Under the pieces are notes generated by a model, which ran no database searches, had not been told where the DNA came from, and saw nothing but the letters and a program-made list of their open reading frames with translations. DNA of 64,000 nt from Neochlamydia sp. S13 (GTDB lineage Bacteria > Chlamydiota > Chlamydiia > Chlamydiales > Parachlamydiaceae), in the NCBI RefSeq assembly GCF_000648235.2, contig NZ_AP017977.1, positions 1,550,001 to 1,614,000 on the forward strand. Reading direction: 5' to 3'. The translations under genes and the position numbers were made by a program. Shown one piece after another: positions 1-64,000 of the stretch (within the stretch, counting starts at the first letter, position 1; each line of letters starts with the position of its first letter).

Positions 1-1
1 A

Positions 2-964
2 GTGTATGATAACTTGGAAGATAAAAACTCTCGTCTAATTTATTATCAAGAAGGCCATATTGTTCAAGTGACACAGGAAGGATACCTCTACCGTTGGGAA
101 GTTAATGAGGGTTTTCCCCAAACTTCTCTATGTTACCTTGGAAACTTTGAAAATGCTTACTGGGCTCAAAACCATTTATTTTTAGTTAATCCTCATCAAA
201 GGCAATTTAAAATTGTGGATGTCCGCACAGGATTAAGCTGCTACAAGACTACCTTGGCACCAATCAATTTTATTCTCTGCCGAGATAATCAAGCCTTAAT
301 CCACTGTCTAGATGGCAGCCTTTATTTTATTAATAATCTAGAGAGCTCTTTCTCCAGCAGCCTTATGGCATTGGAAGGCAACTTTAAGTCCCCTCTTAAT
401 CAAGAACTCTGTCAGTTTGATGAAGCGCGAGTCATTATTTTATGCGAAAATGATTTACAAAGAAGATGCCATGTATGGGATGCTTCTAATGGAAAAAAAA
501 AGGTAGAATTTACCTTGGAACCACGACCTGTGGAAAAATGTTTGCACAGGAAGTCAATTCTGACAACCTCTAGTTATGATGGCAAGCGCTTAGCAGTAGG
601 GCTAAGTATAGGTTTTGTTTTAACTTATAATGTGAATGATGGAGCTTTTTTAACTGAATCAAACATAGGCGGCGTAGCGCCTGTGCGTTTTCTTATTTTA
701 GACGAAAGCTATTTTCTAGCCTCTCGTTTCCATCCTGAATTTAAGAAATTTAACCTTTGTCAACATACTCCTGATACAAAATACTGTGGAGCCTTATGGC
801 CTTGGACGCCTAGGGAATATCCAGTGGTAGATTCTCATCATATTCATGCTAGCTACGATGGCCGCAAACTAATCTTTTGTGATGAACATGGATGGCTACA
901 TCTGTGGGATTTTGCTCATTTGCAAGGAAAGGAGCCTATTTTAGTCGCTCCTCCCCATGCTTAG
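2..964 (+). CDS. F-box protein paralogue, C-terminal part (cut by window edge)
   Basis: The reading frame is open to the left edge, so the real start and the F-box lie outside the window. The 320 visible residues align without gaps, at about 85-90% identity by eye, to the C-terminal 320 residues of the complete F-box protein encoded at 1603-3000. The alignment begins inside the sequence (VYDN) where that protein has QLVYDN, so the GTG at base 2 is an internal valine codon, not a start. The region looks like a beta-propeller made of degenerate WD-like repeats (for example CHVWDASNGKKK and GWLHLWDFAHLQGKEPILVA). By analogy with the neighbour it is probably a host-directed substrate-binding domain. 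It is one half of a tandem duplication. Confidence 0.8.
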   Translation: MYDNLEDKNSRLIYYQEGHIVQVTQEGYLYRWEVNEGFPQTSLCYLGNFENAYWAQNHLFLVNPHQRQFKIVDVRTGLSCYKTTLAPINFILCRDNQALIHCLDGSLYFINNLESSFSSSLMALEGNFKSPLNQELCQFDEARVIILCENDLQRRCHVWDASNGKKKVEFTLEPRPVEKCLHRKSILTTSSYDGKRLAVGLSIGFVLTYNVNDGAFLTESNIGGVAPVRFLILDESYFLASRFHPEFKKFNLCQHTPDTKYCGALWPWTPREYPVVDSHHIHASYDGRKLIFCDEHGWLHLWDFAHLQGKEPILVAPPHA

Positions 965-969
965 AAAAA

Positions 970-1185
970 CTATTTATCTGTCTGAAGCGTTTGGCTAATT
1001 AAAATAGATTGCAACCGCTCATAAGAATGATAAGAGGAATATTTTCTTTGTATTACTTCTTAGCTAAACTCCTCGGTGGGTTGAGAAGTGGCTTGAATGT
1101 GATCATCTATAAAATGCCTGGATTCTTCAAGCCTAGTAAAAGAAGAGGGCTCAATGGGTAAATAAATTAAAGAGCTAAAAGTTAT
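970..1185 (-). pseudogene. 3' stump of the duplicated coiled-coil gene
   Basis: Read on the minus strand, this stretch matches the last ~70 codons of the coiled-coil gene ending at 3006 (shared strings QATSQ, KYSSY, SILISQTLQT, and a TAG stop at the equivalent position). It contains an in-frame TAA (after TEEFS), and upstream homology stops near 1185. The offset to the intact copy is 2,036 bp, identical to that of the two F-box copies, so one event duplicated the F-box gene together with the end of its convergent neighbour. No function is expected. Confidence 0.8.
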
Positions 1186-1602
1186 TTTTATTTTTTACCC
1201 CTTGGAGAGGCTTGCTACTATAAAGATCGATTAATTAATTAATTAGCTACAGCTTACAAAGTAATTTGTGGCAAAGCTTATTTCAGATACAATCGGCCAT
1301 AGGCTATAAATGGCAAGCGGTCACGGGGAGTATAACTGCTTAAGGCCCTAATAATCAAAAGGTAATGTAAATCAGGAATTACAGCAAATAGAAAAAGCAG
1401 CTATTTGCAAGCATTTTTGGCTTTGCAGATACCCGCAGAATCACATCTAAAGGGGGGCCTACCCCGTGACCTTTTACCATACATGCTTTTTCTTCAGAAA
1501 GGCAATAGATGGGGCATAACTCAATTAATATTTAAAACATAACATTGAATTTTAATACATAAATTATTAAGATTTTATAATAAATAATATAAATTTAAAT
1601 TT
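1186..1602. other. AT-rich intergenic region upstream of the F-box gene
   Basis: No open frame is supported here. It contains a short TTAA tandem tract near 1230, the dispersed hairpin repeat at 1383-1453 (listed separately), and a very AT-rich stretch (1520-1602) that presumably holds the promoter of the F-box gene. I see no clear Shine-Dalgarno sequence in front of the ATG at 1603. Confidence 0.5.
1383..1453 (+). repeat. Dispersed hairpin repeat, copy A
   Basis: About 70 bp closely similar to 39239-39310 and, on the opposite strand, to 25801-25861. It starts with a perfect 8-bp hairpin (GCAAATAG ... CTATTTGC), followed by a shared block containing AAGCATTTTTGGCTT and CGCAGAATC. In copy B the outermost pair of the hairpin changes from G-C to A-T on both arms, so pairing is kept. 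Confidence 0.7.
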
Positions 1603-3000
1603 ATGGTAAATAGCATGACCTCCCTTTCCCTAATTCCTCATATAAGAATACCTGAAGAAGTACAATTAAAAATTCTTAGCCTTCTAGATGAAAAAGAGTT
1701 ACCTATTGCAGCCCTTGTTAACAAACATTGGCAACGAATGGCGCACGATCCTTCTTTATGGCGGCCTATTTGCCAACGACGCTGGAAAAACCTTAGCCGC
1801 TCTTCTTCTCCAGGAAAAAACTGGCGAAAAATCTGTAAGAAAAGAGTGCAGATGTCGCAAACGATGAGGCTAACGAAAGGCGAATATTCGAAAAACAAAT
1901 GTAAACAAACTATCTACAAATTACCTAATTTCTCAGGAAAAATTCTTGCGCTTAAAAGAGAAAAACAATTTGCTTTTATAAAAGCTACAGCAGGTACAGC
2001 GCAAATCTATCACTTGGGCGAAAAAAGTTGTCAGCTAGTGTATGATAATGTGAAAGAGGAAAGTTCTCGTCTGATTCATTATCAAGAAGGCCATATTATT
2101 CAAGTGACACAGGAAGGGCAGCTCTATCGTTGGAAAGTTAATGAGGCTTTTCCTACAACTTCTCTATGTTACCTTGGAAACTTTGAAAATGCTTACTGGG
2201 CTCAAAACCATTTATTTTTAGTTAATCCTCATCAAAGGCAATTTAAAATTGTGGATATCCGCACAGGATTAAGCTGCTACAAGACTACCTCCGCACCAAT
2301 CAATTTTATTCTCTGCCGAGATAATCAAGCCTTAATCCACTGTCTAGATGGCAGCCTTTATTTTATTAATAATCTAGAGAGCTCTTTCTCCAGCAGCCTT
2401 ATGGCGTTGGAAGGTAACTTCAAGTCCCCTCTTAATCAAGAACTCTGTCAGTTTGATGAAGCGCGAGTCATTATTTTATACGAAGATGATTTACAAAGAA
2501 GATGCCATATATGGGATGCTTCTAATGGAAAAAAGAAAATAGAGTTTACCTTGGCACCACGACCTGTGGAAAAATGTTGGGATAAGAAGTCAATTCTAAC
2601 AACCTCTAGTTATGATGGCAAGCGCTTAGCAGTAGGACTAAGTATAGGTTTTGTTTTAATTTATAATGTTGATGATGGAAATTTTTTAAAGTCATCAAAC
2701 ATAGGCGGCTTAGATCCTGTGCGCTTTCTTACTTTAGATGAAAACCATTTCCTCGCCTCTACTTTTCATCCTGAATTCAAGAGTTTTGAACTTTATCAAC
2801 ATACTCCAGCTATAAAATGTGGTGGAATAATATTGCCCTTCCTGCCTAACACATATCCATGGTTAAATTCTAATACTATCCATGCTAGCTACGATTGCCG
2901 CAAACTAGTCTTTTGTGATGAACATGGATGGCTGCATCTATGGGACTTTGCTCATTTGCAAGGAAAGGAGCCTATTTTAGTGGCTCCTCCCTATGTTTAG
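1603..3000 (+). CDS. F-box protein with WD-like C-terminal region
   Basis: A 465-residue protein. Residues ~13-60 form an F-box-like helix set (IRIPEEVQLKILSLLDEKEL, then VNKHWQRMAHDPSLW). Eukaryotic F-box proteins bind Skp1 and bring substrates to SCF ubiquitin ligases; F-box proteins of amoeba-associated chlamydiae are thought to be secreted effectors that borrow this machinery. The rest looks like degenerate WD/beta-propeller repeats and could be the substrate-binding part. No signal peptide is visible, so secretion would presumably use type III. Starts at codon 1 or codon 5 (ATG at 1615) are both possible. The C-terminal 320 residues are duplicated at 2-964. The gene converges on the broken coiled-coil gene with 5 bp between the stop codons. 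Confidence 0.85.
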   Translation: MVNSMTSLSLIPHIRIPEEVQLKILSLLDEKELPIAALVNKHWQRMAHDPSLWRPICQRRWKNLSRSSSPGKNWRKICKKRVQMSQTMRLTKGEYSKNKCKQTIYKLPNFSGKILALKREKQFAFIKATAGTAQIYHLGEKSCQLVYDNVKEESSRLIHYQEGHIIQVTQEGQLYRWKVNEAFPTTSLCYLGNFENAYWAQNHLFLVNPHQRQFKIVDIRTGLSCYKTTSAPINFILCRDNQALIHCLDGSLYFINNLESSFSSSLMALEGNFKSPLNQELCQFDEARVIILYEDDLQRRCHIWDASNGKKKIEFTLAPRPVEKCWDKKSILTTSSYDGKRLAVGLSIGFVLIYNVDDGNFLKSSNIGGLDPVRFLTLDENHFLASTFHPEFKSFELYQHTPAIKCGGIILPFLPNTYPWLNSNTIHASYDCRKLVFCDEHGWLHLWDFAHLQGKEPILVAPPYV

Positions 3001-3005
3001 GGAAA

Positions 3006-4962
3006 CTATTTACCTGTCTGAAGCGTTTGGCTAATTAAAATAGATTGCAACTGCTCATAAGAACGATAAGAGGAATATTTTCCTTGCTTTATCTCTTGGC
3101 TAAGCGTCTCAGTGAGTTGTGAGGTTGCTTGAAGTTGAACATTTATAAAATGTCTGGATTCTCCAAGCTTGGTGAAAGAAGAGGGATCAATGGGTAAAGA
3201 AATTGAAGAGCCAAAATGGTTCTTTATATCTGATGAATAGCGCTGAGAGAGCCTCAGCATCTGCTCGTCTCCAGGATGGGATAAGAGAGCTCTTTTCTTC
3301 CGCAAAGCTGAAAGTCCTTTCTTATCTGCATTGAATTTTCCCTGAGCTTTCTCTAGCTCTTTAGACATTTGTTGATAGCTTTTATGCTTTCTTTCTACTC
3401 GGGGAAAATCTGATGATGATTGGTTCCATGAAAGAATCCAATCCTCATCTATTGTAAGTTTATATTTCTCACGCTTGTTTGCAATTTTTTCAATTACCTC
3501 TTTTTTCTGCTGTACTGCTTGCTCAAAACGCTGAATTTTTTCGTCTATTGGGCCATAAATTTCTTTTTCTTGCTGTTGATAAATTGCATATTCATCCTTT
3601 AATATTTGGAAATTCTGAGGAAATTCTGCAAGCGTTGCTTGTGTTCTATCTAAATTAGGAAGGATAAGGGGAAGGGAATGAGAATCCTCTAAGCTAGATA
3701 TTCTTTCTAACAACTTTTGAATATGCGAAATTATATTATCTATTTCACTATAATGGAGGAACTTTTCAGCCAGAGAAGCATGCAGTTCAGCTGTTGAGTA
3801 GCGATTATTTGTAAAAAGAAGCTTATCAAATGCTCGTACGCTTTGTTCTAAATCTCTAAGCATGTTTAGTTTTTCATCGGTCTGCTGTAAGCTTTGCTTC
3901 AGCACTTCTTCAATTTTTTGACCTACGTACACTGTAGCAGCTATCGGCTTCCAGCCTTTTCCTGATGATATCTCTTGTAATTTATTTCTGGCCGATTCCC
4001 GAACATTTTTTTTCAATGATATCATCCACTCTATTAAGGGTGGCCGGAGCTATTATAGTATGATTATTTAAATAGTAAAACTTACTTCTTTCATTAAATA
4101 AGGAAGGGCGCTCGGGAAAAAATTCATCCCATAATTTGTTAATGCCCTCTTCAGCTCCCCTCTTCTTATCTATAATTTGCTTTAAAGTTTCTTGAAGAGC
4201 TTCTCCAGGAATGCCAAGAGCTAATAATTTTAAGATTAAAGTAGGTGAAATATTTTCTCTTCCCTTTCTTTCCTGGCGCACAGCTTCAAGAGCCTCTTGT
4301 TTTAATTTTTCTAAGTAATTGTCTTTAATTTCTGGAAATAATGAATGATGGCAAGCCTCCGTACCCTGCGCTTCAGAACCCTGATAGAGTTGAAATTTTG
4401 CTCCACGCGGCTCAATTTTACTTTTGGATTTGAAGAAAGCGACAGATAGATGAAAAAAAAGCAGCAAGCGCGTTTCAGCATGCATCTTCACAGCAGAGGA
4501 TAATTCGCTGGCTGGGATGTCATCTTTCCTATTGTTGTATTTATCCATCTCGCCTATCAGCTGTTGAAGATGAGAAAATTTAAGCCAATCCTCTTGCGCA
4601 GCCGTCCTTGTTAAGCTAGGAATAAATTCATTGGTATTGAGGACAACTTGACGGTTAGTGGCAGGGTTGCTATCTAAAGGGCCTGCAGGCCTGAGTTTCA
4701 AAGAAAAAATTTCTTTAGCAAATTGAAATATTGCCAAAGACTCACTATCCCCTTCTTCCATTTACAGGTAGTTATAAAGATGAGCTTTAAACTGCGGATG
4801 TGCCTCAATTTCTTCCTTAACTCGATTTGCAAAAATTGTACTTACTCTTTCGTCTAATTGCTTCTCTTTTCCTTTCTCGTCAACTTCTCTAGGTCTTTTT
4901 AGGCTCTTTATTTGCAAGGGCTCAGAAGACGAAGAAGAATGGGGACCTATAGGATGACTCAT
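3006..4962 (-). pseudogene. Coiled-coil gene interrupted by a stop codon and a frameshift
   Basis: Three consecutive minus-strand frames look like one gene of about 650 codons. Piece 1 (4962-4762, 66 aa) has a strong ribosome site (GAGGAGAG, 5 nt before ATG) and a polar start with a lysine-rich stretch. It ends in TAA at 4764-4762 and is followed in the SAME frame by piece 2 (4761-3982, 259 aa). Piece 2 overlaps piece 3 (4025-3006, 339 aa, coiled-coil rich) in another frame; the frames can be joined inside a run of eight A (plus strand T 4006-4013), where removing one A would restore a continuous protein. Pieces 2 and 3 have no good ribosome site of their own. Alternatives are three separate proteins, slippage on the A8 run, or sequencing error. 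I recognise no family. The 3' end was duplicated to 970-1185. Confidence 0.65.
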
Positions 4963-5709
4963 AAGACTCTCCTCTTTCCTATTAGAAATTAGATTTTTAG
5001 CAATTTGCCTTTGGATAATGCAGGTTTCATGCCAACTACTTGAGGAGAGGATTAAAAAGCTTTTTGAATGGGGAAAGTTAAAAGAGATCTAGAAAGGATA
5101 AATTTCCCTTAAGCTTCTATGCTTTAAAGGAGGAAAAGAAATTTTTTTAAGAAAAGTGAAAAAAAGCTTAAGGAGGATCTAAATATTTATTTAGCCACCT
5201 TATTAGCTAATTTTAATTAACTTTAAGAGACGGAGTAGCCAATGGAAGATTCTAACTTATGCAAAGACCTAGTAGGAGGGTCGGTGAAATAATTTAAACA
5301 AAAGTTATATTTTTATGATCAATAAAGAAGAAAAAGAGAAAAAGCGCCTTTTTCCTTTAAGCTTTTAATAGAAAGAGGCTTATATCTTAAGAAAGAGAAA
5401 ATAACTAGAAAAACAGTAGGCTTATTTCAATTAATCTCTCTATCCTTTTTTCAATAAAAGGCAAACTTATCAGATTTGAGCTCTAGATTCAAGCTGGCAA
5501 GAACTAAAAAACCTTAAAAATATTTTTGTTTTAAAGACTAATTTAAAGGGGAAAAGAGGTGGTTATCCGTTCACGCTAAAGACTTAGAAAAATTTATTCT
5601 AGAAAGCTGTAAGCCTTACTTTACAGGGCAGGCGTAAATATTTTTGCAAAAGACTTATCAAAAAATAAGTTGATAATATATACGCTAAAATTAGCCAAGG
5701 AGATCCATT
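4963..5709. other. Intergenic region between divergent genes, upstream of glgP
   Basis: No supported gene in about 750 bp. It contains several purine-rich stretches and a short A/T-rich hairpin with arms GAAAAAG and CTTTTTC near 5339-5355. The glgP end holds the inverted repeat listed separately and the glgP ribosome site (AAGGAG, 7 nt before the ATG). Small open frames on either strand lack ribosome sites and coding character. Confidence 0.5.
5655..5676. promoter_or_regulatory. Inverted repeat in front of glgP (possible operator)
   Basis: Perfect 7-bp inverted repeat TTATCAA (5655-5661) / TTGATAA (5670-5676) around an 8-nt centre, ending 33 bp before the glgP ATG. A second, overlapping symmetry (CTTAT / ATAAG, 5654-5669) is present. 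The position suits a repressor site or part of the promoter; an A/T-rich -10-like stretch follows directly. Function is inferred from position only. Confidence 0.35.
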
Positions 5710-8268
5710 ATGACAGCCTCTATTGATACAGATACTATCGTCGATAATCTTGTAAATAAAACCAAGCACTACCTGATTACGACCGTCGGTAGAATTGCTG
5801 AAGATGCTCATGCAGATGAAATTTATAACGCCCTTTCCTATGCTCTTCGAGAAGAGGTAATGATCCGTTGGTTAGCAGGGGTCCGAACACAAAATAGGCA
5901 AGATACCCGCATGCTCTACTATCTTTCTATGGAGTATCTGCCCGGACGGATTTTAAATAATGGGGTCACCAATTTCAGAGCCTTAGAAATTGTACAAGCT
6001 GTACTGCAAAAGCTGAATCGTTCCTACAACGAAATTATCTACCATGAAGCCGATCCTGGTTTAGGGAATGGAGGCTTAGGACGCCTTGCTTCCTGTTTCT
6101 TAGATTCATTGGCTACTTTGAATTATCCGGCTCAAGCTTATGGGCTAAGGTATCAATATGGAATTTTTGAGCAACAACTTTGGAATGGTGCTCAGGTGGA
6201 AGCCCCTGATTGCTGGCTGATTAGTGGTAATCCTTGGGAATTTCGCCGCGATACTCGCCGTGTGCATGTTAAATATTGTGGAAATACTACTGCTCTCCAA
6301 AATATTCATGGCGATGATATTTACCAACTAAAAGACTTTGAAGAAGTGCAGGCTCTTCCTTACGATTATCCTATCGTAGGGTATGCCAAAGATAATAAAT
6401 ACTCTGTCGTAACTTTACGTTTATGGACGACTAAAGAATCTCCTCGCAATTTCCAGCTACAACGCTATAATGCCGGTCGCTTAGATCAGGCAGCTGAAAA
6501 TTCCGCTTTAACAGACGTATTATATCCTAGCGATCATCACGAAACAGGTAAAAGAGTACGCTTAAAGCAAGAGTTTTTGCTTGTTTCTGCCTCATTACAA
6601 GATATTGTTCGTCATTATCTGGCTCATCATCAAAACTTTCGCTCGTTTGCAGATAAAGTACGTATACAAATTAATGATACTCACCCGGCCATGGTAATTC
6701 CAGAGCTCATTCGCATGCTTATCCAAGAACATGACTTACCTTGGAGAACAGCTGTAGAAATGACACAAGCCTGTACCGGATACACCAACCATACTGTACT
6801 TAGCGAAGCCCTGGAAGTATGGGATAAAGATCTATTTAACTACCTGTTGCCTAGACAATTACGGATTATTGAAAGGCTAAACCAAGAATTTTGTAATACC
6901 GTGCGTAGTAAGTATCCTCGTGATGAAGACAAGGTAAGACGCATGTCTATCATAGAAAATCAAAGCATTCGCATGGCAAATCTTTCCGTTATCGGCTCCC
7001 ATTCAGTCAATGGGGTCTCAGAAATTCACTCAGAAATTTTAAGAACTCGAGTCTTCAAAGATTTTTATGAGATGTTTCCTGAAAAGTTTTTTAACGTTAC
7101 CAATGGGGTCACTCAACGTCGTTGGCTATTAGAATGCAATCCTGAACTTTCCAAATTTATTACTAAACGCATTGGAGATGGCTGGATCACGGACTTTGCC
7201 AGTATAGGAGAGCTGGCTAACTTTGCTAGCGAGCTGGCTAGCCAAGAAGAATTTTTGGCTATCAAAAAAAGAAACAAACAGCAGTTAATAGAATTTCTTA
7301 ATGAAAATAATAGGCAGCGCAATGAAAAAGGCGAACTAGTTATGCCCTCTCCCCTGATTGAAGCCGATGCTATTTTTGATGTTCAAATTAAGCGTATTCA
7401 TGAATATAAACGTCAATTGATGAACATCTTAAATATCATTATGACCTACCAAGAAATCTTAAAAAATCCTCAACATCAAAGGATAAAAAGAGTATGCATA
7501 TTTGCAGGAAAAGCTGCCGCCTCCTATGATCTGGCCAAGAATATTATTCTTCTCATTAATGCTGTCGCCCGCAAGATCAACCATGATCCTGCCGTAGAAG
7601 GTTTTTTGAAAGTCGTGTTTATTGAAAATTATAACGTTTCGCGAGCTGCTATCATTATTCCTGCTACCGATCTATCCGAACAAATCTCTACAGCCGGGAC
7701 GGAAGCTTCTGGTACAGGTAACATGAAATTGGCCATCAATGGAGCTTTAACCATAGGCACAGATGATGGGGCAAATATAGAAATGAAAGAATCTATTACT
7801 GAGAAGTGGTGGCCTTTTGCCTTTGGTGCTTCGAGAGCTGAGATAGAAAAAATGCAATTCGAGCATTCTTACAATCCTAAAGAAATTTATAATAAAAACA
7901 CTTCCATCCAAGCAGCCTTAAATACCTTGCGAGATCATACGTTTGCTAATAATGAGCAAGAACATCAAGCTTTTAATGGGATATTTCAAATACTTTTAGA
8001 AGGTTTTTATGGGTCAGGAGCCGATCATTATTTTATTTTAAAGGATCTAGAAAGCTATTTTGAAACACAAAAAAAAGTAGAGCTTCTTTATGATAATCCT
8101 TTGCTTTGGGCAGAGTATGCGATTCACAATATAGCAGGGATGGGCAAATTTTCTACGGATGTTTCCATTAAAAATTACTGCGAAAAAATTTGGGGCTTAA
8201 GCCCTTGTCCTACTGATCCTGAAATATTAAGAAGAGTAGAACATGAATATAGGCAGTATGGACGTTAG
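5710..8268 (+). CDS. glgP: Glycogen phosphorylase
   Basis: GT35 family enzyme that removes glucose-1-phosphate from the non-reducing ends of glycogen in the cytoplasm, using pyridoxal phosphate. The 852 residues are full length for bacterial GlgP. Visible hallmarks are YLSMEYLPGRILNN near residue 76, the glycine-rich DPGLGNGGLGRLA block near residue 117, QINDTHPAMVIPEL near residue 322, IHEYKRQLMN near residue 563, and the cofactor motif EASGTGNMKLAINGALT near residue 665, whose lysine carries PLP. The start is well defined by AAGGAG 7 nt upstream. The gene lies alone between divergent and convergent neighbours; glgC is 1.9 kb downstream on the same strand. An inverted repeat precedes it and may regulate it. 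Identification is secure. Confidence 0.97.
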   Translation: MTASIDTDTIVDNLVNKTKHYLITTVGRIAEDAHADEIYNALSYALREEVMIRWLAGVRTQNRQDTRMLYYLSMEYLPGRILNNGVTNFRALEIVQAVLQKLNRSYNEIIYHEADPGLGNGGLGRLASCFLDSLATLNYPAQAYGLRYQYGIFEQQLWNGAQVEAPDCWLISGNPWEFRRDTRRVHVKYCGNTTALQNIHGDDIYQLKDFEEVQALPYDYPIVGYAKDNKYSVVTLRLWTTKESPRNFQLQRYNAGRLDQAAENSALTDVLYPSDHHETGKRVRLKQEFLLVSASLQDIVRHYLAHHQNFRSFADKVRIQINDTHPAMVIPELIRMLIQEHDLPWRTAVEMTQACTGYTNHTVLSEALEVWDKDLFNYLLPRQLRIIERLNQEFCNTVRSKYPRDEDKVRRMSIIENQSIRMANLSVIGSHSVNGVSEIHSEILRTRVFKDFYEMFPEKFFNVTNGVTQRRWLLECNPELSKFITKRIGDGWITDFASIGELANFASELASQEEFLAIKKRNKQQLIEFLNENNRQRNEKGELVMPSPLIEADAIFDVQIKRIHEYKRQLMNILNIIMTYQEILKNPQHQRIKRVCIFAGKAAASYDLAKNIILLINAVARKINHDPAVEGFLKVVFIENYNVSRAAIIIPATDLSEQISTAGTEASGTGNMKLAINGALTIGTDDGANIEMKESITEKWWPFAFGASRAEIEKMQFEHSYNPKEIYNKNTSIQAALNTLRDHTFANNEQEHQAFNGIFQILLEGFYGSGADHYFILKDLESYFETQKKVELLYDNPLLWAEYAIHNIAGMGKFSTDVSIKNYCEKIWGLSPCPTDPEILRRVEHEYRQYGR

Positions 8269-8313
8269 CCATTTCTCATTCATACAATGCTTTTATTATT
8301 TTGCTCTTTAAAT

Positions 8314-9117
8314 TTAGGGGCTATCATAAAGGCCCCATTTTTGTATAAGCTGCTTATACAAACCTTTTTCTTTAACGCGAGCTAGCCCCTCGTTAAAAAA
8401 TTTAATAAATTCTTCGGATTTAGGACGACCTAAGGATACTAAACGAAGGCCTTGATGGGTTAAAGGCGCTGTGGCTATTTTTAGCTTATTATCGTAAAAA
8501 CTATGAATCATCATTTGTGCATGCCATATATCCATTATGACACCATCTATTTTGTCGTTTTTAAGATTTTCTAGAGCTGCGTTCATGCTCTCATAGGTTA
8601 CTAAGATAATAGAAGGATAACGGGATACGTCATAAATGGAAGAAGTTCCCGCAATGATACCAACAATTTTACCGTCCATATCCTCTAAGCGATGAGCATC
8701 AGATTTTTCGTCCACGACAAGGACAGAACCTAATTCATATAAAGGATGGGAAAAAATATAGGTTTGGCGATTAAGGCTATTAGGTACAATAAAAGTAAAA
8801 ACGGCATCATAGTTTCCAGCCCTAAGATCTTCTAAAAGAGTATTAGGGTTAGCAGGAACAAATTGAATACGTAAATTTGCTTCTTTACCAGCAGCAAGCA
8901 CTAGCTCTTCAGCAAAGGCTTGGACGTTCAGTTCTTTGCCAGTAAAATCAAAATCATTCCAATTGATATGGCGTGCGATAACTATGCTTTGAGAGCTTGA
9001 TAAATGTTTTGAGAAAAAGCAACCAGCTCGGATCCCGATGAGCAGCAAGATTCCTAATAAAAGAATAACAAAGATACGTATTAAATTTTTATAAGCTAAA
9101 AAACTAGTCGATTCCAC
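8314..9117 (-). CDS. Family 3 solute-binding protein (polar amino acid type)
   Basis: A 267-residue protein with a hydrophobic N-terminal segment (residues ~10-30, LIRIFVILLLGILLLIGI), followed by a bilobal periplasmic binding-protein fold of the SBP_bac_3 type. Family-like blocks are FAEELVLAAGKEANLRIQFV, LLEDLRAGNYDAVF near residue 93, GSVLVVDEKSD, LEDMDGKIVGIIAGTSS and the C-terminal EGLARVKEKGLYKQLIQKWG. Such proteins deliver amino acids such as arginine or glutamine to an ABC permease; no permease gene is nearby. The cysteine after the hydrophobic segment (IRAGC) is a poor lipobox, so a signal anchor is as likely as a lipoprotein. The assigned start is GTG without a strong ribosome site. 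It converges on glgP. Confidence 0.8.
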   Translation of the reverse strand: MESTSFLAYKNLIRIFVILLLGILLLIGIRAGCFFSKHLSSSQSIVIARHINWNDFDFTGKELNVQAFAEELVLAAGKEANLRIQFVPANPNTLLEDLRAGNYDAVFTFIVPNSLNRQTYIFSHPLYELGSVLVVDEKSDAHRLEDMDGKIVGIIAGTSSIYDVSRYPSIILVTYESMNAALENLKNDKIDGVIMDIWHAQMMIHSFYDNKLKIATAPLTHQGLRLVSLGRPKSEEFIKFFNEGLARVKEKGLYKQLIQKWGLYDSP

Positions 9118-10169
9118 TTAGATATGTCAGTACTTGTTAATTATAGTCCGAACCACAGTGCTATTTAAGAAAATTATTTTCTTTAAGTGCTAACCGCAGA
9201 TCTTAGCAGATTTTGCTCAATAAATAAATCCATAAAATGAATCAGCTGGCTTCTATTCCTTTTGTAACATATTAACAACTTTTTTAAATGCTTGTGATTT
9301 CTCTAGATCGGCTTTATAATGCTACTGACAAGATTTTAAGGTTATCTAACGGCAGCGGCGTAAATTACGCTTTGGGCAAAGTCAAGATTTTGTCAAGCCC
9401 TTTTTAGGGTGAATTGAAGATTTCTTAAAAGAAACATAATAAGCAGCTTATAAGGTCTGTAGGCTTTTTTTACTCCTGCCAAAAATGCTTTTTTTTGCTC
9501 AAGCATTTGGGGGTCTCTTTTCTTTCAATGATTACAAACTTTCTATTTTCTTTTTTAAAGATGACAATTGTAGCATTATAAATATATGTAAAAGACAGGT
9601 ATACAATAGCTTGGATGATTTTCCTACCTGGTAAGCTCTCTCTTTTTCCAGCGCCACGGCTACTGTTCTTCATGTGGTGCGCTATCGCTAGTCCAAGCTT
9701 TCTTTTTTGCCATGGCGCTTAATTTCTCAAAGGAGGATAAAGAACTTTTCCCCTCCCTCAATATTTTTTTCTCTCCCCTCAGCTATCCTCCTTATTGGAG
9801 GTTAGAAAAAAGCTAGTTTGTATCCTCAAATGCTATTGGTTACGAATTTTTTTCAAGCGTACTATTTCATCGTTATAATTCCTTACTTTTTTAGGAATGA
9901 GTCAACCCTTTTAAACCTTTAAACGCCTGTCAAGCTACTTTCACGCAGGAAACCATATCTTCAAAAAGAGAGGGAGCAGAGCTAGGATGAACATTTGCTG
10001 CAAGGCTCCTAAAATTGAAAAAAATCATTTAATCTAAATAAAAATATTTTCTCAATTATCTTCTTCAGGGCAGTGTGACAAGGCATATCTCTTCAAAATT
10101 AAATTGATTTCTTGATGTAATTATACTCTTTATTTAAAGTGCGGTTAAGTCACTTTTAGGAGAAATAAT
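9118..10169. other. Long intergenic region upstream of glgC
   Basis: About 1 kb without a gene I can support. A 67-codon minus-strand frame at 9470-9673 has no ribosome site or recognisable family. Two local structures stand out: a 7-bp inverted repeat AGCGCCA / TGGCGCT at 9650-9719, and an inverted repeat AAGGAGGATA (9730-9739) / TATCCTCCTT (9784-9793), whose right arm can also pair with GGAGG at 9797-9801. The glgC end carries AGGAGA in front of the ATG. This could be an old gene gone to decay or a long untranslated leader. Confidence 0.4.
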
Positions 10170-11516
10170 ATGGCCACTTTACAAGCAAATCATTTAGGGC
10201 AACATCCGAAAATCCACCATACGCCTGCTGAACTCTCATGTGATATGAGCCGTGTAGCGACCATTATCTTAGGCGGAGGGCAAGGCTCTCGTCTCTACCC
10301 TCTTACACGTTCTGATTGTAAACCTGCCGTTACTTTTGGTGGTAAATATCGCCTTATTGATGTGCCCATGTCTAATTCTATTCATTCTGGGTGCCATAAA
10401 ATATTTATTGTTACCCAGTTTCTTTCTAAAACCTTACACGATCATATTTTTAAAACTTATCGACCAGGCACGTTCACGGCTGGCTTTGTGGAAGTTTTGT
10501 CAGTGGAAGAAAAACCTCATACTAAAGCCTGGTTTCAAGGAACAGCCGATGCTATTCGCCAAAACCTGGAATATTTAACCGATGTTCCTATCGATTATTT
10601 TTTAATACTATCCGGAGACCAACTGTACCAGATGGACTACAAAAAAATGATGCAAGTTGCGCAACGGACCAATGCAGATGTAGTCATTGCTACCCTACCT
10701 ATCGAAGAGAGCCAAGCTAGCCGCTTTGGAATCCTAAAAATTGATCATAATGAACGTATTACCGAATTTGTAGAAAAACCTACAGATATGGAACAAGTAA
10801 AAACGTTTAAAGTTAGCGAAAGTACCCTTAAAAAATTTCACCTTAAAAATAATAAAGATGGCGCTTGCCTAGGATCAATGGGTATCTATCTATTTAAAAG
10901 AAAAGCCCTTTTAAAACTTCTTCTTACCGATATGCGTGAAGATTTTGGAAAACATTTAATTCCCAACATTATTAAAAATGGCAACGCTGCTGCCTATCTC
11001 TATGATGGCTATTGGGAAGATATTGGAACCATTGAATCCTACTATCATGCCAATCTAGCCCTTACGGAAGATAAGCCAGAGTTTAATTGGTATGACGAAA
11101 AACATCTGCTAGTCACTAATAGTTTAAATCTTCCTGCGGCTAAAATTTACAATACAAAAGTACAGCAATCTATTATTTGTGAAGGCTCTGTAATCGAAGC
11201 TAAAGAAGTTTTTCATAGTATCTTAGGGCCTCGTACTCAAGTAGGCACAGGCACTGTCATCAAAGATTGTTACATTCTCGGTAATGATCATTATCGTTCC
11301 CCCATGCAAGACAATCAAACATCAAAAAATTATCAAATTGGGCAAAATTGCTTGATTGAACGAGCGATCATTGACAAACATGCCTGTATCGGCAATAATG
11401 TCTGTTTAAATAATGCAGATAAGCTCACTCATTATAACAGTAATGAAATTTTTATACGCGATGGCATTATTATTGTTCCTCGCGGGGCCTGCATTCCCGA
11501 TGGTTTTACCCTATAA
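10170..11516 (+). CDS. glgC: Glucose-1-phosphate adenylyltransferase
   Basis: ADP-glucose pyrophosphorylase: ATP + glucose-1-phosphate give ADP-glucose, the committed step of bacterial glycogen synthesis, in the cytoplasm. The 448 residues match the family length. Visible are the nucleotide-binding loop ILGGGQGSRLYPLTRSDCKP near residue 33, FGGKYRLIDVPMSN, QGTADAIRQNLEYL near residue 124, the sugar-phosphate region FVEKPTD and GSMGIYLFK, YWEDIGTIESYYHANL near residue 287, and a C-terminal left-handed beta-helix ending DGIIIVPRGACIPDGFTL. The ribosome site AGGAGA precedes the ATG. The metallophosphoesterase gene starts 15 bp after the stop and is probably co-transcribed; this pairing is also known in Chlamydia. 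Confidence 0.97.
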   Translation: MATLQANHLGQHPKIHHTPAELSCDMSRVATIILGGGQGSRLYPLTRSDCKPAVTFGGKYRLIDVPMSNSIHSGCHKIFIVTQFLSKTLHDHIFKTYRPGTFTAGFVEVLSVEEKPHTKAWFQGTADAIRQNLEYLTDVPIDYFLILSGDQLYQMDYKKMMQVAQRTNADVVIATLPIEESQASRFGILKIDHNERITEFVEKPTDMEQVKTFKVSESTLKKFHLKNNKDGACLGSMGIYLFKRKALLKLLLTDMREDFGKHLIPNIIKNGNAAAYLYDGYWEDIGTIESYYHANLALTEDKPEFNWYDEKHLLVTNSLNLPAAKIYNTKVQQSIICEGSVIEAKEVFHSILGPRTQVGTGTVIKDCYILGNDHYRSPMQDNQTSKNYQIGQNCLIERAIIDKHACIGNNVCLNNADKLTHYNSNEIFIRDGIIIVPRGACIPDGFTL

Positions 11517-11531
11517 CTTTAAGTAATTTTA

Positions 11532-12284
11532 ATGGCAGTTTGGGCTCTAGCTGATTTACACCTTGCTTTTGGCACGCCTGAGAAAAAAATGGATGTCTTC
11601 GGAGAGCCTTGGATAAATTATACAGAGAAAATTAAAAAGAATTGGCTTAATTGTATTCAGCCTTCTGATTTGGTTCTTCTTCCAGGCGATATTTCCTGGG
11701 CCATCCAACTAGAAGATGCTGTTATAGATTTAAAATGGATTCATGAACTTCCGGGCACTAAAGTGATGATCAAAGGGAATCATGATTATTGGTGGAGGTC
11801 TCTTACTAAAATAGAAAAAATTCTCCCTCCATCTATCCATCTTATCCAAAACAATGCCTTTCATTGGGAAGGATATTCTATTGGCGGTAGTAGACTATGG
11901 GACAGTAGCGCTTATGATTTTAATGCTTATATAGAATTTAAAGAAAATCCTTACGCAAAAATTTTGCTAGAAAAAAGTGATAAGGTTGCAGAAGCTGAAA
12001 AGATTTTTCAGCGGGAATTACAGCGCTTAGAAAGTAGTTTGAAAAGCCTTGATCCTCAAGCTTCCATTCGTATAGCCATGACTCATTACCCCCCTATTAG
12101 TGCCGACCTCAAAGACTCAGCCGTGTCCCAGCTATTAGAAAAATATCATGTCAACACCTGCCTCTTCGGTCATTTACACAATGTAAAAAAACATCTGCCC
12201 TTATTTGGTGAAAAAAATCAGATTCGTTACATTTTAACTTCAGGGGATTACCTTGATTTTATGCCTAAACTAATTTACAGCTAA
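11532..12284 (+). CDS. Calcineurin-like metallophosphoesterase
   Basis: A 250-residue cytoplasmic protein with the metal-ligand motifs of the calcineurin-like family: ALADLHLAF (D-x-H) near residue 5, LLPGDISWA (GD) near residue 50, KGNHDYWW (GNHD) near residue 80, MTHYPP near residue 183 and FGHLHN (GHxH) near residue 211. It should hydrolyse a phosphomonoester or phosphodiester with two bound metal ions; the substrate is unknown. It follows glgC by 15 bp, and the same order occurs in Chlamydia (the glgC/CT488-type pair, from memory), which suggests but does not prove a link to glycogen or nucleotide-sugar metabolism. Confidence 0.9.
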   Translation: MAVWALADLHLAFGTPEKKMDVFGEPWINYTEKIKKNWLNCIQPSDLVLLPGDISWAIQLEDAVIDLKWIHELPGTKVMIKGNHDYWWRSLTKIEKILPPSIHLIQNNAFHWEGYSIGGSRLWDSSAYDFNAYIEFKENPYAKILLEKSDKVAEAEKIFQRELQRLESSLKSLDPQASIRIAMTHYPPISADLKDSAVSQLLEKYHVNTCLFGHLHNVKKHLPLFGEKNQIRYILTSGDYLDFMPKLIYS

Positions 12285-12377
12285 ATTTTTACCATTCCCT
12301 TCTTTCTTTATAAGGCTCTAAGATAAAATTTCATAACGCTTTCAAAATTCCGAGGTTACTAGGTACTTCTTAAGTAT

Positions 12378-12590
12378 TTAAAGCTTTTTTAACGCCAGTT
12401 GTCGAACAAGAAACTCCGTGAGCTTAGCGGACCAAATAAGCAAAAAAACCTTTTCAATTTGAGCTGCCAACTTATTGGCTAAGCTTGCAAAATGCTTAAG
12501 CCCACATTCCGCAGGTTGTAGCGACTCCCAAATATTATTATTGAGGCTGGAAATTGCCTTAAGTTCCCTTAGGAAAGGCTCATCTTGTTC
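12378..12590 (-). pseudogene. Unidentified ORF remnant near the IS66 relic
   Basis: The minus strand reads about 70 codons of protein-like sequence (EQDEPFLRELKAISSLNNN, then LQPAECGLKHFASLANKLAA) ending in TAA at 12378. There is no start codon; an in-frame stop lies just upstream. The AECGLK codons lie in the left arm of a perfect 19-bp inverted repeat whose other arm is at 12913-12931, so the segment was rearranged. I do not recognise the family. Confidence 0.35.
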
Positions 12591-12931
12591 TTTTTAAAGC
12601 AAAAACGTGAGAAAACATACTCGATGGAAAAGTATAGTAGCACGAACTTTAATCACCTTAAAAATTGGTGTTGTAAGGGGGAACAAAATTATACAACGGA
12701 TTATGATACTTCAGCTGGCTTCTCCAGATACCACAGCGAGTATAATCACAGGAGAAGCTTCAAGTTAATGATGATTAAGGAATTGGATTTTATCCTAGGC
12801 CCTTTACATAAAAGCATAAAAGAATTAATCCTTAATTTAAACCCTAGCATGAGGCATGTTTTACTGGTTTTTAGGCCCCGTTGGCAAAAATGAATGACGA
12901 AAGAAATTAACTTGCGGAATGTGGGCTTAAG
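12495..12931. repeat. Perfect 19-bp inverted repeat flanking ~400 bp
   Basis: The arms are CTTAAGCCCACATTCCGCA (12495-12513) and its exact reverse complement at 12913-12931. They could be the ends of a small non-autonomous element, or an inverted duplicate of a short piece of the decayed coding sequence here. No flanking target duplication is obvious. Confidence 0.5.
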
Positions 12932-12939
12932 AACCCTCA

Positions 12940-14010
12940 TTACAAACTTCCTTAAAGTTGGCATGGAAACCCTGCCTGCGATAGCCTAATTCTGATCTTA
13001 TCTTTACAATCTCCGAAAGTTAATGTCGATAGCATTGCTGGGTACCAAACACTTCCTTTAACTCAAATAATAAGTGCCTGACAAGCAGGCTATCGTTCTA
13101 GCTTTTTTCCGTGAACCCCTCAAGATCTTGCTTGAGATAAGCAAAGCAATATTGATACCTCTTAAATCGCTGCATTCCCTAACGATTGGTAACGGTGATT
13201 TCTGGGTGGTTTCTAAGTCGGATGTCTTCTATGATTTTTAAGTCTTTGGAAGGCTGTATTCTAAGATCAATTATAGCTTCAATGCTACTTGCCTAAACAA
13301 AGCACTTTTGTGCCTATTGTCTAAAATTTGTCTCATCCATCTATATTGCTTAACTACTTTGTGCTGCTTTCAAAACACTTATTCCTGCACCTCCAAGGCA
13401 CTAGATAAGCATTTTTTTATTCTGAGTAATACCGCCCCACGATATTTTTATACCCAAGGCTGCGCTAAGCAATCAATGCTCTGATCTTTTACTCGTAAGA
13501 TAAGAGAAGATAAGTAAACCTATTAATACAGAAAGGCGGGGGCCAAACTCATGGGATTCCTGTAGGTAAGGGGTGCAGGAAAATTTTTCAGGGATTTCCT
13601 ACAGCAAATTCGTTCGCATTCAACTTAGGTAATCAAAGGCTTAGCTTCAAGCAGCTCTAATTATTGCATAACCCAGGCAATCTTTTTAGGTATGCTTTTG
13701 GATTTACAAGATTGATAGGCGGATAAGATTAACAATAACTGTCATAGCGACCGTTTCTTTTTTAGTAATTGTCGAAAATAACCCTTATGGCCAGGTTTGG
13801 CTCCTCCTTTAGGAGAGGGACGATTTTTCTTTTGGTTAAAGCTTGGCAATCTAGAACTATTGCTTGCATTAAGATTTAGCTTCTCTTCAAGTTCTAGCAA
13901 TACGTTTTTCAAGACGCTTAATCGTTTATTGTTGCTCAATAATCAGCTTGTTCTGCTGCTGGAGGAGGGTGAAAAGCTCCTCTTAAGTTGGTTTCATGCT
14001 CTAAAATTTA
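12940..14010 (-). pseudogene. Degraded IS66-family transposase
   Basis: Read from right to left on the minus strand, broken frames follow the order of an IS66 TnpC protein. The N-terminal part gives EELFTLLQQQNKLIIEQQ and, after a frameshift, LEEKLNLNASNSSRLPSF and GGAKPGHKGYFRQLL (13742-13939), which resemble the NSSNSSKPPS and GGQPGHKGH motifs of IS66. Further left (~13114-13160) YCFAYLKQDLEGF resembles the CWAHLxRDL motif of the catalytic core. Many stops and shifts make it non-functional. The exact ends are not recognisable, and the rest of the 1.95-kb gap shows no intact gene. Confidence 0.6.
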
Positions 14011-14235
14011 CTTCTTAAGCTATTCTTAGCAATTCTGCTGAACGCGTACATAAATAGTTGCCCTTCTTTACTTCCTTAATTTTTTTATAACTCTTCTTAA
14101 TTATTTAAATATTTATAAAATTATTCCTATTTAATTTATTAAACAATTTAATTTTATTATTAAATAATTATATTATATAATTAAATATAATATTGATAAT
14201 TATTATAAATCACATCTTTTAAATAAGGATTGTTT
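14011..14235. promoter_or_regulatory. Very AT-rich promoter region of the 861-codon gene
   Basis: From about 14090 to 14220 the sequence is almost pure A/T, unlike the relic to its left, with several TATAAT-like hexamers, so no single promoter can be chosen. AAGGA at 14225-14229, 6 nt before ATG 14236, is the ribosome site. Similar AT-only stretches precede the Sel1-repeat gene and the kinase-like gene, the other accessory genes of this zone. Confidence 0.4.
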
Positions 14236-16815
14236 ATGGAATGCGGCAATAATAGCTTTCTAGGTGTTTCAAGAAAACCTGATGGAGAATCTGATAAAAA
14301 TAGTGGAAGTTCGCTTGCATTTATTGCTACTTCTATCAAATCAACAGCACCTATAGGAACCGCAAAAAAGGAGGCTAAGGAGAAGGAAGACGAAAAAGTT
14401 AAGGCTTTAAAAAGACAATTTTTAGAAGGATCTGTTTCTTCTCAAGATACGATCCTCTCCTTAGAGGGAGTGGAGGCAAAGGGCACTCGTAGTAAGCCCG
14501 TTGAATTTATCCCACGAGGTAAACATTTTTGCTTTTATATTGCTCCAAGATCTAGCGACTTGCTTCAAGGAAAGTTTTCGATATACCAATCTTCCCTGCA
14601 GCAAGCGATCAATAATCGAATAGCAATAAATTTTAAAGAAAAAATTGCACAAAAGTGGCTTAAAGAATTAGTAGGCACAAAAATTTTAAAGCTTCATTTG
14701 TATCCTTTATCAAAAGTAAGTGATGAAAAAGATTCTTCCCTAAAATTAAAGGAAACAATTCAGCAATCGGAAGTTTATGGAGAGGATATATTAGCTTATA
14801 AGCAAAATGCTGAGCAGATAGGAGCAGAAAAGCAGATCTTAGAGCAAAGGGATAAAGAAATATTAACTTTAAAAAATGAATTAAACACTCATCCTACTAT
14901 GGTCTATAAAGAGCATGCAATGATAGAAAAGTTTAATAAAAGATTTCTAACCACCTTTGAGGAACTAGCTAAATTATCCTCTAATTTAATAGAGGCTAAT
15001 GCCGATGGAAAAATAAAAGTTATCCAAGGCATAAAACAGATAATGAGTATACTTAAGAAAGACTTATCTTCTTTAAATTTAATGGAAGGCTCTCTCCCTC
15101 CTCAACAGAAAGTTTTAGCCCCCCTTGCACCTCAAGACGAAGCACTTCAGGTAATAAAAGAGATTACTAACGATAACGCTAGGAAAATAATTGATAAATT
15201 TCCATTAGAAGAGGGAGTAACAAATAATCCACAAAAGCTTGAAGTGGAGAAAAGAACGGATTTAGATATAAAAGAGTTAATTAAGCAAAAGCTATCTTCT
15301 ATGGCAACTCAGCTCAACCTTCTTGAGCGTTCCACTAAAAGTAACTCCGAGAATCCAACGCTTTATAAAGAAGTAATTTCTTATCAACTCTCTATATTAA
15401 AAGATATAGGGTTATTAACAGATAAGAAAAGTTATTTAGCGTCTTTACCACAAAGGCAATCTACTAAAGAAGATGTTAGCGAGATTAAAAGATTACATTC
15501 CTCTTTAAAGCAGCTAGAAAGCCAACAAACAGCTTCTCGTTTACTCATTAATAAATTAAAGCAACAACAGAGAGTGATTGTTAAAAATTTTATAGATAAA
15601 CTTTCTCAAAATGCAGATAAACAATTTGCCATAGAAAAATATATCTCAGAGCTTACAGTAGCTCATCCTCAAGCTCGAATTATTAATATGCTCCTTGAAT
15701 ATAAAAAACATTCTTCTCAACGCTTTGCTGTTCTGATAAAAAGCCACCGTGAGTTTACGCAGCTGGCTAATTATGCTCTGTCTAAGCTAGAAAAAAGTAA
15801 TTTAAGCGAAGAACAAGTTATAGATATTAAGGCTAAATTTAAAAGCTTTTTAATATTACATATCGGTTTACACACTAGTGATCCATCCGATAAAAAAAAT
15901 AGTAGCCTATATAGAGCTATGCAGGGTAGCCATTCTTCAGAAAAAGCAAAGGAAGATTGCAAACGAGCGCACCAAGAAATGTCCCAGCTCCTTCACTACA
16001 TATTCGATAAACAGGTTATCCAACAACATTTTGCTTACCCTGAAGAAACTCATGTTGTTCCATATCCTGCTTTGTTCTCTTGGAATCTTGCGACCTTCAC
16101 CAACATTTTTTTTAATCGAGAAAATATTTCTACAAGGAGTGAAAACAGAGAGGCAGCTAATGCTCAAGATATTATTCAAAAGCTTAGTAATAAAAAGCTT
16201 AGCGAGGATGTTGGAGGATTTAGCCGTTTGATCCAAGAGGATAGCTTAAATCTCGATGTTATTCAGCAAGAAATAGATAAGCGTTACCAAGCTTTAGAAC
16301 AAAATCCTGTCTGCTTTATCTTAGATGCGCTTCTTTTTTTAAGTCGTATTGCCTCATTACAAGTCTCGGAGACAGAAGATTTCCCTTATTTTTTTAATCA
16401 GACTATGGATAAATATTCTGAAACTCTTATTAAACCCTCCAATGAATTCTCAGAGAAGTTTCCTCAAGATTATAAAAAATTACTCGGAAAAGGATTGGTG
16501 GAGTTACTAGAAGATGCATCTGATTTATCAGCTCCTTCTACAACTTTAAATTCAACATACCACAAATATTTTCAAGGCACTCGTGCAGCTATTGAAGAAA
16601 GATTAATCTCTCTTGCTAAGAAAGGTGATCACCTGACTCTCATAGAATTGATGGAATGCCACGCTCTAATAAGCATTCTCACGGGAGTAGAAGAAATTCT
16701 TAATATAAACAAAGGGCATCAAGAGCATGGTTCTTCAGCAATGCAATCTTCTCTTGAAACAATTCTAAGAAATTTAGAATCAAAACATCAGACTGGCAAA
16801 TTGGAACTAAACTGA
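14236..16815 (+). CDS. Large coiled-coil protein of unknown function
   Basis: An 859-residue hydrophilic protein. The ATG at 14236 (MECGNNSF) is preferred over a TTG two codons upstream because AAGGA lies 6 nt in front of it. Charged stretches rich in Lys, Glu and Gln, such as residues ~175-220 (EQIGAEKQILEQRDKEIL), predict coiled coils, and several further helical blocks follow. There is no signal peptide, no membrane segment and no motif I recognise. It stands alone between IS relics and is followed by an intrinsic terminator at 16928-16955. Location in the accessory zone and lack of a known family suggest a lineage-specific, possibly secreted protein; that is inference. Confidence 0.75.
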   Translation: MECGNNSFLGVSRKPDGESDKNSGSSLAFIATSIKSTAPIGTAKKEAKEKEDEKVKALKRQFLEGSVSSQDTILSLEGVEAKGTRSKPVEFIPRGKHFCFYIAPRSSDLLQGKFSIYQSSLQQAINNRIAINFKEKIAQKWLKELVGTKILKLHLYPLSKVSDEKDSSLKLKETIQQSEVYGEDILAYKQNAEQIGAEKQILEQRDKEILTLKNELNTHPTMVYKEHAMIEKFNKRFLTTFEELAKLSSNLIEANADGKIKVIQGIKQIMSILKKDLSSLNLMEGSLPPQQKVLAPLAPQDEALQVIKEITNDNARKIIDKFPLEEGVTNNPQKLEVEKRTDLDIKELIKQKLSSMATQLNLLERSTKSNSENPTLYKEVISYQLSILKDIGLLTDKKSYLASLPQRQSTKEDVSEIKRLHSSLKQLESQQTASRLLINKLKQQQRVIVKNFIDKLSQNADKQFAIEKYISELTVAHPQARIINMLLEYKKHSSQRFAVLIKSHREFTQLANYALSKLEKSNLSEEQVIDIKAKFKSFLILHIGLHTSDPSDKKNSSLYRAMQGSHSSEKAKEDCKRAHQEMSQLLHYIFDKQVIQQHFAYPEETHVVPYPALFSWNLATFTNIFFNRENISTRSENREAANAQDIIQKLSNKKLSEDVGGFSRLIQEDSLNLDVIQQEIDKRYQALEQNPVCFILDALLFLSRIASLQVSETEDFPYFFNQTMDKYSETLIKPSNEFSEKFPQDYKKLLGKGLVELLEDASDLSAPSTTLNSTYHKYFQGTRAAIEERLISLAKKGDHLTLIELMECHALISILTGVEEILNINKGHQEHGSSAMQSSLETILRNLESKHQTGKLELN

Positions 16816-16927
16816 TATCAATAAGGAAAAGAGATTAAATTTATTTTTTAATGAAAAATTTAAATTAGGAAAAGTTTTTGAGGGGCTCTAACGCTTAAGA
16901 GCTTTAAAAATTAGCCTGCTAACCTCC

Positions 16928-16955
16928 AAAACTTTAGGAAAACTAAAGTTTTTTT
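16928..16955 (+). terminator. Intrinsic terminator of the 861-codon gene
   Basis: Perfect 10-bp stem AAAACTTTAG / CTAAAGTTTT with loop GAAAA, running into a T tract, 113 bp after the stop codon of the coiled-coil gene. It has the classic form of a rho-independent terminator. Confidence 0.7.
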
Positions 16956-16959
16956 CTTG

Positions 16960-17110
16960 CCGTTGTTTGCTTTACTGACCTTCAAGGCTGCCTATCCTTG
17001 TTATACCGCATCTGCAGGCGTGCTAAAGAGCTTGGAAAAGGATTTAAGAAGTTAAGCCTTAAAGCGTCTGACAGACATAGCCTTTGATCCCTCTTGGCTT
17101 TGCTATCCTG
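16960..17110 (+). pseudogene. IS5-type transposase relic, plus-strand fragment
   Basis: The plus strand reads YRICRRAKELGKGFKKLSL and, after a frame change, LTDIAFDPSWL. This is the order found in IS5-like DDE transposases (a YxxxCRRAK block, then the first catalytic Asp in IDSSGLK). No start, no end, several shifts. Its first 63 bp are repeated in inverted orientation at 17216-17278. Confidence 0.5.
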
Positions 17111-17278
17111 GCACCCTTTCCCTTCTTCTTCGCGATAGGCTTTCACCCAAGAGGATTCAAAAAAGGCTATCTTTTTGGGACGTTTACAATTTATATTCTT
17201 AAATTTTCATGCCACGCTCTTTAGCACGCCTGCAGATGCGGTATAACAAGGATAGGTAGCCTTGAAGGTCAGTAAAGC
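16969..17278. repeat. 63-bp inverted repeat (two IS5-type relics head to head)
   Basis: 16969-17031 and 17216-17278 are reverse complements with a single mismatch, separated by 184 bp. Both arms encode the same stretch of an IS5-type transposase (FTDLQGYLSLLYRICRRAKE). The arrangement comes from insertion or recombination of two copies in opposite orientation. Confidence 0.75.
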
Positions 17279-17480
17279 AATCACCGAAAAGAGAAATCCT
17301 TAGAAAGACTCGTAGAGGCAAAGGATAAACGGCTTTAATTATTAACACGCCTAGGATAGTATAGCGGAATGAATTCTTAGACGTCCCTTCTTGCCCATGC
17401 TTTTATTTTTCCTCCATCCTTTAAAGGCCTCACCCAAAACCTATAAAGTTATGCTTCCTCTGTGCGCTAGAGCTTTGGTA
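17170..17480 (-). pseudogene. IS5-type transposase relic, minus-strand fragment
   Basis: The minus strand reads VLIIKAVYPLPLRVFLRISL, then FTDLQGYLSLLYRICRRAKE. This resembles the conserved N-terminal part of IS5-like transposases (IKAVYRLPLRALQGFL ... CRRAK). Sequence upstream (17300-17480) continues the resemblance weakly but is full of stops. The remainder up to 17905 contains no supported gene. Confidence 0.5.
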
Positions 17481-17905
17481 TAGTTGAATCAATTAGTTAT
17501 GCGATAAATGAGCTTTTTTTCCTAGCTTGCCTATATTTTTGTTTTCAAGCTAAATTTATAGCTCTTAAGCGTTGAAAAGCCATCTTATCGCATACGCTTC
17601 TTATCATTTACGCAACAACGTCCTTATCCGAAAATAATTGATCCCCCCTATGACCGCTTACTTAGTTTCCTAATAATCAATCTTGACTTAAAAATGTTTT
17701 ATTTAATTTTTATATTACATTTAAATATAGATTTTGCTATTTTTTAATAAACTACTAAAATACTAAACATTTAAATAGATAATTTTTGACTATAAAAATC
17801 TAAAAATAAAATTTATTTTTTATTAAAACAGAGTTTTTATTTATTTGAAAAACATATTGCTAATCTTTATATTTATAATTTTTAAATTCTTAAAAGGTAT
17901 CATTC
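17481..17905. other. Intergenic region upstream of the Sel1 gene
   Basis: 17481-17680 may be further transposon debris, but I cannot name it. 17690-17890 is almost pure A/T and presumably carries the promoter of the Sel1-repeat gene; its ribosome site AAAAGG is at 17892-17897. Confidence 0.4.
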
Positions 17906-18766
17906 ATGACATTTTTTTCATCTATAGAAAGATCCTCTGCAGCCTCCAGAACTTCCTATTTTGCAAAAGCAAGCTTTATAATGCATCCAAACGTTTTCCT
18001 AAGGCCCCCTCATTTTGGCATTCAAAAAATCTCTTTCGATCAACCTGAATTTTTCCATTCTATTTTTTCATTAAAAGATTTAGTAATTAAAAATCATGAG
18101 ATGAATTTAGATTATTTTATAGTGCTCAGCCAAGACGAATTTCAGAACATACAGGTTTACGACGCTAACCTTTTTATAAAATATGTCTGGAACGATCAGT
18201 TGAGCAGTTTAACTTCACCCCCTAAACATTTTGATCGAGATTTTGTAATTTACCGTACTAATTGGGCCGAGGAAAATAATGAGCTTTATTATTTTTGCAG
18301 CCGTGAGGATCTTTTGGATCCCCGCTATATACAATATATTAGAGGTCATGACATCGAGGCGAATGAAGAAGACCGCCAAGAAGCTTTTATTTCTATTGCT
18401 CAAGACTACGCAAGAGGAACTGGGCTCTTTGGCCAAAATTATACGCAAGCATTTGCTTGGTATGAACGTGCCGCCCAATTTCATCATCCGGTAGCTCTTT
18501 GCTGCCTAGCTATTATGAAAGAAGATGGACAGGGTACAACTCTTTCCTTAGAACAAGCATTTTCTTACATGCACGCGGCTGCCAAACATAATGAGCGCAT
18601 GCAAGATCCTAGAATCAATTACATGCTTGCTCGTTATTATGAAGAAGGAATTGGAACAGAAAAAAACTCTCAAAAAGCATTAAAATTTTATTTAAAAGCT
18701 GCTGAAAAAGGTTTTCTTGATGCTTCTCAAAAAGTAGAAAGTTTACAAACGACAAACTGTCCATAA
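17906..18766 (+). CDS. Sel1-repeat protein
   Basis: A 286-residue protein with an ATG preceded by AAAAGG at 8-nt spacing. The C-terminal half (residues ~155-280) holds about three Sel1-like repeats: IAQDYARGTGLFGQNYTQAF-AWYERAA, LAIMKEDGQGTTLSLEQAFSYM-HAAAKH, and LARYYEEGIGTEKNSQKAL-KFYLKAAEKG. Sel1 repeats are TPR-like helical pairs used for protein-protein contacts and are common in bacteria that live inside eukaryotic cells. The N-terminal ~150 residues show no domain I recognise, and there is no clear signal peptide. IS relics on both sides put it in an accessory island. A role in host interaction is plausible but unproven. Confidence 0.85.
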   Translation: MTFFSSIERSSAASRTSYFAKASFIMHPNVFLRPPHFGIQKISFDQPEFFHSIFSLKDLVIKNHEMNLDYFIVLSQDEFQNIQVYDANLFIKYVWNDQLSSLTSPPKHFDRDFVIYRTNWAEENNELYYFCSREDLLDPRYIQYIRGHDIEANEEDRQEAFISIAQDYARGTGLFGQNYTQAFAWYERAAQFHHPVALCCLAIMKEDGQGTTLSLEQAFSYMHAAAKHNERMQDPRINYMLARYYEEGIGTEKNSQKALKFYLKAAEKGFLDASQKVESLQTTNCP

Positions 18767-18926
18767 AGGTGAACTTGAAATAGAGGGAGAAGGGGATGCT
18801 AAAAAGCAGCGATAACAGCTAAGTGCTCATTATTCCCTCTCTTTTGTTAAGCATTTCAGGATAAAATTAGATAAAATTATTTACGAAAGTTAGGGTACTT
18901 AATTCTAATATTTTTTAATTTCCTAT

Positions 18927-19947
18927 TAACCTGAATGTTGAGTTTATCTATTTATCGCTGAACAGGATAAATAATTTTAACGACACAAGACCTCTACATG
19001 GTTAAAAAATATTTGCTTCTTAACGAATACTTAACCACGAGAGGTCAAAAATGTGTTTAGTAGAATTAACTGTAATGTTGATGATTTTTGGAAATCTTTT
19101 AGCAAAGAATAGGATCAACATCTCATTGCTTCATCTAAACCAAAACATGGCCCTAAACCTAATTGTCAGTCCCAGAGATGATGACGATCGTTATTTTATT
19201 TCACCAATCGAATTATAGAAACTTCAAACATTTTTACCATCATGTTAATACCCATATGCATCAAGAATTTCCTAAGCTTGATAGTTACAGCCGCTTCGTT
19301 TATTTAAAGAAAACCATATTTATGCCTTTATATGCTTATCTTTATAGCTTAAGAGGAATACCTACAGGAATTGCATTCATTGATTCTACCTCTATTGACG
19401 TTTGCCATAATAAAAGAATTACAAGAAATAAGGTCTTCAAAGGTTTAATTAGAAGAGGAAAAACCACCTCGGGCTGGTTTTATGTTTTTAAACTTCATTT
19501 GATTATCAATGATAAGGGAGAGGTTCTATCTTTTCAACTTAACTATGGCAATGTTTCTAATGTTTCTATCGTTGATATCTTGTCAAAAGACCTTATGGGA
19601 AAGCTGTTTGGCGACACAGGATATCTTTCCTCTCAATTAAGCCAAAAGCTTATTAATCGCGGCTTAGAGCTATTGACAAGCATACGATCGAATATGAAAC
19701 AGAAGTTAATGTCTTTTCAAGACAAAATTCTGCTAAGAAAAAGATCTATAATCGAAACTGTAAACGATCAATTAAAAGATATCTCTCAAATTGAACATAC
19801 TCGCCATAGAAGCATAGGGAATTTTCTAGCCAACATACTGGCAGGAATAGCAGCTTATTGCCACCAACCAAAAAAGTCTTCTTTGAGATTTTCTGGTCAA
19901 GGAACCAGTCTCTTGATTGCAGCCTAAAAAACTCAAAACTCAAGTTA
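18927..19947 (+). mobile_element. IS982-family element, inactivated
   Basis: The element is bounded by imperfect 22-bp terminal inverted repeats, 18927-18948 and 19926-19947 (17 of 22 positions match; shared core TTGAGTTT on one side, AAACTCAA on the other). The length, 1,021 bp, suits IS982. It contains one broken transposase gene. On its right it abuts an IS630 transposase relic within the codons for STFT, so it landed in an older relic. I could not identify a target duplication. Confidence 0.7.
19051..19927 (+). pseudogene. IS982 transposase, frameshifted
   Basis: The C-terminal 254 codons (from 19163) are intact and strongly IS982-like: IAFIDSTSIDVCHNKRI, NKVFKGLIRRGKTTSGWFY, FKLHLIINDKGEVLSF, KLFGDTGYLS, LLRKRSIIETVNDQLK and IEHTRHRSIGNFLANILAG. 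Upstream, the expected N-terminus is readable in another frame (NCNVDDFWKSFSKE, then a TAG where Trp is expected, then DQHLIASSKPKHGPKPNCQ), with frame changes near 19066 and 19165. The intact part starts with TTG and no ribosome site. The catalytic domain is nearly complete but the protein cannot be made whole, so the element should be immobile unless helped in trans. Confidence 0.8.
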
Positions 19948-20090
19948 GTAAAGGTGCTTTGTTGCCCTAGCCTTGCTTCATCTTCAAACCAAACTTCGAT
20001 CTTTTGATTAGAGAATTGTTTATTTAAAGCGGTAATGACTTCTGGAATTTTTTTTAAGGCTTCTTGTTCTCTTAAGTTGGCTTTATAGTG
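19948..20090 (-). pseudogene. IS630-type transposase fragment
   Basis: On the minus strand about 45 codons read ALKKIPEVITALNKQFSNQK followed by IEVWFEDEARLGQQSTFT. This matches the region around the catalytic DE of IS630-type transposases (VWFQDEARxGQQG). It is cut at 19947 by the IS982 element and joins an LRR fragment in the same reading frame on its other side. Confidence 0.6.
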
Positions 20091-20094
20091 CTGG

Positions 20095-20185
20095 GTTTGA
20101 TTTAATTCGAGCTGTAGAAGCTGAGACAGCTGTCCGATTTCTGCTGGCAGACTGGCGAGCCGTTTTTGATTTAAGTGCTGATTAC
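20095..20185 (-). pseudogene. Detached leucine-rich-repeat fragment
   Basis: The minus strand encodes one and a half LRR units (HLNQKRLASLPAEIGQL, then LLQLELNQ) nearly identical to the repeats of the adjacent LRR protein, and runs in frame into the IS630 fragment. It is probably a relic of another LRR gene, or of the 3' end of this one, cut off by transposition. Confidence 0.7.
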
Positions 20186-20261
20186 TTGTTTAAAAATAAG
20201 ATGGCTAAAAGTTTTTATTTCATTTTAGCTCACCTCAATTTAAAAAGTACTTACAACCATT

Positions 20262-22847
20262 CTACAATGGAAAACGCTGCCTTATTTTTTCTGCAATATC
20301 TTTCAAAGGATTTTCCGCTAATTCAAGTTTGGTAAGCTGAAACAGTTGTCCTATTCCTGCAGGAAGGCTGGTGAGCTGGTTTTGATTTAAGTGAAGCACT
20401 TGCAGCTCAGAAAGCTGCCCGATTTCTGCAGGCAGACTGGTGAGCTGGTTTTGATTTAAGAGAAGATATTGCAGCTGAGACAACCGCCCTATCTCTGCAG
20501 GCAGACTGGTGAGCTGGTTTTCTCTTAAGTCAAGCGCTTGCAGCTCAGAAAGCTGCCCGATTTGTGCAGGCAGACTGGTGAGCTGGTTTTGATTTAATTC
20601 AAGCGTTTGCAGCTCAGACAGCAGCCCGATTTCTGCAGGCAGGCTGGTGAGCTGGTTTTGATTTAATTCAAGCGTTTGCAGCTCAGACAGCAGCCCGATT
20701 TCTACAGGCAGACTGGTGAGCTGGTTTTGGCTTGAATCAAGTTCTTGCAGCTGAGACAGCTGCCCGATTTCTACAGGCAGACTGGTGAGCTGGTTCTGAT
20801 TTAAGTAAAGCACTTGCAGCTCAGAAAGCTGCCCGATTTCTGCAGGCAGACTGGTGAGCTGGTTTTGGCTTGAATCAAGTTCTTGCAGCTGAGACAGCTG
20901 CCCGATTTCTGCAGGCAGAGCGGTGAGCTGGTTTTGATTTAAGTGAAGCTGTAGCAGATTAGACAGCTGCCCGATTTCTGTAGGCAGACTGGTGAGCTGG
21001 TTTTGGCTTGAATCAAGCTCTTTCAGCTGAGACAGCTGCCCGATTTCTACAGGCAGACTGGTGAGCTGGTTTTGATTTAAGTAAAGCACCCGCAGCCTAG
21101 GCATCAGCCAGATTTCTGCAGGCAGAGCGGCAAGCTGGTTTTGGCTTGAATCAAACATTTGCAGCCTAGACATCAGCCCGATTTCTGCAGGCAGAGCGGT
21201 GAGCTGGTTTTGATTTAAGTGAAGCTCTTGCAGCTGAGACAGCTGCCCAATTTCTGCAGGCAAACTGGTGAGCTGGTTTTGATTTAAGTTAAGCCATTCC
21301 AGCTGGGACAGCCGCCCAATTTCTGCGGGCAGAGCGGTGAGCTGGTTTTGATTTAAGTGAAGCCCTTGCAGCTGAGACAGCTGCCCGATTTCTGTAGGCA
21401 GAGCGGTGAGCTGGTTTTGATTTAAGTTAAGCTGTAGCAGATTAGACAGCTGCCTAATTTCTGCAGGCAGAGCGGTGAGCTGGTTTTGATTTAAGTTAAG
21501 CTGTAGCAGCTCAGGCAGCTGCCCTATTTCTGCAGGCAGAGCGGTGAGCTGGTTTTGATTTAAATCAAGCCATTGCAGCTGAGGCAGCCGTCCGATTTCT
21601 TCAGGCAGGCTGGTGAGCTGGTTTTGATTTAAGTAAAGATTTTGCAGCTTAGACAACTGCCCGATTTCCGTAGGCAGAGCAGTGAGCTGATTTTGATTTA
21701 AGTAAAGCACTCGTAGTTGAGACAGCTGCCCGATTTGTGCAGGCAGAGCGGTGAGCTGGTTTTGATTTAATTCAAGCGTTTGCAGCTTAGACAACTGCCC
21801 GATTTGTGCAGGCAGAGCGGTGAGCTGGTTTTGATTTAATTCAAGCGTTTGCAGCTTAGACAACTGCCCGATTTCTGCAGGCAGGCTGGTGAGCTGGTTT
21901 TGATTTAATTGAAGCCATTGCAGCTGAGGCAGCCGCCCGATCTCTGTAGGCAGGTTGTTGAGCTCGTTTTCTCTTAAGTCAAGAGTTTGTAGCTCAGACA
22001 ACTGCCCGATTTCTGCAGGCAGAGCGGTGAGCTGGTTTTGGCTTAACTGAAGTTCTTGCAGCTGAGACAATTGGCTTATTTCTGCAGGAAGACTGGTGAG
22101 CTGGTTTTGATTTAAGTTAAGCCATTCCAGCTGGGACAGCCGCCCAATTTCTGCAGGCAGAGCGGTGAGCTGGTTCTGATTTAAGTTAAGCCATTGCAGC
22201 TGGGACAGCCGCCCAATTTCTGCAGGCAGAGCGGTGAGCTGGTTTTGGCTTAAGTTAAGCTCTTGCAGCTGAGACAATCGGCCTATTTCGGGGGGTAAAT
22301 AAGTCAAGCCTACTCTAGATAAATCTAAATCCGTGATATTTTTACAATTTTCTTCAATCCAATCTCTAAGAAGCTCTCCTTTTTTTTGTAGAGGCAAGTG
22401 CTTAATTTCTTCTCGGCTCAAGTATTCTTCCCCACCAGGAAGTTTTTTCCAAAGTAAAAGGCGATTAATATTTAAGAGATAAGAAGAGTAATTAGCCAGC
22501 GTTAAGCCTCTTTTTTCTTCTGTTTTCCCTTTAAATTCCAAAGAAGAAATAGATTTAGCTAAGGTAAAAACTTGCTTAAAAGCTTGATAAACTTTTTCAG
22601 TAGAGGTAAGTCCAGGATTGAATTGATAAACTTTAGCTAGCATAAGAGTTCGCTGGGTAGTGGTATTCTTCGTGGGAAAATGAAACTGTGCTATTTTTTT
22701 ATAAAGAGAAGGCATCACTTCAGTAGCCAGCAGATGATGCCATCTTTTACAGACGCTAAATAAGGGAGGAACTACGCAAGCCTCTAAGATAGGGAGCAGC
22801 AATTCATTGGGCAAGCTTTCAATAGAAATCGATGAGATAGGATGCAT
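20262..22847 (-). CDS. F-box protein with 29 leucine-rich repeats
   Basis: An 861-residue protein. I chose the ATG at 22847 (MHPISSISIESLPNELL), which has AAGGAA just upstream, over an in-frame TTG 18 codons earlier. Residues ~8-60 form an F-box-like module (IESLPNELLLPILEAC ... VCKRWHHLL). A linker of ~115 residues follows, then 29 tandem 23-residue LRRs, the LPxEIGxL type with NQLTxLP cores, up to residue ~845. A short capping end follows (LELAENPLKDIAEKI). The LRR solenoid would recognise a target while the F-box could bind host Skp1, as proposed for LRR/F-box proteins of amoeba symbionts. There is no signal peptide, so type III secretion is assumed. The near-identity of the repeats implies recent expansion and likely length variation between strains. 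Confidence 0.9.
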   Translation of the reverse strand: MHPISSISIESLPNELLLPILEACVVPPLFSVCKRWHHLLATEVMPSLYKKIAQFHFPTKNTTTQRTLMLAKVYQFNPGLTSTEKVYQAFKQVFTLAKSISSLEFKGKTEEKRGLTLANYSSYLLNINRLLLWKKLPGGEEYLSREEIKHLPLQKKGELLRDWIEENCKNITDLDLSRVGLTYLPPEIGRLSQLQELNLSQNQLTALPAEIGRLSQLQWLNLNQNQLTALPAEIGRLSQLEWLNLNQNQLTSLPAEISQLSQLQELQLSQNQLTALPAEIGQLSELQTLDLRENELNNLPTEIGRLPQLQWLQLNQNQLTSLPAEIGQLSKLQTLELNQNQLTALPAQIGQLSKLQTLELNQNQLTALPAQIGQLSQLRVLYLNQNQLTALPTEIGQLSKLQNLYLNQNQLTSLPEEIGRLPQLQWLDLNQNQLTALPAEIGQLPELLQLNLNQNQLTALPAEIRQLSNLLQLNLNQNQLTALPTEIGQLSQLQGLHLNQNQLTALPAEIGRLSQLEWLNLNQNQLTSLPAEIGQLSQLQELHLNQNQLTALPAEIGLMSRLQMFDSSQNQLAALPAEIWLMPRLRVLYLNQNQLTSLPVEIGQLSQLKELDSSQNQLTSLPTEIGQLSNLLQLHLNQNQLTALPAEIGQLSQLQELDSSQNQLTSLPAEIGQLSELQVLYLNQNQLTSLPVEIGQLSQLQELDSSQNQLTSLPVEIGLLSELQTLELNQNQLTSLPAEIGLLSELQTLELNQNQLTSLPAQIGQLSELQALDLRENQLTSLPAEIGRLSQLQYLLLNQNQLTSLPAEIGQLSELQVLHLNQNQLTSLPAGIGQLFQLTKLELAENPLKDIAEKIRQRFPL

Positions 22848-23055
22848 TTTATTTCCTTGGGTAGTGACAAATTTTTCAGCATTTTTATTTTTTAAAGACA
22901 ATATAAAAAATTAAAAAGCAAGTCAAACGAATTCGTATCCTTATCAATGAAAAACAACTCACAGAGCCAAAAATTTGGCATATAGTTCTGCTTACTGGTA
23001 GCCTAATTTCCTAGAGCAAAAGTCTCCTCCAAGGCCTTGAATAACTTTTAAAGCA

Positions 23056-23310
23056 TCATTTCTTTTTTTCCATCCAAGACTTGTCCACTTCTTGGCTTAG
23101 CCTCCCTCCTCTCCTTCGAGATACTAAAAGATCTATACCCTGCATATAAGATGATCGATAGGAAGCTTGCTTATCAGCGGTGCCACGTAAAATCGCTAAG
23201 ATGCTAAAGGTAATGATGTCGAACAAACTACAAATTTGGTTCCGTCGTTTCCTTGGATCTTCCAGCTTCTTAAATACAATAAAAACACTATTTGGCCTAT
23301 GGGCATTCAT
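23056..23310 (-). pseudogene. ISAs1-family transposase, N-terminal relic
   Basis: An 84-codon minus-strand frame begins with the N-terminal module typical of ISAs1/H-repeat transposases: FKKLEDPRKRRNQICSLFDI followed by ITFSILAILRGTADKQA, compared with the family pattern LxDPRxxR ... LxDILxIAILAVICGAD. The catalytic part is missing: after about 55 residues the sequence degenerates. The rest of the gap 22848-23570 holds nothing recognisable; 23400-23560 is AT-rich promoter-like DNA. Confidence 0.65.
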
Positions 23311-23570
23311 TTACCCATCCTTCTTAAGGAAAGGAATGATAATCATATCCCTTGCTTTACCGGCTTAATTCTTTCTGTACTTTTCTAATATTCCCTAGTT
23401 TTTTCACTCTTTTGCTACTGATAAAACAATATATTAATAATTAAGTATTTATTTTTAAAATTATTTTGAAATTACAAATTAACAAACTAAGTTAATGCTT
23501 TTTATTTAAAAATAATTTTATAATAGTTTTGTAAACATAGTATCTTAATATTAATTTAATATGGTTATCT

Positions 23571-24956
23571 ATGGATGATAGTTCGCGTAGCCCCTTTGTC
23601 AGAGCCAACCTTGATACCTTATCTCTAGAGGGCTGGAATACCCTTGTTGGCCAAATGTTAGACAGTCAACAGGAAGCTGTCAAAAAAGATGGAAGAAAGT
23701 ATATTTACTTAAACCCCCGCGAAAATGAAATCGCCTTAGGTCGTGAGAAGGAAGTTTCCTCGAGTTTTAAAAAACTGACTCATGAAAAAATCATAAGAAT
23801 TTTTATTAGTAAGTTACCCCCATATTTGAGCGAAGATCAAGTAATTGAAACGCAGAAGAATATAAACAGAATTTTTAGCACAAAAGAAACAACAACTCTT
23901 TCCAAAAAGTTTTTTAGCATTTTTAGCTCTTCTTCTATTGGAAGTAAGCTACCTATCGAGATAGTTATAAATCATCGAGCTGTTCTTGGAGAGTTAGAAA
24001 GAACACTACCAGAAACTGTTCAAATTCTACGCTCTACAGCAGGGCAGACGGGAATATATTTTCTACATCATACCGATTATAGTGAGGCTCCTCTTGCTCT
24101 AAAATTAATGCCCCATCCTACCACACATCTGATTGCTGATCATTTTTATAGAAGGCTAAATTTTTCAACCCCTCTTTATACAGCATTCCCTAGAGAATCA
24201 GAGTTAGGACAACTAGCTTTAAAGAAGCTAGAGGATTTGGCGTTAAATGATTTAAGAGAAAAGTATGACCTGGCAGAAGATAGCCAAGAAGCAGAAATTT
24301 ATGGGGGAAAAATTAGGCAACTAGAATATCAGCTAGAAAGTACTCAACATATAATGGTAATGAAGTATGTTCCAGGCACAACTTTTGCTGAACTGCCGGT
24401 AGATGAATTGATGAAAGCCTTAACGCAAGAGAAAATTTTATTGGATATAGGAGCAATGATCTTTTTAGACGTATTATTACATAATACAGATCGCATGCAT
24501 CCTGAAAGATCAAATAATTTAGATAATTTACTATTACAACCTGAGGCCTCAGAGGAGGGAAGAAGTATAGCTTTAATTGATCATGATTTTAAAGTTGATA
24601 GTAGAAATTGGACAACTGTCACTAAGACTCTTGTAAAGTTAGCAAAAGGGGAATTAACTGAAAAAATTATTGATAATTTATGCACCTCTATTAACATTAA
24701 ACTTAAAGATGATCCTGTAACAGCTGAAAATTACCAAAAAAGTTTAAAAAAAGAGGATAAAATTAAATTTTTCTTACAAGAGGGTTTTCGTAAAGGAGCC
24801 CATAGTTTACTACAAGCTTGCGAAGACTCAGAAGTATTACCAGCATTATTAAATGTTTCTTCCTCTGGTGATCTCTCTTCACAAGAAGCAGTGCTTTCTG
24901 ATAGGGTAGAAATATTCAAAAAACTATTAAAAATCGTGAAAAAAGAATTTCATTAA
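23571..24956 (+). CDS. Kinase-fold protein (PI3/4-kinase or actin-fragmin-kinase like), putative effector
   Basis: A 461-residue protein with the layout of a divergent kinase fold. A possible N-lobe is at residues ~155-200: STAGQTGIYFL, then LALKLM (candidate ATP-binding Lys ~177), then HFYRRLNFSTPLYTAFPRE. A hinge-like stretch is IMVMKYVPGTTFAEL (~262). A catalytic-loop-like motif FLDVLLHNTDR with a following NLDNLLL lies at ~299-320, and a metal-binding ALIDHDFKV at ~335. The D-x-x-x-N plus IDHD arrangement resembles PI3/4-kinase-like and actin-fragmin-kinase families rather than ordinary Ser/Thr kinases. It has no signal peptide or membrane segment. A partner gene follows 21 bp downstream. 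I infer a host-directed lipid or protein kinase; HipA-like or inactive pseudokinase are alternatives. Confidence 0.6.
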   Translation: MDDSSRSPFVRANLDTLSLEGWNTLVGQMLDSQQEAVKKDGRKYIYLNPRENEIALGREKEVSSSFKKLTHEKIIRIFISKLPPYLSEDQVIETQKNINRIFSTKETTTLSKKFFSIFSSSSIGSKLPIEIVINHRAVLGELERTLPETVQILRSTAGQTGIYFLHHTDYSEAPLALKLMPHPTTHLIADHFYRRLNFSTPLYTAFPRESELGQLALKKLEDLALNDLREKYDLAEDSQEAEIYGGKIRQLEYQLESTQHIMVMKYVPGTTFAELPVDELMKALTQEKILLDIGAMIFLDVLLHNTDRMHPERSNNLDNLLLQPEASEEGRSIALIDHDFKVDSRNWTTVTKTLVKLAKGELTEKIIDNLCTSINIKLKDDPVTAENYQKSLKKEDKIKFFLQEGFRKGAHSLLQACEDSEVLPALLNVSSSGDLSSQEAVLSDRVEIFKKLLKIVKKEFH

Positions 24957-24977
24957 TAAAATATAAGTAGGGAAAAA

Positions 24978-25643
24978 ATGAGTGCACCTGTTAGAGGAGA
25001 ATATCATGACTTGGCAGCTCGAGCAGATTTTTTAAAAAAGTTTACTTTAACATTTAGTAGCCCTTTAAAATTAAATAAAGACACCTATAATCGCATAAAA
25101 TATTATGCGCCAAAGGCTCTCAAAACCCATTTTCTATTTAATTTAGAGAAACTATATTATCAATTGATAAAAAAGAGCCATCCCGTTAATTATGAAAAAT
25201 ATAAGCTAATGGTTAAGGATGTAGAAAAATATCTAAAAACCAAACAACAACAGCTCACTTTACTAAGCAACGATCTATTAGTAGATGTGCAGGATCCGTG
25301 GTTATTGGCTTACACTCAAACTAAAAACATGTCTTTACAAGAAGCTAGTGAGCATCTACAAGACCTTTTATTTTCATGGGAAGAATTAGCCAAATATGAG
25401 CTTGAAGATTTTATTCCTTTAGACTTAAAAGACTTGGATGACTACATGCAGAAGCTAGAGGAAATTTATCGACCCTTATTAGAAAAAAGCTGCCCAGTTG
25501 AAGATAAGCCTTTAGAGAATCAAAAAATCAACGAGCTAGCTGATAGAATTTCTACTTTAAGAGATAAAATTGAACATCATAATTTTTCCGAAATTTCTCA
25601 CCTATGTCAAAATATTCGGACTATTGTACATGTCACAAGTTAA
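24978..25643 (+). CDS. Helical hypothetical protein, partner of the kinase-like gene
   Basis: A 221-residue charged, mostly helical protein of unknown family (LVDVQDPWLLAYTQTKNMSL, then a coiled-coil end KINELADRISTLRDKIEHH). It begins 21 bp after the kinase-like gene and has an AGGGA ribosome site, so the two are probably co-transcribed. It could be a chaperone, partner or second effector for its neighbour; that is a guess from position. A badly decayed second copy of this gene lies directly downstream (25721-26256), so the gene has been duplicated in place. Confidence 0.75.
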   Translation: MSAPVRGEYHDLAARADFLKKFTLTFSSPLKLNKDTYNRIKYYAPKALKTHFLFNLEKLYYQLIKKSHPVNYEKYKLMVKDVEKYLKTKQQQLTLLSNDLLVDVQDPWLLAYTQTKNMSLQEASEHLQDLLFSWEELAKYELEDFIPLDLKDLDDYMQKLEEIYRPLLEKSCPVEDKPLENQKINELADRISTLRDKIEHHNFSEISHLCQNIRTIVHVTS

Positions 25644-25720
25644 GCTAGGATTAAAATTTAGGGTTGATAGATGAGTAGACGAACAAAATCCACCAAAGTT
25701 AAGATTAATGATGAGGGAAG

Positions 25721-26256
25721 ATGAGTGGGCCTGTTGAGAGGTAATATCATCATTTGGCGCGTGGGGCAAGTTTTTGTAAAAGGTGCCAGAGTAGAGCGAG
25801 TTTAAAATGCAATTCTGCAGGCATCTATAAATTTAAAGATGCTTGCAAATTGCTAGTTTTTCTAGGGGCTGCCCTTTTTGATTCCTATTGATTCCTCCAC
25901 CTCAAAAATTTAAAGAGCACGATCCCCAGATCGCTTACATACAAAAAATTTTGTAGGTAATAGCTTACCGAGTACGTATTGTAGGTATGGCTTCTGCCAG
26001 AAAAGCTAGAATCAATCTTGCTTGCCGATAAAAAGTTTTTGACAACACGATGTAATACTTCCTTTCCTCTTGTGCTGTACGCAGGCTAGCTACCTAAGAA
26101 CAACTTACGTGCAATGACTAGATTTTTTAAAGCTTCTTCTACGCGGTCGATAAGAAAAGCCTTAAAGAACTAGCTGATAAAGTCTCTTTATTAAGAGGCA
26201 AGATTAAAAATCAAAATCTGGTAAAAATTTCTCTCTATTTTAAAATGTCTAATTCT
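25721..26256 (+). pseudogene. Decayed tandem copy of the 221-codon gene, interrupted
   Basis: The beginning (25721-25783) matches the start of the gene at 24978, including the ribosome site (ATGAGTGGGCCTGTTGAGAG against ATGAGTGCACCTGTTAGAGG), but has stop codons. The end (~26160-26256) matches its last 35 codons (KELADK ... LLRGKIKN). The middle has been replaced by other DNA: the dispersed hairpin repeat at 25801-25861 and a piece reading ALKNLVIARKLFLGS on the minus strand near 26100-26150, which may be an IS66-type C-terminal fragment. Confidence 0.65.
25801..25861 (-). repeat. Dispersed hairpin repeat, copy C (inverted)
   Basis: On the minus strand it reads CAATTTGCAAGCATCTTTAA, then GATGCCTGCAGAATTGCAT, aligning with copies A (1383-1453) and B (39239-39310) in the block after the hairpin. 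The hairpin itself is not preserved. It lies inside the decayed tandem copy of the 221-codon gene. Confidence 0.5.
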
Positions 26257-26342
26257 TACATTTTATTAATAACTAAAACAAGCAAAGCTAATTTTTTTTT
26301 AATTTAAAAGCTATTTCTAGTAGATTGCTAATTTAAAGATAA

Positions 26343-26390
26343 CTAAATAGCAAGCTAAGATCCAATGCTTGCTATTTAGTCTCTTTTTTA
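26343..26390. terminator. Bidirectional terminator hairpin
   Basis: Perfect 13-bp stem CTAAATAGCAAGC (26343-26355) / GCTTGCTATTTAG (26367-26379) with an 11-nt loop. On the plus strand it is followed by TCTCTTTTTTA, on the minus strand by TTATCTTT. It sits just after the stop of the minus-strand nrdJ gene and after the plus-strand accessory cassette, so it can end both. Confidence 0.7.
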
Positions 26391-26404
26391 AATTATCGTG
26401 TAGC

Positions 26405-28417
26405 TTAACGGACGGGACAGGCACCTGTTGCACAAGCAGCTTCTAACTCTTCATCGCGCATTTCAATGCCTGAATAATCGATATCTTTCAACTTAGCCAC
26501 ATAGGTATCATAATTTTCCTTAGTGACCACTTCCTGCGGTAAATAAGCATATCCTAGGTCTTCGGCATTTTTTGTAGGATCATTACGAAATAAGAAGGAA
26601 ACTCCTACATAAGTATCCCAATTTTCTAACAGCCAGTCAATAATAGCAGGAACCTCGGAAGGATCGTAAGAGATAGTGTTGGAAACATTCTGCTCACACC
26701 AAGTTTCTTGTAAAAGCTTGTACCACTCGAGCTGATAAACAGCCGAATCAGTGTTTACCTCTACTTCTTCCACTTTACCATTCTTTCTGGTGACCATCAT
26801 CCGCGTAAACGAAATATTCTCAAATTTTACAGGAAATTTAACAAGTACAGATTCTGGCTCGTAAGGTTTTTCTACCACCGTATAACCTGCAGCTCGAAAA
26901 CGTCCCACTAAAGGATCATGCTTAGAATAAGTGATATTATTAAAAATATATTTTCCTAGCGGCAAATGCACTCCTTCTGGCACTTCCCCCCATTCTTCTG
27001 TTCCCATGATTTTGCTTAAGGTACCACTAGGTTTCACACAAGTGACGTTTTTAGGCAAAGGAGAATTGAGCTCATTAGCCATGCTATAAGCCGCACTTAC
27101 AGTGATATTACGCATACGCTTGTAATCATAGGCAGTCAGATCACTTCTTGCACGAATGCCTGTTAAGCCAACTCCACATAGGTGCAGAAAATCATTATTG
27201 AGATGCCAAGCTTCTTGAAGAATTTCATCTCTTAAGTTAACCATTGTTTGACGGTAGTTCATTCTACCGGCTAGATAAAGAGCTCTCTCTAAGCCAATTT
27301 TATCCCCTTTAAAAGCTAATACATTTACCTCGGTTAAGTTGCAAAAACTTTTATTACCTAGAAGAATTTCTACACAAGGATTACAGCCTTTAAACCAAGG
27401 TGCCCGTCTTTCAGCTTCCATGGCATTAATAAAACCAGGTTCGGATCCCCCCGAATCCATCATGAGTTGAAAAAGGCTTTCTAATTCTGCTTTGGTTGGT
27501 TTCTGGCGAAAAAGAAGGCTATTATTAGATTGCTGACGATGAGCATTCCCTTTAAGCCACCATTCTTTTTTTGCTACCGCAAACTCTTCCCATTCTGGTT
27601 GGGCATATTCAAATAGCGCTATCTGGGCTGAGCGGCGGCTAGAAAGAATGGTACCCAGCCAGTTGACGATATCTAAAATATCAATACGAGTCAGAAGCTG
27701 ATCAGCACGGTCGGATAAAATTTTAGCAATCGCTTTAAAAGCTTTAGCAATTTGCTCATCTCCAGATGAAATCCAGCCATACCCTTTAAGGCGTGTCCCT
27801 GCAGGTCGGATCTCAGAAAAATCAAGTACTAAAGTTCTAGCAGGATATTTACCTGCCACCAGTTTACCCACAGCTTTTGCCCAAGCAATCGCTGAATCCC
27901 CGACTTTAATTGTCCATGTCTTCGTTGCAGAATCATAAGTTTCTACATTATTCTGTTCGCCACCTTTGCCTGTTCGATTAGAACGAATCACCCGAATCTC
28001 TTGCAAAGGTCTACGAAAACCATTTAGAGTGCCAGTAATAGGCCTAAAGCCTACCCCGCAACCTTGTAACAAGAGCCAAAGCACATCGACGATATCATAG
28101 ACTGTTTCCACATGGGTATAAGAACAATTAAACATGCTAGACTCACGTTTACGGCTCAACTCCGTTCCACCCAACCATAAAGTTCTGCCGGCAGGTGCTA
28201 CTTGACGATTAAGAATAAGCCCGCGTAGCTCTTCCAATTCGTCATCCTCGCGATCACTCAGATTACGCCCTAAAGCTCTTTCCCACAGCCAGTGCTGATG
28301 GCTAATTACTCGTTCAACAACTTGATCCCAACTTTCTAGCAAAGTTTCTCCCTCATTAATAGGGCGATGATATGTTCTCAAAGCTGTGGCCATAGCCCTT
28401 GCTGTTGGTTTTGTCAT
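26405..28417 (-). CDS. nrdJ: Class II (adenosylcobalamin-dependent) ribonucleotide reductase
   Basis: Reduces ribonucleotides to deoxyribonucleotides with a B12-generated thiyl radical; monomeric RTPR-like type, cytoplasmic. I start at ATG 28417 (MTKPTARAM) because GGAAGGA lies 9 nt upstream; an ATG six codons earlier has no ribosome site. Seen in the 670 residues are PAGRTLWLGGTE near 76, SSMFNCSYTH with the first redox Cys near 96, LLQGCGVGFRP, GCNPCVEILL near 345 carrying the radical Cys and Glu, SFCNLTEVN with the second redox Cys, PSGTLSKIMG near 460, and the C-terminal redox pair CATGACPVR. Chlamydia uses class I NrdAB, so a B12-dependent enzyme is notable. Two NrdR-box-like sites lie upstream and a strong terminator follows. 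Confidence 0.9.
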   Translation of the reverse strand: MTKPTARAMATALRTYHRPINEGETLLESWDQVVERVISHQHWLWERALGRNLSDREDDELEELRGLILNRQVAPAGRTLWLGGTELSRKRESSMFNCSYTHVETVYDIVDVLWLLLQGCGVGFRPITGTLNGFRRPLQEIRVIRSNRTGKGGEQNNVETYDSATKTWTIKVGDSAIAWAKAVGKLVAGKYPARTLVLDFSEIRPAGTRLKGYGWISSGDEQIAKAFKAIAKILSDRADQLLTRIDILDIVNWLGTILSSRRSAQIALFEYAQPEWEEFAVAKKEWWLKGNAHRQQSNNSLLFRQKPTKAELESLFQLMMDSGGSEPGFINAMEAERRAPWFKGCNPCVEILLGNKSFCNLTEVNVLAFKGDKIGLERALYLAGRMNYRQTMVNLRDEILQEAWHLNNDFLHLCGVGLTGIRARSDLTAYDYKRMRNITVSAAYSMANELNSPLPKNVTCVKPSGTLSKIMGTEEWGEVPEGVHLPLGKYIFNNITYSKHDPLVGRFRAAGYTVVEKPYEPESVLVKFPVKFENISFTRMMVTRKNGKVEEVEVNTDSAVYQLEWYKLLQETWCEQNVSNTISYDPSEVPAIIDWLLENWDTYVGVSFLFRNDPTKNAEDLGYAYLPQEVVTKENYDTYVAKLKDIDYSGIEMRDEELEAACATGACPVR

Positions 28418-28478
28418 GATCTTTAATCCTTCCATAGATAAAATATTTTAAAGCTCTCTCTTTCTCTCTTTTCTAAAA

Positions 28479-28525
28479 ACACAAGATGTTGTGGTATAAA
28501 AGCAAAAAACCACTACTGCTTGTGT
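28479..28525. promoter_or_regulatory. Two NrdR-box-like sites upstream of nrdJ
   Basis: ACACAAGATGTTGTGG (28479-28494) and CCACTACTGCTTGTGT (28510-28525) resemble the NrdR box acaCwAtATaTwGtgt: 13 of 16 positions for the first, fewer for the second. The centres are 31 bp apart, the three-turn spacing typical of paired NrdR boxes. Together they also form a large hairpin (outer arms AAACACAAG / CTTGTGTTT, inner arms GTGGT / ACCAC). The rest of 28418-28725 shows no gene. Confidence 0.6.
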
Positions 28526-28725
28526 TTTTAAACGTCCAAGGTATCTCTCTTTTTGCCTTAAAAGTCAATATCGACTTTTTTTTTAAATCCTCCTTAGAAG
28601 AAAAGGGAAAAGAGCTTTTAAGTTGTTGATTCTAAAAGAGCTAAAACGGATTAAAAAAACCTTTTTTCAGTTACTTATAGCGTTAAGAATAAAGAGCTTA
28701 AGTTCAATAAAAATACTTTCCTTTT

Positions 28726-29706
28726 TTATTTAAACATTTTCACAAGCTCTATCAGTTTGGCATCTTTAAGATGGATTGGATTTTCTAAAGCATGAGAAGC
28801 TCTTTGCTTTAAAATTTTTTGAATTTTTTGCTCTTCTTGCTCTTGATCTAGTAAATGATAGTAGTCGGCGCAGATTGTCAAAAGCTCTTGAAAGTCTTCT
28901 TCTGTCTCAAGCATAGGAAATGTTTGACGAACAAGTAGACGAAATAGTTCAGGATTGCCTCCATTAGATAAAAAAGTAAGGACTTCTAAGCTCAAATCTA
29001 AATCCTGCGCTTTTTTAATGCTTTGAATGATATGTAAGATCATTTTATCCGAGCTTTCGGGGTCAGAATGATAAAAAAGACGCGCCCGTAAAAAATCAAA
29101 CCAAGCTACATCCTTACAATAAGGTCCAAAACTCTCTAGCAGATCAGCCGCATAAGGATAATGATGGCCATCAATCTGCTCTGCAATATAATCATATAAA
29201 AATGTTTCTAAATCATGGGCACACCCTTGCGATACGCTTTCGAATATCTTTAACGGGTCAGCTCCCTCATCAGCATGCTTACCAAGAATCATTTCTAGAT
29301 TGGCCATTGCATCTTGAATGTCTGCTGGATAAGCACATTTCCCTTGATCATAAGCAAAAATTTGATGATCTAATTCATCGCAAAAAATAGATAGACAGGG
29401 TTTTTCATTTACAAAGCGGCGCCATAATTCGAAAACCACTAAATATATTTGATCTTGCTCACTTGCCTCTAAATTTAAATCTGCGACTAAACCCTCGCAC
29501 AATTCCTCTGGTGAATCCGCATCTTGCGCCAACGCCAGCAGGGAAACTTTATCTAAAGCCATATCTTTTTGACGTAATCTGTCAAATAACTCTTCATGAG
29601 AAAGAAGACGATAATCCTCAACTTGCCAAGGTTGCACCTGGGTATTAGGATTTAACAACCAATTGATACGCAAAGAATTAAACAAAGCACGTTGCTCAAT
29701 ATTCAT
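28726..29706 (-). CDS. Conserved-looking hypothetical protein, helical
   Basis: A 326-residue, acidic, soluble and mostly helical protein without signal peptide or membrane segment. Recurrent short helical pairs (LSHEELFDRLRQKDMALDKV; DLSLEVLTFLSNGGNPELFR; DFQELLTICADYYHLLDQEQ) suggest a TPR- or HEAT-like scaffold, but no consensus repeat is clear. I do not recognise the family. It lies upstream of nrdJ on the same strand, with ~300 bp between them containing the NrdR-like sites, so it is probably a separate transcript. The ribosome site is weak. Confidence 0.75.
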   Translation of the reverse strand: MNIEQRALFNSLRINWLLNPNTQVQPWQVEDYRLLSHEELFDRLRQKDMALDKVSLLALAQDADSPEELCEGLVADLNLEASEQDQIYLVVFELWRRFVNEKPCLSIFCDELDHQIFAYDQGKCAYPADIQDAMANLEMILGKHADEGADPLKIFESVSQGCAHDLETFLYDYIAEQIDGHHYPYAADLLESFGPYCKDVAWFDFLRARLFYHSDPESSDKMILHIIQSIKKAQDLDLSLEVLTFLSNGGNPELFRLLVRQTFPMLETEEDFQELLTICADYYHLLDQEQEEQKIQKILKQRASHALENPIHLKDAKLIELVKMFK

Positions 29707-29868
29707 AGGAGTATGCCACCCTTTTTTATATAAAAAATCATATCATATTTATAATAAATAATCTAGGTAAGTAAGCAAGAAAGATAAAGAGGTTTGGAGG
29801 CGAAAGCGCTATTAAAGTTAAATTAAAAAACAGGCGAAAATTTAAAGGAATAAAGGAGCTATCAACAT

Positions 29869-30117
29869 TTAATAATTTCTAACTTGGGAAAGGTGCTTTT
29901 CCATTTGATGGACCCGATCTTGCAGCTCTACAAACAAACCTTCTAAGGCTCGGCATTTTCTGTCAAATTCTAGAGTGTTTTTTAAAGTACCGTCTAGAGT
30001 ATTTTTTAGAGTAAGAGAAGAGTTGCTTAAAACAGGGCAAAAGTTTGAGCTTGGTAAGCTCCATGACTCTGAATTACTTTCACTCAGCGGTGGCCTATCA
30101 CTGTCTTGTGCTATCAT
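29869..30117 (-). CDS. Small hypothetical protein with C-terminal coiled coil
   Basis: An 82-residue frame preceded by GGAG at 8-nt spacing from the ATG. The N-terminal half is Ser/Asn/Leu-rich and disordered-looking (SESNSESWSLPSSNF) and contains a duplicated LKNTLDG / LKNTLEF; the C-terminal half is a short coiled coil (LEGLFVELQDRVHQMEKHLS). No known family. Protein-like composition and the ribosome site support a real gene. Confidence 0.55.
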   Translation of the reverse strand: MIAQDSDRPPLSESNSESWSLPSSNFCPVLSNSSLTLKNTLDGTLKNTLEFDRKCRALEGLFVELQDRVHQMEKHLSQVRNY

Positions 30118-30270
30118 TCTTTTTCTCCAAAAGTAATGTGCTGACTAGAATATCAAAAAATTCATATTAGTGACAAGCGCAAACTAAGAACTAACAATAG
30201 GTAAAAGCTATGCAAAATGCTCATGAGTTTAAGGTAGCTTAGCCTCTTACAAATATTTTCAATCCAATTT

Positions 30271-31089
30271 TTAAGGCCTTAAAAGGCGAATAGATTCTTG
30301 AGAAATGAAACCTATTAAATGATCGGGGGTTCGTATTTTTAACACCCTTCCCTGTTTTCCAGATTCCAACACCTCTACTTTACATCCTCCTCTTAAAGGC
30401 TGCAAAGTGACTAAAGCCGAGTTAAGATTTTTTTCTCCATATAAGTGGGTCGCATGAATCAAAACACCTTCTATAGGCTCCAAATATTGGCTATAAATGA
30501 TGCTACAAAAAAATAAGGCGTTTACAAGCACTACGCTACTCACCAGAAGTTTTAGCCCTACATAATTTTTCCATACCAATAAAGAGGCCAGGCTACATAA
30601 AAGAAAAGTAAAGACACATAAAATTTCTAGACGCTCGGGTAAAGAAAAATAAAAGTGAAAGAAAAAAAATTTTTTAAATGAAGAAGGTGACTGAGTAGGA
30701 GGGATCTTCAACTTAGCAAGCGTTTCTTTTAATTTAAACTCAACCTCAAGATCGCGTGGCCTTAAACGCTTAGCCTGATAGAAATAAAAAGCCGCCCAGG
30801 GATATTGCTCAAGATTATAATAGGTTTCGGCCAAGTTACTATACAGGGCACCATTGCCCTGCAGAGGGCAATAAAGCTTATCCAAAGAATGATAAATCAT
30901 CAGTAATCTGTTGAGGGCTTGGCGGCGATGAAAAAAATTGTTAGATTGCGCAGCTTCTTGATAGGCTGCACGCGCTTGCTCTAAGAGGGGTACGGAAGGA
31001 TTGGAAAAAGAAAAGATGAAAAAATTTAAGAGAGCATATCCCGCTGCTAGGCTTACCAAAACATACAAATAAACAGTTTTATTAACCAT
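30271..31089 (-). CDS. batE: BatE-like TPR/SH3 membrane protein
   Basis: Last gene of a Bat operon. The 272 residues contain an N-terminal membrane segment (~5-27), TPR-like helices (~35-125, ALYSNLAETYYNLEQYPWAA then FYFYQAKRLRPRDLEVE), two central membrane segments (~152-205) and a C-terminal bacterial SH3-like domain (~215-270, GCKVEVLESGKQGRVLKIRT). This TPR-membrane-SH3 order is that of BatE of Bacteroides-type aerotolerance operons. The start overlaps the end of batD by 8 bp, indicating translational coupling. It probably works with BatA, B and D in an envelope complex; the biochemical role of Bat proteins is not settled. Confidence 0.75.
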   Translation of the reverse strand: MVNKTVYLYVLVSLAAGYALLNFFIFSFSNPSVPLLEQARAAYQEAAQSNNFFHRRQALNRLLMIYHSLDKLYCPLQGNGALYSNLAETYYNLEQYPWAAFYFYQAKRLRPRDLEVEFKLKETLAKLKIPPTQSPSSFKKFFFFHFYFSLPERLEILCVFTFLLCSLASLLVWKNYVGLKLLVSSVVLVNALFFCSIIYSQYLEPIEGVLIHATHLYGEKNLNSALVTLQPLRGGCKVEVLESGKQGRVLKIRTPDHLIGFISQESIRLLRP

Positions 31090-32830
31090 ACTTAATCTCT
31101 TGGAGTTTTTTGTACAACCGCTGACATTCTTCTAAAGCTTGGAAATAGAGCTTTTCATCTGACCCTGCGCCACTATAACGCTGAAAATCTATAGACAACA
31201 GCAAAGCACGTACTTCGCCCGCAACCCCCTCCAAAGGCAGATCTACTCCTAGAGCTTCTTGGTGATTAATTAGGCCGCATTCAAATAATTGCTGGATTAA
31301 CAATCGATGAAGCAATTCAAAAAAGAGAGGAGAATTTTGAGGAGCCTTCAACATTTCTTTATATATGCATAGGCTCGTTTTCTTTTTTACTTTCCTTCCT
31401 TGAATTTTCCATGAGATTTGTAATTTATATTGCAGCCCTACTACACCTAAACTTAAAGGAATTAACCCTATTACCCACCAAGAACCCAAAATTTTATTCT
31501 TTAAATCTGCAAGTCCTAAAGATCGCATGGCATAAAAAGCTAAAGGAGGCAGAGGCTGATAGCTTTTTATCCATTCTGCTAACGTCTCCTGGCTTTGAAA
31601 GTTTATAGGGGGAGAAGAGACCCGATCAGTAGGTAAAATATGCTGGCTAGGAGAAATAGTAAGAGCAATAGGAGGGCTATGCAAAATTTTATATTTCTCG
31701 CTTTTAGGATCAAAATAAGAAAATTGAATAGAAGGTAGACTTTTAATATCTGTAGAGAGAGGATAAAGCTTTATCTCAAAATTTTTGCTATGATCTTCTT
31801 TTCTACCTACCGCAGGAAGGTCATTTTCTTTAAAAAGGCCACTAAAGCCTGGTTGGCAGCAAATTTCAGGAAGAGAAACGCTATCCCAATTCGAGGTTTT
31901 GCCTTTAATGCTTACCCTCACAAACACAGGATCTCCCTCGTTAAGGGTTGCCGCACTCAGTAAGTTTATATCCATCGTAAATTCTCCAAAAGCTCCATTA
32001 AAAGAAGCTGGCTGATCTTCTAATGGAAAAGGTTTTACGATTAGTTTAACAATGGGCGCCTGAGAGCTAAGATGAGTGGCTGTAAACTGTTTATTGCCTC
32101 TAGCATCTTCCACATATACCACTCCTTCGATCCTAGAAGGCCCCCAAGCATATTCTCCAGGTTTAATCGCTTGAACTTGCTGAGAAATTTCAAAAAAGCT
32201 TAAATCTTTTTCTGTCCAGGTGCGGATATCAGGACGGCCTACTTTCTGCAACCCTTCAGCTTCCAACATAGGCAATACTTCTTTTAAAAGAGCGATATTG
32301 CCTTTATATATATAGCGATAAACTAATTTTGTTTCTTGGCCTGGATATAATTCTTTAAGACCTTCGCTATAAGCCTGCAGTTGAAGAGTAGACTTAAGGT
32401 TTTCATCCGATGATACTAAAGGAGAGGCAAGAGGAGCTTGAATTTCATAAGTAATAGGCAAAGTTTTAAAGGTTTTCCCATCCACTTTTAAAGATAAAGA
32501 AGAAAGTGTGTAAGTTCCTTGATTTTGAGGAGGCAGAGTAAATTGATAAATACTGACGGTTAATGGACTGTCGGGAGAGATTTTTACACTTCGTAGCAAA
32601 TCAATCTTTAAAAATCGATCGTTTAAAAGGGCACTTGATTCCTCTACTTTCTGATCGCTATTATGCGTAACTTCTAATGTGCCTTTTAAGGGCCACCCTT
32701 GATGCAAAGTAGCTGGATCAAGAAAAGCACTTACAGAGATATTTGCTAAGACCGAAGATTGAATCAAGATAAACCCTAAAAAACCTAGAATCCACTTCAG
32801 TTCCAAACGATAAAAAAGAAAAGCTACCAT
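31082..32830 (-). CDS. batD: BatD/oxygen-tolerance protein
   Basis: A 582-residue envelope protein with an N-terminal signal or membrane segment (~12-30, WILGFLGFILIQSSVLANIS). Periplasmic beta-sandwich domains follow, with BatD-type features such as SVSAFLDPATLHQGWPLKGT, YPGQETKLVYRYIYKG (~165) and LNEGDPVFVRVSIKG (~290). A single membrane segment at ~440-465 (SWWVIGLIPLSLGVVGL) is followed by a cytoplasmic helical tail. BatD proteins (DUF7507-like repeats) partner the VWA proteins BatA and BatB. Its ATG overlaps the batB/C stop by 7 bp, and batE overlaps its own end, so all four genes are translationally coupled. Confidence 0.8.
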   Translation of the reverse strand: MVAFLFYRLELKWILGFLGFILIQSSVLANISVSAFLDPATLHQGWPLKGTLEVTHNSDQKVEESSALLNDRFLKIDLLRSVKISPDSPLTVSIYQFTLPPQNQGTYTLSSLSLKVDGKTFKTLPITYEIQAPLASPLVSSDENLKSTLQLQAYSEGLKELYPGQETKLVYRYIYKGNIALLKEVLPMLEAEGLQKVGRPDIRTWTEKDLSFFEISQQVQAIKPGEYAWGPSRIEGVVYVEDARGNKQFTATHLSSQAPIVKLIVKPFPLEDQPASFNGAFGEFTMDINLLSAATLNEGDPVFVRVSIKGKTSNWDSVSLPEICCQPGFSGLFKENDLPAVGRKEDHSKNFEIKLYPLSTDIKSLPSIQFSYFDPKSEKYKILHSPPIALTISPSQHILPTDRVSSPPINFQSQETLAEWIKSYQPLPPLAFYAMRSLGLADLKNKILGSWWVIGLIPLSLGVVGLQYKLQISWKIQGRKVKKKTSLCIYKEMLKAPQNSPLFFELLHRLLIQQLFECGLINHQEALGVDLPLEGVAGEVRALLLSIDFQRYSGAGSDEKLYFQALEECQRLYKKLQEIKYG

Positions 32831-35715
32831 GGCTTTAAACCTTCTTTGATGAGAGCAGGTTGAGAAGGCAATGGTTGATCTTGCGTATTCATCTGCTGGA
32901 TCAAACGTGCCATCTCTTCAAAAGATGATTGAAAAAGCTGAAGAGATGAAGTTTGTAAAGTGGATTCCATAAAGCACTTACCTGTTTTATTAGGTTCTTT
33001 CATCTTTGTGAGGGCCTCTTGCCAGATATCCAACACTTTTTCCTGAGCCTTCACAAGCCTAGGTAAATCTAACGACGAAGCTTGAACAAGGTCTACGATT
33101 TTTTTAGCCAGCCTATTTCCTTGCTGAAATAAAGGAAACACTTCGTTCCAGGGAGAAAATTGACAACGTTCTTCCCTCCCCGCTGCGGAAGCTCTGGCAT
33201 TAAACTTTGCAAGTTGCTGGGCATAGGCAGCTTGATGAAAATAGGAGGAAAATGTTAGCAAATATTCCTGGGAGGAAAGAATAAATAAATCTGCCTCACG
33301 CGTAGTTTGAGCTTGGCTTTCTTGCAAACGAGCGAGAAGTCTTGCCTGAGCTAATGCATGCCTCTGTTCGCCTATAGCAGCTTCAAGGACTAGATCTGGA
33401 CGAACATGAATATCTGCATGAAGAATTAAAAGCACACGCCTTAACTGCTGAAAAGATTCATTAAAATACAATTGAGCTTTTAAATCTTGCAAAAGTTGAA
33501 GCTGGTCAAAACTAGCCTGTAAATTATTTTCGATCGCCTCCATACCAGCTTTAAGCCTCTCATGTTCTGAGGGCAAGGCAATCCTATCCAGTTTTTGCTT
33601 TAAGAAAAGCAGCGTATTAAATTCTAAAGGATCTTGTAAAGCGGCTAGTGAAAAATCATTTAAAAGACTGGCTATATTCTCTTGAAAAGAATCTTGCGCA
33701 AAAAGAAGATGCATAAAATGCTCTAGCCCCTCCATTGCTATTTCTAGGCTAGCTTCAGCGGCAGTAAAATCGCTCTTTGAAATTAAGGGAGCTATCTTAT
33801 TAAAATGTTTGGCAGCTCTTTCCAATAAGAAAAAATTTTTATCTCTCTGTAGTTGAATGGTAAGTGCTTTCCATAGCGGAAGCCAACTCATTACATGCCT
33901 GTTAAAAAGATCTCGATATTTATTTTCTAAAGAAGCTGTCAGAGGGTTTTCCAACAAAAAATTAAGATCTTGCTTGAGCAGCTGCAATCCTGTTGCTAAC
34001 CAAGGAAGACTTTGTGGGGGTGCTGCCTGCACCATAAGATTCTCTCTAGCTTTTTCGCGTATGTCTACCATAACCATTTTGGAAAGAGTAGCTGCTCGGC
34101 CTAAAGGATAAACCTTTTGACACGCATCTTGCCCGCTAACTTTTAATAGTTGACATTCAGCTTCTTGAACTAAAGGAATTTTTTCTAGAAAACGTTTAAA
34201 AAAGTAAAGCGCTTTAAAATAAGAATCTTGAAGAGGTGACGAAAAAGTCTGCGAAACTTGGCTTAACCTCTCCCCCTGATAGAAGTTAGCAAGAGCAAGA
34301 TTTCTAAGGACGCGATACCTTAATAAAGGCGCGCTAGTCTTGTCCCTCGATAAAGCCTGCAATATCTCGATAGCTTCCTCTTGCTTTCCTTGTGCCGCCA
34401 AAGCAGTCCCTAAATTATAGGTCACCACACTTTTTTCCCATGCAGATAGATCTTCTGCTAGCATTTTCTGATAGATATTGGCTGCTTCAACATAATTTTT
34501 AGCTGAAAAATAATCGGCTCCCCGTTGCATCGACTCCTGCAGATTTTCCATAGCAGTAAGTTTGCTTAAGAAAAAAAAGCAGATGAATAAGAGGGCTGAA
34601 AATTTATTTAAACGAAAAGAAGAAGATGAAGAAAGAGTAGTATCGGGCCATAATAGGTAAAAAGCCAACAAGAGGATAGCTAAACTTAAAGGAAGCTGGT
34701 AATAGGAATCATACTTTAAATCTTCTTCAACATTTAAGGCTTGCCTTGCATCACTAAGAGAAAAAGTATCCACTTTAGAAATTTGAGCAGCAAGATCCTC
34801 TGCGATAGCAGTAGCAGGAAAAGCATAGCCTGCGTAATAGCGTCCCTCCCCTTTTTCACTTAAAGCTTTCAAAATATCTTCGTTTAGATGGGAAATGATT
34901 CTTTGGTTTTTATTCATTACATGAGGAATTTCTAGACCTTCCAATGTGCCTACACCAATCGTATGAATATGTGTTTTTGGCAGAGAACCTAATAAAGCCT
35001 CTAGCTCCTTGATATAATTTAGACGAGCTCTTCCCTCTAACTCTTCCAGGCGATTATCGCCACCATCAGAAATGATAATAATAGTTTTGATAGAAGAGGT
35101 TGAAGATGTTAGATAATGTTCATGCAGATAGCGAAGCATATCTTTTAGATCAGTTCCACTTACATCACCTTCATTAATCGTTAAATGATGTAGCATGAGC
35201 CGCATAAAGAGGTAATCCATAGAAGGCGGAGATAGCTTGGTCACCTCTGAAGTAAACCCATAAAGCGATGCTGACTGCCCTTGTAGGCGGCTTATTACCT
35301 GATCAGCAATATTCTTAGCATTCTCTAAACGACTTTCGCCTAGTCGTCCATCTAATAGGCTCATCGACGCAGAAGCGTCGATCAAAAAAACAACTTCATG
35401 AGGTTGCATACGCTTAACGTCATGCGTTTGTTGAAGGTGTTCTATCGCCTCTTGAGAATAATGGGGATGGCCTTTAGGCTGCATTAAAGCTAAGCAAAGG
35501 AACATCCAAGCTCCACATACTGCCGCTACCTTTAAGCCCCAGCTAAGCTTAGACTGGGCCATTAATACATAGGGCAGTTTGTCTTTACTCGTATAATGAG
35601 CAAAGATTTTTAGACGGTGGCAATAAAGCCTCCAAAATAATAAGAAAAATAGGACAATAAAAAATAGTAAATAGCTTGCTTGGGGAAAAGTATAATAAAG
35701 CCCCTGAAAGTTCAT
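32824..35715 (-). CDS. BatB-BatC fusion (VWA domain plus TPR region)
   Basis: I start at ATG 35715 (MNFQGLYYTF), which overlaps the batA stop as ATGA and has GAAGG upstream; a longer frame begins 15 codons earlier. The 963 residues contain two N-terminal membrane segments (~10-30 and ~60-80) and a von Willebrand A domain (~105-310) with an intact MIDAS start FLIDASASMS and IIIISDGGDN. Then come membrane segments (~335-385) and TPRs (~395-480, GADYFSAKNYVEAANIYQKM then VVTYNLGTALAAQGKQEEAI). A long helical region of ~480 residues follows that is unusual for BatC. In most bacteria BatB and BatC are separate; here they are one chain, extended at the C-terminus. Confidence 0.8.
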   Translation of the reverse strand: MNFQGLYYTFPQASYLLFFIVLFFLLFWRLYCHRLKIFAHYTSKDKLPYVLMAQSKLSWGLKVAAVCGAWMFLCLALMQPKGHPHYSQEAIEHLQQTHDVKRMQPHEVVFLIDASASMSLLDGRLGESRLENAKNIADQVISRLQGQSASLYGFTSEVTKLSPPSMDYLFMRLMLHHLTINEGDVSGTDLKDMLRYLHEHYLTSSTSSIKTIIIISDGGDNRLEELEGRARLNYIKELEALLGSLPKTHIHTIGVGTLEGLEIPHVMNKNQRIISHLNEDILKALSEKGEGRYYAGYAFPATAIAEDLAAQISKVDTFSLSDARQALNVEEDLKYDSYYQLPLSLAILLLAFYLLWPDTTLSSSSSFRLNKFSALLFICFFFLSKLTAMENLQESMQRGADYFSAKNYVEAANIYQKMLAEDLSAWEKSVVTYNLGTALAAQGKQEEAIEILQALSRDKTSAPLLRYRVLRNLALANFYQGERLSQVSQTFSSPLQDSYFKALYFFKRFLEKIPLVQEAECQLLKVSGQDACQKVYPLGRAATLSKMVMVDIREKARENLMVQAAPPQSLPWLATGLQLLKQDLNFLLENPLTASLENKYRDLFNRHVMSWLPLWKALTIQLQRDKNFFLLERAAKHFNKIAPLISKSDFTAAEASLEIAMEGLEHFMHLLFAQDSFQENIASLLNDFSLAALQDPLEFNTLLFLKQKLDRIALPSEHERLKAGMEAIENNLQASFDQLQLLQDLKAQLYFNESFQQLRRVLLILHADIHVRPDLVLEAAIGEQRHALAQARLLARLQESQAQTTREADLFILSSQEYLLTFSSYFHQAAYAQQLAKFNARASAAGREERCQFSPWNEVFPLFQQGNRLAKKIVDLVQASSLDLPRLVKAQEKVLDIWQEALTKMKEPNKTGKCFMESTLQTSSLQLFQSSFEEMARLIQQMNTQDQPLPSQPALIKEGLKPW

Positions 35716-44227: not shown

Positions 44228-46813
44228 ATGGCAAAATCTTTAATTATTGTCGAGTCACCAGCGAAAATTAAAACGCTCCAAAAATTTTTAGGACCTCATT
44301 ATATTTTCGAATCTTCGCTAGGACATGTACGTGACTTACCAGAAAAAGAATTCGGTATCGATATTGAGCATAATTTTGAGCCTACCTATATTATTATGCC
44401 TAATAAAGACCAGGTCATTCAACGACTAAAAAAGGCTGCTAAAGGTTGCGATACGGTTTATCTATCTCCTGACCCTGATAGGGAAGGAGAAGCCATTGCC
44501 TGGCATATTAGCCAAATCCTTCCACCTCAAACCAATATCAAACGTGTCTCTTTCAACTCAATTACTAAAGATGCTGTAGTTAAGGCACTTAGCCAGCCTC
44601 GACCTATCGATGAAGCCCTAGTCAATGCCCAGCAAGCCAGACGCCTTTTAGACCGCATTGTAGGCTATAAAATTTCCCCTCTTCTGAATCGACGCATTCA
44701 TCGAGGAAAAGATAGCTTTGTATCGGCCGGTCGCGTGCAATCGGTAGCGTTAAAGTTAGTCGTCGATCGAGAAAAAGAAATTGCAGCTTTTAAGCCCATT
44801 GAATACTGGAATATTGGAGCTATCCTTAGAAATGAGTTAGAAGAACGTCAGTTTCGCGCCAACCTTTACTCTGTAGATGGTAGAAGAGTTGAAAAAGAGG
44901 AAGTAGAAGGTAAAAATTACTTAATCATCGATAATAAAGCTACAGCAGACGATATATTAGCACGGATGAAAGATAAACCTTATCAGGTAGCTAACGTAGA
45001 AAGAAAGGAAAAACGCCGTTATCCTGTCCCCCCCTTTATTACCTCAACCTTGCAGCAAGAAGCAAGCCGTCATTATGGATTTTCTTCGGCCAAAACTATG
45101 AACATAGCTCAAGGCCTTTACGAAGGTATTGACCTAGGAAATGAAGGTGCAGAAGGCCTAATTACCTATATGCGTACGGATTCTGTACGTATTTCTAATG
45201 AAGCCCTTGGCTCTGCGCGGGAATATATCCTAGAAAAATATGGTAAAGATTATCTTCCTGCTGAAGCTAAACAATACTCCACCCAAAAAAGCGCCCAAGA
45301 TGCTCATGAGGCCATCCGACCTGCTAACTTAAACCATGCGCCAGAGAAAATTCAGCCTTATTTGAGCCGAGAGCAATTCTTATTATATCAATTAATCTGG
45401 AGACGCTTTATTTCTTCCCAGATGATGCCAGCTATCTACGATACAGTCTCAGCGGACATAAAGGTAGGAAAAGATATAATTTTAAGGGCTACAGGGTCGG
45501 TCATCAAATTTTCTGGTTTTCTAGCTGTATATGAAGAAAAGAAAGATGATGACGACAAAGATGAAGAGAGCCGCCAGTTACCTAACCTGCAGGAAGGTCA
45601 AAGCTTACAACTTATCCAATTAACTTCTGAGCAAGCCTTTACGCGGCCTCCTCCCCGTTACACAGAAGCTTCTTTGGTTAAAGAATTAGAAAGGTCAGGG
45701 ATTGGGCGTCCTTCAACTTATGCTACTATTATGAATAAGATTCAAAGCCGCGACTATACGATTAAAGAAAGTGGTCGCTTAAAACCTACGGAATTAGGTT
45801 TTGTGATAGCACAAATGCTTGAAACAAGCTTCCAAAAGATTATGAATATAGGCTTTACAGCTCAGATGGAAGATGATCTGGAGTTAATTGCCGAAGATCG
45901 CAAAGACTGGAAAGTGCTTCTACAAGATTTTTGGAAGGAATTTTTACCTACTGTCGAAATTGCTGAAAAAGAAGCTTTTATTCCGAAGGTTCAAACAGAT
46001 ATCGACTGTCCCAAATGTGGTGGCAAGCTTCAAAAAATCTGGTTTAAATCTAAATATTTTTATGGCTGCTCCCGCTATCCTGATTGTGATTTTACGGCTC
46101 AATCTGAAGAGCTCTCTTTTAATAAAGAAGAGTATGCTTCCGATTTTAACTGGGAGCAACCATGCCCTCAATGCGGCAAAAGCATGAAAGTCCGCCATGG
46201 ACGATTCGGAGCTTTTCTAGGGTGTACTAACTATCCTGAATGTAAAGGTATTGTAAACATCCCCAAAAAAGGCGAGGCTCTTATTTCTCAAAAAGGCATG
46301 CCAGCTTGCCCTGCATTAGAGTGTCCAGGGCAGATAACTGCAAGAAAATCGCGTTTTGGAAAAACTTTTTACAGCTGCTCTACCTACCCTGAGTGCGATG
46401 TAATTGTTAATGATTTAAAGCTCTTAGAGTCTAAATATCCTCATCATCCCCGCACCGCCTATATAAAAAAACTTAAAGCGACCCGCAAAGGTAGTGAAGA
46501 AAAAACTTCCTCTAAAAAGAAAGCCGTTAAAAAAGAGAGCAGTAAAAAGAAAACGACTAAAAAAGAATCTACCCGTAAGCAGCCAGAAGTTAAAGTCTCT
46601 AAAGAGCTTGCTGCAATTATTGGAGCTTCTGAAATGTCTAGAGGAGAAGTGATTAAAAAGCTATGGGACTACATTAAAGCTCATCATCTACAAGATCCTC
46701 AAGATAAGCGCTTAATTGTTCCCGATGAGTCTTTGTCAAAGGTTTTTGGAACTCAAGAAGGGGTAAACATGATGAAAATAGCAGGCATAATTAATAAACA
46801 TATTCAAAAATAA
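44228..46813 (+). CDS. topA: DNA topoisomerase I with C-terminal SWIB domain
   Basis: Type IA topoisomerase that relaxes negative supercoils. I start at ATG 44228 (MAKSLIIVESPAK), since GAGG precedes it; a TTG five codons earlier is less likely. The 861 residues show a Toprim domain (IIVESPAKIKTLQKFLG; YLSPDPDREGEAIAWH ~80), the active-site Tyr in EGLITYMRTDSVRIS (~315), and three zinc-ribbon modules (CPKCGGKLQKIW ~592, CPQCGKSMKVRHGRFGA ~640, CPALECPGQ ~690). A Lys/Ser-rich histone-like linker (~755-790) leads to a SWIB/MDM2-type domain (IIGASEMSRGEVIKKLWDYI, ~795-861). The TopA-SWIB fusion is a chlamydial hallmark; SWIB is a chromatin-associated fold in eukaryotes, and its role here is unknown. 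Confidence 0.97.
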   Translation: MAKSLIIVESPAKIKTLQKFLGPHYIFESSLGHVRDLPEKEFGIDIEHNFEPTYIIMPNKDQVIQRLKKAAKGCDTVYLSPDPDREGEAIAWHISQILPPQTNIKRVSFNSITKDAVVKALSQPRPIDEALVNAQQARRLLDRIVGYKISPLLNRRIHRGKDSFVSAGRVQSVALKLVVDREKEIAAFKPIEYWNIGAILRNELEERQFRANLYSVDGRRVEKEEVEGKNYLIIDNKATADDILARMKDKPYQVANVERKEKRRYPVPPFITSTLQQEASRHYGFSSAKTMNIAQGLYEGIDLGNEGAEGLITYMRTDSVRISNEALGSAREYILEKYGKDYLPAEAKQYSTQKSAQDAHEAIRPANLNHAPEKIQPYLSREQFLLYQLIWRRFISSQMMPAIYDTVSADIKVGKDIILRATGSVIKFSGFLAVYEEKKDDDDKDEESRQLPNLQEGQSLQLIQLTSEQAFTRPPPRYTEASLVKELERSGIGRPSTYATIMNKIQSRDYTIKESGRLKPTELGFVIAQMLETSFQKIMNIGFTAQMEDDLELIAEDRKDWKVLLQDFWKEFLPTVEIAEKEAFIPKVQTDIDCPKCGGKLQKIWFKSKYFYGCSRYPDCDFTAQSEELSFNKEEYASDFNWEQPCPQCGKSMKVRHGRFGAFLGCTNYPECKGIVNIPKKGEALISQKGMPACPALECPGQITARKSRFGKTFYSCSTYPECDVIVNDLKLLESKYPHHPRTAYIKKLKATRKGSEEKTSSKKKAVKKESSKKKTTKKESTRKQPEVKVSKELAAIIGASEMSRGEVIKKLWDYIKAHHLQDPQDKRLIVPDESLSKVFGTQEGVNMMKIAGIINKHIQK

Positions 46814-47179
46814 AAAAATTTCTAAAGGAATTTTTTTAAGTAAAGAAATCTCGCCTCCATCTAAAAACTAAATTTTTAGCGGTTTAGAAGATAGGGTCGT
46901 GAAGAAGGTAGGAGTAAAGGAAAACAAATTTTGATATGCTTTAAAAAGACTAAGCCTGCATACCCAACCCTCTGAAAGCTATCTCTCTATTTAAAAAGAG
47001 GCTTTTATATAGCAGGCGATTGTATAAAGAGCAGCTCAAAAGTGTATAATATAGGTTTTAGCAGGATATATTTGTTGTTTTTAGATAAATGTATAAGCTA
47101 TCTATCTAATTAGACACGCTAAGCAGCTAGGCGCTTTTTTTATGGTACATTTAGCCGAGGGCCGGGCTACTTTTAAAGT
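46814..47179. other. Intergenic region between convergent topA and pyk
   Basis: An A/T-rich weak hairpin directly after the topA stop (AAATTTC ... GAATTTTTTT) may end topA. A TATAAT hexamer at about 47045 with a T-rich stretch near 47136 could delimit a ~90-nt RNA, but the evidence is thin. No coding frame. Confidence 0.4.
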
Positions 47180-48949
47180 TTAAAAAATTACTCCCTTGTA
47201 AACCAGCGCTTTTTCCGGATCTAAGGTGACTAGCTGGCCTTCTTTTAGTATTCTACTTGCTTCATCTGCTCTTACAATGGCAGGCTTATCAAGCAATTGA
47301 GCAATATGGATAGCAGACTTTTCTGATTCCACATCGTCAATATGATTTTGTAAAATGATTCCTATTGATTCTTGTATGAGAGAAAGGAAGGAAGGGTCAC
47401 ATTTAGTCATCACAAGAAGCTGACCTCTTACCGCATAATCTTTGGCAGATTCCGAAGATAAAACCAGGGTGACATTCCCATGCACGCGGGAGCCTACCCC
47501 ATGATGTCCCCGCACCAATACGTCTCCTATACTCTCTACCATCATCATATTGGTAGTCCCAGAAATGCCAAATGGAGAACCCGCTGTTACGACTACCAGA
47601 TCTCCATTGCTTACTAAATTTTCTTTCAAAGCAAAGGTACTGATCTTAGTAAAAGCCTCTGAAATTGTTTTTGTAGGTTGAGAGCTTAAATAAGGCCTTA
47701 CACCCCAGCTTAAAGCCATCTGATGATAGCATTTCTCATGAGAAGTCATAGCTATAATAGGCATTTCAGGTCTTAATCGAGACAGAAGGCATGCTGTTGA
47801 GCCTCCACTTGTAAAAGCAAATATAGCTTTTGCTCTCGAGCTGTAAGCTGTTTTTACCGTAGCCAAAGTGACCGCAGAAGGAACATCATGATGAATCAAA
47901 CCTGAATGAAAATCAAAGAAGGCACGATAATTAAAATCTGCCTCCGCCTCCTGAACGATACTTCTCATCACTTGCACAGTTTCAAAAGGATATTTTCCTA
48001 TCGCCGTTTCCCCTGATAACATTACAGAAGAAGTGCTATCATATACTGCATTAGCCACATCCGATGCTTCCGCACGCGTAGGACGAGGGTTGTTGATCAT
48101 AGATTCTAGCATCTGGGTAGCTGTGACCACCGGTTTCCCTGCCAAATAGCTTTTTCTAATCATCATTTTTTGGAGCCTAGGAACTTCACTTAAAGGAACT
48201 TCAACCCCTAAGTCACCCCTGGCGATCATAATTCCATCCGCTATCTGAACGATGCTATCAAAATTCTGAACCCCTTCCTTATTTTCAATTTTTGCATATA
48301 TCTGAATATCTGGCTTTTTTTCTTTAGTTAAAAGTCTTTTGATGGCAAGTACATGTTCTGGTGAACGTACAAAAGATGCGGCTATGACATCTACATCATG
48401 CTTACAGCCAAAATGAATATCTGCTATATCTTTTTCAGTAATGGTCGGTAGATTCAACCTGGCATTCGGGATATTCACCCCTTTACCTGATTTGAGGGCA
48501 CCTCCATTATCAATCTTAACGACCACCTTTTCAGCTGTAGATTCTATGACATGGGAGGAGATGTAACCGTCATCAAAAAGAATCCGAGTGCCTACGCTAA
48601 GATCATTTAAAACATAGGAAGGATGGACGCAGACTCCTTGCTCGCTTCCTTCTAGAGGATTTCTAAATAAATTTAATAATTGTCCATGTCTGAGGTCAAT
48701 TTGTCCCTCAGTAATCTTACCAATTCGAATTTCAGGTCCCTTGGTATCTAAGATAATAGCTAAAGGCATCTTTTTCTGAGCACGAGCTTTTTTGAGATTG
48801 TTAATAACAATCTCATGGTCCTCATAGCTCCCATGGCTGAAATTAAGACGGGCGGCATTCATCCCGCCTTCCATTAATCGAATCATCTTTTCTACCGTAT
48901 TTACAGCAGGGCCAATGGTACAAATGATTTTTGTCTTAGTGACCAGCAT
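47180..48949 (-). CDS. pyk: Pyruvate kinase with C-terminal PEP-utiliser-like domain
   Basis: Transfers phosphate from PEP to ADP, the last step of glycolysis. The catalytic part (residues 1-~470) shows TKIICTIGPAVNTVEKM, MNAARLNFSHGSYEDH (~30), ILDTKGPEIRIGK (~67), AKIENKEGVQNFD (~220), MIARGDLGVEVPLSEVP (~242) and the VTATQMLESMINNPRPTRAE signature (~276). The remaining ~115 residues (RGHHGVGSRVHGNV to the end) resemble the extra PEP-utiliser/phosphohistidine domain of Bacillus-type Pyk (~587 aa); Chlamydia trachomatis Pyk lacks it (~485 aa). The usual TSHAAI box appears changed (NHIDDVES). It is divergent from uvrA, and the pair is conserved in chlamydiae. Confidence 0.95.
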   Translation of the reverse strand: MLVTKTKIICTIGPAVNTVEKMIRLMEGGMNAARLNFSHGSYEDHEIVINNLKKARAQKKMPLAIILDTKGPEIRIGKITEGQIDLRHGQLLNLFRNPLEGSEQGVCVHPSYVLNDLSVGTRILFDDGYISSHVIESTAEKVVVKIDNGGALKSGKGVNIPNARLNLPTITEKDIADIHFGCKHDVDVIAASFVRSPEHVLAIKRLLTKEKKPDIQIYAKIENKEGVQNFDSIVQIADGIMIARGDLGVEVPLSEVPRLQKMMIRKSYLAGKPVVTATQMLESMINNPRPTRAEASDVANAVYDSTSSVMLSGETAIGKYPFETVQVMRSIVQEAEADFNYRAFFDFHSGLIHHDVPSAVTLATVKTAYSSRAKAIFAFTSGGSTACLLSRLRPEMPIIAMTSHEKCYHQMALSWGVRPYLSSQPTKTISEAFTKISTFALKENLVSNGDLVVVTAGSPFGISGTTNMMMVESIGDVLVRGHHGVGSRVHGNVTLVLSSESAKDYAVRGQLLVMTKCDPSFLSLIQESIGIILQNHIDDVESEKSAIHIAQLLDKPAIVRADEASRILKEGQLVTLDPEKALVYKGVIF

Positions 48950-49638
48950 AGAAAGATACCTGATAGGGGTGTACGTTAATAGTCATTTAAATAGAATGCC
49001 TGCCTTAGCACCTGGTGCTTAGAAAAAGTTATTATATCTTACCCACTAAATTTGACAATAATAACTCAAAAACTTTGCTTTAAATAAAAGATTGTTTTTT
49101 TTTAAGACGCTATGCAGGCAATCAAGAAAGCTACCATATCAAGTCTAAGAGATTCAATCTTATTTATCTTATATCTCAACTTAAGCGCAGATGAGCTAGA
49201 AAAGCCTTTTAAATTTATACTTATTAAAAAATTAATAAACTGAAAAAAATTTTATCTTGTAATGACAGGTTTTTTCCCAGTTTAAGAGATTATTTAAATA
49301 TTTTTTTAAATCTTATTATAACAATTTTACCCTATCAAATAAATAACGCAAAAATAGGCTATGCGCAAGCAAAAATTTTACTTGAACCTCTGGCTAAAGT
49401 TACTTTTTAGCTAAAAAAAGAATATTTACATGGGGTTATTAATAAACAGGTTTAAATTAGAAGGGGTGCCTACATGGCGATAGCTACAGTCTGCAGCCCA
49501 ACGGCCGCTAAGCTTTACTAAAAAAATCTGAGATAAAGATGCTTGCTAAAAGGCTGGCCTAATGGATAGACCTAAACGAATCTACCCCAAAATCCCTGTT
49601 CAATGTATAATATTTTTAGTTAATTTGGGGTAGTTAGT
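48950..49638. other. Control region between divergent pyk and uvrA
   Basis: About 690 bp without a gene. Most is AT-rich and featureless to me; the uvrA end holds the inverted repeat and TATAAT box listed separately. Confidence 0.5.
49582..49633 (+). promoter_or_regulatory. uvrA promoter enclosed by an inverted repeat
   Basis: CTACCCCAAA (49582-49591) and TTTGGGGTAG (49624-49633) form a perfect 10-bp inverted repeat with a 32-bp centre. Inside it lies TATAAT (49606-49611); the right arm ends 5 bp before the uvrA ATG and its GGGG may double as the ribosome site. With transcription starting about 7 bp after the -10 box, only the right arm would be in the mRNA, so this looks like a DNA operator. 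There is no good -35 box. Confidence 0.5.
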
Positions 49639-52600
49639 ATGGATCACAAGCAAATCATTTTAAAAAATGTCAAAGTTCACAATCTTAAAGCTGTGGACTT
49701 ACAGCTTAATACCAATGAATTGATAGTTTTTAGCGGAGTTTCTGGATCAGGAAAATCTTCTCTTGCCTTTGATACCATCTATATGGAAGGACAAAGACGC
49801 TATGTAGAATCCCTTTCTACTTTTGCAAGACGCCAATTAGGCGAAATGGCCAAACCCGACCTTGAGCATGCCTCGGGAATTTCTCCTACTATCTCTATAG
49901 AACAGAAAACCGCAGGCCGTAACCCACGTTCAACAGTGGGGACTATGACAGAAATATACGATTATCTAAGAGTATTGTATGCTCGCGTGGGTATCCCCCA
50001 TTGCCCAGTCAGTGGAGAACCTGTAGCCCCTCAGAGCAGGGAAAGAATTATTAAATCTATCCAAAGCCTTCCTTCCAACACTAAGCTCATTGTCTTAGCG
50101 CCTTATGCTAAAGCTAAAAAAGCTGAATTTAAAGAAGATTTTCAAGATCTCATGCGAAAAGGATTTACAAAAGCACGGGTGGATGGGAAAATTGTTACTT
50201 TACAGCATGAATCAGGCTTAGATGGTAGCGTTTCTCATGATGTCGACGTAGTCATTGACCGTCTTGCCATAAACATGGAAAACAATTCTCGAATTGCTGA
50301 GGCTATTACTACAGCCTTAGATTTAGGAAATGGAGTCTGCAGTATATTGGATGTACAAACAGACGAGGAAAAACTTTTTTCTACGCATGCTTATTCCCCT
50401 AAATCAGGGCTCTCTTATTCATCCTTAGAGCCACACGATTTTTCTTTTAACAGCCCTTCCGGAGCTTGTCCAAGTTGTAATGGATTAGGAATTGTCAATG
50501 AATTTGACTTAGAACAAATCATGGATCCAAATCTTAGTATCGCCCAAGATTGTTGTAGCATTGCAAGCTCTTACCAAACGGTACGTTATGGTAATATCTA
50601 TAACAATCTAGCGAATATGCATAGCTTTAACGTCCATACTCCTTGGAAAAAACTGTCTGAAAAAGCTAAAAAAGTTTTTCTTTACGGTGTGGAAAAGAAG
50701 TGGACCCGAATGCATTTTGTTCATCCTATTACAGGGGCAAAGTGGGTAGATAATATTCAATGGAAAGGCGTCTTGCATGAAGCGCATACTCGCTTTGCTG
50801 AAGCCAAGAGCGATTCATATCGCACCAAAATGCTTAAACTTATGCATACGCAAAGATGTCCTGCTTGCAATGGTGAACGCTTAAAGCCCTATCCTGCTGC
50901 GACCCTACTCAACGGCAAGCGTATTAGCCAATTAGGAGCTATGACTATTGCTGAGTGTTACGAATTTTTTAGCAATCTTCCCCTGTCTGCTCAGGATGAG
51001 CTAATAGCTGCTGAATTAATTAAGGAGATTCGTGAGCGTTTACAATTTTTGATTGAAGTGGGCTTACATTATTTGAATTTGGACAGGACAGCGCCTACTC
51101 TTTCTGGAGGAGAGGCTCAACGCGTACGTCTAGCCTCTCAAATTGGCTGCGGATTAGTAGGTATTACTTATGTTTTAGATGAACCTTCGATCGGCTTGCA
51201 TCCTCGTGATAATAAAAAGTTGATAGCTACGCTTAAACGTCTACGCGATATGGGTAATACCGTTATCGTGGTGGAGCATGACGAGGAAACCATTTGGGAA
51301 GCTGATCATATTGTAGACTTTGGACCTGGGCCAGGTACCCGAGGAGGTGAAATTGTCTACAAAGGAGATGTTAAAGGCTTGCTAGAGAGCGAAAAATCCC
51401 TTACAGGACAATATCTATCGGGAAGATTAGCCATTGCAATTCCTAAAAAGCGCCGCAAGATAAAGAAAGAACATATCTTAATAAAAGGAGCTACTCATCA
51501 CAATTTAAAGAATGTAGATGCTAAAATACCTTTAGGAGTTTTCATTGCTGTAACGGGCGTCTCCGGCTCTGGAAAATCTTCACTCATCACCGATATTCTC
51601 TATCCTGCCCTATCGAATGCACTCCATGAAAGCGAATATCCTGTAGGCGGCCATAAAGAAATCGTAGGGATAGATAAAATTGACAAAGTCATTGCTATTG
51701 ATCAATCGCCTATTGGGCGCAACCCTCGTTCTAACCCTGCTACCTATATCAAACTTTTTGATGATATTCGCGATTTATTCACTCAATTACCTGAAAGCCA
51801 AGCTCGTGGATATAAGCCGGGAAGATTCAGCTTTAATGTCAAGGAAGGCTCTTGCCCTCAATGTGGAGGCATGGGCATGGTGAAAATTGATATGGATTTC
51901 ATGGAAGATGCTTGGATTGATTGCCCGCTGTGTAAAAAAAGGCGTTTTGATCAAGAAACCCTTTCAGTACTCTACAAGGGTAAAAGTATTTATGATGTGC
52001 TAGAGATGGAGGTCCTCGAAGCATTAGAATTTTTTGCTAATATTCCTTCTATTTACCATAAACTAGAAACACTTCAAAAAGTGGGAATGGAATATATTAA
52101 GCTAGGCCAATCATCCACGACTTTATCAGGTGGAGAAGCACAACGTATCAAATTAGCTAAAGAGCTTGCTAGGCCTGCCTCAGGACACACTTTCTATATT
52201 TTTGATGAGCCCACGACCGGTCTTCATTTTCATGATATTAAGCATTTGCTGACAGTGCTGCAAGAACTTGTAGACCGCGGCCACACTGTTTTAGTCATTG
52301 AACATAATATGGATATTGTCAAAACGGCGGATTGGATTATTGACATAGGCCCTGAAGGAGGAATTCACGGAGGAAAAATCTTTGCTGCAGGCACACCTGA
52401 GCAAATCGCCCGTTTAGAGAGCCCTACAGGTCGTGCCCTCCAAGAGATCTTGCATCATGATATAGCAGAACGTATCACCAAAGCTGTGCAAGCCTCAAAG
52501 CATAACCTTATCCATTACAAAGAACGTCAAAAACATTTTATCAAAGAAATTACTGTAACTGATGCGGAGCAAAATAATCTTAAAAGCATTTCGTTGAGTA

Positions 52601-55335
52601 TTCCTCGAGAAAAAATCACTATATGTACAGGCCCTTCAGGGTCAGGAAAAACCTCTTTAGCCTTTGACACTATCTATGCCGAAGGGCAAAGACGTTATAT
52701 CGATTCCCTTTCCCCTTACGCACGCCAATTTGTTAAGCAGATGCCTAAGCCTAAGGTAGGTTATGTAGGAGGGCTTTCACCCGCGATTGCTATTGAGCAA
52801 AAAGCGCACGCAGGTAATCCTCGCAGCACAATTGGCACTATGACTGAGTTGTATGACTATCTGCGCATCCTTTATGCACGCATGGGAACGCCTCACTGCC
52901 CAGAAACAGGTGAGGTGATTAAAGCGATTAGCAAAGATCATGTAGTGGATCGTGTGATGAACTATCCTTTAGGAGAAAAAATCCAAGTTTTAGCTCCTAT
53001 TGAAGGGAAAAAAAATGAACGATTTGAAGAAGTTATCTCTCGTCTTCAACGGCAAGGTTTCCTACGCGTGCGCCTAAATGGTGAATTTTTTGATCTAGAG
53101 CAAGAAGGTCTTAGCTTAGCTTTCGATCGTAAACGCAAAAATGAGTTATTATTAGTTATCGACCGCTTAAAGATCAATCCCACGATTAAAAACCGCCTAG
53201 CAGAAGCGGTGGAGACAGCTACCCATATAAGCGGTGGCAAAATTGTTATTCTTCGTGAAAACCAGCAAAATGTCTTTTTCAATTTAGCATTTGCTGTAGA
53301 AAGCACAGGAAAATCTTATCCAGAAATAACCCCTCATACCTTTGCTTTTAACAATGCTGAAGGAATGTGCCCGGAGTGCTTGGGTTTAGGATATCAATAT
53401 GGCGCTAATTTAATACAAAAGCCTGAGATGATGGAACAATCGGTTGCCGGCCTGATGTATTATCTATGGCAGGATCTTTATAACTCTGCTGCCTTTGCTT
53501 GGGTAGAAGCATTTTTGGAAGCAGAGGGTATTGATCTGCTCGCTCCTCTTTTTATGCTACCTACTAAACAGCTCCACCTGATTTTAAATGGCTCCCCTGA
53601 AGATAAGTGGTATACAGCTACAAACGGCTTAAAATTTCGCTGGACAGGAATCAACCATGTATTAGCCAAGGCTGGGCGCAGTGCACAATCTCCACTACGC
53701 GAACTTATTACACCTCTTTTGGAAGAGCATAAATGCATTTCCTGTCAAGGAGATAGACTCAACGCTTTAGCTCGCCATGTGACTATTCAAGGCCTATCTA
53801 TTAGCAAATTATGTAGTATGCCTGTGGATAACTCTCTTAATTTCATTGAAAAACTTGTCATTAGCCAACAAGACAATAAAATTTTGGAAGAAGTTCACCT
53901 TCAACTTCTCAATAGATTACGTTTTCTAGCGGCAGTAGGTCTAGGCTATATAGCCTTAGATCGGCGTGCACCCACTTTAAGTGGCGGCGAGGCACAGCGT
54001 ATTCGCCTGGCGCGCCAATTAGGAAGTGGACTAACAGGAGTATTGTATGTTCTAGATGAGCCTACGATCGGCTTACATCCAAGAGATAATGAGCGCTTAA
54101 ATCTAGCCCTCGAGCAACTTAAGGAACTTGGTAACACTTTACTAATGGTCGAACATGATCCTTTAACGATCGCAAAAGCTGATTATATTCTCGATTTTGG
54201 TCCTCAGGCAGGAACCTTAGGCGGCCATGTCACGGCACAAGGAACTTTTAAACAGATTATAAAAAACCCACGCTCACTGACAGGTAAGTATTTATCCGGC
54301 AAGCTCACTATTCCCATGCTTGCAAAAAGGCGCTCTCTTAAAAATGGCATGCTACAAATCAGGGAAGCTAAAGTCAACAATTTAAAATCTATCCATCTAG
54401 ATATCCCTATAGGCGCTCTTACCATTTTAACAGGGGTTTCCGGTTCAGGTAAATCTACGTTGATGCACCAAGTTATTCAACCAGCAGTCCAAAAAGGCCT
54501 TTATAAATCTTATGAAATTTCTGCCGATATAGCAAAAGTGGAAGGAATTGAAAATTTTGATAAAGTGATTACTATTGATCAAAACCCTTTAGGCCATACC
54601 GTGCGCTCAGATGTAGGAACTTACGTCGACCTACTGGCACGCTTACGTGATTTCTTTTCCTCTCTTCCTGCTGCCAAGGCCAAAGGATTACAAGGTAAGC
54701 ACTTTAGCTATAATCATCGAAGGGGTATGTGCACCCATTGTTGGGGAATGGGCTATAAACGTATCGAAATGCATTTTTTACCCCCTATACGGGTAGCGTG
54801 TGAAGAGTGTCAGGGTCAACGCTTAAATCCTGTTAGCTTAGAAATTACTTATAAAGGAAAAAATTTTGGCCAATACCTAAGCTTAACCATTAACGAAGCA
54901 CGCCATGTATTCGAAAGTCATCCTCGCATTGCTAAGATTTTAGATACATTAATTGCGGTAGGTTTAGGCTATTTGAAATTAGGCCAAGAAACCGTAAGTT
55001 TATCGGGTGGAGAGGCCCAACGTCTTAAGTTGAGTCGTGAGCTTACCAAACGCTCTACAGGTAAGACTCTTTACCTATTAGATGAACCTACGACAGGGCT
55101 ACATAGCGATGACATTAAAAAATTATTGATAGTTTTACATAAGTTAGTAGATAAAGGCAACACGATGATTGTCATTGAACATAATATAGATGTCATTAAA
55201 AATGGAGACTTTATCGTTGATTTAGGGCCAGAAGCAGGAGAAAGAGGAGGAGAAATTGTTGCAATCGGTACCCCCGAAGAAATTGCTCAAAACCCCACCT
55301 CTATTACCGGAAAATATTTAAAAAATTTAATTTAA
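49639..55335 (+). CDS. uvrA: Double-length UvrA (two fused excinuclease A subunits)
   Basis: UvrA finds DNA lesions and loads UvrB in nucleotide excision repair. Ordinary UvrA has ~940 residues and two ABC ATPase modules; this 1,898-residue chain holds two complete UvrAs, hence four modules. Walker A motifs are GVSGSGKSS (~33), GVSGSGKSS (~640), GPSGSGKTS (~995) and GVSGSGKST (~1600). ABC signatures LSGGEAQR occur four times (~490, ~830, ~1440, ~1795). Zinc-finger cysteines are present in both halves (CPSCNGLG, CPACNGER, CPQCGGMG; CPECLGLG, CISCQGDR, CTHCWGMG). The second copy begins near residue 970. Such a fusion, effectively the UvrA dimer in one chain, is typical of chlamydiae. The halves differ in sequence, so this is an old duplication. 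Confidence 0.97.
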   Translation: MDHKQIILKNVKVHNLKAVDLQLNTNELIVFSGVSGSGKSSLAFDTIYMEGQRRYVESLSTFARRQLGEMAKPDLEHASGISPTISIEQKTAGRNPRSTVGTMTEIYDYLRVLYARVGIPHCPVSGEPVAPQSRERIIKSIQSLPSNTKLIVLAPYAKAKKAEFKEDFQDLMRKGFTKARVDGKIVTLQHESGLDGSVSHDVDVVIDRLAINMENNSRIAEAITTALDLGNGVCSILDVQTDEEKLFSTHAYSPKSGLSYSSLEPHDFSFNSPSGACPSCNGLGIVNEFDLEQIMDPNLSIAQDCCSIASSYQTVRYGNIYNNLANMHSFNVHTPWKKLSEKAKKVFLYGVEKKWTRMHFVHPITGAKWVDNIQWKGVLHEAHTRFAEAKSDSYRTKMLKLMHTQRCPACNGERLKPYPAATLLNGKRISQLGAMTIAECYEFFSNLPLSAQDELIAAELIKEIRERLQFLIEVGLHYLNLDRTAPTLSGGEAQRVRLASQIGCGLVGITYVLDEPSIGLHPRDNKKLIATLKRLRDMGNTVIVVEHDEETIWEADHIVDFGPGPGTRGGEIVYKGDVKGLLESEKSLTGQYLSGRLAIAIPKKRRKIKKEHILIKGATHHNLKNVDAKIPLGVFIAVTGVSGSGKSSLITDILYPALSNALHESEYPVGGHKEIVGIDKIDKVIAIDQSPIGRNPRSNPATYIKLFDDIRDLFTQLPESQARGYKPGRFSFNVKEGSCPQCGGMGMVKIDMDFMEDAWIDCPLCKKRRFDQETLSVLYKGKSIYDVLEMEVLEALEFFANIPSIYHKLETLQKVGMEYIKLGQSSTTLSGGEAQRIKLAKELARPASGHTFYIFDEPTTGLHFHDIKHLLTVLQELVDRGHTVLVIEHNMDIVKTADWIIDIGPEGGIHGGKIFAAGTPEQIARLESPTGRALQEILHHDIAERITKAVQASKHNLIHYKERQKHFIKEITVTDAEQNNLKSISLSIPREKITICTGPSGSGKTSLAFDTIYAEGQRRYIDSLSPYARQFVKQMPKPKVGYVGGLSPAIAIEQKAHAGNPRSTIGTMTELYDYLRILYARMGTPHCPETGEVIKAISKDHVVDRVMNYPLGEKIQVLAPIEGKKNERFEEVISRLQRQGFLRVRLNGEFFDLEQEGLSLAFDRKRKNELLLVIDRLKINPTIKNRLAEAVETATHISGGKIVILRENQQNVFFNLAFAVESTGKSYPEITPHTFAFNNAEGMCPECLGLGYQYGANLIQKPEMMEQSVAGLMYYLWQDLYNSAAFAWVEAFLEAEGIDLLAPLFMLPTKQLHLILNGSPEDKWYTATNGLKFRWTGINHVLAKAGRSAQSPLRELITPLLEEHKCISCQGDRLNALARHVTIQGLSISKLCSMPVDNSLNFIEKLVISQQDNKILEEVHLQLLNRLRFLAAVGLGYIALDRRAPTLSGGEAQRIRLARQLGSGLTGVLYVLDEPTIGLHPRDNERLNLALEQLKELGNTLLMVEHDPLTIAKADYILDFGPQAGTLGGHVTAQGTFKQIIKNPRSLTGKYLSGKLTIPMLAKRRSLKNGMLQIREAKVNNLKSIHLDIPIGALTILTGVSGSGKSTLMHQVIQPAVQKGLYKSYEISADIAKVEGIENFDKVITIDQNPLGHTVRSDVGTYVDLLARLRDFFSSLPAAKAKGLQGKHFSYNHRRGMCTHCWGMGYKRIEMHFLPPIRVACEECQGQRLNPVSLEITYKGKNFGQYLSLTINEARHVFESHPRIAKILDTLIAVGLGYLKLGQETVSLSGGEAQRLKLSRELTKRSTGKTLYLLDEPTTGLHSDDIKKLLIVLHKLVDKGNTMIVIEHNIDVIKNGDFIVDLGPEAGERGGEIVAIGTPEEIAQNPTSITGKYLKNLI

Positions 55336-55432
55336 AAAATTACCCTTAACTCTCTGCTCACTGGGCCTTAGACTTTCCTATTCATTTAAGACTACAAATT
55401 AGCTGTTCACTATTTTAAAAATTAATTTCAAT

Positions 55433-55954
55433 ATGCATTCAGCTTATCTCTTATTTTTGCTATTAATGCATACAGTTTTACCTTTAAAGGCTGGAACAAT
55501 CCCTATCGAATTAGAGATAGCCTTTACGGAGGAAGAGCGCGCCTGGGGCTTAATGCAACGCTCCCATCTACCAGAGAATCGAGGAATGTTGTTTTACTTT
55601 CCTAAAGGGAATCTTTGGATGTTCAATACTTTAATAGACCTTTCAGCAGCTTTCTTAGATGACAAAGGTAGCATCTTAGAGATAGCCGAGCTAAAATCTT
55701 ATCCTGAAATGATGGATCCCCATAGACCTGTAAATAAATTAAGCGAGATGTGGAAATATCCTGCAGATGATAAAATATTTTTATTCTTTTTGCAAAAAAG
55801 TAAAGCTCTACCTACGGGAACTTATTATATTTTAGAGATGAATAAAAAATGGTTCAAAAAAAAGGGAGTAACTGTAGGAGACAAAGTCGTGTGGCATTTA
55901 AATTCTTCCCAAGCCTCTATAGTAAAGCTCTCTTCCCCTTCGACAGGTAAATAA
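55433..55954 (+). CDS. DUF192-family exported protein
   Basis: A 173-residue protein with a signal peptide (residues 1-~20, YLLFLLLMHTVLPLKAG) and a DUF192 domain: EEERAWGLMQRSHLPENRGM (~40), LFYFPKGNLWMFNTLIDLSA (~58) and AFLDDKGSILEIAEL. DUF192 proteins are small, secreted or periplasmic, and of unknown function. The family usually has WMKNTxIPLD where this one has WMFNTLIDLS. It lies 97 bp after uvrA on the same strand and may be a separate transcript. Confidence 0.85.
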   Translation: MHSAYLLFLLLMHTVLPLKAGTIPIELEIAFTEEERAWGLMQRSHLPENRGMLFYFPKGNLWMFNTLIDLSAAFLDDKGSILEIAELKSYPEMMDPHRPVNKLSEMWKYPADDKIFLFFLQKSKALPTGTYYILEMNKKWFKKKGVTVGDKVVWHLNSSQASIVKLSSPSTGK

Positions 55955-56167
55955 GCGCTTTAATTAAGAATGGTTAATCATATATTTAACCAAAAACGGA
56001 GCGACCATACGTTTTAAGGAAAAAAGCTTAAAAAAAGTATAAAAAAATATCTTTTTCTTTGGCAAAGGTGATTCATTAATTTTTTATTGATAGAAAATAT
56101 TTCTCCCCTTAGATTAGAGAAATAAATTTAGCCCTAACATAAAAGTAGATAAACAACTAAGGACAGC

Positions 56168-56536
56168 ATGGCAAAACCTCTCGTTACCAAAAAGAAAGCA
56201 GATGCAATCTCAAATGGAGCTTTTCTTGTAGGGCTTGGCATCTTATTATACACTCATGATTGGTGGCCAGGTATTCTCCTTGTCCTATGGATAGCCGTTC
56301 TATTAAGGCAGTATTTAACAGGAAGAGTTTATGATACAATTATTTCAACTATTATCCTGTTAGGCTTGTTTCTAGTCTCCTTTATCAAAATAAATTGGTC
56401 TGTCATCATTCCTATTTTATTTGTTATCGGGGGCACTTATCTAATATTCCGAGAATATTTTTATGCAGATGAAATCATAGAAGAGCAGATCCTAGATGAA
56501 CGCTCTGATAGGGCTAACGAGCACAAGGAAGATTAA
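56168..56536 (+). CDS. Small multi-pass membrane protein
   Basis: A 122-residue protein with AAGGA in front of its ATG. Three or four hydrophobic segments (AFLVGLGILLYTHDWWPGIL ~18, LVLWIAVLLR ~38, IISTIILLGLFLVSFI ~58, IIPILFVIGGTYLIF ~80) are followed by a charged cytoplasmic tail (EQILDERSDRANEHKED). Family unknown. It is on the same strand as the DUF192 gene, 213 bp away. Confidence 0.7.
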   Translation: MAKPLVTKKKADAISNGAFLVGLGILLYTHDWWPGILLVLWIAVLLRQYLTGRVYDTIISTIILLGLFLVSFIKINWSVIIPILFVIGGTYLIFREYFYADEIIEEQILDERSDRANEHKED

Positions 56537-56948
56537 CAAAACTTCTTTGAATGTCATTCAAGGCATAATACTTAAGCTGGCTATATTACCTATAGGCACG
56601 TGGCTATTACGAAGCAAAAAAGGGTAAGGTGTAGGTGGCAGCAGGCCCGCAAAAGCTTAATAAAAAAGAGTAGGGGCTTTTTGCTCTTGAAGCTAGCGAA
56701 TAATTATTTAAAAGCCTATTTAGAAGCAAGAGGCCCTAGCATCAATAATACTTAGCAGCAAGCTCCATTTTACTTAAGCTTTATCTAGCAAATAGGTTAG
56801 TGGATGAAGCTTATATCCATTATACGATTATGGCTACGGCTGATGAAAGTTCATAGGCAAGCTACTTCTTGCCAAGGGGACTTTTAAGCAACTCTAAAAA
56901 ATCTAAAAAAAATAAATTTTTCTTATACGTAAGGCTTTAAAAAATATT
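56537..56948. other. Intergenic region upstream of pknD
   Basis: About 410 bp with no supported gene. A weak AAGAG / CTCTT hairpin near 56668-56690 is the only structure noted. Confidence 0.4.
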
Positions 56949-59900
56949 GTGGAATTTTACTGTTCATATTGTCATCATCAATTTTCTCTTGAAAATCCCT
57001 CAGAGAAAGGTCGGCCAAAATTTTGCCCTTACTGCTCAACGCCCTTTCATAAAAAGCTTCAAGCTAAATCTCTGCCCCCTAATAAGCTGCCTCATGAGGA
57101 AGGCGATACAATGGCAACGGAAGCAGCCACTTCTTTTGTTTCCAGCCATCTGCCTGAAGAAAAGCAAGTTCAATTTTCTATCGGTAATTACAAAATCCTC
57201 GAAAGTATCGGCAAAGGAGGGATGGGAGAAGTTTTTTTAGCTTATGATACCTCCTGTGGACGCCGCCTAGCCCTTAAACGTATTCGTGAAGATCTACTTC
57301 AACATCCTCAAGTTCATCATCGTTTTTTAAAAGAAGCGCACATTACAAGCCAGCTGACTCATCCTGCTATTATTCCTATTTATTCTATTTATGCAGAGAA
57401 AAACCAGGCTTACTACACCATGCCTTTTGTGGAAGGAGAAACCCTAAAACAAGTTTTAAAGAATGCTAGGAAGCAAGATAAGTTAGGTCTAAAATCAGGA
57501 CAAACTAGTTCAATACCCTCCTTGATGCGCATTTTTCTTAGTCTATGCCAAGCAGTGGCGTATGCTCATTCCAAAGGTATTCTTCATAGAGATCTTAAAC
57601 TTGAAAATGTCATTGTAGGAAAATATGGCGAAACGGTGATCCTTGATTGGGGGCTAGCTCATCTTTTAAGAGCAGAAAGTGCAGAAGAGGAAATTTATCA
57701 AGAGCCTTCGCCAGATCTTAAACAGGGTTCTTTATATCATATTACGCGCCTTGGAAAAGTTGTGGGAACTATCGCTTATATGGCACCCGAAAGGGCTTTA
57801 GGCCAGCCAGCCACCTTTCAGACAGATATTTATTCACTGGGAGTGATTTTATACCAGATGTTAACCTTAAGGCATCCTTTCAAAAGAGGTTCTTTAAAAG
57901 ACTTTAGAAAAAATATGGCTCAAGAAAAGCTGTATGATCCTTTGGAAGTAGCTCCTTATCGTGATGTACCACGTATCCTCTCTAGAATTTCTTTAAAGTG
58001 TCTTGCTGTAGCCTTAGACCAACGTTATTCAACGGTTGACGATGTGATTCATGATCTAGAAACCTACCTCGAAGGCCGTTCTGAATGGTTTCAGATAACA
58101 GAATTACAAATAAGCAATAAAAACGACTGGGAATTTCAAGAAAATGTTTTAATTGCTGAATATACTGCCATTACGCGCGGGACGGAAATTTCTGATTGGG
58201 TCAGCTTGATGATTTCTAAAGATTCTTTCGCAGAAAATACTAAAATTGAAGCGCATGTTAAACTAGGAAAAAAATGCCACGGCATTGGCTTTCTTCTTAG
58301 TATTCCAGAAATTGCTGAGCGCGCGCACCTAAATGATGGCTATTGTTTATGGCTAGGTTCTCAATCTCATCGTTCCACGAAGCTGCTGCGCTCGGCAGTA
58401 GAGGTGATGCATCACCCTGATATTTTTTTGCAAGGAGAGGAGTGGTACCATATTCGCATCGAAAAAATCGATCAAAATATTCACTTTTATTTAAATAACA
58501 TTCATCAATTTTCATATATAAGTCATTTACCGTTAGCGGGCACTCACCTGGGGCTGCTGTCGAGCGACGCTGATTATGAAATTTCACCTCTTAGTATTTC
58601 AGTAGGAAGCCTTAATATCCGGGTTAATTGCCTGGCAGTTCCTGATGCGTTTCTTGCTCATAAAGATTATACCACAGCTTTAAGTGAATATCGACGTATC
58701 GGCTACTCCTTTCCGGGAACGGCTGAAGGCAGAGAAGCTATGTTTAGAGCTGGGATAACACTTCTTGAGCAAGCTCGCAACAATCATAGCGCAGAAAAAA
58801 AACAGCAACTTTATGAAGACTCTTTAGAAGAATTCTGGAAATTGCATTCTACTCCTGGTGCCCCCCTAGAATATTTAGGTAAAGCTCTCGTTTATCAGGC
58901 GTTAGATGACCCCGATGAAGAAATCAAATGTTTTGAGCTAGCGTATCGTCGCTACCCTCAACATCCTCTTCTTCCAGTGCTTGAAGAACAAATCCTTTAT
59001 CGCATGCTTGAAAGTTCCAGGCATAATCGTAAAGCTACCTATCAATTTATATTATTTGTTCTACGCTACCTTCCTTCTATCATCTCGCAAAACAATGTTA
59101 GAAAGCTATTTCATAGCTTGCAAAGGCATTGGGAGCCCTTACATTTTATGTTAAATGAAAAGGAGATTGCTAAATCTGAAAAATTGAAAAATTTTGACTT
59201 TGCTATCCATCTTGCCTTTTGGACAGCCAAGCCTTATACCTTAAGTGAAATCCTAGATGATCTTACTAAGCTTGAGCCTATTCCCTTAACCTTATGCACT
59301 AACGCTATTTATGCTCTTATCGAGCTTGGCAGCTATGCCCTTGCCAAAGTTAAGTTGAACGAGTTAAATAAAAAAATTTCTTCTTCTCAAGTGCTTTTAC
59401 ATGAAACAGAGCTTCTTACAATTGCTATAAAAGTTTACCAGCAGCCTATCGAAAAATGTTTGGATCAACTACTTACACTATTACCTAAGCGCTCCCTTGA
59501 AAAAAGCGAGCTTCGAGCTTTAACCCATCTTATCAGATTTGCCATTAAGAAACACAACTACCCTTTTATTTTCGAAGCCGTAAAAAAAATGCATTCCTTT
59601 ACCTTAGATACCGAAACTTCTATTGGGCTTAATTGTGCCTTGATTTTTGCTCATCTTGCTGAAAAAAATTGGGAAAAAGCGGGTGAATTGCTGCAACAAT
59701 ATCCTCTTGAAATTATCAATCAAGAGTGGCATCCTCTCCACCTATTCTACGGCATATGGCTATACATGACTAAAGGCAAAGAAAGAGCCTACCTACACTT
59801 TTCAGAGGTATTAGAGGCTCCTTTTCCTCGTTCGTGGACTCTATTTAGCCATATGATGACTTTTAAAATCGATGAAAATCCTGCCTGGTTGAATAAAGCT

Positions 59901-60026
59901 TTCGCGTGGGAAAAGCGTCAACTCTATTCACAAGCCGCCTTTTTTTTCCATTGTATTGGCGATCAAGAAAAACATGCTTATTACTCTCGCCTTGAAGCCC
60001 AGCAATATGTTTATGCTAAAGTCTAG
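56949..60026 (+). CDS. pknD: Serine/threonine protein kinase PknD
   Basis: A 1,025-residue multidomain kinase. A zinc-ribbon-like N-terminus (CSYC at 5-8, CPYC at 26-29) supports the GTG start at 56949; without it, ATG at codon 55 would be the next choice. The kinase domain (~78-375) is complete: glycine loop IGKGGMGEVFLAYD, ALKRI lysine, HRDLKLENVIVG catalytic loop (~214), LDWGLAHL (DWG instead of DFG, ~232) and MAPERALGQPA. Residues ~390-580 resemble a LamG/concanavalin-like beta-sandwich (HGIGFLLSIPEIAER; WYHIRIEKIDQNIHFYLNN), and ~585-1025 is a TPR-like helical solenoid. Chlamydial PknD has this plan and is likewise followed by valS. Substrates are unknown; the PP2C at 37.3 kb could oppose it. 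Confidence 0.93.
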   Translation: MEFYCSYCHHQFSLENPSEKGRPKFCPYCSTPFHKKLQAKSLPPNKLPHEEGDTMATEAATSFVSSHLPEEKQVQFSIGNYKILESIGKGGMGEVFLAYDTSCGRRLALKRIREDLLQHPQVHHRFLKEAHITSQLTHPAIIPIYSIYAEKNQAYYTMPFVEGETLKQVLKNARKQDKLGLKSGQTSSIPSLMRIFLSLCQAVAYAHSKGILHRDLKLENVIVGKYGETVILDWGLAHLLRAESAEEEIYQEPSPDLKQGSLYHITRLGKVVGTIAYMAPERALGQPATFQTDIYSLGVILYQMLTLRHPFKRGSLKDFRKNMAQEKLYDPLEVAPYRDVPRILSRISLKCLAVALDQRYSTVDDVIHDLETYLEGRSEWFQITELQISNKNDWEFQENVLIAEYTAITRGTEISDWVSLMISKDSFAENTKIEAHVKLGKKCHGIGFLLSIPEIAERAHLNDGYCLWLGSQSHRSTKLLRSAVEVMHHPDIFLQGEEWYHIRIEKIDQNIHFYLNNIHQFSYISHLPLAGTHLGLLSSDADYEISPLSISVGSLNIRVNCLAVPDAFLAHKDYTTALSEYRRIGYSFPGTAEGREAMFRAGITLLEQARNNHSAEKKQQLYEDSLEEFWKLHSTPGAPLEYLGKALVYQALDDPDEEIKCFELAYRRYPQHPLLPVLEEQILYRMLESSRHNRKATYQFILFVLRYLPSIISQNNVRKLFHSLQRHWEPLHFMLNEKEIAKSEKLKNFDFAIHLAFWTAKPYTLSEILDDLTKLEPIPLTLCTNAIYALIELGSYALAKVKLNELNKKISSSQVLLHETELLTIAIKVYQQPIEKCLDQLLTLLPKRSLEKSELRALTHLIRFAIKKHNYPFIFEAVKKMHSFTLDTETSIGLNCALIFAHLAEKNWEKAGELLQQYPLEIINQEWHPLHLFYGIWLYMTKGKERAYLHFSEVLEAPFPRSWTLFSHMMTFKIDENPAWLNKAFAWEKRQLYSQAAFFFHCIGDQEKHAYYSRLEAQQYVYAKV

Positions 60027-60576
60027 AGCTAGTCTCTTTTTCATCTATCGCTAAGAATCTTTAAGCTAGCTAGGCAAACCATCATCTTTCAAGAATTATT
60101 CTTAAAAGAAGATAGGCGTCAATTAAGCTAACCAAGCTTACAGAAATGGACCCCTATAAATTTATAGTTTATTGATTTAATACCCATAAATAATTTCAAA
60201 ATCAAACGCTCATAAAAAATTTTATCGAACCTAATCGTTTAAGCCCTGTTAATTATCTTAATCTACCCACCTTTTTTCTTAAAATTTTGTTTATCTAAGA
60301 AATTCATTATTTTCTAATTTTATTGCGATAGCCCATTTTTAAACCTTGGGTGCCCAGCTTGCTAAACACATCCTGTGAAAGGCACTTTTAATTTCCCCTC
60401 TTATTTATAGAAAAATAATTTTAAATATTTTAACAATTGTTTGTTAACCACTTACATTGCCTAGTTGCTTAGATTAAAATAAAAACAGCTTAGCTTCCTT
60501 AAAAATCTTACAAAATGCATCTATTAAAAAATCGCGGCTTAGCTATAATCATGCTCTTCTATAAAATTGAGAGTTT
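60027..60576. other. Intergenic region upstream of valS
   Basis: About 550 bp, AT-rich, without a gene. A perfect 14-bp palindrome CTATAAATTTATAG is at 60154-60167. No T-box or other leader structure is recognised. Confidence 0.45.

Positions 60577-64000: not shown

Follow-up and report, generated by a model that had tools for sequence, protein, structure and literature searches.

The two 16-bp sequences lying upstream of nrdJ, the class II ribonucleotide reductase (RNR) gene of Neochlamydia sp. S13, are quite probably an NrdR operator that is placed just downstream of the nrdJ promoter and would read the level of dNTPs, cobalamin being read at another locus by a riboswitch in front of the class I genes nrdBA. 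Control would be split between the two enzymes, the B12-independent one responding to B12 by way of a riboswitch and the B12-dependent one to dATP/ATP by way of NrdR. Repression of nrdJ by NrdR is very likely because of the geometry of the box pair, its distribution, its retention in genomes with nrdR and its loss with the promoter kept. The sequences, gene content, conservation and co-loss described below were observed directly, in the window, i.e. the whole stretch of 64,000 nucleotides analysed here (NZ_AP017977.1, positions 1,550,001 to 1,614,000), in the whole genome and in related genomes. The features concerned are collected in Table 1.

The product of nrdJ scores 841.7 bits against TIGR02505 (RTPR; equivalog cutoff 340), its sole sequence relative in the PDB is the ribonucleoside triphosphate reductase 1L1L, and no ATP-cone was detected in it with Pfam. 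The longest open reading frame reaches 28435, six codons beyond M7, but comparison with orthologues makes M7 at 28417 the most likely start codon, because the six-codon extension carries a stop in the closest relative (G031). Scanning the nrdJ leader for consensus promoters gave no match, since the −10 element is poor; the putative promoter was called from conservation, as nearly all nrdJ carriers have a promoter-like element (TTGACTTT...GATA) some 40 bp upstream of the first box. This would put the boxes at roughly +9 to +55 in the predicted nrdJ transcript.

Table 1. Features of the nrdJ region (window positions) and of the nrdBA leader (genome positions).
Feature	Position	Strand	Remarks
nrdJ, class II monomeric adenosylcobalamin-dependent ribonucleoside-triphosphate reductase	26405..28417	minus	670 aa from M7; TIGR02505 RTPR
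Inverted repeat/hairpin over both boxes	28474..28530	minus	22-nt arms, 86% complementary
NrdR box 2, CCACAACATCTTGTGT	28494-28479	minus	gene-proximal; 13/16 to consensus; C4 and G13 kept; conserved in 32 orthologous upstream regions
Box spacer, 15-bp	28495..28509	minus	canonical range 15-16 bp (PMC12051234)
NrdR box 1, ACACAAGCAGTAGTGG	28525-28510	minus	promoter-proximal; 11/16 to consensus (weak match); C4 and G13 kept
Putative nrdJ promoter, TTGACT-17-GATACC	28540..28568	minus	called from conservation among orthologues
Cobalamin riboswitch RF00174 (outside window)	G000:C1:294557-294744 (L083:1058-1245)	same as nrdB	covariance-model match 1-189 of 189

An initial annotation had placed two NrdR-box-like sequences, with centres exactly 31 bp apart, upstream of a B12-dependent RNR, and this was confirmed on the minus strand, where 62 bp separate the pair from the likely nrdJ start codon. 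An integer number of helix turns between box centres favours NrdR binding (PMC12051234), and at nrdJ the centres are about three turns apart with a gap that falls within the 15-16 bp of NrdR operators. Taken singly and scored against the consensus ACACWATATATWGTGT, the boxes are unremarkable, with two matches at three or fewer mismatches in the window versus 0.69 expected by chance. The pair was scanned for with the pattern ACAAN4TTGT-N19-ACAAN4TTGT, to which the nrdJ site has one mismatch; it is the sole match in the window (0.04 expected at two or fewer mismatches) and the best pair in the 2.82-Mb genome, where no second place has one mismatch or fewer. A search of the same genome for a second NrdR target gave just one match with two mismatches (C2:164670), and the reversed control gave more (four). 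The centre distance is 31 or 32 bp in 32/32 upstream regions of nrdJ orthologues, across which C4 and G13 are invariant in both boxes.

The genome encodes one NrdR (G000:C1:318552-318986; 151 bits against a TIGR00244 cutoff of 124.65), 1.26 Mb distant from nrdJ. The protein comprises a Zn ribbon and an ATP-cone and keeps D15, R17 and R26-29 (RRRR), the residues that contact the box in the Streptomyces coelicolor NrdR structure (PMC9110341). Nine exact box pairs were found among 68 genomes of the order; each of the nine immediately precedes nrdJ, and the reversed control gave none. When the survey was extended with a relaxed pair pattern to 234 Chlamydiia genomes, 65 of the 77 pairs listed were upstream of nrdJ (27) or nrdA (38). 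The nrdA pairs were located 1.14-1.36 kb ahead of the conserved NrdA match, which, once the N-terminal extension of NrdA is allowed for, puts them immediately in front of the gene; the other 12 pairs listed belong mostly to fragmented assemblies or to genomes without a listed nrdA position.

The presence of the pair at nrdJ follows that of the repressor gene. Ten of the 43 nrdJ carriers among the 234 genomes have no detectable nrdR, and where the nrdJ upstream region is readable the pair occurs in 31/32 genomes with nrdR versus 1/9 without it (Fisher p = 8e-7, a value that overstates independence in related genomes, the losses spanning at least three families). In four genomes (G010, G059, G098, G120) both nrdR and the boxes are absent and the nrdJ promoter element is retained, which suggests that, once the repressor is gone, the operator erodes while the promoter persists. 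Operator loss that tracks repressor loss amounts to a clean natural test of an NrdR operator. The two exceptions come from draft genomes: boxes occur in G035, where nrdR was not detected, and are absent from G099, which does have nrdR and whose NrdJ is only 65% identical. Closer to home, the pair at nrdJ is kept in 3/3 other members of the genus examined and in most of the family. The proposal of the initial annotation that a class II RNR is under probable NrdR control is thus strengthened by an nrdR with box-reading residues, by a conserved pair and by loss of the pair with nrdR; nrdR is present in the genome, and close relatives have not lost the boxes.

Class I genes are also present, nrdB (C1:294970) being followed by nrdA (C1:296345), so that nrdJ is not the sole RNR. 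The cobalamin riboswitch ahead of nrdB scores 111.2 bits (gathering threshold 31.5), ends 183 nt before the gene and is itself preceded by a promoter with a good consensus match (TTGACA-16-TATATT); no intrinsic terminator was found in this leader, the fold of which is ambiguous. No cobalamin riboswitch was found on nrdJ or elsewhere in the 64-kb window. NrdA has its own ATP-cone, and NrdB carries a tyrosine, Y113 in ENIHSETY, at the apparent radical position. In this it differs from the class I enzyme of Chlamydia trachomatis, which belongs to class Ic.

Across the class, the riboswitch was detected in 30/43 nrdJ carriers versus 2/191 other genomes (p = 2e-25, again overstating independence among related genomes), and its position or the reading frame places it ahead of class I genes in the great majority of class I-bearing nrdJ carriers. 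It is found on deeply separate class I lineages, a short nrdBA type and a long nrdAB type, and the pair in G101, G103 and G114 is probably a third such lineage. The loci concerned (L164, L165, L173) hold a non-orthologous nrdB-nrdA behind the same kind of riboswitch, and their NrdB reads ESIHMDSL where that of Neochlamydia sp. S13 reads ENIHSETY, the tyrosine at the radical position appearing to be replaced by leucine. Genomes with nrdJ and nrdA but without the riboswitch are G018, G123, G013 and G099 (G050 is unreadable). When the threshold was relaxed to E ≤ 0.1, no weak riboswitch was seen either in these four or in nrdJ-less genomes with the same nrdBA type (G028, G100, G111-G113), and the search of both sets gave nothing but an implausible microRNA match. 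Among nrdJ-less chlamydiae, NrdR boxes are often found at nrdA and, with one exception, the riboswitch is absent there; in genus g11, which we take to be Chlamydia, neither nrdJ nor a cobalamin riboswitch was found. As a separate observation, G018, G123 and G013 carry nrdJ and class I nrdA with nrdR, NrdR boxes and riboswitch all absent, an apparent loss of both controls.

A PduO-type adenosyltransferase (210 bits) is encoded in the genome and tracks nrdJ, being found in 16/19 genomes with nrdJ versus 1/49 others; the genome search that the initial annotation had proposed therefore recovered nrdR, class I genes (nrdBA) and an adenosylation gene. According to a published reconstruction, the chlamydial ancestor was no longer able to make cobalamin and probably depended on taking it up (PMC9816063). 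A further kind of gene is found behind the riboswitch in several relatives (L158-L163, L167, L174, in G066, G119, G126, G124, G098, G033, G108 and G118), where it stands roughly 40-200 nt upstream of a gene for a protein of 590-690 aa, an arrangement probably shared by L168 and L169 (G116, G120). This protein, which is not a known B12 gene product, resembles ClpA/TssH-like AAA ATPases, a similarity that for the G124 copy comes from NCBIfam alone, Pfam giving no family; it also has apparent membrane segments. In several nrdJ genomes in which no class I RNR was found, its gene is the sole riboswitch target seen.

From this distribution we lean slightly towards an exchange of regulators in those Chlamydiae that have a class II RNR: the class I genes would have lost their NrdR boxes and come to carry a cobalamin riboswitch, on at least two and probably three unrelated class I enzymes, and NrdR would have become dedicated to nrdJ. 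The outcome would be a circuit with two inputs, B12 acting on class I and dATP on class II, in bacteria whose set of transcription factors is very small. NrdR could instead control both nrdJ and nrdBA, the latter through sites so degenerate that they escape our scans, giving an overlap as in Streptomyces. Such scans do miss weak sites, as there is no pattern pair at nrdA in genus g11 despite reported NrdR control (Case 2011, as cited in PMC12051234), but the best pair at nrdBA of Neochlamydia sp. S13 matches 12/16 core positions, which is chance level, and none of the nrdJ carriers listed has a pair at nrdA. This makes the overlap improbable in our view.

With NrdR acting on nrdJ alone, we infer how its binding, its ligand responses, repression and the resulting switch would operate. 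When dATP is plentiful, NrdR loaded with dATP/ATP would bind both boxes as a tetramer on one DNA face, bend the DNA and block nrdJ transcription; given boxes at about +9 to +55, the block would fall at initiation or early elongation. When dNTPs run short, NrdR would release the operator. With no ATP-cone detected in it, NrdJ would lack control of its activity by such a domain; NrdR, itself an ATP-cone bearer, may provide the dATP feedback at the nrdJ promoter. In the presence of adenosylcobalamin, the riboswitch would shut off class I nrdBA, leaving NrdJ to supply dNTPs under NrdR feedback; in its absence, NrdJ would be without cofactor and nrdBA would be expressed, with NrdA limiting itself via its ATP-cone.

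The initial annotation had gone further and cast NrdR itself as the cobalamin switch, by which expression of nrdJ would depend on the B12 that the amoeba supplies. The boxes do sit on the B12-dependent enzyme, and if B12 ran short, dNTPs would fall and nrdJ would be derepressed indirectly. However, NrdR is a sensor of dATP/ATP (PMC9110341), the same type of NrdR operator is found on class I nrdA in many nrdJ-less chlamydiae, and the dedicated cobalamin riboswitch (RF00174) lies on nrdBA, with none on nrdJ. We regard this role for NrdR as very improbable and assign the sensing of cobalamin to the riboswitch.

Both boxes together can also form a hairpin, the symmetry of which the initial annotation had considered possibly coincidental. 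The hairpin is real (fold z = −2.7), but any two copies of one palindrome necessarily pair with each other, and complementarity between box 1 and box 2 in the 32 orthologues is barely higher within genomes (11.62 of 16) than in between-genome pairings (11.09 of 16), that in the variable box centre not being significant and the flanks showing none. It would be a by-product of two palindromic boxes, conserved no further than the boxes themselves. That the repeat works as RNA, a 5′-leader hairpin steering nrdJ translation or stability with an incidental likeness to NrdR boxes, is scarcely credible despite its long arms and stable fold in the predicted nrdJ leader, as the element vanishes along with nrdR.

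An NrdR operator on nrdJ combined with a riboswitch on nrdBA has its closest counterpart in Streptomyces. In S. coelicolor, class II nrdJ likewise stands under two NrdR boxes, the centres of which in the nrdRJ operator are 31 bp apart (PMC9110341), with the same invariant C and G positions, and Streptomyces class I nrdABS is under a cobalamin riboswitch, the B12-independent enzyme serving as a backup (Borovok 2006, as cited in PMC5962746). The two systems differ in that Streptomyces NrdR binds both operons, whereas here the scans found boxes at nrdJ and not on the class I operon, and in that Streptomyces nrdR is cotranscribed with nrdJ, whereas here the genes are far apart. Within the phylum, the C. 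trachomatis repressor CT406 belongs to the orthologous NrdR family and uses the same type of operator, but what it is reported to control is nrdAB, of class I (Case 2011, as cited), rather than nrdJ. Pseudomonas aeruginosa also has several RNR classes, including class II, and its NrdR has been studied (PMC4409342, PMC9110341); the B12 response of its nrd genes is independent of a riboswitch (PMC5962746), unlike that proposed here. For the amoeba-associated Waddlia chondrophila a ChIP-seq-derived NrdR motif is given in an article whose main text names no nrd target (PMC4989314). Parachlamydia acanthamoebae is reported there to be without NrdR (PMC4989314), which fits the NrdR-less nrdJ carriers found here. 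Although both control parts are thus known from Streptomyces, we found no paper in the open-access literature on their exclusive split or on its occurrence in chlamydiae, nor any description there of the riboswitch, or of nrdJ under NrdR, for Chlamydiae.

Few regulators are known in Chlamydiae, and the arrangement proposed here would allow a sequence-based prediction of the choice made by an obligate intracellular bacterium between B12-dependent and oxygen/metal-dependent synthesis of DNA precursors, one of the sensors being RNA and the other protein, with no overlap between them. The B12 status of the host could decide which RNR serves during infection of the amoeba. We also would like to mention three other features of the window. 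A large protein encoded at 20262-22901 (minus strand) appears by eye to combine an F-box-like N-terminus with a long array of leucine-rich repeats that are nearly identical, and is a candidate for the host-directed proteins that amoeba-associated chlamydiae may have. A run of genes at 30271-36845 (minus strand), encoding von Willebrand A-like and TPR-like proteins, resembles by eye a Bat aerotolerance operon. Near the window end, at 63594-63669 (minus strand), there is a match to a group II intron domain (RF00029, 47.5 bits).
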